IMG/VR virus record: IMGVR_UViG_3300028008_001749
Span: 1-33,160 of that record
Origin: a virus
DNA length: 33,160 nucleotides
Strand: one strand, 5' to 3'
Part shown: piece by piece, positions 1 through 33,160 of the stretch
How positions within the stretch are numbered: position 1 is the stretch's first letter
Layout of the letters: every line of letters starts with the position of its first letter
Notes under the pieces: generated by a model
The model's input: the letters and a program-made list of their open reading frames with translations, nothing else
The model's database searches: none
Told to the model about the DNA's origin: nothing
Position numbers and translations under genes: made by a program

Positions 1-174
1 AACTTCTTTTGTATAGTCGTCGCACTGTCTAATATAATAATTATTATAAGTTAGTTCATCAATTGGTTTTGGAAATATACCAGTATCTGGAGAATAAGTT
101 AGTATGTGTTGAAAAATACTTGATTGCCCAACATGGTCATTAAAGTTTACATTCAGTAATAAATTATTTAGCAT
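1..174 (-). CDS. Partial gene after gp44, possibly clamp-loader small subunit gp62
   Basis: An open frame runs from an ATG at 172-174 to the window edge (58 codons, 3' end missing) and overlaps the last 11 bases of the gp44 gene. The frame has no stop, while the other two minus frames have several. The visible protein starts MLNNLLLNVNFNDHVGQ and contains no motif I recognise. In T4 the gene directly after 44, translationally coupled to it, is 62 (clamp-loader small subunit), so position and overlap suggest gp62. That is inference from order only; the residues seen are too few and gp62 is poorly conserved. No strong ribosome-binding site is visible, consistent with coupling to gp44. Confidence 0.45.
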   Translation of the reverse strand, partial: MLNNLLLNVNFNDHVGQSSIFQHILTYSPDTGIFPKPIDELTYNNYYIRQCDDYTKEV

Positions 175-1090
175 TAAGTGTTCTTGCAATTTCTATCATT
201 GTAGCACTTAAATTAATCTCTGGATCTGCTACTTGAGTATGTTTAATCATACCCTCTCTGATTGCTAGTACACAACTATCATACATAAAGTCGTCATTTG
301 TATATAAATCTAAGTTCTTATATAACCAAGTAAATATCTCATTATATTCGTCTGCTCTTGCACTCTTAACAATTAGTTTACGTGCATCTTGAATTTTGCC
401 AGCCTTAAAAAACTCTACCATTTTAATACGCCACTCACTTGTACTACCGCCATCTTCTGGTAATAATAGTTTGTTATCTACAATAGTCATTTGTACTGTA
501 TTAATAGTTTTACGTAGATCAGGATAATTAGCACGAACCATTGCATCTAATGTATCAATGTCAAACTCTACTGCATTGTCAGCAAGTATTTCACCTACTC
601 TAACTGTAAAGTCTGTTTGATCTAGTTGCTCAATATGAAAGCCTTGACATCTACTATGTAGTGCAGGAATAATCATATTAGGATAGTTACATGTTAAAAT
701 AAAACGTACACTTGCATGATACTGTTCCATAACTCCACGCAATGCCGCCTGACCTTCAGGACTGATATGATCAGCCTCATCTAGTAAGATTACTTTAAAC
801 TCACCCCAAGGCATAGTTTCACTAAATGCACTAATACGTTTACGAATCATTTCAACGCCGTTATCTCTACTAGCATTAATGTAAAGCACATCTGCATTTT
901 CAACATTAAGTTCTTTAATTAATACTTTTGCTAGTGTAGTTTTACCTGTGCCAGGACTACCACTAAACAACAAATGCGGAATGCCGCCATCGTCAATCCA
1001 GTTTTGCACCTGTTTACGTTGTGCATCATCTCTAAACACATAAGTACCAACCGTTTCAGGACGATACTTTTCTACCCATAATTCTTTCAT
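164..1090 (-). CDS. 44: Clamp loader large subunit (T4 gp44-like AAA+ ATPase)
   Basis: Sliding-clamp loader ATPase, which with gp62 opens the ring clamp onto primer-template DNA during phage replication. 308 aa, close to T4 gp44 (319 aa). Visible motifs: Walker A SGSPGTGKTT near residues 43-52, Walker B ILLDEADH with the DEAD-type box near 101-108, the sensor region FILTCNYPN near 130-138, and an SRC arginine-finger motif (ALHSRCQGF) near 143-151, diagnostic of RFC/gp44/DnaX clamp loaders. The C-terminal third is the expected helical collar. The ATG overlaps the stop of the upstream 50-aa gene as ATGA and has a GAGG Shine-Dalgarno, so it is probably cotranscribed from the promoter at 1245-1273. 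The sliding clamp gene, adjacent in T4, is not in the window. Confidence 0.96.
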   Translation of the reverse strand: MKELWVEKYRPETVGTYVFRDDAQRKQVQNWIDDGGIPHLLFSGSPGTGKTTLAKVLIKELNVENADVLYINASRDNGVEMIRKRISAFSETMPWGEFKVILLDEADHISPEGQAALRGVMEQYHASVRFILTCNYPNMIIPALHSRCQGFHIEQLDQTDFTVRVGEILADNAVEFDIDTLDAMVRANYPDLRKTINTVQMTIVDNKLLLPEDGGSTSEWRIKMVEFFKAGKIQDARKLIVKSARADEYNEIFTWLYKNLDLYTNDDFMYDSCVLAIREGMIKHTQVADPEINLSATMIEIARTLNAK

Positions 1091-1239
1091 TCACTTGCCT
1101 CTATAATTAGTTTTAGTCTTGCTTTTTCTTTAGACGATAATTGTGTTGTATCTACTACTTTAGCATCGTCTGTTTCAACCATTTCGAAATCATCTGACAA
1201 CAACTCAGCCTCTATAGGATCTTTTTTAAAATTAGTCAT
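1087..1239 (-). CDS. Small acidic protein upstream of gp44
   Basis: A 50-codon frame, ATG at 1237-1239, with stop TGA overlapping the gp44 ATG (ATGA). The protein (MTNFKKDPIEAELLSDDFEM...) is acidic in its middle (DDFEMVETDD) with a basic stretch SKEKARLK near 36-43. No family recognised. The overlap with gp44, the strong promoter directly upstream and the intact frame support a real gene. The -10 box ends only 5 bases before this ATG and no Shine-Dalgarno sits in the normal window, so the mRNA would be leaderless if this ATG is used; the next Met (residue 20) is an alternative. It may simply couple translation to gp44. Confidence 0.65.
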   Translation of the reverse strand: MTNFKKDPIEAELLSDDFEMVETDDAKVVDTTQLSSKEKARLKLIIEASE

Positions 1240-1244
1240 GTGTT

Positions 1245-1273
1245 ATTATACCTTATTTTCATGTATAAGTCAA
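1245..1273 (-). promoter_or_regulatory. Sigma70-type promoter for the gp44 operon
   Basis: On the minus strand TTGACT (1268-1273), a 17-bp spacer, and TATAAT (1245-1250). Both boxes are near consensus. It sits in the gap after the 1277-1513 gene and drives the 50-aa gene and gp44. The expected start site falls at or next to the ATG at 1239. Confidence 0.85.
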
Positions 1274-1276
1274 TGG

Positions 1277-1513
1277 TTACTTGATAATACCATTTTCCCA
1301 ATTTTCTGCACAATCTTCTGCATACCTTAAACTATGTCCCACAATATTACGTTCTTCTACAAGAGTATCTCCAACGTACATTTTAACGACATAGTGTGAT
1401 TCTTCCACTATTTCAGCTCTTCGATTATCTTGTGAATAAGCAACTGGCGTTGTCTGCTTATTATATACCGACATTAGTTTGTTAGCTCTTTTTCCCTTTT
1501 TTCCGGTTGCCAT
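1277..1513 (-). CDS. Hypothetical 78-aa basic protein
   Basis: Unrecognised small protein beginning MATGKKGKRANKLMSVY. The N-terminus is strongly basic (KKGKR), followed by a compact domain ending SLRYAEDCAENWENGIIK. I chose the ATG at 1511-1513 because AGGAG lies about 7 bases before it; the frame also extends one codon to a GTG, which is less likely. It overlaps the end of the upstream membrane protein gene by 32 bases. Nothing supports a function beyond a possible nucleic-acid interaction from the basic N-terminus. Confidence 0.7.
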   Translation of the reverse strand: MATGKKGKRANKLMSVYNKQTTPVAYSQDNRRAEIVEESHYVVKMYVGDTLVEERNIVGHSLRYAEDCAENWENGIIK

Positions 1514-1757
1514 CACCTTCTCCTTTTGGGTTTAATAAATTTACTGCGTTTGGGAATATTTTATCAGTTAGGTCCAATACTAATATTAGTGTCAGTACTC
1601 CCCATCCTAATGGACCTGCTAGAAACAGCATAAACAAGATCTGCCAATCTTTAGCATCCTTGCCTACTGTATATTTTGCTATTGCTATAATTGCCATAAA
1701 CCATAGTAACATTACTACGATAGAAACAGCTACATCAATAAAGAACATATAATTCAT
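1482..1757 (-). CDS. Small two-helix membrane protein
   Basis: A 91-aa protein with two clear hydrophobic segments: about residues 3-27 (MFFIDVAVSIVVMLLWFMAI) and about 40-62 (LFMLFLAGPLGWGVLTLILVL), then a polar, lysine-rich tail ending NRKKGKKS. By the positive-inside rule the tail is probably cytoplasmic. Family not recognised. It lies 4 bases after the next small membrane protein gene, with PRPP synthase upstream of both. A holin or antiholin role is possible from size and topology, but it is not next to a lysis gene, so this is speculation. Confidence 0.7.
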   Translation of the reverse strand: MNYMFFIDVAVSIVVMLLWFMAIIAIAKYTVGKDAKDWQILFMLFLAGPLGWGVLTLILVLDLTDKIFPNAVNLLNPKGEGDGNRKKGKKS

Positions 1758-1761
1758 ATTG

Positions 1762-1971
1762 TTACCACCATTCTAATGTTCTACCATTTCCTGCAATAAT
1801 TAAAAAACATGTTACAATATGCAAGACTATCCAGAACGTTCTAAAAGCTAGTGCTTTTGCTACATCTGATTGTGTTATTGGCAAAAACTCAGGTTTATCT
1901 TCATCGTTAAGTCCAATAGGCATACCTATTGTTCTAGCCCAAAGTTTTAAAAATCGTCTTTGCCCACTCAT
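1762..1971 (-). CDS. Small membrane protein coupled to PRPP synthase
   Basis: 69 aa, with one hydrophobic segment near the C-terminus (FWIVLHIVTCFLIIAG) after a basic N-terminal part (SGQRRFLKLWARTIG) and an acidic linker (LNDEDKPEF). The ATG at 1969-1971 shares a base with the prs stop (TGATG), indicating translational coupling; a TTG one codon earlier is an unlikely start. No family recognised. A tail-anchored topology is suggested by the position of the helix. Confidence 0.7.
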   Translation of the reverse strand: MSGQRRFLKLWARTIGMPIGLNDEDKPEFLPITQSDVAKALAFRTFWIVLHIVTCFLIIAGNGRTLEWW

Positions 1972-2918
1972 CAAATTTTATGTGCAAACAAACTGCTTAC
2001 ACTCTCCTCATTACTGACACGTCTAATAGCTTCTCCAAACATAGTTGTTACACTTACTACTCGTGTCTTTTTGCAATCATCTGGACAATTAAACTTAATG
2101 CTATCTGTGATTACAAGTTCTTCTAGTACACTGTTCTCAACTTTATGACATGCTTCTCCTGTAAGAACTCCATGTGTAATATATGCTCGTACACTTAATG
2201 CACCAGCGTCCATAATTGCTTGTGCGGCATTACATAATGTTCCGCCACTATCAACAATATCATCGACTAGTATTGCATGTGAGCCTTTGACTTCACCAAT
2301 CAAACCCATTACTTCGCTTTCACCTGCTCTAGGTCTACGTTTGTCAACGATAGCAATATCGCCTCCAAACATATCAGCAAATTTACGAGCTCGTACTGTA
2401 CCACCTGCATCAGGACTTACAAATACTGTACCAGCAGTTGTGTCAACATTATATTTGATATCTTTAGCAAACGCAATACGTGATGTTAAGTCATCTACAG
2501 GAATATCAAAGAATCCTTGTATCTGTCCTGCATGCAAATCCATTGTAAGGATTCTATCAGCACCAGATTCTGTAATTAGGTTTGCTACTAGTTTAGCAGT
2601 AATTGGTGTACGACTTGCACTTTTACGATCTTGTCGTGCATAGCCAAAATAAGGTATGACTGCGGTAATACGTTTAGCACTGCTACGCTTAGCCGCATCA
2701 ATCATAATCATTAATTCCATTAAATTATCGTTTACTGGTGTGCTTGTACTTTGCACTATAAACACATCTTCACCACGTATGTTTTCATGGAATTCTACAC
2801 TGCTTTCGCCATCTGCAAAAGAAGTAATTTCAGCAGGAACAAGAGTAGCAAAACAATGTTCAGCTATAAGCTGTGCCATTTCAATATTACTATTTCCTGC
2901 AATAATCTTCATCTTCAT
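1971..2918 (-). CDS. prs: Ribose-phosphate pyrophosphokinase (PRPP synthase)
   Basis: Makes 5-phosphoribosyl 1-pyrophosphate from ribose 5-phosphate and ATP, the entry point to purine, pyrimidine and NAD synthesis. 315 aa, the usual length of class I bacterial enzymes. Motifs seen: SFADGES (33-39), [10 protein letters not shown] (90-99) for ATP binding, [11 protein letters not shown] (127-137), SPDAGG (168-173), the flexible-loop catalytic KRR (193-195) and the PRPP loop [10 protein letters not shown] (218-227). The enzyme appears complete. The ATG at 2918 has GGAGA about 9 bases upstream, and its own promoter at 2953-2981. Functionally it links to RpiB (5629-6078, supplies ribose 5-phosphate) and APRT (6905-7432, uses PRPP) elsewhere in the window. 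Confidence 0.96.
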
Positions 2919-2952
2919 CTAGTCTCCAACTCTTGATTAATTGTATATACAT

Positions 2953-2981
2953 ACTATACACTAAAATTAACAAAAAGTCAA
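2953..2981 (-). promoter_or_regulatory. Sigma70-type promoter for prs
   Basis: TTGACT (2976-2981), 17-bp spacer, TATAGT (2953-2958) on the minus strand, followed by a leader of about 30 bases carrying a GGAGA ribosome-binding site before the prs ATG. Confidence 0.85.
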
Positions 2982-2983
2982 TA

Positions 2984-3367
2984 TTAAATTTTAAGCATTA
3001 GTGCCATTATGTCAATAACATCACTTGGTCTTGCATAGTATTCTTCATTAATCCATTCTTGTTTTACGGATATTTCTGGACAATCAAAACTATGATCACC
3101 ATTACCGTTATTAAAAGTACAGTAATTCCATACTCTACATACAACTGGTAAGTGTGTCATTCCCATTCTAGGTAAAAGATATATTCTGTGATTGCCTGTG
3201 TCTAGTCTTACTTTTCTACTGTAAACTCCTACACCTAATACTATTGGATCTGTTATTCCATTTTTTGATATATCTTCCATTAATGCAAGATCATCATTTG
3301 GACTAGGCGTAGGGTTCTTCCACTGTGTTAAGAGTTGTACAGGCATTTGCTGTATAAACTCTTTCAT
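2984..3367 (-). CDS. ParB/sulfiredoxin-fold protein
   Basis: 127 aa. The central part matches the ParB N-terminal/Srx fold: GITDPIVLGV (37-46), then VRLDTGNHRIYLLPRMG (53-69), which corresponds to the ParB box with its G-x-H-R core, then LPVVCRV (73-79). This fold binds or hydrolyses nucleotides (CTP in ParB, ATP in sulfiredoxin) and occurs in many phage proteins of unknown role. No HTH domain is present, so it is not a full ParB. The ATG follows the clpP stop by one base. The C-terminal part is unassigned. Confidence 0.6.
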   Translation of the reverse strand: MKEFIQQMPVQLLTQWKNPTPSPNDDLALMEDISKNGITDPIVLGVGVYSRKVRLDTGNHRIYLLPRMGMTHLPVVCRVWNYCTFNNGNGDHSFDCPEISVKQEWINEEYYARPSDVIDIMALMLKI

Positions 3368-3368
3368 T

Positions 3369-4007
3369 TTAATATGTGTCTACGATGTGATCAGCAATGC
3401 CGTGTTTCACTGCCTCTTCTGCGGTTAACCAAACATCTTGTGCTGGTAATAATATTTCACGGATTTTCTTTTCTGTTAAGCCAGTACATTTTTTATAATG
3501 TTCCAACATACGTTCACTTGAAAGTTCAAATTCTTTTACACGAGCAAATAGTTCGTGTTCTTTACCACCTGAGCCCCAACTGTATTGATGTGATAAGATA
3601 CTTGTGTTTCTAGTTAATACACGTTTACCTTTTTCACCTGCCATAAATGCAAGTACACCACATGATGCAATCATGCCAAGTCCTACTGTTCTAACAGGAA
3701 TAGCCGAACCTTTCATAGTATCAATTAAACCAAATGCGGCATGGACACTTCCACCTGGACTGTTAATAATAAGTGTAAGTTCTTTTGGTCTTTCACTGTC
3801 TGGCAATAAATTCTTTTCAATAATCCAATTAACAATTGGTTTTGTTGTTTCATATGTGAATGCTTCTGCAAAGTAATGTACACCTGCATCCCACATCATT
3901 TGCCCTGGTTGTTTTGGCGGTCCTGCTGGTGGTCCTTTTGGTGATGCATTTTCTTCTAGTGCGGCACCCATTTCGCCAATTGCTTTTTGCAATTTATCAA
4001 TATTCAT
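3369..4007 (-). CDS. clpP: ClpP-family serine protease
   Basis: S14-family protease, 212 aa. The triad can be placed by spacing against E. coli ClpP (S97/H122/D171): Ser115 in IASCGVLAFMAGEKG, His140 in SILSHQ, Asp191 in AQDVWLTAEEAV. The oxyanion-region motif INSPGGSV (81-88) is intact. Odd feature: instead of the short axial-loop N-terminus there is a helix plus a Pro/Gly-rich linker (SPKGPPAGPPKQPGQ, 22-36), which could block or replace ClpX/ClpA docking. It is directly followed by the ParB-fold gene and preceded by the GroES-like gene. Either it redirects host ClpX/ClpA or it processes virion proteins; the sequence does not decide. No Clp ATPase is encoded here. Confidence 0.92.
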   Translation of the reverse strand: MNIDKLQKAIGEMGAALEENASPKGPPAGPPKQPGQMMWDAGVHYFAEAFTYETTKPIVNWIIEKNLLPDSERPKELTLIINSPGGSVHAAFGLIDTMKGSAIPVRTVGLGMIASCGVLAFMAGEKGKRVLTRNTSILSHQYSWGSGGKEHELFARVKEFELSSERMLEHYKKCTGLTEKKIREILLPAQDVWLTAEEAVKHGIADHIVDTY

Positions 4008-4029
4008 TTAGTTTAATTCCTTTTATTGG

Positions 4030-4407
4030 TTATAGTGTATGTCTAGTCATGTCATTAGCAGGACGTTTTGGAATTGATTTAGAATATATTTCAACACTTG
4101 AATCGTCTCTTGGGTCAGTATCTGATATTGCTAAACAATCTTTGTTATCAAGTAGGTAAATTTTTTCTTCGTTACCTACGTCCATGCCATTGCTCCATCG
4201 TCCATGATCAACAAGGACGAAGTCGTCTTTTTGTATCCAATCAATTCCTTCGCCGACACTGTACACTTTAAACCAACGTGGTCTAACTGCACCTTCGGTT
4301 GCATCTTTTTCAGTAATAATAATTCCACCTGCTGTAGTTTTTTCGCTACCAGGCTTATCAATCATTTCTGCTAGAATCTTATTCTTCATTGCTCTAATAG
4401 TTCTCAT
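4030..4407 (-). CDS. GroES-like co-chaperonin (functional analogue of T4 gp31)
   Basis: 125 aa. The N-terminal part has the GroES layout: a beta strand KNKILAEMID (8-17), then the mobile-loop region EKTTAGGIIITEKD (22-35; compare the bacterial GG-I-V-L mobile loop that contacts GroEL), then VYSVGEGID (48-56) and VLVDHG (64-69). The C-terminal extension DTDPRDDSSVEIYSKSIPKR is outside the usual ~95-aa GroES. T4 uses gp31 with host GroEL to fold the capsid protein, so the same role is likely. The ATG has AGGAAA upstream. The next upstream gene ends 8 bases away. Confidence 0.85.
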   Translation of the reverse strand: MRTIRAMKNKILAEMIDKPGSEKTTAGGIIITEKDATEGAVRPRWFKVYSVGEGIDWIQKDDFVLVDHGRWSNGMDVGNEEKIYLLDNKDCLAISDTDPRDDSSVEIYSKSIPKRPANDMTRHTL

Positions 4408-4415
4408 TATATTTC

Positions 4416-4808
4416 CTATTTTGCTTCGATGTCTTCCATACTTCCATCACTGTACTCAACTTCAAAATATTGAGTGCCATCTTCTCTTGTACGAGCTTTA
4501 CGGCTGACTTCAGTTACTTTAGGCTTCTTTGGTTTATCCTGTTCTGTTACAGGTTCTTTAGTTTCAATATTGACTTTTTCTTTTTCGTCTTCTTTGATGC
4601 TAATATTTTTTTGATCTGATCCTGGTACATTATCTTTATAGAATTCTTTTGCAATCTTTTCTCTAGGAATTGTTACTTGGTTTCTATTGTCAATAATATC
4701 ACCACGAGCATTCAAGTTCATATTACTTACTGCTCTTGTCTTTTCGTGTTTTGCCGCCAGTGCCGCCATATCTAATGTACGCCCTTTGGCTGTTTTTACT
4801 GTTTTCAT
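4416..4808 (-). CDS. Conserved-looking phage hypothetical, charged and partly disordered
   Basis: 130 aa. The N-terminus MKTVKTAKGRTLDMAALAAK and the following TRAVSNMNLNARGDIID look like a short ordered module; the middle (KEDEKEKVNIETKEPVTEQ) is Lys/Glu-rich and probably disordered; the C-terminus (YFEVEYSDGSMEDIEAK) looks like a small beta hairpin. Such proteins occur in marine T4-like phages in my memory, but I cannot name a function. The ATG overlaps the stop of the DnaE-like gene (ATGA), so it belongs to the same operon. Confidence 0.75.
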   Translation of the reverse strand: MKTVKTAKGRTLDMAALAAKHEKTRAVSNMNLNARGDIIDNRNQVTIPREKIAKEFYKDNVPGSDQKNISIKEDEKEKVNIETKEPVTEQDKPKKPKVTEVSRKARTREDGTQYFEVEYSDGSMEDIEAK

Positions 4809-5311
4809 TTTAAAAACTCCTTGATATCAAGTTCATATTTTATGCTATCTATACGATGTATACCTAGCAAGTATAGACAGTAGCTAGCTACACTACTACC
4901 TCTTCCTACTCCTAGCACAATATTATGTTGTTCACATATGTTTGCTAAGTAGAGCAAGAATTTCAGCACTATTATCATACCTCGCTTATCGTATTCAATA
5001 AGCTCTTTATATACCCTGTCACGTTGTTGTGCTGAACTACAACGTTCCATTAGCCATTCTTGGATATTTATATCATAATATTCAGATGGCATATTCCATT
5101 TATTTAAACATTCTTCTACATATGTATCGCTATTATTTTCATAGCTAGCACTAATTATTCTGTCTAAGTCAAATGTTTGGCACCATTCGTTATATGTATT
5201 TATGGGTTCAATATCGTCCATAATTACAGTATCAAATTGTTTACCAGTCAATACTCCATGTACTAAATCTTCTTCAGTCATAATGTATTGTTTATTTTTG
5301 TTCATGTGCAT
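4805..5311 (-). CDS. Truncated DnaE-like (Pol III alpha) protein lacking the catalytic aspartates
   Basis: 168 aa. The last 40 residues match the Pol III alpha palm entry: IVLGVGRGSSVASYCLYLLG (131-150; bacterial DnaE has G-x-GRGSA-x-GS-x-x-AY-x-LGI), then DSIKYELDIKEFL (155-167; compare DP-x-x-Y-x-L-x-FERFL). The preceding helix (KELIEYDKRGMIIVLKFLLY) aligns with the DnaE YELSVI...FLIVADF segment. The protein stops right before where the DnaE P-D-F-D-I-D-F catalytic motif would follow, so it should not be a polymerase. The N-terminal 90 residues are not recognised. The first ATG lies 6 bases after a consensus -10 (leaderless); ATG at codon 3 is the alternative. It could bind a nucleotide or host replisome parts; function unknown. 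Confidence 0.75.
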   Translation of the reverse strand: MHMNKNKQYIMTEEDLVHGVLTGKQFDTVIMDDIEPINTYNEWCQTFDLDRIISASYENNSDTYVEECLNKWNMPSEYYDINIQEWLMERCSSAQQRDRVYKELIEYDKRGMIIVLKFLLYLANICEQHNIVLGVGRGSSVASYCLYLLGIHRIDSIKYELDIKEFLK

Positions 5312-5317
5312 CTCACT

Positions 5318-5346
5318 ATTATATTACTTTTTCTTATAAAAGTCAA
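5318..5346 (-). promoter_or_regulatory. Sigma70-type promoter for the DnaE-like/GroES/ClpP operon
   Basis: TTGACT (5341-5346), 17-bp spacer, TATAAT (5318-5323) on the minus strand. It lies over the 3' end of the upstream gene. The -10 ends 6 bases before the ATG at 5311, predicting a leaderless or near-leaderless transcript. Confidence 0.85.
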
Positions 5347-5632
5347 GCATTTCTTCAATGGATTCTGCATCGGGTGGTAAATCTAATCCACCTATTTCTA
5401 GTGACGTTCCATCTTCATCCATTTTACCATCTTTTGATTTTAATATTGCAGTTTGTGTTATTTGTGTTTTATGGTCTCTAATCAAATCAATAAACAAATT
5501 AATTTGATCAAGAATTCCGCCGCTCATTTGTGCTTTACTAGCAGACAATACTCTTTTAAGCATTTGCTTTTCAAACTCAATAGTTTCTTCTAATGTAAGA
5601 TGCTCCAATGGCTTACCTTTATAATCAATCAT
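5324..5632 (-). CDS. Hypothetical 102-aa helical protein
   Basis: Unrecognised. The N-terminal 60 residues are mostly amphipathic helix (LTLEETIEFEKQMLKRVL, ILDQINLFIDLIRDHKTQI), and the C-terminus is acidic (DLPPDAESIEEMLDFYKKK). Length and composition fit an adaptor or structural protein, but nothing specific supports a function. The ATG overlaps the rpiB stop (ATGA). It is the last gene of the long 5324-10949 operon; its 3' end carries the promoter of the next operon. Confidence 0.7.
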   Translation of the reverse strand: MIDYKGKPLEHLTLEETIEFEKQMLKRVLSASKAQMSGGILDQINLFIDLIRDHKTQITQTAILKSKDGKMDEDGTSLEIGGLDLPPDAESIEEMLDFYKKK

Positions 5633-6078
5633 CGCATCATGTCCACACGTTGTTGATGTCTGCCACCTTCAAATTTAGTAGTAAAAAACTTAGTAATAAT
5701 CTTTTTAGCTTTAGCCAAGCTAATAGAGTCTGCACCTAAACAAAGTATATTTGCATCATTGTGCAACCTAGCCATTTCCGCTTCTTTTTCAGTTCTACAT
5801 ACAACAGCTCTACAACGTGGTACTCTGTTTGCTGCAATTGATACTCCAAAACCTGATCCACATATTAATATTCCAGTATTCATTAATTTACTAGATATAT
5901 CTCTGGATACGTTTAATGCAATTTTTGGATAATCAACTTTTTTGTCATCATAAGGACCGTTGTCTGCAAATATTGAAATGTTAAACTTTGGTTCTTTATC
6001 AATTGGAGTTAACCATTTAGATATATCATTCTTTAATTTGTATCCTCTATGGTCTGACCCAATTACTAGCTCGATCAT
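5629..6078 (-). CDS. rpiB: Ribose-5-phosphate isomerase B (RpiB/LacAB family)
   Basis: Interconverts ribulose 5-phosphate and ribose 5-phosphate. 149 aa, normal for RpiB. Motifs: GSDHRGYKLK (7-16) with Asp9/His10, DYPKIA (49-54), GILICGSGFGVSIAANR (69-85) containing the catalytic base Cys73 and phosphate-binding glycines, and RLHNDANILCLGA (104-116). The C-terminal FEGGRHQQRVDMM keeps the family's usual GGRH-x-x-R-V-x-x-M ending. The ATG overlaps the mazG stop (ATGA) and has AGGTGAT upstream. With Prs and APRT it makes a short path from pentose phosphate to AMP. LacA/LacB cannot be fully excluded, but this context favours RpiB. Confidence 0.9.
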   Translation of the reverse strand: MIELVIGSDHRGYKLKNDISKWLTPIDKEPKFNISIFADNGPYDDKKVDYPKIALNVSRDISSKLMNTGILICGSGFGVSIAANRVPRCRAVVCRTEKEAEMARLHNDANILCLGADSISLAKAKKIITKFFTTKFEGGRHQQRVDMMR

Positions 6079-6497
6079 ATATCACCTTTTTGTCTATTCT
6101 CACTATAGAAGGCATCAAATGATCCACCTGGATAACGTTTTTCAAGTTTCTTTACATTTTCAGCAATAACATCATTAGGGTCAATGCCCAATGCACTGCA
6201 ACTATTCATCCAGTACCACATAATGTCGCCTAGTTCACGCATTGCATGATACTGTGTGTCTTCGTCCATAGGCTTACCTTGGAATACACACTTCTTTACA
6301 ATTTCCATAAACTCGCCACCTTCTGCACTAATGCCAATAGCACCAGTCATTAGTTGCGCCATGTTTACTTTTGCTTTGCTTTCAGTGGTTTCAATATCAA
6401 TAATACGATTATACATCTGCATACTTGATAGTGACTCGTCACTGGTTACTTCGCGTACAAAATCTTTGTACTTATTTAGATCAATCTGCTTGGTCAT
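6075..6497 (-). CDS. mazG: MazG-family nucleotide pyrophosphohydrolase
   Basis: All-alpha NTP pyrophosphatase, 140 aa, the single-domain form common in marine phages. Metal-binding carboxylates: Glu59/Glu62 in SAEGGEFMEIVKK, Glu88 and Asp91 in ELGDIMWYW (E-x-x-D). The C-terminal ENVKKLEKRYPGGSFDAF is characteristic of phage MazG. Family members hydrolyse dNTPs/NTPs to monophosphates; cyanophage MazG has been shown to prefer deoxynucleotides rather than ppGpp. The ATG has GGAAG upstream. It is placed between an Fe-S carrier and rpiB in the operon, consistent with nucleotide-pool management. Confidence 0.9.
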   Translation of the reverse strand: MTKQIDLNKYKDFVREVTSDESLSSMQMYNRIIDIETTESKAKVNMAQLMTGAIGISAEGGEFMEIVKKCVFQGKPMDEDTQYHAMRELGDIMWYWMNSCSALGIDPNDVIAENVKKLEKRYPGGSFDAFYSENRQKGDI

Positions 6498-6506
6498 TTT
6501 ACTTCC

Positions 6507-6908
6507 TTAATTATTTTTTGTTGCGTCTGTTACTTCTGGTAATTTAAATGCATTTGCATTTTCTTCTACTTTTTCCATATCAAAGTTAATGCTTTCTCCA
6601 CAACCACAACTGCTTGCCGCTGATGGATTAACAATTTCTAACATAGTACCCATAAGGTCTTGTTTAAGTTCAAGTGTTGTGCCTACTAAAAACATAATAC
6701 TTGAGCTGTCAACTGCCATCTTTTTTCCATTATCCATAAGTATAACATGATCTGCTTTAGTGTCAAGTTCTGATTCTTCTTTTAGTTTCCATTCGTAACT
6801 AAAACCTGCACACCCACCACCACGTAAACCTAATACTGGAATCTTATTATCATTTGATTCACTTATACCTGTTAAGTGATTCATAGCTTTTTCTGTAATC
6901 TTAATCAT
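6507..6908 (-). CDS. A-type iron-sulfur carrier (IscA/SufA/ErpA family)
   Basis: Carries and transfers [2Fe-2S]/[4Fe-4S] clusters or iron to target proteins. 133 aa. The three ligand cysteines are present: Cys33 in RGGGCAGFSYEW, and Cys101 and Cys103 in SSCGCGESINF, which is the diagnostic C-x(60-70)-C-G-C pattern. Core strands PVLGLRGGG and HVILMDNGKKMAVD are normal. A C-terminal extension of about 22 residues (EENANAFKLPEVTDATKNN) exceeds the usual ~107-aa length. The ATG overlaps the apt stop (ATGA). A-type carriers are known auxiliary genes in marine myoviruses; here one stands with Nfu, SufT-like, ferredoxin and an iron permease. Confidence 0.93.
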   Translation of the reverse strand: MIKITEKAMNHLTGISESNDNKIPVLGLRGGGCAGFSYEWKLKEESELDTKADHVILMDNGKKMAVDSSSIMFLVGTTLELKQDLMGTMLEIVNPSAASSCGCGESINFDMEKVEENANAFKLPEVTDATKNN

Positions 6909-7432
6909 TCTTTTGCTCCGTACAATTGGACTATATGTAAATCTTGTAGTCCTTTGTTGAGATATTCTAAGTTAACAAGTGTTACTGCTCCAATAACTTG
7001 GGCACCTGTCTGCTCAACCAATCTCTTGGTAGCTAACATGCTACCTCCGGTTGCTATTAGGTCATCTGCAATTAATACTCTGCTTGTATGACCAAGTATA
7101 CCTTCTTGCAATGTTAGTGTATCACTTCCATATTCAAGTTCGTATGTTTCTTCTAATAGTACTCCTGGGTATTTAGCACCTTTCTTACGAACCATTGTAA
7201 AATTCATGTTCATTTCTTGTGCTAAAGCGGCACCAAGTACAAATCCTCTGCTCTCAATACCTATAATATGAGTAATATAAGCATCATCAAAATTCTCTTC
7301 ACAGTCTGTTGCTAAAGATCTTACGCAGTCTGCCCACATATTACTGCTGAACAGACTATTTAAATCGTAAAAGTTTACACCTTTAACAGGATAGTCTGGA
7401 ACTGTTCTTATGAATTGTTTAATGTTTTTCAT
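6905..7432 (-). CDS. apt: Adenine phosphoribosyltransferase
   Basis: Converts adenine plus PRPP to AMP. 175 aa, standard length. Motifs: N-terminal IRTVPDYPVKGVNFYD (8-23), IIGIESRGFVLGAALA (56-71), VRKKGAKYPG (81-90; substrate loop), EYGSDTLTLQEG (100-111), and the PRPP-binding VLIADDLIATGG (119-130). All residues typical of the family are visible, so it should be active. The ATG overlaps the stop of the coiled-coil gene (ATGA). It consumes the PRPP made by the phage's own Prs and would recycle adenine released on host nucleic-acid breakdown (inference). Confidence 0.95.
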   Translation of the reverse strand: MKNIKQFIRTVPDYPVKGVNFYDLNSLFSSNMWADCVRSLATDCEENFDDAYITHIIGIESRGFVLGAALAQEMNMNFTMVRKKGAKYPGVLLEETYELEYGSDTLTLQEGILGHTSRVLIADDLIATGGSMLATKRLVEQTGAQVIGAVTLVNLEYLNKGLQDLHIVQLYGAKE

Positions 7433-7617
7433 TGACTGGATACTTTTTTAATTCTATCCATAATTGCAGTAAATTCAGTAATTTCTTCACGTAGTTCAGT
7501 AATTTCTTCAGAGAGGTCAGCAATGCGAATTTCACAATCCTCAACCTTACGTTCTCTATCACGAACCTTACGTTCTCTATCACGAATCTTTTTCTTATAA
7601 CTTGTTATGTCTGACAT
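7429..7617 (-). CDS. Short charged coiled-coil protein
   Basis: 62 aa, nearly all charged and helical: SYKKKIRDRERKVRDRERKV, then DCEIRIADLSEEITELREEITEF, with heptad-spaced I/L positions typical of a coiled coil. The RDRERKV unit is duplicated by a perfect 21-bp DNA repeat. The ATG is 3 bases from the nfu stop, with GGAG upstream. No family recognised; such small coiled-coil proteins often act as multimerising adaptors. It lies between Nfu and APRT. Confidence 0.7.
   Translation of the reverse strand: MSDITSYKKKIRDRERKVRDRERKVEDCEIRIADLSEEITELREEITEFTAIMDRIKKVSSQ
7543..7584 (-). repeat. Perfect 21-bp tandem repeat, two copies
   Basis: The 21-mer starting AACCTTACGTTCTC occurs twice in direct succession (7543-7563 and 7564-7584) without a mismatch. 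It is in frame inside the coiled-coil gene and adds exactly one heptad. Confidence 0.95.
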
Positions 7618-7619
7618 AG

Positions 7620-7964
7620 TTACTCCGTTTCTGTTGGTGGGAAATCATCTTCAGTTGGAAAATCATAATACCCACTAGGGTCTGAAGTGTAGTATGGATC
7701 ATTATACATCGGATCGTCTTCACTTGTAACACCTTTAATTTCAGGAATGAAATGCATTAAGGTAGATTCAACTCCTAATTTAAGTGTTTCCGTACTACTA
7801 GAACAACCACTACAACTTCCACTCATCTGAGTGTGAAGAACTCCTGTTTCTTCATTAAAGTTAATTATATTAATCTGTCCACCGTGTTGAGCAACGTTAG
7901 GATTAATATATTCTTCCATAACTTTATCAATTTCAATAAGTAACTCTTCTTTAGACTTACTCAT
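7620..7964 (-). CDS. Nfu-type Fe-S scaffold/carrier (NifU C-terminal domain)
   Basis: Small Fe-S cluster carrier that passes [4Fe-4S] clusters to apoproteins. 114 aa. The Nfu domain covers about residues 7-80: VMEEYINPNVAQHGGQINI (15-33) and the cluster-binding GSCSGCSSSTETLKLGVE (49-66) with Cys51 and Cys54 (C-x-x-C), ending IPEIKGV. An acidic, Tyr/Pro/Asp-rich tail (DDPMYNDPYYTSDPSGYYDF) follows and is not part of the family; it looks disordered. The ATG at 7964 has GAGGT upstream. It overlaps the upstream micro-gene by 8 bases. Confidence 0.92.
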   Translation of the reverse strand: MSKSKEELLIEIDKVMEEYINPNVAQHGGQINIINFNEETGVLHTQMSGSCSGCSSSTETLKLGVESTLMHFIPEIKGVTSEDDPMYNDPYYTSDPSGYYDFPTEDDFPPTETE

Positions 7965-8109
7965 ATTTGTACCTCGTCTTTCTAATATCCATCATATGGA
8001 TACTACGTTCAATTTTTTCTTCTTTACGTCTAGCAAATTTGTAACCAGCGAAAAAAGATAGTGCCATTACTGCTCCAATAGCTAGCAAGTGCCATACTAA
8101 AAATGTCAT
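7957..8109 (-). CDS. Single-helix membrane micro-protein
   Basis: 50 codons between the 55-aa gene and nfu. The protein starts MTFLVWHLLAIGAVMALSFF, one N-terminal membrane helix (2-23), followed by a basic cytoplasmic-type tail FARRKEEKIERS and a second charged stretch DIRKTRYKYE. The ATG overlaps the upstream stop (ATGA) and the stop overlaps the nfu start, so both ends are tightly packed into the operon. No family recognised. It may be a partner of the iron permease two genes upstream (inference from proximity only). Confidence 0.65.
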   Translation of the reverse strand: MTFLVWHLLAIGAVMALSFFAGYKFARRKEEKIERSIHMMDIRKTRYKYE

Positions 8110-8273
8110 ACTGTTTCTCCTTTGTTTATCACCTCTTGAATGTGGTGATGTGGATATGCCTTCGGGCGTACCTCTTTGATTTTTTCTAAATATTTCTGTG
8201 CTTCTGCTTCAGTATGGAAACGTGCAACAGAAACTTCGTCGTGTATTCTTGGTGTATAAATTATATCGTACAT
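8106..8273 (-). CDS. Hypothetical 55-aa protein
   Basis: The frame starts MYDIIYTPRIHDEVSVARF, contains the helix HTEAEAQKYLEKIKEV (20-35) and then YPHHHIQEVIN with three consecutive histidines (42-44). The layout (beta strand, strand, helix, strand) resembles a small ferredoxin-like or DUF-type domain, but I recognise no family. Position directly after the iron permease gene and the HHH run make a metal-related role conceivable, without proof. Its stop overlaps the next ATG. Confidence 0.65.
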   Translation of the reverse strand: MYDIIYTPRIHDEVSVARFHTEAEAQKYLEKIKEVRPKAYPHHHIQEVINKGETV

Positions 8274-8287
8274 ATTTTTTCCTTATA

Positions 8288-8860
8288 CTAGTGTACTACG
8301 TGTATATGTGTAATTGAATAATAGTGCATTATTGCCTCATATCCAAACCATAATGCAAATACTAAAAATGCATAACGTGTAATTTTAAATAACACATTAG
8401 CTGGTACTTTGTGTTTAATTAGTGGGAACGTTCCTGCAATTAATACAACTGCAATTGATGCGGAGAACCAACCGTTCCATGTATTATTAATTGGCATAAG
8501 CATGAAAATAAATATTTCAGAACTTTCTCTAGCAAAAATAATAAACATTGTAATAAGTCCTGCCCAGCTCGTTGCACCAGCTGACCCTACCTTTTCAATA
8601 CTATTAACAATTTGTTGACCTATAGCACTTGCACTAAAAAATAGATAAAGCATTAATGCTGATAAAGTACCATACATAAGTCCCTCATATGGTGCTAACA
8701 AGTTTGCCATTTGCCAACCTATTACGACTCCAGCAATAATACCTAAAAAGGCAGATGTAATCATACTCCAATTTAACTTAATAAATGTCATAATCATTAA
8801 TGTTATAAACATTATTTCTAAGGCTTCTCTGCCTACTATAAAAAATGGTGCTCCTAGCAT
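8288..8860 (-). CDS. FTR1/EfeU-like iron permease
   Basis: 190-aa polytopic membrane protein with about five or six hydrophobic segments. Two R-E-x-x-E iron motifs characteristic of the FTR1/EfeU family lie inside helices: REALE (11-15) in FFIVGREALEIMFITLM and RESSE (111-115) in MFIIFARESSEIFIFML. This duplicated helix-with-REXXE layout is the family hallmark. It is shorter than E. coli EfeU (about 276 aa), so some helices are reduced. The C-terminus ends in a His-rich THIHVVH. I chose ATG 8860 because AAGGAG precedes it; the longer frame would run into the ferredoxin gene. Substrate Fe is inferred from the motifs; neighbours (ferredoxin, Nfu, SufT-like) fit. Confidence 0.8.
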   Translation of the reverse strand: MLGAPFFIVGREALEIMFITLMIMTFIKLNWSMITSAFLGIIAGVVIGWQMANLLAPYEGLMYGTLSALMLYLFFSASAIGQQIVNSIEKVGSAGATSWAGLITMFIIFARESSEIFIFMLMPINNTWNGWFSASIAVVLIAGTFPLIKHKVPANVLFKITRYAFLVFALWFGYEAIMHYYSITHIHVVH

Positions 8861-8861
8861 A

Positions 8862-9206
8862 TTAGTCTCCTTCGCCCGGCTTTTCTGAAAGTAATTCACG
8901 TTTGTTTGGTTTGCCAGCCCACTCTTTTGCATCTGGTGGTGGGTCTTTCATTGTAGTTATGTTTGGCCATTTTGCAGAATAATCGGTATTTACTTTCATC
9001 CAATATTCTAGCTCTGAACCTTCAATGGCTCCGTCAGCAACAATTGCATCTACTGGACATTCTGGCTCGCATACACCACAATCAATACATTCGTCTGGAT
9101 TTATTACTAGAAAGTTTTCACCTTCATAGAAACAATCAACAGGACAAACTTCTACACAATCTGTATGTTTACATTTAATACAATCTTCTGTTACTAAATA
9201 TGTCAC
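8862..9206 (-). CDS. fdxA: Seven-iron ferredoxin (FdxA type)
   Basis: Electron carrier with one [3Fe-4S] and one [4Fe-4S] cluster. 114 aa, matching FdxA/Azotobacter FdI length. Cysteines at 9, 17 and 50 fit the 3Fe cluster and 21, 40, 43 and 46 the 4Fe cluster; the extra cysteines 12 and 25 of the family are also kept. Diagnostic strings: [17 protein letters not shown] and [16 protein letters not shown]. The C-terminal [18 protein letters not shown] is also standard. Translation starts at a GTG (9204-9206) since the family start M-T-Y-x-V-T is reached exactly there; AGGAG lies about 10 bases upstream. Likely redox partner for Fe-S or oxygenase enzymes of the phage or host (inference). Confidence 0.95.
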
Positions 9207-9211
9207 TTATA

Positions 9212-9508
9212 TTATACTCCTAAAATTAGTCTTGTATCTTCACTCATTTTATCCGGTCCAAAAGGTGGATCGAATGTTATTTTGACATCGCATGTTTCAA
9301 CGTTGTCTACTTTCGTTACTGCTTCATGAACTTCCGCTATGATCTCGTCTGCGGCTGGACAAAATGCACTAGTTAATGTCATAACAATATCAACGTGTGC
9401 CTTATCAATATTTATTTCGTAAATTAAACCCAAATCATATACGTTTATACTGATTTCTGGGTCATATACAATTCTTAAATTTTCAATAATTTTTTCTTTA
9501 TCAATCAT
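9212..9508 (-). CDS. MIP18/DUF59 (SufT-like) Fe-S maturation protein
   Basis: 98 aa with the full DUF59 core: VYDPEISINVYDLGLIYEI (14-32), VMTLTSAFCPAADEII (42-57) with the conserved Cys50, and KITFDPPFGPDKMSEDTRLILG (76-97, family ending pattern). Bacterial SufT/PaaD-like members and eukaryotic CIA2 help load Fe-S clusters onto enzymes. The start at ATG 9508 was preferred to the longer frame because it overlaps the SGNH stop (ATGA) and the family domain begins right after it. It is 5 bases from the ferredoxin start. Stands with Nfu, A-type carrier, ferredoxin and iron permease. Confidence 0.9.
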   Translation of the reverse strand: MIDKEKIIENLRIVYDPEISINVYDLGLIYEINIDKAHVDIVMTLTSAFCPAADEIIAEVHEAVTKVDNVETCDVKITFDPPFGPDKMSEDTRLILGV

Positions 9509-10473
9509 AATACTTTCATAAGTTGTTTTTTTAATCTTTCGGCCCATAATATGTGCCCTGCTTCGTTAAGGTGATTACAATTACATTGCATTGCCATAGC
9601 TTTTGGACCATCTGTTGTAGTGAAATTTCCTTGTGAATCCACCCCGTCTAAAGTATAAAGATGATGTCGCATAGTAGCATTTTCATCTACTACATAATCA
9701 AACAAGTTACTAGTTTCACCTAGCATTAGTTTTCCTATTGTATACCAATCTGTTCTTGCATCAACAGATTCCCACATAAATTTTACGCCTGCATTAACAG
9801 CTATATTTTTAATAGACTCTATCTTTACTAAGTCTTTTAAACAAGCGGCTGGACCTAATCCATCAAGTATGTGTACTTCTTTGTAAGTCTGCAATACTTT
9901 TTTAGCATACAACTTTTCTTGTTCTGTTAATTTATAATGCAACGGATTCCAAAACTTTTCTGTTACATCTTGTCTCCAATTTTGCATACTAGCAGATTGA
10001 TATAGTGCATTACATATATCATTATCGCCCCAACATTCAACAAGACCTCTACCCCAATATTCACTTTCTTGTAAGTAAGAGTTTAATGGAGCTCTGCCAT
10101 ATTCATTATTACCACCTATTTTTGGATCAGTAAAAACGTAAGGCCTTTCTGCAACAGAATTATAAGGCACTGCACTTTGTCCACTAACAAGTCTAGCTTC
10201 TAACATCATTATTTTAAAATTTGGATTTTGAAACAACCCTTTAGTAGCTAATTCATTTGTTGCTTGTACTAGTTCGTCATTGTTACTGCCTGGTAAGCCT
10301 ATAACAATACATTCTAATCCAAGTTGTTCTGCAACTTGCTGGTGAGCAGTACGCCCACTAATTTTGCCGTCTGTGTAATCTCCACAACAACCAAATGTGT
10401 GGCTAGTACCCAATGCCAACATAAACGGCTTATCGGGTACTACCAAAGGTGTCTCTACATGCTTGGGGATCAT
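9505..10473 (-). CDS. SGNH/GDSL-like hydrolase
   Basis: 322 aa. Block I: FMLALGTSHTFGCCGD (17-32) with nucleophile-like Ser24; the Gly/Asn block: IGLPGSNNDELV (58-69); block V: NCNHLNEAGHILWAERL (298-314) with catalytic-type His301. The residue three before the His, usually Asp, is Asn here, so the triad may be atypical. The order and spacing fit the SGNH superfamily, which includes carbohydrate O-acetylesterases and lipases; the substrate cannot be read. No signal peptide is evident, so it acts in the cytoplasm or virion. The ATG overlaps the queD stop (ATGA). A second SGNH-type protein lies at 18294-19004. Confidence 0.7.
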   Translation of the reverse strand: MIPKHVETPLVVPDKPFMLALGTSHTFGCCGDYTDGKISGRTAHQQVAEQLGLECIVIGLPGSNNDELVQATNELATKGLFQNPNFKIMMLEARLVSGQSAVPYNSVAERPYVFTDPKIGGNNEYGRAPLNSYLQESEYWGRGLVECWGDNDICNALYQSASMQNWRQDVTEKFWNPLHYKLTEQEKLYAKKVLQTYKEVHILDGLGPAACLKDLVKIESIKNIAVNAGVKFMWESVDARTDWYTIGKLMLGETSNLFDYVVDENATMRHHLYTLDGVDSQGNFTTTDGPKAMAMQCNCNHLNEAGHILWAERLKKQLMKVL

Positions 10474-10949
10474 TGAGGTGCTCTAGGGTGTGTAACAACT
10501 GCGTTAGGTGTATATATTGCACTGTTTGCACCGTGCTCACTACATTCTGCTGATTCACACCAGCAACGATTGTCACTCATTTCACGTACAAGTTTGTCTG
10601 CAAATGCCCATGCATGTTCTGCAAACTTCTCTGCACCAACTCCATCAAACAATCTAATTTCTGCTAAGTTTAAAGCATCTAGTTCTTTAAACTTTTCTAA
10701 ATATGGATCGTTTTTATCTAAAGCAAGTTTATGATCAAAGTGATCTTCAAGCCAAGCCTTTAAAGGTTTTAATCCTCCAAAGTCAACTGCCCAGTTCTTA
10801 TTGTCTAGTTCATTGCATCCAAATGTAAATTTAAATGCTAATGAATACCCGTGTATCAAACTACAATGCGAATGATCCGCATGTGGTTGACGAAATACTG
10901 CACTTAGTCCAATATTATGTCCGTATGTTTTTGTGCTTAAATAAGCCAT
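10470..10949 (-). CDS. QueD/6-pyruvoyl-tetrahydropterin synthase-like protein
   Basis: 159 aa T-fold protein. Matches: SAVFRQPHADHSHCSLIHGY (16-35) with catalytic-type Cys29 and zinc-type His33, VDFGGLKPLKAWLEDHFDHKLAL (55-77) which is the family's D-F-x-x-L-K...DH-x-x-LN segment. The usual zinc motif H-G-H is H-G-Y here (Tyr35), so one canonical zinc ligand is missing; His23, 26 or 28 might substitute. A Cys-containing insertion RCWCESAECSEHG (128-140) is unusual. QueD makes 6-carboxytetrahydropterin for 7-deazaguanine; no QueC, QueE, QueF or DpdA is visible in the window. First gene of the operon; GGAG precedes the ATG. Confidence 0.75.
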   Translation of the reverse strand: MAYLSTKTYGHNIGLSAVFRQPHADHSHCSLIHGYSLAFKFTFGCNELDNKNWAVDFGGLKPLKAWLEDHFDHKLALDKNDPYLEKFKELDALNLAEIRLFDGVGAEKFAEHAWAFADKLVREMSDNRCWCESAECSEHGANSAIYTPNAVVTHPRAPQ

Positions 10950-11018
10950 ATGTATTCTCCTATATAATATCAGCGGCAGAATGTTTAGAGAGGGTTGACG
11001 CTTAAGACCTCATTTATG

Positions 11019-11225
11019 TTATGCGTTTTTTAAGTTAACTGCTGATAAACCTTTAGGTCCATCTGTAACTTCAAAAACAAGTTCATCACCTTCATTAAGA
11101 CCGTTAAGTCCTGATGATGTTATAGCTGATGAATGCACGAATACGTCTTTTTCGCTATCGTGTCTGGTAATGAATCCGTAGCCTTTAGTAGCATTGAACC
11201 ATTTTACTTTTCCTGTTATAGTCAT
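11019..11225 (-). CDS. csp: Cold-shock domain protein
   Basis: 68 aa single OB-fold CspA-type RNA/ssDNA chaperone. RNP1 KGYGFI (14-19) and RNP2 DVFVH (27-31) are intact, with the family's [13 protein letters not shown] start and [10 protein letters not shown] end. It probably melts RNA structure or acts as antiterminator during infection. It is a stand-alone gene with its own promoter (11253-11281) and a leader of about 25 bases. About 69 bases lie before the next gene start; I see no convincing terminator there. Confidence 0.95.
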
Positions 11226-11252
11226 ATTATCCTTTATTTGTTATTTAAGTAT

Positions 11253-11281
11253 ATATTACACTAGTTCTGTAGTTTTGTCAA
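11253..11281 (-). promoter_or_regulatory. Sigma70-type promoter for the cold-shock gene
   Basis: TTGACA (11276-11281), 17-bp spacer, TAATAT (11253-11258) on the minus strand. It overlaps the last codons of the upstream oxygenase gene. Confidence 0.75.
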
Positions 11282-12005
11282 GAGCATATCTAATATGTTG
11301 TCTAACTACTTTTTCTGGTGTTGCATCTCTCTTGTGCAATACTTTGTGATTATTATATACCAACAGTTGTTTTGGAGACCAAGTATGAGAATACATATGT
11401 TTTTCTTTATATATTTCCTCCTGAAATTGTTCTTCTAACTCTGTTTCTGTATATGCTTCGCTGTAAAAGTAGAATGGGCCATAATCATCTTCCCATACTA
11501 AATCATGTGTCGCTCTATTGAACCTTCTCCAGGCTCTTTCTTGTAACTTACTCTTAAATTTATAAGGATACTCTTCCTGACTCATGTACTTCGTAATACT
11601 GTTGACGCATTTTACGTCTTTTGCTTGTTCTTTTAAACTGTTACTACTATCTTTATATACGCCTTGCATATCTAAGTAGTGTGTTTGGCTAGATCCTTGA
11701 TCAGCACGTATACAATACAGTCCAACAAATGGGTGCATTGCATCACTGTATGCTCTGTCTTGATGCCAAAGCATATCAGTTGCGTGGTTTAGTTTTTCAC
11801 CCTTTTCATCTTCAATGCCAATTGTAACTTTTTTTCGACCATACATATCTTGATCTAAAAGTTTACCAAAATTATTAATAGTTTGCTCATCTGCATCTTC
11901 AACACATATAATACCATATGCACCATTTTGAAAGTCATCAACTAAAGTAGGAGTTATATCAGCTACTTTGATGTTGTGTAAGAATTTATATTTTTCTATA
12001 GTCAT
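11256..12005 (-). CDS. 2OG-Fe(II) oxygenase, TauD/TfdA-like
   Basis: 249 aa. The facial-triad iron ligands can be seen: His81 and Asp83 in DMLWHQDRAY (HxD), and a distal His around 220-224 in YNNHKVLHKRDATP, followed by RQHIRY with the 2OG-binding Arg (235-239). LLVYNNHKVLH matches the TfdA-type distal motif. Substrate unknown. Family enzymes hydroxylate small molecules using 2-oxoglutarate and O2. The ATG at 12005 overlaps the end of the upstream gene by 20 bases. A second, more divergent oxygenase lies one gene upstream (12549-13490), with an acyltransferase-like gene between. Confidence 0.8.
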   Translation of the reverse strand: MTIEKYKFLHNIKVADITPTLVDDFQNGAYGIICVEDADEQTINNFGKLLDQDMYGRKKVTIGIEDEKGEKLNHATDMLWHQDRAYSDAMHPFVGLYCIRADQGSSQTHYLDMQGVYKDSSNSLKEQAKDVKCVNSITKYMSQEEYPYKFKSKLQERAWRRFNRATHDLVWEDDYGPFYFYSEAYTETELEEQFQEEIYKEKHMYSHTWSPKQLLVYNNHKVLHKRDATPEKVVRQHIRYALDKTTELV

Positions 12006-12549
12006 TTGTTAACGGGTTCTTTCCTCTCCATATTATATGTTGCCAGCATTCGTCACCATCACATGGTGCAGTTTGCCATTCATAATCTTCTAGTACCCAA
12101 TCTTTGTACTTGCAATTATGATTTAATCCTCTATGTAGATTACGCATTACTTTAAAATTACCATGCTCTCTACTTATAAAGTGTTTAGTTAAACCTTGGG
12201 ATATTGCATAATCTACTTGTTGATCTGCATGCTCCGCTGTAAACGTACTTAGTCCATTTACATGGTACTTATGAATACGTAGTCCTTTTTGTGCTATATT
12301 AAGTTTTTTACTTGTATAATATCTACTTAATACTCTAACACCGCCATTGTAAAAATCTCTTGTTCTTGCAACACTACCTGCAATTGGATCACCTTCGTCA
12401 TCCCATGTTAAACTGTAACATAAATTTTCTTCACTGCTTAAACTCTCTATCTCATAATTATGAGGCATTCTATTTAATGAATCTTTTAATGATTCTTCAA
12501 ATAATGTAATAAGTTCTAAGGGTATCCAATCTGTAGTTTCTGTATGCAT
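11986..12549 (-). CDS. Unknown protein, remotely acyltransferase-like (GNAT?)
   Basis: 187 aa. Features: an N-terminal helix (LELITLFEESLKDSLNRM), a strand with ENLCYSLTWDDEGDPIAGSV, then RVLSRYYTSKK and later QQVDYAISQGLTKHFISREH and FKVMRNLHRGL, an order of strand-strand-helix-strand-helix that resembles GNAT N-acyltransferases (helix QVDYAISQG before strand and REHGNFKVMRNLH as acceptor helix). No clear acetyl-CoA Q/R-x-x-G-x-G/A loop is visible, so the call is weak. The ATG overlaps the upstream oxygenase stop (TAATG). The plus-strand gene at 14615 has a similar order of elements. Confidence 0.45.
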   Translation of the reverse strand: MHTETTDWIPLELITLFEESLKDSLNRMPHNYEIESLSSEENLCYSLTWDDEGDPIAGSVARTRDFYNGGVRVLSRYYTSKKLNIAQKGLRIHKYHVNGLSTFTAEHADQQVDYAISQGLTKHFISREHGNFKVMRNLHRGLNHNCKYKDWVLEDYEWQTAPCDGDECWQHIIWRGKNPLTNDYRKI

Positions 12550-13490
12550 TATTTTTCTTTAAGAAATTTATAATTAAACGCAATACGATAAAGTAATCTA
12601 TCACCTTTAACTGCATTACGTGCATGGTAACTCATAAACTGATCGTTAATAATTAAGTCACCTTCTTTCCAATGATGGTGGTACATATACTGTGGTTGAA
12701 ACAAATGTTTATGCAACGCATCAAGCAACGGCTTTGCTTCTTGTAGTGTAATTTCTTCACCAGTTTCCTTGTTACGTAGTTTACGCATAACACCAAAGTG
12801 TCCTGTATAAATTGCTTTAGGACTAACGTCTTGATCCCACCAACCTGGAATAGTTCTGAATGGATGCTGTACAATTAATGGCTTCCAACTACCTCTGACT
12901 GGGTTAAGTTCTTGTTTACCTTTACGTCCTGTACTCTTTAGGTTACCTTCAAATATTGCTAGTAACTCATCCATGCCTTTATTTAAACTATCGTCATCAA
13001 ATTGATATATGCTATTGTCTTTATCAAACTGTGCCCAATACTCAAATTTATCTGCTTGAACTTTTAGCTCTTGTGGTAAGTCCTCGTATGCTTGCTTACT
13101 GTTTAGATAACTTGTAACAACTTGTTCACCTGGGCGAACACAATAAAAAGCAATACAACTTTCAATAACATGTTTCCAGTGACGCCAATTACCATTGTTA
13201 TGCCAACCTAGTTCGCTTTCGGGAAATAACCCAACAAACTTTCCGTCTTTGTCTTTTTCATTTGTAACACGGCTAATACCTGGATATTCTTTGTGTTCAA
13301 AATAAACATCAAATCCTGCTTTTTTTGGACTATATAATTTTCCGATGCTAGTAGCACCATCTAGTAGTTCTTGTTCGTGTAAGTTAGCACCCGGTATGTA
13401 TGCAATAACATCTTTTGGTTGATTGCGACATACTTCATGCCAGTTGTTTGGATCTGTCATATCCAAATTGTATTCTACGGGTTTAAACAT
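12549..13490 (-). CDS. 2OG-Fe(II) oxygenase-like (TauD family) with altered iron motif
   Basis: 313 aa, TauD/TfdA fold size. Proximal motif is ELGWHNNGNW (94-102): His97 followed by Asn99 where family enzymes have the Asp/Glu ligand (HxD). The distal part is normal: EGDLIINDQFMSYHAR (276-291) with His289 and RLLYRIAFNY with Arg302 for 2OG. The loss of the carboxylate ligand resembles what is seen in 2OG halogenases (HxA/HxG), but Asn is not typical for these, so activity is open. 2 bases after the desaturase stop; coupled by TAATG to the next gene. Confidence 0.7.
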   Translation of the reverse strand: MFKPVEYNLDMTDPNNWHEVCRNQPKDVIAYIPGANLHEQELLDGATSIGKLYSPKKAGFDVYFEHKEYPGISRVTNEKDKDGKFVGLFPESELGWHNNGNWRHWKHVIESCIAFYCVRPGEQVVTSYLNSKQAYEDLPQELKVQADKFEYWAQFDKDNSIYQFDDDSLNKGMDELLAIFEGNLKSTGRKGKQELNPVRGSWKPLIVQHPFRTIPGWWDQDVSPKAIYTGHFGVMRKLRNKETGEEITLQEAKPLLDALHKHLFQPQYMYHHHWKEGDLIINDQFMSYHARNAVKGDRLLYRIAFNYKFLKEK

Positions 13491-13492
13491 TT

Positions 13493-14212
13493 TTACCTCT
13501 TTATAATTTTAATAAACCAAGCACCTGGATCCCATTGCCATAGTGTCTTGCCAATACGCCAGTTTCGAGAATCTTCGTGATGGTTTTTATGCCATCCTTC
13601 TCCAGCGGTTAGAATATTTGCAACCCAACTATTTTTAGGGTTGCCATTTTCTGTGTGAGGGATTAAATTTACAAGTCCATATCCATGGAATGCAAATACT
13701 ACTGGTAAACAAAATCCAAACAAAAATAACATTGGATTAATTAACAACATTAATATTGCTAATAATGTTATTAATAAAAAATAGTTATCATGGAAGAATT
13801 TTGTATCAGGAGTAATTAATCCTTTAATCATTTTTCTTTCTATAGTAACGTCATTGCCCCATTGACTAGTGTATACATTAAAGAAACCTTTTAATGTTGG
13901 ACTATGTGGGTCTCTGTCAGTGTCTGTATATGCATGGTGCATTCTATGTGTGCTTGCCCATGTTAATACAGGACCAGGATTTGCTAACATTCCTAGTATC
14001 TGTACATAGTATCTGTACCAATTTGGTGCTTCAAATGATCCATGACTAAAGTATCTGTGATACCCTGCACTGATCGCTGAAGCGGCAATAAATTGCCACC
14101 ACATAAAGCCTAAGATAAACATCCAAAGCTCACCATACATAAATGCTGGTATTAGCATTAAGTGGCAAAATGCATGTATTGAAAGAAGTTTATGTGTTGT
14201 TGATATCTTCAT
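13493..14212 (-). CDS. Membrane fatty-acid desaturase (delta-9 acyl-CoA type)
   Basis: Di-iron membrane desaturase that introduces a cis double bond in acyl chains. 239 aa. The three histidine boxes are complete: HRYFSH (52-57), HRMHH (89-93) and HKNHH (208-212), with the family's GYHRYFSH, THRMHH and GEGWHKNHH contexts. Hydrophobic stretches around 10-35, 38-50, 144-160 and 160-178 form the membrane helices. Shorter than animal SCD but normal for bacterial forms. The start at 14212 is the first ATG of two close candidates. It sits beside two oxygenases and the plus-strand ligase/acyltransferase block, suggesting lipid remodelling; ferredoxin (8862-9206) could be the electron donor (inference). 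Confidence 0.93.
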   Translation of the reverse strand: MKISTTHKLLSIHAFCHLMLIPAFMYGELWMFILGFMWWQFIAASAISAGYHRYFSHGSFEAPNWYRYYVQILGMLANPGPVLTWASTHRMHHAYTDTDRDPHSPTLKGFFNVYTSQWGNDVTIERKMIKGLITPDTKFFHDNYFLLITLLAILMLLINPMLFLFGFCLPVVFAFHGYGLVNLIPHTENGNPKNSWVANILTAGEGWHKNHHEDSRNWRIGKTLWQWDPGAWFIKIIKR

Positions 14213-14235
14213 TCATGCCTTACCTTTAAGTTATA

Positions 14236-14508
14236 TTAGATAGTTTCTTCTGACACAACTGTAGAAGTATATTCTCTAGACTCAATTTCCTCTGCGAACG
14301 CTTCTCTGTGAGCAGTAGCGTTAGCTTCGTCAATATAAGTTAAAACAATACGTACACCGTTGCCAGCTTCATTTACATCCATAGTTCCAGCAGTAATATA
14401 CTGATCATTATACAAACCACATCTACCATGTTCTGCAATCCATTCTTCAATGTTTGCATATGTATTAGAGTTTGTAGTTACTAAATCTGCGGTTTTTCTA
14501 AAAGCCAT
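14236..14508 (-). CDS. Hypothetical 90-aa protein
   Basis: Unrecognised. Starts MAFRKTADLVTTNSNTYANI; middle GVRIVLTYIDEANATAHREA has a strand followed by helix, ending ESREYTSTVVSEETI. The ATG at 14508 was chosen since AGGAG lies about 8 bases upstream; a GTG five codons earlier is less likely. First gene of the minus transcript that runs into the desaturase and oxygenases, behind the divergent promoter region 14545-14608. Confidence 0.7.
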   Translation of the reverse strand: MAFRKTADLVTTNSNTYANIEEWIAEHGRCGLYNDQYITAGTMDVNEAGNGVRIVLTYIDEANATAHREAFAEEIESREYTSTVVSEETI

Positions 14509-14544
14509 TTGTTTTCTCCTCACATCTTCTGATGTATTTCTATT

Positions 14545-14573
14545 ATATTACATTATTTATGACTTTTTGTCAA
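14545..14573 (-). promoter_or_regulatory. Promoter of the desaturase/oxygenase operon (divergent partner)
   Basis: TTGACA (14568-14573) with TAATAT (14545-14550) at 17 bp, or TATAAT (14542-14547) at 20 bp, on the minus strand. The leader carries AGGAG before the ATG at 14508. Its -35 box is only 7 bases from that of the plus-strand promoter. Confidence 0.7.
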
Positions 14574-14580
14574 TCAGATC

Positions 14581-14608
14581 TTGACAGATAAATAAGTATG
14601 TATATAAT
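14581..14608 (+). promoter_or_regulatory. Consensus sigma70 promoter of the plus-strand block
   Basis: TTGACA (14581-14586), 16-bp spacer, TATAAT (14603-14608). Both boxes are perfect consensus. The -10 ends 6 bases before the ATG at 14615, so transcripts should start at or next to the start codon. The spacer also contains GATAAATA, similar to T4-type late boxes. Confidence 0.9.
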
Positions 14609-14614
14609 AGTAAC

Positions 14615-15127
14615 ATGCTAGTAAAACAAGATCCAGGTAAAAGAGACATAGAATTCTTCGGTTACATATGCGAAGATATGGGCTATATGAACAATGCCAA
14701 TTTAGATGCAATGAAATACGACTGGTGTAAGAAGCACAAAGGCGAATGGTGGGCTGCTTATCACAATGACGTAATTGTATCAATGGCGGGTTGTCATAAG
14801 TTTCACGATGGTCATCGTATGTTGTTCAGAGGTGTACAAACAATGCCTGCTCAAACTGGATTAAGTAAAAATCATATGACTAGTATTCCATGGAAATGGA
14901 TATTACCCGAGCAAATAAAATGGGCTCAAAGTTCAGAAGAACAGCCTGCATACATTACAACAAACGTTGAAAATGATGCAAGTGGAAAAATGAATAGAAC
15001 TGACAGATTATTTCATCTGTTAGCTAAACAAGGAATAGTAAGTTTTTATACTGAAGAAGAAATATACGGAACAAAACAATCAGTATGGAAATTAAACTTA
15101 GAAAAATATTATGAAACATTGGTTTGA
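14615..15127 (+). CDS. Acyltransferase-like (GNAT-type) protein, first gene of plus-strand block
   Basis: 170 aa. Order of elements: helix NLDAMKYDWCKKHKGE, strands WWAAYHNDVIVSMAGCHKF and HRMLFRGVQTMP, a helix WILPEQIKWAQ, strand PAYITTNVE, helix RTDRLFHLLAKQG and C-terminal strand VWKLNLEKYY. The strand pair 'WAAYHNDVIVSMAGC' is the typical GNAT pattern of cofactor-proximal strands, and the whole looks like a diverged N-acyltransferase; no unambiguous CoA loop is seen. It is the lead gene of five tightly overlapping plus-strand genes, including an AMP-dependent ligase fragment that could supply an activated acyl group (inference). The ATG directly follows the -10 box. Confidence 0.5.
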   Translation: MLVKQDPGKRDIEFFGYICEDMGYMNNANLDAMKYDWCKKHKGEWWAAYHNDVIVSMAGCHKFHDGHRMLFRGVQTMPAQTGLSKNHMTSIPWKWILPEQIKWAQSSEEQPAYITTNVENDASGKMNRTDRLFHLLAKQGIVSFYTEEEIYGTKQSVWKLNLEKYYETLV

Positions 15128-15401
15128 TTGGAAACATTTAAGAGTAGCAGAATACTTAAACGGAACAAAGCGTGATAATGCTATTGTGCTTTATTTTAAG
15201 CACATGTACATAGGCTTTAGAGAAGCAGGTAAACAATTGTTTATGTGTATCGCTAGTATTATACATGCAATATTTCCACCGCTATTTAATTTTAAATTAC
15301 TAGAAATGGTAATTAATCAAGCAATAGGCTTACACAAGTTTTTGCCTCAGCATCCAGACTGGAAGAAATTAAAAGATGAACTTAATAAAAATAATAAATG
15401 A
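15111..15401 (+). CDS. DUF6356-like small membrane-associated protein
   Basis: 96 aa, overlapping the previous gene by 17 bases. The pattern YFKHMYIGFREAGKQLFMC followed by IASIIHAIFPPLFNF resembles DUF6356 proteins, which have a Y-x-x-H-M...helix and A-x-I/V-HA-x-FP-x-LF. A hydrophobic amphipathic segment (37-60) suggests membrane association. The end (HPDWKKLKDELNKNNK) is soluble and basic. The function of this family is unknown to me; its members are often near lipid or polysaccharide genes. Placement directly before the AMP-dependent ligase fragment is consistent with a role in the same pathway. Confidence 0.55.
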   Translation: MKHWFDWKHLRVAEYLNGTKRDNAIVLYFKHMYIGFREAGKQLFMCIASIIHAIFPPLFNFKLLEMVINQAIGLHKFLPQHPDWKKLKDELNKNNK

Positions 15402-16053
15402 TGGCACAACAATTAATACCAGCGGAACTACTGGTCCAAGTAAACCAATTTGGCAAAGTGCTGAAAAGATATACTTTGCAAATAGAGCCGCAGTAGAATG
15501 TCAGAAGTTAAATAAGTTTAGTAAAGTATATACAGTATGTACATTAGATCATGCAGGTGGATTGTTTGCACAAACACTACCAGCTATAGCAGTTGAAGCA
15601 GAAGTATGTATAGAACAGTTTAATGCATTTAGATGGGTTAAAAAAATTATGGAGTATACACATTCGCACTTAACACCTAACATGGCTAGAGCTGTTATGG
15701 CTACTAAAACATTTAGTAAACTTGACTTAACTGGTATAACAATTATGTGTGGAAGTGATAGAGTACATAGTAGTATTATTAAAGCATTTATAGAGCAAGG
15801 TGCTACGTTTATTGCTAATTGGGGCATGAGTGAAGTAGGACCAGTTGCTATTAATAAAACATTTAACAAAGGTGATATTGTAGATCATACAGAAAGTATT
15901 ATGGGAGATAAAACTTATTGTGAAACTAAAATTGTAGATGGAGAGTTATATGTCAAAGGATATATTTGTGTATATGATGATTGGTTTGCAACAGGCGACT
16001 TAGTAGAATACAAGGATGATATTTACTGGTACCTAGGGAGAAAAAATGCGTAA
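15376..16053 (+). CDS. Mini AMP-dependent synthetase/ligase (ANL family), truncated
   Basis: 225 aa carrying the adenylation core in order: A3 loop TSGTTGPSKP (15-24), A4-like LDHAGGLF (58-64), MCGSDRV (124-130), A5 NWGMSEVGP (148-156), A7 ATGDLVEY (205-212) and the A8 hinge YLGRKNA (219-225), where the protein ends. Missing: the N-terminal ~150 residues of normal ligases, and the C-terminal lid with the A10 catalytic lysine. The stop lies within the hinge, not mid-domain, and no frameshifted remnant follows, so it looks like an evolved minimal enzyme. It might only bind AMP or an acyl-adenylate, or use a lid supplied in trans. Overlaps its neighbours by 26 and 8 bases. Confidence 0.85.
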   Translation: MNLIKIINDGTTINTSGTTGPSKPIWQSAEKIYFANRAAVECQKLNKFSKVYTVCTLDHAGGLFAQTLPAIAVEAEVCIEQFNAFRWVKKIMEYTHSHLTPNMARAVMATKTFSKLDLTGITIMCGSDRVHSSIIKAFIEQGATFIANWGMSEVGPVAINKTFNKGDIVDHTESIMGDKTYCETKIVDGELYVKGYICVYDDWFATGDLVEYKDDIYWYLGRKNA

Positions 16054-16798
16054 GTTAGAAAACAAACATGTATTTGTTAGTTTTGAACCAGGAGCAAGTG
16101 GACATAGACTAGCAAGAGTATTAGCTACTATGCCATGTATGCACTGGTATAGTTGTGAAGAAAATGGAATTAATCCATGGAATGTAGGCAAGGTAAATGA
16201 TTACAGTGGACAACGTAAGACAAGTAGATATCATTTTGATCGTATAACACCAAAAGGTAAATTACCACCAACTCACGATTATGTAGAAAAGTATCTACCA
16301 AATGAAAAACAATATTACAAATTATTTGATAAGTTATTTAAAGAAAATGGTGGAGAAGATATCATTAATGATGGCAAACGTGTATTGTATTGCACACATA
16401 GTATGCCTAATAAAATATTAGAATACTTTCCTAATAGTATTATTTTTAATATTATACATGATCCAAAAATTATAACTGATCGTTACATGCAAACTACTGC
16501 AAAGTTTCCTGGTTATGTAAAACACTACGGTGTTGTACCAGAAGATAATGAATACTTAGCATTTTTAAAAATATTACATGGTAGAAAAGATGATCTAACT
16601 GTAGCAGACATCTGGGCATTTGAACGTAAGAAGAAATTCTATACTGATGCATTAGAGGATAAACTTAAAAAAGAGATATATGCTAAAATGTTTTCAAATA
16701 GTATTTTTAGGAAAGCAATAGATGATCCTAGAGTGTGTAACACTACAACAAAATTTGATTATAAAGAAATAAAAAGGTATTTAGATGGTAGACTTTAG
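16046..16798 (+). CDS. P-loop sulfotransferase-like protein (1)
   Basis: 250 aa. N-terminal strand and phosphate loop KHVFVSFEPGASGHRLARVL (7-26), the position and pattern of the 5'-PSB loop that binds PAPS phosphate in sulfotransferases. A second motif, SIIFNIIHDPKIITDRYM, resembles the 3'-phosphate-binding strand (V-x-x-x-R-D-P). The central part (RVLYCTHSMPNKILEYFPNS) matches the usual strand-helix leading to it. The mapping is by pattern, not by strong identity, so a different P-loop transferase is possible. Starts 8 bases before the ligase stop. Confidence 0.5.
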   Translation: MRKLENKHVFVSFEPGASGHRLARVLATMPCMHWYSCEENGINPWNVGKVNDYSGQRKTSRYHFDRITPKGKLPPTHDYVEKYLPNEKQYYKLFDKLFKENGGEDIINDGKRVLYCTHSMPNKILEYFPNSIIFNIIHDPKIITDRYMQTTAKFPGYVKHYGVVPEDNEYLAFLKILHGRKDDLTVADIWAFERKKKFYTDALEDKLKKEIYAKMFSNSIFRKAIDDPRVCNTTTKFDYKEIKRYLDGRL

Positions 16799-17489
16799 TA
16801 ACGTAATATTCATAACTGGTGCACCTGGTAGTAAGTGGAGTGCAGTTAGTTGGGTGTTAAGTGAATCACCAGCACTTAATGTAAGCATTACAGATAGAAC
16901 AGAAGAAAGACTAATGGTGCATGATGCCATTTATGGTGGAGTAAGACACACAGGTGTTTACTTTGGTCCAGGAAATGAACTTGGAAAACAATTTCATAAA
17001 ATTGATACACTTACAAGAGAAGAAGTCTTTGAAGAAATTAAACAAGCATGGGCAGAATGGGATGAAGAAAAAACTTACATTGTACGTTGCCATCAGTTCA
17101 TTTATAATTGGGATTGGATGATTGAAAACTTTCCAGAAGCAAAGTTTGTTACTGTGTCAAGACCTCCTGAGATGTGTGTACAAGGTTGGACTAGTGTAGG
17201 TGGTATTGAAACTCCATATCCACATTATAAAGAGTTTTATAAAACACAAGAAAATGCAATAGAACAAATTAAACTAGAATCAAAATTAGCACATAAAGCA
17301 TTTCATGATCATCATATGGATGTACATGTTGCAAGCCCAGGCCATTTCTTTAAAGAATTTTTACTAGATCCAGAACCAGAAACTGGGTTGGATAGATATA
17401 TTAAACATTTAGAAGGATATAATTGGGGTGCTAAAGATCCGCTTATGCAGTTAAAACATGACGTGTTGATCGGCTACCTAAATTTCTAA
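16785..17489 (+). CDS. P-loop sulfotransferase-like protein (2)
   Basis: 234 aa. 5'-PSB-type loop FITGAPGSKWSAVSWVL (9-25), then TYIVRCHQFIYNWDWMIENF and AKFVTVSRPPEMCVQGW, in which VTVSRPPEM fits the 3'-PSB strand of sulfotransferases (V-x-x-x-R-D-P). Helix-rich C-terminus. It resembles the preceding gene in layout, so the two may be paralogues or act as a pair. Overlaps the previous gene by 14 bases. Its last 47 bases overlap the convergent gene 17443-18303. Sulfation needs PAPS from the host; no PAPS synthesis genes are in the window. Confidence 0.6.
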   Translation: MVDFSNVIFITGAPGSKWSAVSWVLSESPALNVSITDRTEERLMVHDAIYGGVRHTGVYFGPGNELGKQFHKIDTLTREEVFEEIKQAWAEWDEEKTYIVRCHQFIYNWDWMIENFPEAKFVTVSRPPEMCVQGWTSVGGIETPYPHYKEFYKTQENAIEQIKLESKLAHKAFHDHHMDVHVASPGHFFKEFLLDPEPETGLDRYIKHLEGYNWGAKDPLMQLKHDVLIGYLNF

Positions 17490-18303
17490 TAATATCAACA
17501 ACTTTATCTTTTTCAAAGTTAAACTGACATGATCCAATTTGTATATGATCATTTCTTAAATCTTCCCAAGCATCAATAACATAACTTCTCCAAGAAGACT
17601 TATGGTCTAGGAAATCATCACCTTCACTAAATCTCATAAACTTCCAGTCAGTATCTGTAGTAATATGTTTCCATTGCCATTCGTGATCATAATGATGTGT
17701 TCTTACACAATCATTTTCATCTTTTGGAAATGCTGAATATGTTTCTATTCCTAATTTAGTTGGACGTCCCGAAAAGCCAACGCCAGCCATTATTTGAAAC
17801 TCTTTATATGCTTCATACTTGTTCGATATTTTAAAACAATCACCTGGTGGAATAAATGCAGGCTCATTAAAATGAGTGTATATACATTTAATACTTTCAA
17901 ATCCACATAACCATAATGCAATAAGTCTTCCACTACCCGGATGTACTCTATATCTATTAAACCAAGGCTCATGTAAAATTTGTGGATAAAACTTTAATTC
18001 TTCATATTGTATACATTCAGTAAGATAAAATATTTTACTAACATCTTCCATAACATTTCTATCTTGCATTCCATTATTTGTTACTTCGGAATCATGGAAT
18101 TCTAATATTTGTTCAAATGGTAGACTTCTAAACTGTTCTAACATCCTAACAATTTCATACATAGGACTATGTAGTATGTCCCAATTGACGTAACTAGACG
18201 CAAGATAACCGCCCTTACGTTCGTGATCGTTTAGCCAATGCTGTAACATATAGTCTTGTGCAAGATCTTTTAAACCTGGGTAAAGTCTTGGGTCTACTGA
18301 CAT
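17443..18303 (-). CDS. Unknown 286-aa protein
   Basis: No family recognised. Helical N-terminus (KDLAQDYMLQHWLNDHERKG), then EPWFNRYRVHPGSGRLIALW, a Gly/Arg loop after a conserved-looking basic stretch, CGFESIKCIYTHF, and a C-terminal half rich in Trp, His and Asp (HHYDHEWQWKHITTDTDWKF). No membrane segment or signal peptide. It overlaps the convergent sulfotransferase-like gene by 47 bases and the SGNH-type gene by 10. It may act on the same molecule as its neighbours; that is only positional inference. Confidence 0.7.
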   Translation of the reverse strand: MSVDPRLYPGLKDLAQDYMLQHWLNDHERKGGYLASSYVNWDILHSPMYEIVRMLEQFRSLPFEQILEFHDSEVTNNGMQDRNVMEDVSKIFYLTECIQYEELKFYPQILHEPWFNRYRVHPGSGRLIALWLCGFESIKCIYTHFNEPAFIPPGDCFKISNKYEAYKEFQIMAGVGFSGRPTKLGIETYSAFPKDENDCVRTHHYDHEWQWKHITTDTDWKFMRFSEGDDFLDHKSSWRSYVIDAWEDLRNDHIQIGSCQFNFEKDKVVDIIRNLGSRSTRHVLTA

Positions 18304-19004
18304 ATTATGCCAGCCATATTAACATGCCATTCTTCACCTGGATGATCATCATCTCTAGCTTTAGGAAATTCTTCTTTTGATAAAGTGTTAATTGTACATT
18401 GGTGTAGTTGTATGTTATTTGCTTTACAGAACCATTCTAATAACTGTCTATTTTTTTGATAGTTATATTCATCTGCTTTGTTATTCATTATAGATGCATA
18501 CGAACTTATCCATGTAGGATATTTTAATTCTTGTTTAATTGCTTGCTTTGATAAATTTTTAAACTTAGAAAGTCCACCAGTTTCTTCTGTATGTTCTCGT
18601 CTTTCTTTAAAAGTCCACATAACATAAATGTTTGTCGGATTAAATGTCTTACAATAAGAAATGGCAAGCCTTGCTATTTGATCGTTGCTGGCACCATTCT
18701 GTCCAAGATTTGTTACACCTACTAATTCAGGCCAACATGTTCCTACGCCATATCCAAATGTATAACTACAACCAAAAGCCGCATCAACTCCCTCATCAGG
18801 AACTATTTTACCTCTATAACGCCAATCGTTAATATAATATTCAACACTGTGTTCAGTATATCCTTGTGCAATGCCTTGATCTATTTCGCCATCATCTAGC
18901 CAATTTCGTTTACCAGGATTATCGTGGCCTAGTGTAAAAACACTAAACCATTTTTCTGTAAGATATCGAGATTCTCGAAATTGTTCTGGACTTCTTTTCT
19001 GCAA
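18294..19004 (-). CDS. SGNH-hydrolase-like protein (2)
   Basis: 236 aa from TTG 19004; this start is chosen because GGGGAG precedes it at 6 bases and it follows the SleB stop by one base, while the longer frame would overlap SleB by 59 bases and has no better signal. Block I: DAAFGCSYTFGYGVG, with nucleophile-type Ser in G-C-S; Asn block: NLGQNGASNDQIARL; block V: RDDDHPGEEWHVNMAG with Asp and His (D-x-x-HPG). So all SGNH blocks are present, unlike the first SGNH protein with its Asn replacement. Probably an esterase on a glycan or lipid; substrate unknown. Confidence 0.65.
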   Translation of the reverse strand: MQKRSPEQFRESRYLTEKWFSVFTLGHDNPGKRNWLDDGEIDQGIAQGYTEHSVEYYINDWRYRGKIVPDEGVDAAFGCSYTFGYGVGTCWPELVGVTNLGQNGASNDQIARLAISYCKTFNPTNIYVMWTFKERREHTEETGGLSKFKNLSKQAIKQELKYPTWISSYASIMNNKADEYNYQKNRQLLEWFCKANNIQLHQCTINTLSKEEFPKARDDDHPGEEWHVNMAGIICQ

Positions 19005-19005
19005 A

Positions 19006-19668
19006 TTATTCTCCCCAACGATAGAATATATGAGAACCAACTTGTGTAATCTTTGCCATTCCACGATCGTTTGTCCAATACGGATCTACATATGTTGCAT
19101 GGTAATGTGTTGACCCTTCAGTAATATCTACTGTAAACATTTGATCTCCTAATACACCAGTACTTATGTCAAGTACTAGCTTGGCAATATCTGTAGCAAG
19201 ATAAACTGCTTCTTCGTTATACATTATATCAGCTTTTCCATCACAGTACCAACTAAACTGACATTTGTTTTTGATAGGAAAGTATACTGCATCATCTTTA
19301 TCTGGAGTCTGTTTTGTTTTCCAACTTTCTTTAACAGGTCCTTGATGTACTACTCCACATACTGTATCTGGATAACGTGGATCTGAAACACGATTCATAA
19401 CAACCATAGTAGTTGCATACATTCCGGCATAACCATCGTTACGTGCTTCAAAGTACATATTCTCAACTAAGCATTGCATATCGTATTTGTCATATGGACC
19501 GTCAAGTACTGTATCCATTAAGTATGCATTTGAATCAAGTACTTCGTATTCTGGTAATACACCTGTTGTATCAGCTTTAGCTGGCCAAACACCTGTTGCA
19601 AAAAAGCCTATTGACATAACAACTGCAATGTTCATAAAGTTTCCAATAATATTAGCTAGTATCTTCAT
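19006..19668 (-). CDS. SleB-type cell-wall hydrolase with signal peptide
   Basis: 220 aa. A Sec-type signal peptide covers about residues 1-32: basic start, hydrophobic NIAVVMSIGFFATGVW, cleavage site PAKA/D. The Hydrolase_2 (SleB/CwlJ) domain follows: CLVENMYFEARNDGYAGM (66-83) with catalytic-type Glu75, VMNRVSDPRYPDTVCGVV, QFSWYCDG, and THYHATYVDPYW to the C-terminus (HIFYRWGE). These cleave peptidoglycan glycan strands. Start ATG 19668 has GAGG upstream; the longer GTG frame is unlikely. It has its own strong promoter with a palindromic operator. Probable phage endolysin exported by host Sec or anchored (SAR-like). Confidence 0.9.
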   Translation of the reverse strand: MKILANIIGNFMNIAVVMSIGFFATGVWPAKADTTGVLPEYEVLDSNAYLMDTVLDGPYDKYDMQCLVENMYFEARNDGYAGMYATTMVVMNRVSDPRYPDTVCGVVHQGPVKESWKTKQTPDKDDAVYFPIKNKCQFSWYCDGKADIMYNEEAVYLATDIAKLVLDISTGVLGDQMFTVDITEGSTHYHATYVDPYWTNDRGMAKITQVGSHIFYRWGE

Positions 19669-19703
19669 AGTTTCTGCCTCTTTCTTTTTTAATTTATACA
19701 CAT

Positions 19704-19732
19704 ATTATAGCAAGATATCTTGGTGTTGTCAA
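19704..19732 (-). promoter_or_regulatory. Consensus promoter for the SleB-like lysin operon
   Basis: TTGACA (19727-19732), 17-bp spacer, TATAAT (19704-19709), both perfect, on the minus strand. It lies over the stop of the 45-aa gene. The spacer holds a 12-bp palindrome (19711-19722). Confidence 0.92.
19711..19722. promoter_or_regulatory. Palindromic operator-like site CAAGATATCTTG
   Basis: A perfect 12-bp palindrome inside the -35/-10 spacer. The same 10-bp core (AAGATATCTT) lies at the equivalent place in the promoter at 20886-20914. A repressor or activator bound there would control both operons (inference). Confidence 0.6.
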
Positions 19733-19866
19733 CCTTTATTATTTGCTATTTCTGCTTCTACTGCACATTCTGCTAGCAATTTAACTTGATCGTCACTTAA
19801 CGTTGGTGACATTTGTTTAATTTTAGTAGTCCATTTTTCTACTAATGCTTGCTTATTGTTCTTCAT
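19729..19866 (-). CDS. Small 45-aa protein
   Basis: ATG at 19864-19866 with AGAGGAA about 6 bases upstream. Protein MKNNKQALVEKWTTKIKQMS then PTLSDDQVKLLAECAVEAEI: two amphipathic helices, likely a helical hairpin. Family not recognised. The stop TGA is embedded in the -35 box of the following promoter. Overlaps the preceding gene by 14 bases. A real small gene is supported by Shine-Dalgarno and packing. Confidence 0.65.
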   Translation of the reverse strand: MKNNKQALVEKWTTKIKQMSPTLSDDQVKLLAECAVEAEIANNKG

Positions 19867-20029
19867 TTTTTGGTTCCTCTAGACATATAAAAATATTTGA
19901 AGTACTTGATTGCTCTGATGAAACTATCATCATCGCCTCATTGCAAGATGCTTCATTATAAAACTCTCCAACTTCAACTACTTTGTATCCGTCATTTACA
20001 GTTAACATGACTAACACTAAAAACCACAT
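19853..20029 (-). CDS. Small 58-aa protein with hydrophobic N-terminus
   Basis: Starts MWFLVLVMLTVNDGYKVVEV. The first ten residues are hydrophobic, too short for a clear membrane helix; the rest (EFYNEASCNEAMMIVSSEQS) looks like strand-helix, ending IFICLEEPKNEEQ. The ATG overlaps the upstream stop (TAATG). No family recognised. Confidence 0.6.
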   Translation of the reverse strand: MWFLVLVMLTVNDGYKVVEVGEFYNEASCNEAMMIVSSEQSSTSNIFICLEEPKNEEQ

Positions 20030-20505
20030 TAGATGTATTCCTTTTCGTTATCTGTAACTTTCATTACACATTTACCTTTAGTAAGATTATCTATGTTACC
20101 AACAAACTTACCTACTAGGTGTTCAAAATTTGTTCCCTTCTGAAATCCACCTACAATGTATCCACGTTTCATATACCAGTCTCCTGATTTACCTCTACGA
20201 ATAACATTATCCAAATACAATGTATCGTTTCCTTCAGGATCATATTCTTTTTGATCCTTGACATATTCTGATTCAAAATCGTCATCAACTGCGGTAACAT
20301 CAAATACTGTTTCTTCAAACATTTCATTTGTAACAGTAATAAGGTCAGCAACTTCATGTGCAACATCAATATGTTCACCAGGTGCTTCTACAATATATGT
20401 TGAACCACTTTTGTTTTTCCAATAAGGTTGATCTACACCATGCTCATAATCTTCATCGTGTGCGGCATAGTTTTCTCTAACTTGCGTCTCGATTACGTAT
20501 TTCAT
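20029..20505 (-). CDS. Hypothetical acidic phage protein, 158 aa
   Basis: Starts MKYVIETQVRENYAAHDEDY with AAGGAG at about 10 bases; the longer frame upstream runs into the preceding gene and is not used. Very acidic in the middle (EMFEETVFDVTAVDDDFESE), with beta-rich flanks (STYIVEAP, GYIVGGFQKG) and ending KGKCVMKVTDNEKEYI. Family not recognised. Start overlaps the previous stop by TAATG. Same operon as 20505-20852. Confidence 0.75.
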   Translation of the reverse strand: MKYVIETQVRENYAAHDEDYEHGVDQPYWKNKSGSTYIVEAPGEHIDVAHEVADLITVTNEMFEETVFDVTAVDDDFESEYVKDQKEYDPEGNDTLYLDNVIRRGKSGDWYMKRGYIVGGFQKGTNFEHLVGKFVGNIDNLTKGKCVMKVTDNEKEYI

Positions 20506-20852
20506 TATATAGTCTCCTTTACTTTTAAAGTGATGTTTTGTTCTGCACATGCATCATAAATCTTTTGTTCCATGATAGGTGTAATTACACGTTCAATTTG
20601 ATCAAAGTCACCTGGGTGGTGATAATCACCTTGACTAAACGGCAACATTAAATCATGTTTTTGTAATCCCATACATTTTAAACTTTTACCACGATTACCT
20701 AATCCATTATTGAAGATATCATGTACAACGTTTTGTGCTTTACGGAACTGATCTAGTTTACGATTCTTAACAGGATTGACACAAGGACCATCCAATGGAA
20801 TCAAAGCATTTAAAGCGTCTACTGCTGGTTCTAAATTTTTACATACCCACAT
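20505..20852 (-). CDS. Hypothetical 115-aa protein
   Basis: Starts MWVCKNLEPAVDALNALIPL with AGGAG 8 bases upstream; a longer frame to 20927 lacks a ribosome-binding site and would run across the promoter. Middle: NRKLDQFRKAQNVVHDIFNN, then QKHDLMLPFSQGDYHHPGDF, ending YDACAEQNITLKVKETI. No known motif. First gene of the operon driven by the promoter at 20886-20914. Confidence 0.7.
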   Translation of the reverse strand: MWVCKNLEPAVDALNALIPLDGPCVNPVKNRKLDQFRKAQNVVHDIFNNGLGNRGKSLKCMGLQKHDLMLPFSQGDYHHPGDFDQIERVITPIMEQKIYDACAEQNITLKVKETI

Positions 20853-20885
20853 ATTATATCTCCTAATTTCTAACTTTATATATAC

Positions 20886-20914
20886 AGTATACAGTAAGAT
20901 ATCTTGCTTGTCAA
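20886..20914 (-). promoter_or_regulatory. Promoter sharing the AAGATATCTT operator
   Basis: TTGACA (20909-20914), 17-bp spacer, TATACT (20886-20891) on the minus strand. The spacer carries AAGATATCTT (20896-20905). It drives 20505-20852 and following small genes, up to the second copy of the motif before the SleB gene. Confidence 0.88.
20896..20905. promoter_or_regulatory. Palindromic operator-like site AAGATATCTT
   Basis: A perfect 10-bp palindrome, 4 bases from the -10 and 3 bases from the -35 of this promoter. It matches the core of the site at 19711-19722. I found no third copy in a promoter spacer of this window. Confidence 0.6.
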
Positions 20915-20935
20915 CCAGATAAAACAAAAAAAGTC

Positions 20936-20966
20936 ATAAAAAAACCCTTATAAAACAAGGGTTTTT
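20936..20966 (-). terminator. Bidirectional-looking intrinsic terminator
   Basis: Stem AAAACCCTT (20941-20949) with AAGGGTTTT (20957-20965), 7-base loop, and A/T runs on both sides. On the minus strand it ends in a T-run, so it terminates the small-gene operon ending at 20980 just before the promoter at 20886-20914. Confidence 0.85.
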
Positions 20967-20979
20967 AAATTAAATTAAA

Positions 20980-21156
20980 TTAATTTTTTTTAGATGGAAC
21001 AAATTTATCATATATTCGTTGCAAATAGTGTTGTGTAATACGTAATCTAGCTTCTTTAAATGGCTCTGGACGTGTTATTAAACCTTTTTGTCCATACACT
21101 GGCCAATTGCTACCGTATGTGCTACGCATGTAATTATCATACACAACACTTTTCAT
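20980..21156 (-). CDS. Small basic protein, 58 aa
   Basis: Starts MKSVVYDNYMRSTYGSNWPV with GGGGA upstream; ATG lies 1 base after the TAA of the previous gene. A longer frame to 21231 overlaps that gene by 74 bases and was not used. Basic and aromatic: GQKGLITRPEPFKEARLRIT and HYLQRIYDKFVPSKKN. No family recognised. It ends just before the terminator. Confidence 0.6.
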   Translation of the reverse strand: MKSVVYDNYMRSTYGSNWPVYGQKGLITRPEPFKEARLRITQHYLQRIYDKFVPSKKN

Positions 21157-21157
21157 C

Positions 21158-21424
21158 TTATCCCCAATCCTTAAAGTTACCATCAGCTTCGTTTTCGTTA
21201 TAGCCACGTATGTATGATTGAATTTCTTCATCTGTCATAGCATAGCTTTCAATTCTATCACTGTTGTGTGTACCGTCTACATAATAGTGCGGTTTGCAAC
21301 CTCGTCTATAATAACTATCTGCACCACCTCTATCATATGGACCACCATGACGCTTCTCGTGATCGATTATTTTGTCAATCTTTGTTCGAATGTCGTGGCC
21401 TAGTTCCTGCATTGTATATCCCAT
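21158..21424 (-). CDS. Hypothetical 88-aa protein, polar and His/Tyr-rich
   Basis: Starts MGYTMQELGHDIRTKIDKII; the ATG four codons later also has a reasonable signal (GGGAT) and cannot be excluded. Middle DSYYRRGCKPHYYVDGTHN, then acidic DEEIQSYIRGYNENEADGN. No known domain. It overlaps the upstream gene by 25 bases. Confidence 0.6.
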   Translation of the reverse strand: MGYTMQELGHDIRTKIDKIIDHEKRHGGPYDRGGADSYYRRGCKPHYYVDGTHNSDRIESYAMTDEEIQSYIRGYNENEADGNFKDWG

Positions 21425-21969
21425 TTGTCTATATCAACTGGTTCCATGTTACACATTTCTTCAAAACTACTACATTCAAATTCCCAAAACTTAAGGTTCC
21501 TATTTGGGATACCTGTAAAATTAGGTTCACCAACATGACATGTTGCATTTTCAATAACAATTGTAAGTGTTGAACGCAAATGTGCAAATGCGTAGTTTGG
21601 AATATAAAAGTAATGAAATCTTTTAAGTATTTTATTATATGCAATTATTCTAAGGTCGCCAGTTTTTGTGTTAACGTTTCGAACTTCGAAACTATTCATC
21701 CAAGCGCCTTTTGATTTATTATTGTTGCGAGCACTACTTGTTACAGTTTTAGCATCCGAGCCGTCGCAAAAGTCACGTCCTTGTGTGCTGTCACCTTCAA
21801 AGTTGCCTACTGTTGCCATAGCCATTTCTGCAATAGTTTCACGTTGCATTATGCCCATTTTTGTAAATTCAATTAGATGTTTCTCTTGGGCTTTTTTTAA
21901 GTTCAAGTGTGGGAGCAATTCCTTTACAAACAGAATGTCATATTGAATTGCATTATCTGTAGTCGCCAT
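21400..21969 (-). CDS. Unknown 189-aa protein, possible nuclease-like motif
   Basis: Helical N-terminus (VKELLPHLNLKKAQEKHLIE), then GRDFCDGSDAKTVTSS (64-79), in which D-x-x-D-x-x-D-A-K could be the D...D/E-x-K metal site of PD-(D/E)XK nucleases, followed by strands FEVRNVNTKTGDLRIIAYN and HYFYIPNYAF. The fold order (helix, acidic motif, beta strands) fits a small restriction-endonuclease-like core, but the motif alone is weak. ATG at 21969 has AGGAG 9 bases upstream. 25-bp overlap with the next gene. Confidence 0.55.
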   Translation of the reverse strand: MATTDNAIQYDILFVKELLPHLNLKKAQEKHLIEFTKMGIMQRETIAEMAMATVGNFEGDSTQGRDFCDGSDAKTVTSSARNNNKSKGAWMNSFEVRNVNTKTGDLRIIAYNKILKRFHYFYIPNYAFAHLRSTLTIVIENATCHVGEPNFTGIPNRNLKFWEFECSSFEEMCNMEPVDIDKWDIQCRN

Positions 21970-22040
21970 TTAATTTCTCCTATAATTATTTAGCCAACAA
22001 CTATAGTTTTACACAAGACGAATTACTTGTCAACCTTTTT

Positions 22041-22610
22041 TTATATTTTATTAAAGAAATCTTTTTTGTAAAGACATGCAAGTATATCTTGCAATAGCCT
22101 AACGTATTTAGGTCCTTGTTCACTCCAAGATGCTAAGTATGGTATAAGATTAATTGGATCTGATTGTTTTGATATTGTATTTTGAAATTCTAATTCATCT
22201 CTGAATTCTTTATATGCTGAATGAGTTTGTAATGTAAAGAAATAATGTTCTATGCTACTACACCAATTATCATAACTTCTAACACCCCATGGTGCATCTG
22301 GTGCACCTTTTGCTTTTAATTGTGGGTCTTCTGGGTTCCACGTTCTTATTCCAAACAAGTTATTTCCTTCTATTGCAAATCTACTTTTACCCCAAGCACT
22401 TTCATGTGCGGCTTGTGCTATTACTAGTTCTAGTGGAATTTGTTTTGATTTTGGATACATTGACTTATTGGCATATATTGATTCAACACAATGTTTAATC
22501 TTATACGCAAAGTCTTTATTAGTTATTTCTGCCGCATTGGCTGTTTGTGTAAACAACAATGCTATTGCTAATAATACTTTAATCACTAAGTATTTAACTT
22601 TTGTAAACAT
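22041..22610 (-). CDS. Exported glucosaminidase (Bax/FlgJ-type)
   Basis: 189 aa. Signal peptide: basic start, VIKVLLAIALLFTQTANA with cleavage before AE (26/27). Glucosaminidase core: LELVIAQAAHESAWGKSRFA (60-79) with catalytic-type Glu70, then GNNLFGIRTW (82-91), the family's N-x-FGI motif, and a C-terminal YLASWSEQGPKYV. Cuts GlcNAc-MurNAc bonds in peptidoglycan. This is the second secreted peptidoglycan hydrolase in the window. Its ATG is 9 bases after the -10, so leaderless. It may act in entry or in late lysis; the sequence does not decide. Confidence 0.9.
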   Translation of the reverse strand: MFTKVKYLVIKVLLAIALLFTQTANAAEITNKDFAYKIKHCVESIYANKSMYPKSKQIPLELVIAQAAHESAWGKSRFAIEGNNLFGIRTWNPEDPQLKAKGAPDAPWGVRSYDNWCSSIEHYFFTLQTHSAYKEFRDELEFQNTISKQSDPINLIPYLASWSEQGPKYVRLLQDILACLYKKDFFNKI

Positions 22611-22618
22611 ATAGTTAT

Positions 22619-22647
22619 ATTATACTATAAAATAGCTAAAATGTCTA
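22619..22647 (-). promoter_or_regulatory. Promoter for the glucosaminidase gene
   Basis: TAGACA (22642-22647), 17-bp spacer, TATAAT (22619-22624) on the minus strand. The -10 ends 8 bases before the ATG at 22610. Confidence 0.8.
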
Positions 22648-22676
22648 TAGTGTAGAAACCCAGTAAATGCTAGGTT

Positions 22677-25370
22677 TTACCACTCAAACAAGTTAGTAAA
22701 CGTAGTTTTAGCCGCGGCTTTGTCTAAACCCCAATCCAATACACCAAGTAAGTTTTCTAGCTTCTTAGTAACTACCACTTCTTCCATGTGATCATCATCA
22801 AACGGAAGTTCTTTAAACCATTCAGGAAGCCTTGTTTCGTCTGTAGGATATCCTACACTTGTAAAGCCCATTGGATTATCTTTTAATCTACAAACAATAG
22901 TTTTCATACCATCTGTAATTTCTACTGCGTAATTATCACTATTAATCTGTCTTAGCTTATTCCAATTCAATGCGGCTGTTACGTGTCCAGGCATTGCTGG
23001 CTTCTTAACTTCTTTAACACTTTTACCGTTGTCGTGTGCTCTTTTACGATCTCTATCATAAGTTGCCATTTTACCACGATATGATGTTAAGTTATTAACA
23101 CGTTTAGGACTACCTTTTTGCCAACTAGGCTTTTCACGATACTCTTTACGAAACTCAATAATCTTCTCAAGTATGTCTTGTTCTTCAGCATCTGTTAATA
23201 CTTCAAGCAATACGTCTTTTAAAAAGTCTTGCATCCATACAGGAGTATCACTACGTTTTAGATCTAACCCCATTGCTTTAATGTAACCAGCTTTGCCTTC
23301 TACATCTTCACGTTTGCCTTCATTATCAAACACTAACATTGCATAACGTTTCTTTGTAATAAACAATCCACTACTTCCTACCATTTCTCTACCTGCAGCA
23401 ATAATACTGCCCAAGTCTAATGTTGTATGAAAGGTTCTACTCATAAAACCAGGAAACGTTTTGTTTACTTCTTCACAGATTGCATCATAGTAATCAATTA
23501 TATTATCTCTATCCCAATTAATTTCATTGTTCTTAATTTGATCTTTTAACATAGGATACGAACTAAAGTATGTGGAATCTGTATCACCATATACAATAGC
23601 CTCGCCTTGATGATCATATTCGCCTGCAATAATTTTATTAAGTTCCGCAGCCATGTGCTTTGCAATACAACGACCTGTTAGTGTTGTACTCTGTCCTAGT
23701 CTACTGTCAAAGAATCTACTGCCAGGATTAAGTAACGCACCATACAAACTGTTCAAGTTAATCTTTTTAACTAGCTGTCGTTTATCCCAATATGCAAACT
23801 TGTCGCCACCTTCTTCACGTGCATCACGTGCTTTAGCTTGTAGCTCTTTACGTTCTGCATACCAACGTTCTAGCAAGCCAGGAATAATACCTTTTTTCTC
23901 GTATGTAAAAATTGTACCGTTGGCACTAATAATCCAAGGTTGTCCACTGTTAAACACAATTTCATATATCTCTGCGCCAGTTGCTTCAAAACTAGTGCCA
24001 TCTTCAAAATCTAAATGTAGTACTTCTTCAATGTCTTTGTTAATAACAAGTTCATATTCATGTGTTGCAAAACGACCTTCCCATGCTTCAGCTACTGTTT
24101 TTGCATTCTCAATCATTTCTTTTGTGTACGAGTGTCGCACTTGCCCAATAATAGTTTCAGTACTCATATTACAACTACGAATAATACTAGGATACAGTGA
24201 GTTCAAGTCAATACTTCCAACCCATTTATGTAAGCCTTTTTTAGGCGTAGCAACATAAGCACCTGCGGCTTGTGTAGTATCTTTGTCATAACGTTTGTCA
24301 GGAACAATAAGTCCTTGCGAGTGTGCTTCGTTAATAATAGCTTGGTCTGTTTGTGCAACCGCACCCATTGTTGTTTGTAGAAGCACTGTGTTAGAGTGTG
24401 CTAGTACGTTTGCTAAATCAATAAACTGTAGTTTTTTATCTAGTTTTACAAGCAAGTCAACATCTTGTCTAGAATAAGCAATAAACTTTTCAAAGTCATT
24501 GTTATATAATTGATCTAGTGTGCCTTCATAATCTACTTTACGATCACCTAGTTCATATTCACCAATAGCATCCAAACTATAACTGTGCATTTCATGATAT
24601 GTATACTTACGATACAACTGCATGTAATCCATATGTACACGACCAATGGTATCATATGTTTGTTGTGTTGCACCAAATCGTTCAAATTCACGTTGTTTAG
24701 GAAGTTTATCCCACAAGCAAAAACGTCTTGTATGACTTTTACTTAATACTCGAGCTACACGATTAACTAGATAAGGAATATCAAAGCCTTCACTGTTCCA
24801 GCCTGATAAAATATCTGCATCATCTATGAGATCCAAAAATGCTTCAAGCATTTCACGTTCAGTTTTAAATAGCATAGTATTTTCAAACTTATTAGTAACT
24901 GTTTCTGCTTGATCAAACGTCATAGTTTTAGGACCAATAGCAAGACATATAGTTGTATTCATCCAAGTATTATGCAAACTAATTGCTGTTACTGCATTAA
25001 ACGGATCATGTGGCGGTGCAAAGCCTGACTCTTTATTAAAGTCTGTCTCAATATCAAAGAAACAAACATTTAGATCTGGCGTTGCACTAGGATCATAATT
25101 TTCAGCGAATGTTTTAAATATAACATTTACATCGCTTTCATATAGACCTTTATGTCCATTAATCTTTTTTTCTGTATTAAATTTTTTACTTGTGTTGCAA
25201 ACAACACGTTCTAATTTTTCACCAAAGATACTTGTGTATTTTCCACGTGGGTCTTTATAATAGAATGTATACTTGGCGGGAATTTCTTTATATTCTCGCT
25301 TTCCGTTAATACGTTCTACAACGTGTACAATGTCTTTATCTCGATCGTGAAATGCATCTACATAACTCAT
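22677..25370 (-). CDS. 43: Family-B DNA polymerase (T4 gp43-like)
   Basis: Replicative polymerase with proofreading exonuclease. 897 aa, the same size as T4 gp43 (898). ExoI: FFDIETD (104-110; Asp106, Glu108); ExoII: NSEGFDIPY (192-200); ExoIII: YSRQDVDLL (299-307). Pol motif A: DLNSLYPSIIRSCN (388-401); motif B: KKINLNSLYGALLNPGSRFF (535-554); motif C: YGDTDSTYFS (594-603; Asp596, Asp598). KKRYAML-type region near 660-680 is also present. The end TTFTNLFEW looks like a clamp-binding tail, as in T4/RB69 gp43. ATG overlaps the radical SAM stop (ATGA). All catalytic residues are present. Confidence 0.97.
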   Translation of the reverse strand: MSYVDAFHDRDKDIVHVVERINGKREYKEIPAKYTFYYKDPRGKYTSIFGEKLERVVCNTSKKFNTEKKINGHKGLYESDVNVIFKTFAENYDPSATPDLNVCFFDIETDFNKESGFAPPHDPFNAVTAISLHNTWMNTTICLAIGPKTMTFDQAETVTNKFENTMLFKTEREMLEAFLDLIDDADILSGWNSEGFDIPYLVNRVARVLSKSHTRRFCLWDKLPKQREFERFGATQQTYDTIGRVHMDYMQLYRKYTYHEMHSYSLDAIGEYELGDRKVDYEGTLDQLYNNDFEKFIAYSRQDVDLLVKLDKKLQFIDLANVLAHSNTVLLQTTMGAVAQTDQAIINEAHSQGLIVPDKRYDKDTTQAAGAYVATPKKGLHKWVGSIDLNSLYPSIIRSCNMSTETIIGQVRHSYTKEMIENAKTVAEAWEGRFATHEYELVINKDIEEVLHLDFEDGTSFEATGAEIYEIVFNSGQPWIISANGTIFTYEKKGIIPGLLERWYAERKELQAKARDAREEGGDKFAYWDKRQLVKKINLNSLYGALLNPGSRFFDSRLGQSTTLTGRCIAKHMAAELNKIIAGEYDHQGEAIVYGDTDSTYFSSYPMLKDQIKNNEINWDRDNIIDYYDAICEEVNKTFPGFMSRTFHTTLDLGSIIAAGREMVGSSGLFITKKRYAMLVFDNEGKREDVEGKAGYIKAMGLDLKRSDTPVWMQDFLKDVLLEVLTDAEEQDILEKIIEFRKEYREKPSWQKGSPKRVNNLTSYRGKMATYDRDRKRAHDNGKSVKEVKKPAMPGHVTAALNWNKLRQINSDNYAVEITDGMKTIVCRLKDNPMGFTSVGYPTDETRLPEWFKELPFDDDHMEEVVVTKKLENLLGVLDWGLDKAAAKTTFTNLFEW

Positions 25371-26641
25371 TCAGGGCTAATCCAATATTTTTCTAGTTGT
25401 GGTATATATTTAAGTATACTTGTTTTTCTGTGTTTGTCAAGTAATTCTGTTGTTTTACAGAAGAATTTCCAATTATCTTTATCTTCTGCTGTGTAAGGTT
25501 TTTTAAGTAAGTGTACTACTCCTCTTAGTACATGGTCTTCTGGACTATTCCATCTACTAAAACATTTTTCTTCGATCCAACTTGCTAACCATAATCTATA
25601 TTCTATATCTGGATGCACTTGTAAACAAAGATAAATTGGAGCAACAAGAGCTGCATTAAATCCAGTAAGATCGTTTAACTTACTTTTTCCATAATGTTCG
25701 TGTTCCCATAACCATTCAATGTAAGGTTTAATATTATACATATTAAGTAACTGTGGTGTATAAGAAATACCTACATGAAATAACTTACTACAATCAAGTA
25801 TTCGTTGTTGAATCAGTTCACCCTTGTATTTTCCAATAGTTCCAACTGCTGGTCTTATATATTCATATACATCACCAATAGCATCTAAACTTACTACAAG
25901 TCTAGTATTGAGTTTTTTTAATTTTTCAGTTTTTTCTTCATCAAGCAAAGTTAAGTTTGTTACAATTTTTAAATCGCCTTGGTAATTATGTTCAATTAAC
26001 TTATCTACCATATGCCAAAACTCTGGTTGGAAAAAAGGTTCTCCACCACTACATTCAATTAGTTTACATCCAAGAAATACTTCTAAGTTTTCGTCAACAA
26101 CACGAGCTGGAACTACATATTGTTTTTGTTCCATTCTTGTTCCTGCTACTGCTCTATCAACTTCTTTAATAGGCATATTATCCATCAACATGTTAATATC
26201 TTTATACCAACCTGTGCTACGTTTTGGACTACACATAGTACATCTAAGATTACATGCGTTACTAAAATCTATTGAGAATTTATGAATACCTTCGTGATGT
26301 CTTGGATTTCCAGGGTCATTCCATTCATGTTGTGAACCAAACCTATGACTCCATCCTGATTTATTTTCTGACTTTTGACAACGTCCACATCCATCAGGCC
26401 ATACTTTTTGTTTTGTATTAGCTCTTACTTCTCCTGAATCTTTATTCCAAAAGAAATCCTTTGCTTTTACATCTTTTATGTTTCCAAATAAACCTTTTCT
26501 ATATTGACAACAGAATCCATAATCTCCAAAGTTATCAACATGTACTTCATTATGTGGAGCAACACAATAAGTATTTTCAAGATCAGCTTTCCAGTGAACC
26601 AGAGAATCTTCTGGTATCTCACCTTTGTAAGCATGCATCAT
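25367..26641 (-). CDS. Radical SAM protein with N-terminal auxiliary Cys region (twitch-type)
   Basis: 424 aa. Radical SAM motif SNACNLRCTMCSPKRS with Cys130, 134 and 137 (C-x3-C-x2-C), and the SAM-contacting GGEP motif (CSGGEPFF). Additional cysteines precede the core: FCCQYRKG (44, 45), CGRC (85, 88) and Cys26, suggesting an auxiliary Fe-S cluster in front of, not behind, the SAM domain. This matches phage proteins annotated as twitch-domain radical SAM. Substrate unknown. The start at ATG 26641 was chosen because AAGG precedes it; the track's longer TTG frame overlaps the methyltransferase. The stop overlaps the polymerase ATG. Confidence 0.85.
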   Translation of the reverse strand: MMHAYKGEIPEDSLVHWKADLENTYCVAPHNEVHVDNFGDYGFCCQYRKGLFGNIKDVKAKDFFWNKDSGEVRANTKQKVWPDGCGRCQKSENKSGWSHRFGSQHEWNDPGNPRHHEGIHKFSIDFSNACNLRCTMCSPKRSTGWYKDINMLMDNMPIKEVDRAVAGTRMEQKQYVVPARVVDENLEVFLGCKLIECSGGEPFFQPEFWHMVDKLIEHNYQGDLKIVTNLTLLDEEKTEKLKKLNTRLVVSLDAIGDVYEYIRPAVGTIGKYKGELIQQRILDCSKLFHVGISYTPQLLNMYNIKPYIEWLWEHEHYGKSKLNDLTGFNAALVAPIYLCLQVHPDIEYRLWLASWIEEKCFSRWNSPEDHVLRGVVHLLKKPYTAEDKDNWKFFCKTTELLDKHRKTSILKYIPQLEKYWISPE

Positions 26642-26654
26642 TGTGCCTTTTTGT

Positions 26655-27767
26655 TTATCGTTTTTCAAAAACGTATACTCCTTCAAATTTTTCTCTGCCA
26701 GCTAGTTTATCGTTACCTACACCTGGTCTAGTATTTAACATCATTTTAATCGTGCCCGTATGCTTGAACCCAACTTTTTCAGCCGTTTCAATCCAGCGGT
26801 CCACAACAAAGAATTCCTTGTTGCCATATGATTTATAGTCTGCGATGTTCGTTGCGAACGTTCCATCGCTTCGTAGTCCTCTTCTGATATTCGAGATAGT
26901 AGGTTCAACATACCCTTCAAACCATTCATCAAGGGTTGTATATTTAACCATGCATTGTGTTTCTTCGTCACTGTACTTCTCCAAATTAAAATACGGTGGA
27001 CTACTAAAAGCTAAATCAATATCTTCGCATTGGTAATCTTCTGAACCAGAACATATAAATTCAGCATCAGCTCCTAATAATTCATTTAAGTAATTTAAAT
27101 ATTTAATTGTTTCTGTATTAGGATCCGTACCTATGTATTTATAGTTTAAGTTGCTACTACTAATACCCAAGAGACGACCGCCATAACCACAACTGTAATC
27201 ATAAATGCGACCCCACAATACCGGGCATAAGCGTTCTGCCAAAGCTCGGGCGTGTTGAGGTTTAAAGTTCTGCACGTTTTCTCCTGTGACAAGTTCCAGT
27301 GAACGGCGTAATGCAGTAGGATATACAAGGCGATTCCCATCCCTAAACTCAAAGCATATTCTGATAGCCCTGCGTAATTTAGCATCATCGTAAAATCTAT
27401 CCTTTAATGAATTAGATCCTCTTCCTTTTGGTTCTGCTGTTTGCATGTTGGTAAAGAGGAATCTGTTAATAGTTTGACCGGCGTTGTTACCGAGTCCAAT
27501 TCTGTCAACAGACACACCGTTATATGACTTGGTTCGAAACCCTTTGATTTCATTTCTAAGTCCTTCTTCGGTGTAGTATATAATTGGTACAATGCCACGA
27601 TTACGATACAAAGAAAAAACAGCCTCAATAGTACCTGCAGGATCTTTCTCATATGTTTCTTTCGTATGCTTATCAAATTCTGGGTACAGGTCTTCATAAC
27701 CTGTAAACACATCGTTAAAGATATGTTCTGGTTTAATACCCCAGAATTGATAAATTGTGTCTATCAC
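26655..27767 (-). CDS. DNA methyltransferase (m4C/m6A amino-type)
   Basis: 370 aa. Motif I region: IYDYSCGYGGRLLG (188-201); catalytic motif IV: DLAFSSPPYFNLEKYS (251-266), with S-P-P-Y, used by N4-cytosine and some N6-adenine methyltransferases. C-terminal VGFKHTGTIKMMLNTRPGVG fits the end of the Rossmann domain. An N-terminal ~150 residues (WGIKPEHIFNDVFTGYEDL) lacks known motifs and may recognise DNA. No restriction gene is adjacent, so an orphan enzyme, perhaps for protection or regulation. The start is GTG 27765-27767, overlapping the DsbA TAG (TAGTG); no Met occurs before residue 108, so the GTG is needed. Confidence 0.85.
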   Translation of the reverse strand: MIDTIYQFWGIKPEHIFNDVFTGYEDLYPEFDKHTKETYEKDPAGTIEAVFSLYRNRGIVPIIYYTEEGLRNEIKGFRTKSYNGVSVDRIGLGNNAGQTINRFLFTNMQTAEPKGRGSNSLKDRFYDDAKLRRAIRICFEFRDGNRLVYPTALRRSLELVTGENVQNFKPQHARALAERLCPVLWGRIYDYSCGYGGRLLGISSSNLNYKYIGTDPNTETIKYLNYLNELLGADAEFICSGSEDYQCEDIDLAFSSPPYFNLEKYSDEETQCMVKYTTLDEWFEGYVEPTISNIRRGLRSDGTFATNIADYKSYGNKEFFVVDRWIETAEKVGFKHTGTIKMMLNTRPGVGNDKLAGREKFEGVYVFEKR

Positions 27768-28024
27768 TAATCAGCTCTGCCGACACTTTCAAGTATTGTC
27801 TCAAGAGTATCAAAATCATCTCGATGTTTATGAAACTCTGCTTTGTGTGCAATTTTAATTGCTTTGTTTAGTACTGCTGGCTTAATGCCCATTTCTTCTG
27901 CAATATGCTTTACTGTGTCTTTTAAACCTTCATTGAGTGTTTCAACTTCAGTCATAACTTGTACACCTTCTTGCATAAGGTTCTTTAATTTAGCAACGTC
28001 TTCTGTTCCAAATGTAATGCTCAT
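27767..28024 (-). CDS. dsbA: Double-stranded DNA-binding protein DsbA (T4-like)
   Basis: 85 aa. Similar in length (T4 DsbA 89 aa) and in pattern: LNEGLKDTVKHIAEEMGIKP, then AVLNKAIKIAHKAEFHKHRD, then LETILESVG, against T4's YNELIKDIRIRAKDELGVDG and KMFNRLLALYHKDNRDVF. T4 DsbA binds dsDNA at late promoters and stimulates late transcription. ATG has AGGAG upstream, and the gene has its own promoter (28055-28083). It is translationally linked to the methyltransferase. Confidence 0.85.
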   Translation of the reverse strand: MSITFGTEDVAKLKNLMQEGVQVMTEVETLNEGLKDTVKHIAEEMGIKPAVLNKAIKIAHKAEFHKHRDDFDTLETILESVGRAD

Positions 28025-28054
28025 AGATTATCTCCTGTGTTTGTATTTGTATAT

Positions 28055-28083
28055 ATAATACACTCTTATGACGAGGTTGTCAA
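28055..28083 (-). promoter_or_regulatory. Sigma70-type promoter for dsbA/methyltransferase/radical SAM/polymerase
   Basis: TTGACA (28078-28083), 17-bp spacer, TATTAT (28055-28060) on the minus strand, with a 30-base leader and AGGAG before dsbA. The -35 lies in the end of the upstream gene. All genes down to gp43 follow without a clear terminator. Confidence 0.85.
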
Positions 28084-28926
28084 TGGATATCTAAGTGTAT
28101 TTGAGGTTCTTTCAAGTACTACACTAATATCAGAAGCATGATGTCTTACTGCATCTAATCCTGCTAGTGCTAGCAGTTTTTTACTTTGTAATGTAGGCAT
28201 TTGATGTTGGTTTTGTTGGAATACATAGCTTATTGCTTTTAGTTTGTTATTAACATCATTTACTTTAATATTCCATTCTTTGTAGCTATTTCTTTGTAAG
28301 TATTCCTTAACCCATTGTTTTAAATTTTTGTTATGAAATATTTTTAATGCATTAAATGTATCTGCAGGATCTCCTAACCAGTCATGCATTTCTAATACTA
28401 TATCTGCATGTTCAGCCCACATTTCGTCTTGATTAATATATTGATTATAAAGATACTTCCAAGTATTATCAATGCTAGTAAATGCATTCATTTCATCACT
28501 GTATTCACGTTTTAAAAATAAGTCTAAATACAAGTAACTGTTAGTACCCATTGTTGTTGTTATTACAGTTATAGGAAGATTATGTTCTTCTTTATATTCC
28601 ATAATTTCTTTTGTATTTTTTGCATGTGTAAACAATGCTACACTTTTTCCTGTTCCTAGTGATTCCCATACTTTACATAATGTATGTAACGAGGTTACAT
28701 CCATTTGTTCATCGTTTCTAATATTGGGAGTATATGTTTCTACATATGTATCAGGAATATTCCACCAGTCATTTATTGTTAATGCATCATTAAAGTTTGT
28801 ACCTTTTTCGGTATGGTACACATTATTATGAACTACATTATAACAGGTTGGGCTTTGATTGATTATGTAAGTTAACGCACTCGCACAAATTGCACTACGA
28901 GTACAAACAAGATATATTTGATTCAT
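28066..28926 (-). CDS. Possible P-loop sulfotransferase-like protein (3)
   Basis: 286 aa. The start QIYLVCTRSAICASALTYII (3-22) has the strand, loop with R-S-x-x-S-A and helix expected for the PAPS-binding loop, followed by NQSP as in the plus-strand protein (2). Other parts: GTGKSVALFTHAKNTKEIME and ITVITTTMGTNSYLYLDLFL. The match is weaker than for 16785-17489. The ATG overlaps the stop of the nitroreductase-like gene (ATGA). The C-terminal half is helical (AISYVFQQNQHQ). Confidence 0.4.
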   Translation of the reverse strand: MNQIYLVCTRSAICASALTYIINQSPTCYNVVHNNVYHTEKGTNFNDALTINDWWNIPDTYVETYTPNIRNDEQMDVTSLHTLCKVWESLGTGKSVALFTHAKNTKEIMEYKEEHNLPITVITTTMGTNSYLYLDLFLKREYSDEMNAFTSIDNTWKYLYNQYINQDEMWAEHADIVLEMHDWLGDPADTFNALKIFHNKNLKQWVKEYLQRNSYKEWNIKVNDVNNKLKAISYVFQQNQHQMPTLQSKKLLALAGLDAVRHHASDISVVLERTSNTLRYPLTTSS

Positions 28927-29660
28927 TTTTTAACTATACATTTTGGAATGTCATAGATTTTGCGACCTTGTATTTTCCATCTAGCATAATCTATAGAATT
29001 CCATGTATCACGTTGTCCTTTTTCTTTACTTTCTTTATAAACCATTCCAGTTTCTATATTAAAGTGTTCTTCTGCTTCTGGACCAAAACATACTGCAATT
29101 CCTGGCTCAAATACAATATCATCTGTTTGTCCATCTTGATCTGATCCAAACATAACTTCTAGTTGTTCTTTATAAGTTGTGTTCATATAGTTAGTAAAGT
29201 AATCTCTTTTAGCTTCGTTGTTTTCTTCAAGTCCTGCATTACAACGAAATGTTCCTACGTTATAATCTAATCTTAATAATTCTGAAAGTAATACACCACA
29301 TGTCATTCCTTCGTGTCTAGTAGCTAATTCATTTATTGTTTTTTGGCTTTCTTGATCAGACATTAACCAAGCCTTATTAGGTGTTGTAGCACATAAAAAT
29401 ATTCCTGGTGCTTGCATTACTGGAAGCATATGTTCTCTTCCTTCAGGACCGTTCATCCAAAAAACTTCTTTAATTAACCATTCTCTAATTTCTTTGTCAC
29501 TGTCATCTAGATAAATCCAAATATCAGATTTAGTATTACATTGTAATGGTAAGTTATTTAAAACTGTTTCTAGGTATTCTAAATGTTCTGGGTTGATTTC
29601 TCTATTAGTTTCAGAGAATTTTCTGACTGTAAATCTGTTTGTCCATACGTCTGGATTCAT
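28923..29660 (-). CDS. Nitroreductase-fold-like protein
   Basis: 245 aa. The N-terminal TNRFTVRKFSETNREINPEH resembles the nitroreductase start (R-R-S-x-R-x-F), and AGLEENNEAKRDYF, HEGMTCGVLLSELLRLDYNV and MLPVMQAPGIFLCATT fit the family's AP-x-x-I and G-x-x-x-x-N-x-x-L-x-A-x-x-x-G pattern. FMN-contacting residues are not all identifiable, so it may be a diverged or non-catalytic member. Lies 4 bases after the membrane/coiled-coil gene. Role in the phage unknown. Confidence 0.5.
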   Translation of the reverse strand: MNPDVWTNRFTVRKFSETNREINPEHLEYLETVLNNLPLQCNTKSDIWIYLDDSDKEIREWLIKEVFWMNGPEGREHMLPVMQAPGIFLCATTPNKAWLMSDQESQKTINELATRHEGMTCGVLLSELLRLDYNVGTFRCNAGLEENNEAKRDYFTNYMNTTYKEQLEVMFGSDQDGQTDDIVFEPGIAVCFGPEAEEHFNIETGMVYKESKEKGQRDTWNSIDYARWKIQGRKIYDIPKCIVKK

Positions 29661-29663
29661 GTT

Positions 29664-29948
29664 TTAACGCCTTCTTTTTTCAAGCGAAGTTATTCGCTTT
29701 TCTAATTCTTCTATTTTCTTTGTAAGTTTTGGGTTGGCTGCTTTCCATGCATCTGGATTATGTTTAAACCAAGTCCAGCCCCATCTGTTAACTAGGAAGT
29801 CTAATGTTGCTTCCCATTTATTTATTGCCCAAAAGGCTATGTAAGTATCTTTAATCCAGTATACAAATAACGCACCAAATATGCTACCTACTATGGCTGT
29901 GTACATCCACAACCTGTCTGTAACCATTTGTACAATTATGTCCCACAT
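29664..29948 (-). CDS. Membrane protein with C-terminal coiled coil
   Basis: 94 aa. One membrane helix (about 15-32; MYTAIVGSIFGALFVYWI), a Trp-rich middle (VNRWGWTWFKHNPDAW) and a charged coiled coil at the end (LTKKIEELEKRITSLEKRRR). ATG overlaps the upstream stop (TAATG). Family not recognised; a spanin or membrane adaptor would be possible by layout, but no lysis gene is next to it. Confidence 0.7.
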   Translation of the reverse strand: MWDIIVQMVTDRLWMYTAIVGSIFGALFVYWIKDTYIAFWAINKWEATLDFLVNRWGWTWFKHNPDAWKAANPKLTKKIEELEKRITSLEKRRR

Positions 29949-31018
29949 TATCCGTTAGCCTTGTTAAGCGTTAGCTGTGCCCATTGTTCTCTACCTGCAC
30001 CAGCTTGTGTTGGAATAATACTAATACTAGTTGAAGCAGAATGTCCGCCTCTTCTGAATGCGATTAAATCATTTTCATTTTTAATCATTGCAAATTTTTG
30101 ATTTGGAAAACTACATAGTAGTAATGCATCAAAATCATCTCTGTTTTTGTACCATAAGAAGTTTGCTTTTAAATACGCATCTTCAATTTCAATTGGATTA
30201 TCTGTTGAAGCAAATGCTTTTACAATAGGATCTGCAAAACCTTCTAAGTCCATTTTTAATAGTTCTGACATAAGTGCTGTTCTAATTTGTCTACTCTCTG
30301 GATCGCTTAATGGTAAGTCTTGTGCTAGTGCTGGAATAAATTTACCTAATCCCAAGCTACCGCCCTTGCCACCAATTGAACCCATAACAGTAGGAAGTCT
30401 ATCTGCATACTTGTCAATTACTGTACGTTTAGCTTTTTGTGATCCACCGCCGTATCCAATACGTCCGCCTGTACTTGATACTGCTGATTTTAATTCAACT
30501 TTACCAATGCCCTCTATTTCTAAATCACCTTCGCCTGATGCTAATCTAATTTTGTTACTTAAACATGCAAGTGCATATTCGCCTGGGCCTTTTTGTTTTT
30601 TACCTGTTCCGTAATTTTTAAGTTCATGAAAAACTTTAACAGCGGCTGGGTGTGTAAATATTGATGTAAAAGAAACTAATGGTGAATTAAGTTTTGATAC
30701 ATCAACTACTCCACCTTTTTCTAATTGAGAAATCATTTCGTTCATTGACTTATAATCACTATCAGCTGATGCAATAATTTTAGTTAAGTCTTGCATAACT
30801 AAAGTTTTTTCTTTATCACTTAATGGTTCATCTGCTAATGGTGCCGCAAAACCTTTTGAGATATTATCTCCGATTTGACCACTGTTAAGTAGTTTATAGA
30901 TTCTGTCAAGTAACGCTGCATCTTCATCATTGTCAGCTCGTAAGCCTGATATTCTAGATACAATAATTTCTTTTTCTTTGTCTAAATCATCATATTCAAA
31001 TAAGTTTCTAAGTCTCAT
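29948..31018 (-). CDS. Late-promoter protein with probable PD-(D/E)XK motif
   Basis: 356 aa. Centre has a nuclease-like signature: GPGEYALACLSNKIRLASG with Glu147, then GEGDLEIEGIGKVELKSA (162-179): Asp165 and Glu175-x-Lys177, spaced as in restriction-endonuclease-fold active sites (D-x(9)-E-x-K), next to a Gly-rich loop (GGRIGYGGGSQKA). The N-terminal half is helical and charged. Could be a late-expressed DNA-processing nuclease or a structural protein that kept the fold; the sequence alone does not decide. It has GAGGAA before the ATG and a TATAAATA box 25 bases upstream. Confidence 0.65.
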   Translation of the reverse strand: MRLRNLFEYDDLDKEKEIIVSRISGLRADNDEDAALLDRIYKLLNSGQIGDNISKGFAAPLADEPLSDKEKTLVMQDLTKIIASADSDYKSMNEMISQLEKGGVVDVSKLNSPLVSFTSIFTHPAAVKVFHELKNYGTGKKQKGPGEYALACLSNKIRLASGEGDLEIEGIGKVELKSAVSSTGGRIGYGGGSQKAKRTVIDKYADRLPTVMGSIGGKGGSLGLGKFIPALAQDLPLSDPESRQIRTALMSELLKMDLEGFADPIVKAFASTDNPIEIEDAYLKANFLWYKNRDDFDALLLCSFPNQKFAMIKNENDLIAFRRGGHSASTSISIIPTQAGAGREQWAQLTLNKANG

Positions 31019-31042
31019 AATAAGTTCCTCTTTTATATACTA

Positions 31043-31687
31043 CTATTTATAATAAAACCCAATTTGTCCGCTGTCTAAATTTCCGTTAGCGTCATCCTTG
31101 CTTTTCATAAAAATGTAGCCCATATGTTCATAATCCATAAACATTTGTGGATCTTCGTGTGCCCATATAGGTATTACTTCTACTGCCCATTTAGGATACC
31201 CTATGTTATGCCTTAAATGAACTTCTATTATTTTACCACCTTTAAAATCAATGTTGATATGTTTAGCTGAACTTAACCCATCAACCCAACTTGGTAAATC
31301 ATATTCTGGGAAAGGTTCTACTTTTTCCCACTTGTTAAACGCTGAAAGACTTCTCGAATGATGTATGCCTTTCATTGCTTGTTGTGGATATAGTTCTCCT
31401 TTACGGAATGTATAATCCACACTAACTAAATCGCCTTCAAAATATTCACACCAAAAATGTCCTGGTGTCATAATAGTATCACCTTTTTCAAGTTCTACTA
31501 TTTTTGCTGAAACTCCCATATTACTTAAATTCATAATAGGTCTTTCAACGTACTTACCTGTACTTGGTACAGGAACAGTGTCTGGTCCACAACTGTAACC
31601 TAGCTTTTGACTTAGTTCCAATTTATTGTAGACCCACCTTAAAGCAGGATATGCCTGCCAACTATCTGAGTTTTTTGGTTCGCTCAT
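31043..31687 (-). CDS. Unknown 214-aa phage protein
   Basis: Starts MSEPKNSDSWQAYPALRWVY; contains KLELSQKLGYSCGPDTVPVP and YVERPIMNLSNMGVSAKI, then SWVDGLSSAKHINIDF. Related-looking sequences occur in marine phages in my memory (K-L-E-L-A-x-x-x-G, ...VRP-x-x-N-L), but without a named function. Beta-rich C-terminus with HINIDFKGGKIIEVHLRH and GYIFMKSKD. Soluble, no signal peptide. Its start overlaps the zinc-ribbon gene by 26 bases. Confidence 0.7.
   Translation of the reverse strand: MSEPKNSDSWQAYPALRWVYNKLELSQKLGYSCGPDTVPVPSTGKYVERPIMNLSNMGVSAKIVELEKGDTIMTPGHFWCEYFEGDLVSVDYTFRKGELYPQQAMKGIHHSRSLSAFNKWEKVEPFPEYDLPSWVDGLSSAKHINIDFKGGKIIEVHLRHNIGYPKWAVEVIPIWAHEDPQMFMDYEHMGYIFMKSKDDANGNLDSGQIGFYYK
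31044..31051 (-). promoter_or_regulatory. T4-type late promoter TATAAATA
   Basis: Exact match to the T4 late consensus on the minus strand, 25 bases before the ATG of 29948-31018, with GAGGAA in between. It overlaps the TAG stop of the upstream gene. The DsbA homologue encoded at 27767-28024 fits late transcription of this type. Confidence 0.7.
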
Positions 31688-31868
31688 TTTTTATTCCAGT
31701 GCAATTACTACACCTGCAACTATCGCATATTTTAATCATACGCAATTCGCCGCCATCACAAGCATAGTCTTTAACCTGTTCCCAACGTGATGTTCCACAA
31801 TGTGTCGGATGCCCACAATTCTGGCACGAGCCATTTGTGTGTTCTGCTATCTTCCTTGTGAATTCCAT
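31662..31868 (-). CDS. Cys-rich zinc-ribbon-like protein, 68 aa
   Basis: Starts MEFTRKIAEHTNGSCQNCGH. Cysteines: C-x-x-C at 15/18, HC near 23-24, a Cys near 37, then ICDSCRCSNC (pairs near 48, 51, 53 and 56). Two knuckles of the C-x-x-C type fit one or two zinc ribbons. The charged tail IKNERTKKLR would suit nucleic-acid or protein binding. Role unknown. It overlaps the following gene by 26 bases. Confidence 0.7.
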   Translation of the reverse strand: MEFTRKIAEHTNGSCQNCGHPTHCGTSRWEQVKDYACDGGELRMIKICDSCRCSNCTGIKNERTKKLR

Positions 31869-31872
31869 TGGT

Positions 31873-31944
31873 TTACAGTTTCGCCATCTTCAACTGATGT
31901 TGTGTGTTTGCTTCTAGAAATGTTTCGATAAGTTTTTTAGTCAT
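31873..31944 (-). CDS. Possible 23-aa micro-ORF
   Basis: ATG 31942-31944 to TAA 31873-31875: MTKKLIETFLEANTQHQLKM and three more residues. It sits in the only gap of this region (31869-31961). No strong Shine-Dalgarno (GAAAG is 9 bases away). It may be real or chance; otherwise the gap holds nothing I can name. Confidence 0.3.
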   Translation of the reverse strand: MTKKLIETFLEANTQHQLKMAKL

Positions 31945-31961
31945 TCACTAATTTCTTTCGT

Positions 31962-32210
31962 CTATTTAATAGATTTCCAAAGTTGAGTAACTAATTTATC
32001 CTTAGTTAATCGTTTATCAAGTTCAATGCCATATACTCTGCCAACTTCTTCAAGTTTAGCTTTAGTCATGCTTGACAGTTCTTTTTTGTTCTTAAAAGAC
32101 GGTTTTACTACTAGTGGTTTTGTTTCTATTTTCTTTTTAACTTCTTTAACTTCATCAGTTAGTACCAATGGTTTTTCAGAAGAAAAAATGCTTTTTATCC
32201 ATTTTAACAT
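31962..32210 (-). CDS. Small protein with HeH/SAP-like C-terminal domain
   Basis: 82 aa. N-terminal hydrophobic/charged part (MLKWIKSIFSSEKPLVLTDE), Lys-rich linker (KKIETKPLVVKPSFKNKKEL), then SSMTKAKLEEVGRVYGIELD and KRLTKDKLVTQLWKSIK, a helix-extended loop-helix motif (L-x-x-x-G-x-x-x-G-I...T-K-x-x-L-I) like HeH/SAP modules, which often bind DNA. ATG has AGGAAA upstream. Family role unknown; a DNA-binding or terminator-linked adaptor is possible. Confidence 0.65.
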   Translation of the reverse strand: MLKWIKSIFSSEKPLVLTDEVKEVKKKIETKPLVVKPSFKNKKELSSMTKAKLEEVGRVYGIELDKRLTKDKLVTQLWKSIK

Positions 32211-32221
32211 AGTATTTCCTT

Positions 32222-33160
32222 TTATTGTTTACGTGTTTGAATCCAATCAGCTATACGTAATCGTCTTTCTGATCTAGCGGATTCGTCTTGTTGTGCAGTC
32301 ATATATTTAATAACTGCGCCTTTTACTCCATCTGGAACATTGTCATGGTACTCTTCAGAGTCCATGTCATATACACTAATGTCTTTACCACCAAGTGGTC
32401 CCCCACCTTGATGATCATGTCCAGTATGGATTGTATTAGATTTTTTAGATTTAACTCCGCTTCCATCTGTGTCAGCATAATTTAATCTACCTTCTAAATC
32501 TAATACATCAACTTCTTTTGGATCTGCTTTTACTACACTTTTAAAAGAAGTTAAGTCACCTGCTTTACGCCCGCCGCCGGTAATAGTACCAGTGTTACGA
32601 TATTCTACTTTGAAGTATTCACCGTTTGGCGCTCTTATATAATCTGTGTTTGGTGCATACAAATCTAATTCATTAATTTGTTGTTCGTTTTCTTTTGCAG
32701 CTTGAAAAATCTTTTCTTTTAATTTTGATGCATATATTGCTTTACGTGGCTGTTTTTGTCTAGGTCGTTCCGGTTGTTTTGGTTGTCTATCTTGTTTCGG
32801 TTCACTTGGTTGTTTTGGTTGTGGTGGATCCATATGTGGACTAGGTGTAGGTTGACTTGGATTCTTTGATTGTGGTGGATCATCCTGTGGACTAGGCTGA
32901 TTTGGAATATCATTTGGAACAATTTTCATTCCCTTTAATGATGGTGGTTGAGTTGGCTTATGATCGTGTCCATGGATGTGACGTCCAATATGTGGTAATT
33001 TACTTAACGCACCTCTAACACCTTTTGCTTTATCTTCAACAAATACTTGTACCATATCATCGCCATTACGTAGTCCGCCTCTTTTAACTTTTACGTTTTC
33101 TTTGCCATATTCTTTTTCAGCTTGTTCTGGAGACATACTAGTTTGTTTCCAACGCTTTTC
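32222..33160 (-). CDS. Pro/Gln-rich protein, 5' end outside window
   Basis: The frame has an ATG at 33134-33136 (304 aa), but stays open to the window edge, and the extra residues EKRWKQTS precede it without a ribosome-binding site, so the gene probably starts further upstream. N-terminal segment: EQAEKEYGKENVKVKRGGLR and DDMVQVFVE look folded. Then a disordered Pro/Gln/Lys stretch (QPTPSPHMDPPQPKQPSEPK and similar repeats, about 75-135), then a folded-looking C-terminal half (YIRAPNGEYFKVEYRNTG, THTGHDHQGGG-like region). A virion or tail-associated protein is plausible; not proven. RHIHGHDH and HTGHDHQGG are His-rich. Confidence 0.6.
   Translation of the reverse strand, partial: EKRWKQTSMSPEQAEKEYGKENVKVKRGGLRNGDDMVQVFVEDKAKGVRGALSKLPHIGRHIHGHDHKPTQPPSLKGMKIVPNDIPNQPSPQDDPPQSKNPSQPTPSPHMDPPQPKQPSEPKQDRQPKQPERPRQKQPRKAIYASKLKEKIFQAAKENEQQINELDLYAPNTDYIRAPNGEYFKVEYRNTGTITGGGRKAGDLTSFKSVVKADPKEVDVLDLEGRLNYADTDGSGVKSKKSNTIHTGHDHQGGGPLGGKDISVYDMDSEEYHDNVPDGVKGAVIKYMTAQQDESARSERRLRIADWIQTRKQ

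Follow-up and report, generated by a model that had tools for sequence, protein, structure and literature searches.

A T4-like marine virus whose genome carries genes for iron-sulfur (Fe-S) proteins raises the question of what a phage would do with them, as cofactor supply is seldom viewed as a phage's own burden. The genome is represented by a 33-kb IMG/VR fragment (the whole stretch analyzed, hereafter the window). Fe-S AMGs reported from marine viromes are single genes, namely sufE, nifU, iscU and erpA (PMC8940887, PMC9038755), and such AMGs have been proposed to boost sulfur oxidation (PMC10721903). Larger sets were described by Nishimura et al. (2017) who, in the passages concerned, list T4-like marine genomes, such as TARA_ERS488813_N000010, with an A-type carrier, IscU, a PaaD-type DUF59 protein, ClpP, glutaredoxin and up to 12 radical SAM genes, and already propose a supply to viral Fe-S enzymes (PMC5332604). 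As argued below, the operon in the window may encode the delivery steps of an Fe-S cluster biogenesis pathway that belongs to the phage and chiefly matures radical SAM enzymes, a reading to which we assign a probability of roughly 60%.

The genes lie in one minus-strand run that encodes a DUF59 protein, an FdxA-type ferredoxin, a membrane protein, two micro-proteins, an Nfu protein and an A-type carrier (Table 1). Family matches, ligand cysteines and distances of −8 to +14 bp between adjacent genes bear out the initial annotation in placing the named genes in one operon. Situated between Nfu and the A-type carrier are genes for an adenine phosphoribosyltransferase, which is no part of the Fe-S function, and a coiled-coil protein, so that the operon is not devoted to Fe-S functions alone. 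The operon also contains nucleotide-salvage, MazG, RpiB, ClpP and Cpn10-like genes. A promoter scan gave a count not above that of shuffled sequences.

Table 1. Positions of the Fe-S operon genes and of a radical SAM gene in the window.
Feature	Position	Strand	Remarks
DUF59/FeS_assembly_P protein (SUF-associated, SufT/PaaD-like)	9212..9508	-	98 aa; PF01883 8.5e-17
FdxA-type seven-iron ferredoxin	8862..9206	-	114 aa, GTG start; NF045490 above cut-off; phrog_8732 3.3e-43
Putative mini-FTR1 permease	8288..8860	-	190 aa, predicted helical membrane protein, two RExxE motifs
Micro-protein 1	8106..8273	-	55 aa, HHH
Micro-protein 2	7957..8109	-	50 aa, one hydrophobic helix
Nfu-type Fe-S carrier (NifU C-terminal domain, CSGC)	7620..7964	-	114 aa; PF01106 6.1e-21
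Coiled-coil small protein, same operon	7429..7617	-	generic coiled-coil matches only
Adenine phosphoribosyltransferase, same operon	6905..7432	-	NF002636 above cut-off
A-type Fe-S carrier (IscA/ErpA-like)	6507..6908	-	133 aa; PF01521 1.4e-10; TIGR00049 above cut-off
Radical SAM enzyme (CxxxCxxC)	25367..26686	-	PF04055 8e-15; CNLRCTMC at residue 145

The ferredoxin scores 162.6 bits against the NF045490 cut-off of 135, which identifies it as an FdxA equivalog, and its cysteines at positions 9, 12, 17, 21, 25, 40, 43, 46 and 50 have the layout of a seven-iron ferredoxin; its start codon in the nearest relative is ATG. The Nfu protein combines its PF01106 domain with C51-x2-C54, as expected of an Nfu carrier, and the cysteines of the A-type carrier, C33-x67-C101-G-C103, conform to the C-x(63-67)-C-G-C pattern of that family, in agreement with its PF01521 and TIGR00049 matches. 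The DUF59 protein matches TIGR02945 at 6.3e-33, yet falls under that model's cut-off. Matches to the DUF59 protein and the A-type carrier in INPHARED records of Listeria, Staphylococcus, Acinetobacter and Salmonella look like host DNA and were excluded.

About 20 further contigs of marine viruses, with identities as low as about 55%, keep the same gene order, the conservation of which had been suggested as a check, and dN/dS relative to the nearest relative is 0.03–0.30 for each cassette gene (0.03 for both the DUF59 protein and the A-type carrier), indicating purifying selection. The cassette is therefore not a product of chance. That its members are unrelated auxiliary genes that happen to be neighbors in one long early operon would fit the salvage, MazG, RpiB, ClpP and Cpn10-like genes found there, but even in highly divergent viruses the Fe-S genes remain next to one another and, in one relative (G013), a gene for the cysteine desulfurase IscS has been added directly after Nfu, ahead of the A-type carrier. 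This explanation is disfavored and we consider it very improbable. The earlier suggestion that the two micro-proteins may belong to the set gains support, as both are kept in the cassettes of L001, L004, L006 and L021, with dN/dS values of 0.28 (micro-protein 1) and 0.12 (micro-protein 2).

It had also been proposed that these genes form a complete supply line from iron import to delivery. This does not hold for the window, as neither a cysteine desulfurase nor a scaffold is present among its scanned proteins, and it thus lacks a complete ISC or SUF pathway, although the rest of the genome beyond the 33-kb fragment may contain them. Both do occur in relatives. The nearest, G001 (204 kb), has the cassette together with IscU, ferredoxin-NADP reductase (FNR) and glutaredoxin, that is, a scaffold without a desulfurase, and in G009 IscU adjoins SufE. 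Desulfurase and scaffold are found in the same genome in G003, which encodes IscS, IscU, FNR and the permease, and in G008, where IscS, IscU, a small protein and FNR are consecutive. Judged by these two parts, the ISC pathway is complete in these relatives. The assignments in G003 and G008 were made by domain search, with curated models for both IscS and for the G008 IscU. In the relatives, IscS scores 719–733 bits (cut-off 643) and has the active-site Cys and Lys motifs, while IscU scores 210–222 bits (cut-off 192) and has all three cysteines. With the bacterial ISC pathway the relatives thus share IscS, IscU, carriers, a ferredoxin and a reductase for it, but the phage ferredoxin is of the seven-iron FdxA type, whereas the isc operon encodes a 2Fe-2S Fdx, and the phage parts are scattered and, measured against the whole bacterial pathway, incomplete in any single genome.

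What the clusters are used for is suggested by the enzymes that these viruses encode. TauD-type oxygenases and fatty-acid desaturases contain non-heme iron and not Fe-S clusters. Of the clients initially put forward, the two 2OG oxygenases and the di-iron desaturase are for this reason set aside and the radical SAM protein is retained as the sole Fe-S client among them; from its cluster motif, it is the one clear predicted [4Fe-4S] client in the window. The relatives encode 8–25 radical SAM genes each, whereas nine tailed phages used for comparison have 0–5, as raw counts uncorrected for shared ancestry. Radical SAM enzymes are the likeliest clients, and charging the many such enzymes of these viruses is probably the purpose of the cassette. 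In the mechanism we propose, Nfu and the A-type carrier would take up clusters during infection and pass them to apo-enzymes, with the DUF59 protein aiding cluster targeting. FdxA would supply electrons and be reduced by the phage FNR where one is encoded. The IscU scaffold and a sulfur donor (IscS, or SufE aiding the host desulfurase) would be phage-encoded elsewhere in some relatives and host-derived in others, and the shortened FTR1-like permease, an optional component, probably imports extra iron across the inner membrane.

An alternative is that the Fe-S genes support the energy metabolism of the host rather than phage enzymes, for instance by aiding respiration or the oxidation of sulfur in a host resembling Thioglobus, as has been suggested for SUP05-type viruses. 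Phage IscS is nested within the Pseudothioglobaceae (100/99), which implies contact with that group, and the proposed sulfur-oxidation role of Fe-S AMGs (see above) is in line with this. Phage IscU, however, lies outside the Pseudothioglobaceae grouping, no sulfur-oxidation gene is present among the scanned window proteins, and the large radical SAM complement is encoded by the same genomes, so a role in host metabolism seems unlikely. Because the IscS and IscU placements disagree and just 15 of 83 Pseudothioglobaceae genomes yielded an FdxA, no host is assigned to the window.

The Nfu and DUF59 families have roles in both repair and maturation under stress. The cassette might accordingly serve the repair of oxidatively damaged clusters or late iron detoxification, with the permease exporting or buffering iron, and in L042 a rubrerythrin-like protein is encoded near FTR1. 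On the other hand, the de novo parts in relatives (IscS, IscU and FNR) point to synthesis, and neither peroxidase nor ferritin was found in the cassette, making such a function less probable still than one in host metabolism.

Maturation of the phage's own radical SAM enzymes remains the preferred reading, and the phage set is a fuller version of the Fe-S gene sets published in 2017. Both concern T4-like marine viruses with an A-type carrier and a DUF59 protein, while the permease, FdxA, Nfu, IscS, SufE, ferredoxin reductase and a conserved operon go unmentioned in the pertinent passages of that paper (PMC5332604). The initial claim of novelty was to this extent overstated. No paper on a phage FTR1, or on a phage IscS or ferredoxin reductase, was found in the open-access literature. 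The virome AMGs belong to the same individual families but are reported as isolated genes and not as a conserved cassette; an Nfu domain is also present in cyanophage P-SSM2. A bolder and more tentative proposal, which we hold to be somewhat less probable than its negation, is that some T4-like marine phages can make Fe-S clusters almost without outside help, with iron import, a desulfurase, a scaffold, an electron supply and carriers of their own, all dedicated to charging their approximately 20 radical SAM enzymes. Infection would then install a virus-owned metallocofactor economy. If phages do bring both Fe-S biogenesis and iron import, the unusually large radical SAM arsenals of these viruses become explicable in a testable way, and in an ocean poor in iron, phage and host may become rivals for it.

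The nature of the membrane protein is central to iron import. Its start is at 8860 (MLGAPFF) and not at 8932, and its two RExxE motifs, REALE (residues 11–15) and RESSE (111–115), are within the predicted first and fourth helices, at places corresponding to those of FTR1/EfeU (PF03239, TIGR00145). Phage permeases are shorter, however, at 177–190 residues versus about 275, and neither EfeO/EfeB nor a ferroxidase was noticed in their vicinity. While the domain searches proposed at the outset returned PF01883, PF01106 and PF01521, the permease as a single sequence has no Pfam match, PF03239 included, and its partial match to TIGR00145 (5.3e-5) scores 23 bits against a cut-off of 303.8, far from an FTR1/EfeU assignment; the permeases of the two nearest relatives are barely above the PF03239 cut-off. 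The viral family as a whole does align with FTR1 (hhalign 97.9%, 4.9e-13, 166 columns; controls with reversed FTR1, a desaturase and FeoB all gave values of at least 0.08), consistent with homology to the transporter core. The FTR1-like label of the initial annotation is thus upheld at the level of the family. Judged from profile comparison, where alone the remote kinship is visible, the permease is a predicted shortened FTR1 with both RExxE motifs.

Whether it transports iron is a separate matter. An FTR1-fold phage protein with another role, for example in exclusion or lysis, would be consistent with the low single-sequence scores, with the many copies that adjoin the sliding clamp away from Fe-S genes, and with one subclade (L119–L121) in which IECLE replaces the first RExxE. 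Yet 19/19 full-length copies, that subclade included, have retained the acidic residues of the two motifs, E12, E15, E59, R111, E112 and E115 are invariant in eight aligned viral copies, dN/dS is 0.10–0.30, and in a separate kind of virus record a full FTR1 (2.4e-34) is joined to Nfu and DUF59. A non-transport role is therefore rather doubtful. Only 8 of 26 viral permease copies are within the cassette and most cassettes are without one, and so the permease, initially taken as a fixed part, is an optional module.

Viral relatives of the permease were found only by searching with an alignment of relatives; the permease alone as query gave no viral match and, in INPHARED, one insignificant match. 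No cellular mini-FTR1 was found in genome contigs by a pattern-limited search, or in 274 gammaproteobacterial genomes by a search run without a positive control. A structure comparison using the AF2 model of moderate confidence (pLDDT 72.6) matched nothing, and a PDB sequence search gave no solved structure related to FTR1. The phage permease may therefore offer a compact relative (about 180 aa) of a family that, by sequence search, lacks a solved structure. Comparison of its two halves, as for an internal repeat, gave an E-value of 0.001 and a probability of 21%.

The window, an IMG/VR virus record of 33,160 bases, falls among the T4-like viruses because its T4-type clamp loader matches phrog_168 (3.8e-76) and its family-B DNA polymerase matches phrog_262 (3.9e-197). 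Its Fe-S genes form a single tight run on the minus strand, with intergenic gaps of −8 to +14 bp, in the order DUF59 protein, the ferredoxin FdxA, a membrane protein (the permease), two micro-proteins, Nfu, a coiled-coil protein, adenine phosphoribosyltransferase (APT) and A-type carrier. Domain and profile searches and a residue check returned the same families and ligand residues as the initial annotation. Against its nearest relative every cassette gene has a dN/dS of 0.03 to 0.30, and all are therefore under purifying selection. Viral contigs were searched with Nfu, DUF59 and A-type carrier and the window proteins were mapped onto the loci obtained, and the anticipated recurrence of this neighborhood in other marine viruses was found: the order DUF59-FdxA-(permease)-(micro-proteins)-Nfu-APT-A-type carrier-MazG is conserved in about 20 distinct contigs, counting cassettes whole or with parts missing, down to a ferredoxin identity of only 55–60%. 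The micro-proteins, suggested earlier as possible members, both travel with the cassette in four loci (L001, L004, L006, and L021).

The permease had been assigned to FTR1, and this holds at the level of the family. Searched as a single sequence, it finds nothing in Pfam and matches EfeU/FTR1 weakly and in part. When 20 viral copies are combined into a profile, 166 columns align with FTR1 proteins (probability 97.9%, E 4.9e-13), against E values of 0.08–0.33 when the target is reversed FTR1, a desaturase or FeoB. Of the 19 full-length viral copies, 16 carry both RExxE motifs; in L119–L121 the first reads IECLE, losing the Arg and keeping the acidic residues. By sequence, the permease is thus classed as a shortened FTR1 relative of 177–190 residues. 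Its AlphaFold model is a helical membrane protein of moderate confidence (pLDDT 72.6), and the helix pattern predicts six membrane crossings. An alignment of six viral relatives yielded 25 viral loci, and the permease is an optional part of the cassette: in the window and in seven of these loci it comes after FdxA, and in the other 18 it lies elsewhere, often adjoining the sliding clamp. L109 and its relatives L101–L112, which form another T4-like clade, have it overlapping the end of a sliding clamp-like gene.

A full FTR1 directly precedes Nfu and DUF59 (L030, 2.4e-34; L042, 2.0e-30) in virus records of a different kind, whose viral nature rests mainly on IMG/VR. Iron permease and Fe-S carriers were joined there independently of the window's cassette. 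Nfu in both has an additional N-terminal part, and L042 encodes a small rubrerythrin-like protein just ahead of ClpP.

Contrary to the earlier claim, the supply line is not complete in the window, which has neither sulfur donor nor scaffold; in some relatives it nearly is. The nearest, G001 (204,772 bp, polymerase 98% identical), encodes IscU and ferredoxin-NADP reductase (FNR) about 2.4 kb apart, with glutaredoxin about 4 kb beyond. G008 has consecutive IscS-IscU-small protein-FNR; G003 has IscS, IscU, FNR and permease, and no recognizable DUF59 was found in it. In G013 IscS lies right after Nfu within the cassette and SufE is also present, and in G009 SufE adjoins IscU. Curated models identify as true members the IscS of G003 (733 bits) and of G008 (719 bits; cut-off 643) and the IscU of G001, G008 and G009 (210–222 bits; cut-off 192); G013 IscS and G003 IscU were assigned by domain searches and are 75% and 79% identical to proteins passing these models. 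SufB/D was not found in the T4-like relatives. A 328-kb viral-classed record (G018, comprising L037, L136, L140 and L141) has SufS, SufB/SufD-like genes and DUF59, and may be cellular. The phage IscS sequences branch within Pseudothioglobaceae (100/99) and trace to two independent origins; the weakly resolved IscU tree places phage IscU outside this family. For the IscS-bearing relatives, to which this reading is confined, a gammaproteobacterial host is plausible, possibly a Thioglobus-like one.

Radical SAM enzymes require at least one [4Fe-4S] cluster and are abundant in the relatives, so they are probably the likeliest clients. G001, G003, G013 and G009 (a 99-kb piece) carry 18, 25, 21 and 18 such genes, and further relatives 16, 15, 9 and 8. 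By the same search, and uncorrected for ancestry, nine comparison phages (T4, S-PM2, P-SSM2, S-SM2, HTVC008M, KVP40, Atu_ph07, GAP32, and marine virus AG-345-L05) have 0–5 versus 8–25 in relatives. G001, G003, G007, G009, G013, G015, and G021 are unusually rich, with 9–25 per record. The window's TauD-type oxygenases and desaturase, earlier counted as clients, use non-heme iron; they are therefore no clients for Fe-S clusters and could benefit only from imported iron.

One study describes marine T4-like genomes that encode an A-type carrier, IscU, the DUF59 protein PaaD, ClpP, glutaredoxin and as many as 12 radical SAM enzymes, and proposes that viral enzymes are supplied with Fe-S clusters in this way (Nishimura et al., 2017, PMC5332604). 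Single Fe-S genes are repeatedly reported from marine viromes (PMC8940887, PMC9038755), and an Nfu domain also occurs in cyanophage P-SSM2. Hence the cassette is a fuller, operon-level form of known sets, and its iron-permease-like optional component is new; the open-access literature yielded no report of phage FTR1, IscS or ferredoxin reductase. Alongside the observed identities, order, conservation and co-occurrence of the genes, we propose that they would act during infection, the permease moving iron inward, FdxA working with the phage reductase, and radical SAM enzymes receiving the clusters.

Coordinates of features in the window and in related viral loci
Feature	Location	Remark
Divergent sigma-70-like sites	window:14545-14608	12/12 on +, 10/12 on −
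TauD, unknown gene, TauD, fatty-acid desaturase	window:11256-14212	unknown gene 11986-12549
DUF3291-like protein	L001:10533-10817	94 aa, adjoins APT
ClpS-like gene, full FTR1, Nfu, DUF59, ClpP in a row	L030:8433-10920	
Same row	L042:8364-11404	
Mini-FTR1, IECLE subclade	L119:5971-6504	
Mini-FTR1, IECLE subclade	L120:5995-6531	
Mini-FTR1, IECLE subclade	L121:5995-6531	
Mini-FTR1 and sliding clamp-like gene	L109:5261-6537	

The strong sigma-70-like sites lie between the window's two gene blocks of opposite transcription; the total count of such sites in the surrounding region is not above chance. The DUF3291-like protein has no counterpart in the window and neighbors APT in many relatives, also in L020, L105, L120 and L121. 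L001 and L021 retain the TauD/desaturase block intact, at 75–97% identity.

Follow-up and report, generated by a model that had tools for sequence, protein, structure and literature searches.

The locus and its promoter

The window, a virus record of 33,160 bases, is coded on the minus strand except for an island of five plus-strand genes at positions 14615-17489. The features of this island are the following:

14581..14608, plus strand: promoter TTGACA-N16-TATAAT with perfect hexamers, 6 bases 5' of the g1 ATG
14615..15127, plus strand: g1, GNAT-fold protein of 170 aa, by linkage the partner of the mini-ligase g3
15111..15401, plus strand: g2, small DUF6356 (PF19883) protein with one strongly hydrophobic segment
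15376..16053, plus strand: g3, single-domain (lidless) ANL adenylate-forming enzyme of 225 aa, with motifs A3 to A8 only
16046..16798, plus strand: g4, P-loop-like protein of 250 aa, distantly sulfotransferase-like, a frequent member of the cassette
16785..17489, plus strand: g5, sulfotransferase-like protein of 234 aa, an optional member

Successive reading frames from g1 to g5 overlap by 17, 26, 8 and 14 bases, and both strand and GC skew set the block apart from the minus-strand window, which bears out the preliminary description of an isolated run of overlapping genes. A perfect consensus promoter had also been proposed; both hexamers, TTGACA at 14581 and TATAAT at 14603-14608, are indeed perfect and the element is kept in six aligned phage rows, but the spacer is 16 bases long and not 17. 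One of these rows is locus L032, where g1 has moved to the opposite strand, g5 is absent and the promoter still stands ahead of g2. The pairing of the two hexamers is common in G003, a 204-kb relative of the window phage, with 11 TTGACA/TATAAT pairs against 0.8 expected. As only 6 bases separate the -10 box from the g1 ATG, the g1-g5 mRNA is probably close to leaderless, and the host-type promoter suggests early expression of the cassette. Compared with its close relative, the window has a dN/dS of 0.00-0.22 in all five genes, the mark of purifying selection. The reading frames, the distinct strand and skew, the conserved promoter and the selection on the genes together make the block real, far beyond chance.

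Distribution of the gene set in phages

The relative G003 (204,772 bases, pieces L014-L024) carries the same five-gene block at 95-100% protein identity. It encodes a terminase, a tail sheath and a DnaB-type helicase, and the window encodes a phage DNA polymerase and a clamp loader; judged from these genes, the window phage would be a T4-type myovirus. Distant phages with the same gene order came to light when viral contigs were searched for g2 and for a P-loop pattern.

That the genes should co-occur elsewhere was examined from both sides. A profile of g3 returned 39 loci; in the 36 phage loci that hold g3, the partners are g1 (33/36), g2 (25/36), g4 (26/36) and g5 (17/36). The reverse search, by a g1 profile only, gave 125 relatives, from which a set of 80 loci was retained. 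At 68 of these 80 a g3 frame is present, with one exception downstream within about 2.2 kb, and it measures 213-256 aa, or 107 aa where a contig end cuts it. Grouped at 90% g1 identity, the 80 loci form 43 clusters, 38 of which have a g3-bearing member; the other five have no g3 nearby, and several of the g3-less loci end at a contig edge. Searches by g3 alone and by g1 alone thus meet on one module, and the counts in the two directions define g1 and g3 as its core, g2 and g4 as common and g5 as optional. The block is an auxiliary gene cassette that is widespread among large marine T4-type phages and horizontally mobile.

A single-domain ANL enzyme

The protein g3, earlier called a mini adenylate ligase, matches the AMP-binding profile PF00501 at 3.9e-15 over profile positions 170 to 378 of 384. 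Its AlphaFold2 model (pLDDT 91, pTM 0.89) has 591 PDB matches at E<=0.001 in Foldseek; those listed are ANL enzymes, and the best is MenE at 7.9e-14. Against MenE and other ANL folds the TM-score is about 0.8 by the length of g3 and 0.4 by the length of the target, so that g3 amounts to half an enzyme. The modelled fold and the motifs A3, A5, A7 and A8 that it carries place g3 confidently as an ANL adenylate-forming domain with a predicted activity, though one that lacks the two-domain architecture and the A10 lysine of the superfamily.

The missing parts are the same throughout the family. The protein runs from the P-loop to the A8 hinge only and retains motifs A3, A4, A5, A7 and A8; none of the 24 aligned phage homologues has an N-terminal subdomain or a C-terminal lid with its catalytic lysine, and the complete members of this alignment stop at, or a few residues past, the "GR" of the A8 hinge. 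Across many marine phages the family has roughly 50-74% identity, and the motifs (T/S)SG(T/S)TG..K, HAGG, NWGM(S/T)E, W..TGD and GR are invariant or nearly so down to about 50%. MenE (o-succinylbenzoate-CoA ligase; 3ipl, 6nj0, 5bur) shares with g3 the fold of the central domain, the P-loop, the A5 NWGMSE, the A7 TGD and the A8 GR. It differs from g3, which has 225 aa against roughly double, in possessing the N-terminal ~110-170 residues, the C-terminal lid and the A10 lysine.

ANL enzymes are two-domain machines in which the C-terminal lid is active in both half-reactions. This domain rotates for thioesterification, and the A10 lysine is the key catalytic residue (PMC8388817), which makes the architecture of g3 unusual. 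A lid supplied in trans by the phage was considered and rejected for G003 and six other phage records, in which a search for PF13193 found no lid and control genomes were positive. In two phage records PF13193 lids occur inside full-length ligases, and the sole PF00501 protein of G003 is g3 itself.

The GNAT-fold partner

The canonical acyl-CoA loop of GNATs is R/QxxGxG/A, and acyl-CoA is their usual substrate. The Pfam GNAT match of g1 is weak (0.028). Its AlphaFold2 model (pLDDT 89) supports a GNAT fold, in line with the earlier acyltransferase-like label: all 50 Foldseek matches listed are GNAT-type acyltransferases, the best at 9.7e-6. GNATs bind the pyrophosphate of CoA by this loop, which lies between strand 4 and helix 3; at the same place g1 has a conserved GLxRxHMxS and not the canonical motif. 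The GNAT acetyltransferases SACOL1063 (5jph) and CBU0801 (9mto) resemble g1 in fold and strand order, but identity to them is about 10-14%, the TM-score is only 0.5-0.6, and g1 is without their canonical CoA pyrophosphate loop.

The accessory proteins g2, g4 and g5

The assignment of g2 to DUF6356 holds. The window protein scores 24.4 against PF19883, whose gathering cut-off is 24.4, and three homologues score 29.7-32.9. One strongly hydrophobic segment in the hydropathy profile makes g2 a probable membrane anchor. DUF6356 is a family without known function, and no description of its pairing with a lidless ANL protein was found in the open-licence literature.

Canonical PAPS sites consist of a PKSGTT-like 5' loop and a 3' arginine with a serine eight residues on. 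Of the two proteins that the preliminary description took for sulfotransferases, g5 retains a weak likeness to the family and g4 less: Sulfotransfer_3 (PF13469) matches 8/16 homologues of g5, at best at 2.5e-5, with the window protein itself at 17 bits against a curated cut-off of 27, and sulfotransferase profiles match 2/15 members of the g4 family, at 0.0044 at best. An hhalign comparison of the two families gives a probability of 42%. Both proteins depart from the canonical motifs. The 5' loop of g5 is GAPGS(K/R)WS, and at its 3' motif the arginine is kept in the main orthologues and not in the paralogues, which occur elsewhere in the same phages, and the serine is replaced; g4 has histidine, aspartate or another residue at the arginine position and an arginine where the serine is expected. 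The case for g5 as a sulfotransferase is weak and that for g4 weaker, and since the PAPS motifs of both are altered, sulfation is a guess.

A search of PDB sequences with profiles of g1, g4 and g5 gave no credible match. A role in defence or counter-defence was rejected for want of PADLOC support, where g4 matched JetA only, over 33 residues at 0.017. Elsewhere in the window, at 28066-28926, lies a protein without a Pfam match that starts with CTRSAICASALTYIINQSP, as does its G003 homologue; by eye this start resembles a sulfotransferase-type P-loop.

Neighbouring genes

Three minus-strand genes lie close to the block:

14236..14523, minus strand: 95-aa protein, divergent, with its own promoter-like site at 14573-14545; homologues lie near the block in seven loci
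17443..18303, minus strand: 286-aa protein, convergent neighbour, kept beside the block only in the window's own phage clade
18294..19064, minus strand: 256-aa protein with a segment, GCSYTFG, that by eye is SGNH-like; retained together with the 17443-18303 gene in the same clade

The convergent gene also overlaps g5, by 47 bases. A desaturase gene (3e-11) and TauD genes adjoin the block in the window and are kept in L028; together with a neighbour termed GNAT2, they are kept only in part of the window's clade. They are not beside the block in L029, where a radical SAM-like gene takes their place, nor in L032, which has other genes, nor in the farther neighbourhoods listed. Near the block in farther phages stand genes for radical SAM, nitroreductase, carbamoyltransferase, QueC-like, IMPDH-domain and class IV aminotransferase proteins. 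The proposal that the desaturase and two 2OG oxygenases act in one route with the block was therefore rejected, as these neighbours are not conserved. Their variation between phages points to a module that is plugged into changing sets of tailoring enzymes.

Further genes were seen in single phages or groups. In one phage group a gene for an FAD-dependent flavoprotein of tryptophan-halogenase type lies between g1 and g2 (L065 4759-5832, PF04820 at 4e-58; L077 3110-4192). L065 also has, at 8199-10671, two adjacent reading frames that by eye resemble the tripartite tricarboxylate transporter genes TctA and TctC; the one like TctC has no Pfam match at 0.001. The window carries a QueD/PTPS-like gene at 10470-10949 (PF01242 at 5e-14), which may point to pterin or 7-deazaguanine chemistry in the phage. 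A gene with an IMPDH/GMP-reductase domain stands upstream of the mini-ligase, mostly directly, in L084 (4955-5989), L085, L129, L131 and L135.

Bacterial carriers and exchange

The mini-ligase was found at 50 loci in a bacterial genome collection, about half of them in SAR11 single-cell genomes; the other carriers are OM43 Methylophilaceae, SAR116, Gammaproteobacteria and four genomes in which guaB-guaA-like genes precede the DUF6356 and mini-ligase genes. With the IMPDH/GMP-reductase-domain genes upstream of the phage mini-ligases, these make a purine link possible. Three loci of this collection, L129, L131 and L135, look like phage sequence in MAGs. At 33 loci, in SAR11, OM43 and Gammaproteobacteria, the DUF6356 gene lies directly upstream of g3. 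The SAR11 loci that were read (e.g., L095 5581-8696) consist of a photolyase-related gene on the opposite strand, an SDR, the DUF6356 gene and the mini-ligase, and this fixed synteny suggests an operon in a subset of SAR11.

A g1 profile that worked on positive controls found no g1 in 15 carrier genomes, and g1 was rejected as a part of the bacterial version (0/15). The GNAT is not obligatory, since these bacteria have g2 and g3 without it. The mini-ligase was likewise rejected as a universal SAR11 gene. Among 117 genomes from the order of a SAR11 carrier, a strong g3 match occurs only in the query genome (1/117); the other matches have an E of 3e-8 or weaker, and nearly all of them fall within frames of full-length ANL enzymes (about 450-600 aa). 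Among 399 genomes from the phylum, the short form is again confined to the query genome, and the five other matches lie in frames of 489-618 aa. In the g3 tree the phage/bacterium label changes at least five times on well-supported branches, a count that carries no direction, and the gene has thus crossed the boundary between phages and bacteria repeatedly.

Possible function

Tentatively, the block is best read as a mobile cassette with the GNAT g1 and the lidless ANL protein g3 at its core, in which an acyl-adenylate is made and the acyl group is moved on, directly or via g1. With its A3, A4, A5, A7 and A8 motifs, g3 would bind ATP and a carboxylic acid and form the acyl-adenylate. Since there is no lid for thioesterification, the acyl group would then pass to an amine or hydroxyl acceptor, either directly or via g1, probably at the membrane, where hydropathy places g2; g4 and g5, should they work as transferases, would act on that same product. 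Catalysis by g3 may be slow, altered or absent, as the A10 lysine is missing (PMC8388817). The non-canonical loop of g1, its absence from the bacterial carriers and the five g1 clusters without a nearby g3 also speak against this reading. To name a surface lipid or glycan as the product is guesswork. Somewhat unlikely is a CoA-free pair, in which a lidless ANL family of marine phages and some abundant ocean bacteria hands its acyl-adenylate directly to a GNAT partner that no longer binds CoA, and the phages remodel host or virion molecules.

An acyl-CoA route, in which g3 still makes acyl-CoA, or borrows a lid from one of the host's ligases, and g1 works as a conventional N-acyltransferase that uses the acyl-CoA, is unlikely. 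It would fit the normal substrate of GNATs and the nearest folds of g3, which are CoA ligases such as MenE. Against it stand the lack of the usual CoA loop in g1, the lack of a lid gene in the 204-kb G003 and the absence, in every aligned g3 member, of the C-terminal domain that must rotate for thioesterification (PMC8388817).

The loss of this lid and of the A10 lysine would also suit a catalytically inactive ANL domain that would take up a nucleotide or acyl ligand and control g2, as its membrane partner, or a host enzyme. So would the tight tie of g3 to a small hydrophobic protein in those bacteria that have no g1. The residues of the ATP site, however, vary little or not at all even among family members with about 50% identity, as in enzymes, and such a binding or sensing module is improbable.

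It is very doubtful that the cassette makes or attaches a group on phage DNA bases or tRNA. The PTPS/QueD-like gene at 10470-10949, a QueC-like gene beside the block in L061, the IMPDH-domain gene that immediately precedes g3 in L084 and the guaB-guaA-like genes ahead of the g2-g3 pair in four bacteria point that way, but such neighbours differ from phage to phage, the SAR11 pair sits beside a photolyase-related gene and an SDR, and a membrane partner fits poorly. A full route, in which an acid would be activated and a surface lipid or glycan acylated and sulfated with the help of the desaturase and 2OG oxygenases next to the block, has in its favour the gene content of the window and the adjacent desaturase and TauD genes kept in L028, but is highly improbable given the absence of these genes beside the block in L029, L032 and the farther neighbourhoods listed and the non-canonical PAPS motifs of g4 and g5.

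Relation to known sequences

The cassette is contained in none of the cultured phage records searched. In tblastn against 50,697 phage records, g1-g4 had no match and g5 had distant single-cell virus matches only; divergent g1 and g3 queries against the same records gave nothing useful, with matches of 20-24% in two unannotated faecal contigs. No dedicated family for g1, g3, g4 or g5 was found in Pfam, PHROGs or NCBIfam, and the open-licence literature yielded no account of the cassette, of what DUF6356 does or of any natural ANL protein without a lid. The block would add a widespread auxiliary gene cassette beyond the cultured phage records searched. A family that is lidless and yet conserved and exchanged with bacteria suggests a different use of an activated acid, and the near-constant partners of g3, the GNAT in phages and DUF6356 in bacteria, form testable two-protein systems.

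An uncultured Caudovirales phage protein annotated as "AMP-dependent synthetase/ligase" (A0A6J5L770, 214 aa) resembles g3 as a short viral ANL model with a TM-score of 0.74/0.78, but has 20% identity to it. In a different phage group and context, L033 (3190-5422) and related loci carry two adjacent, longer AMP-ligase-like genes, of 427 and about 320 aa.
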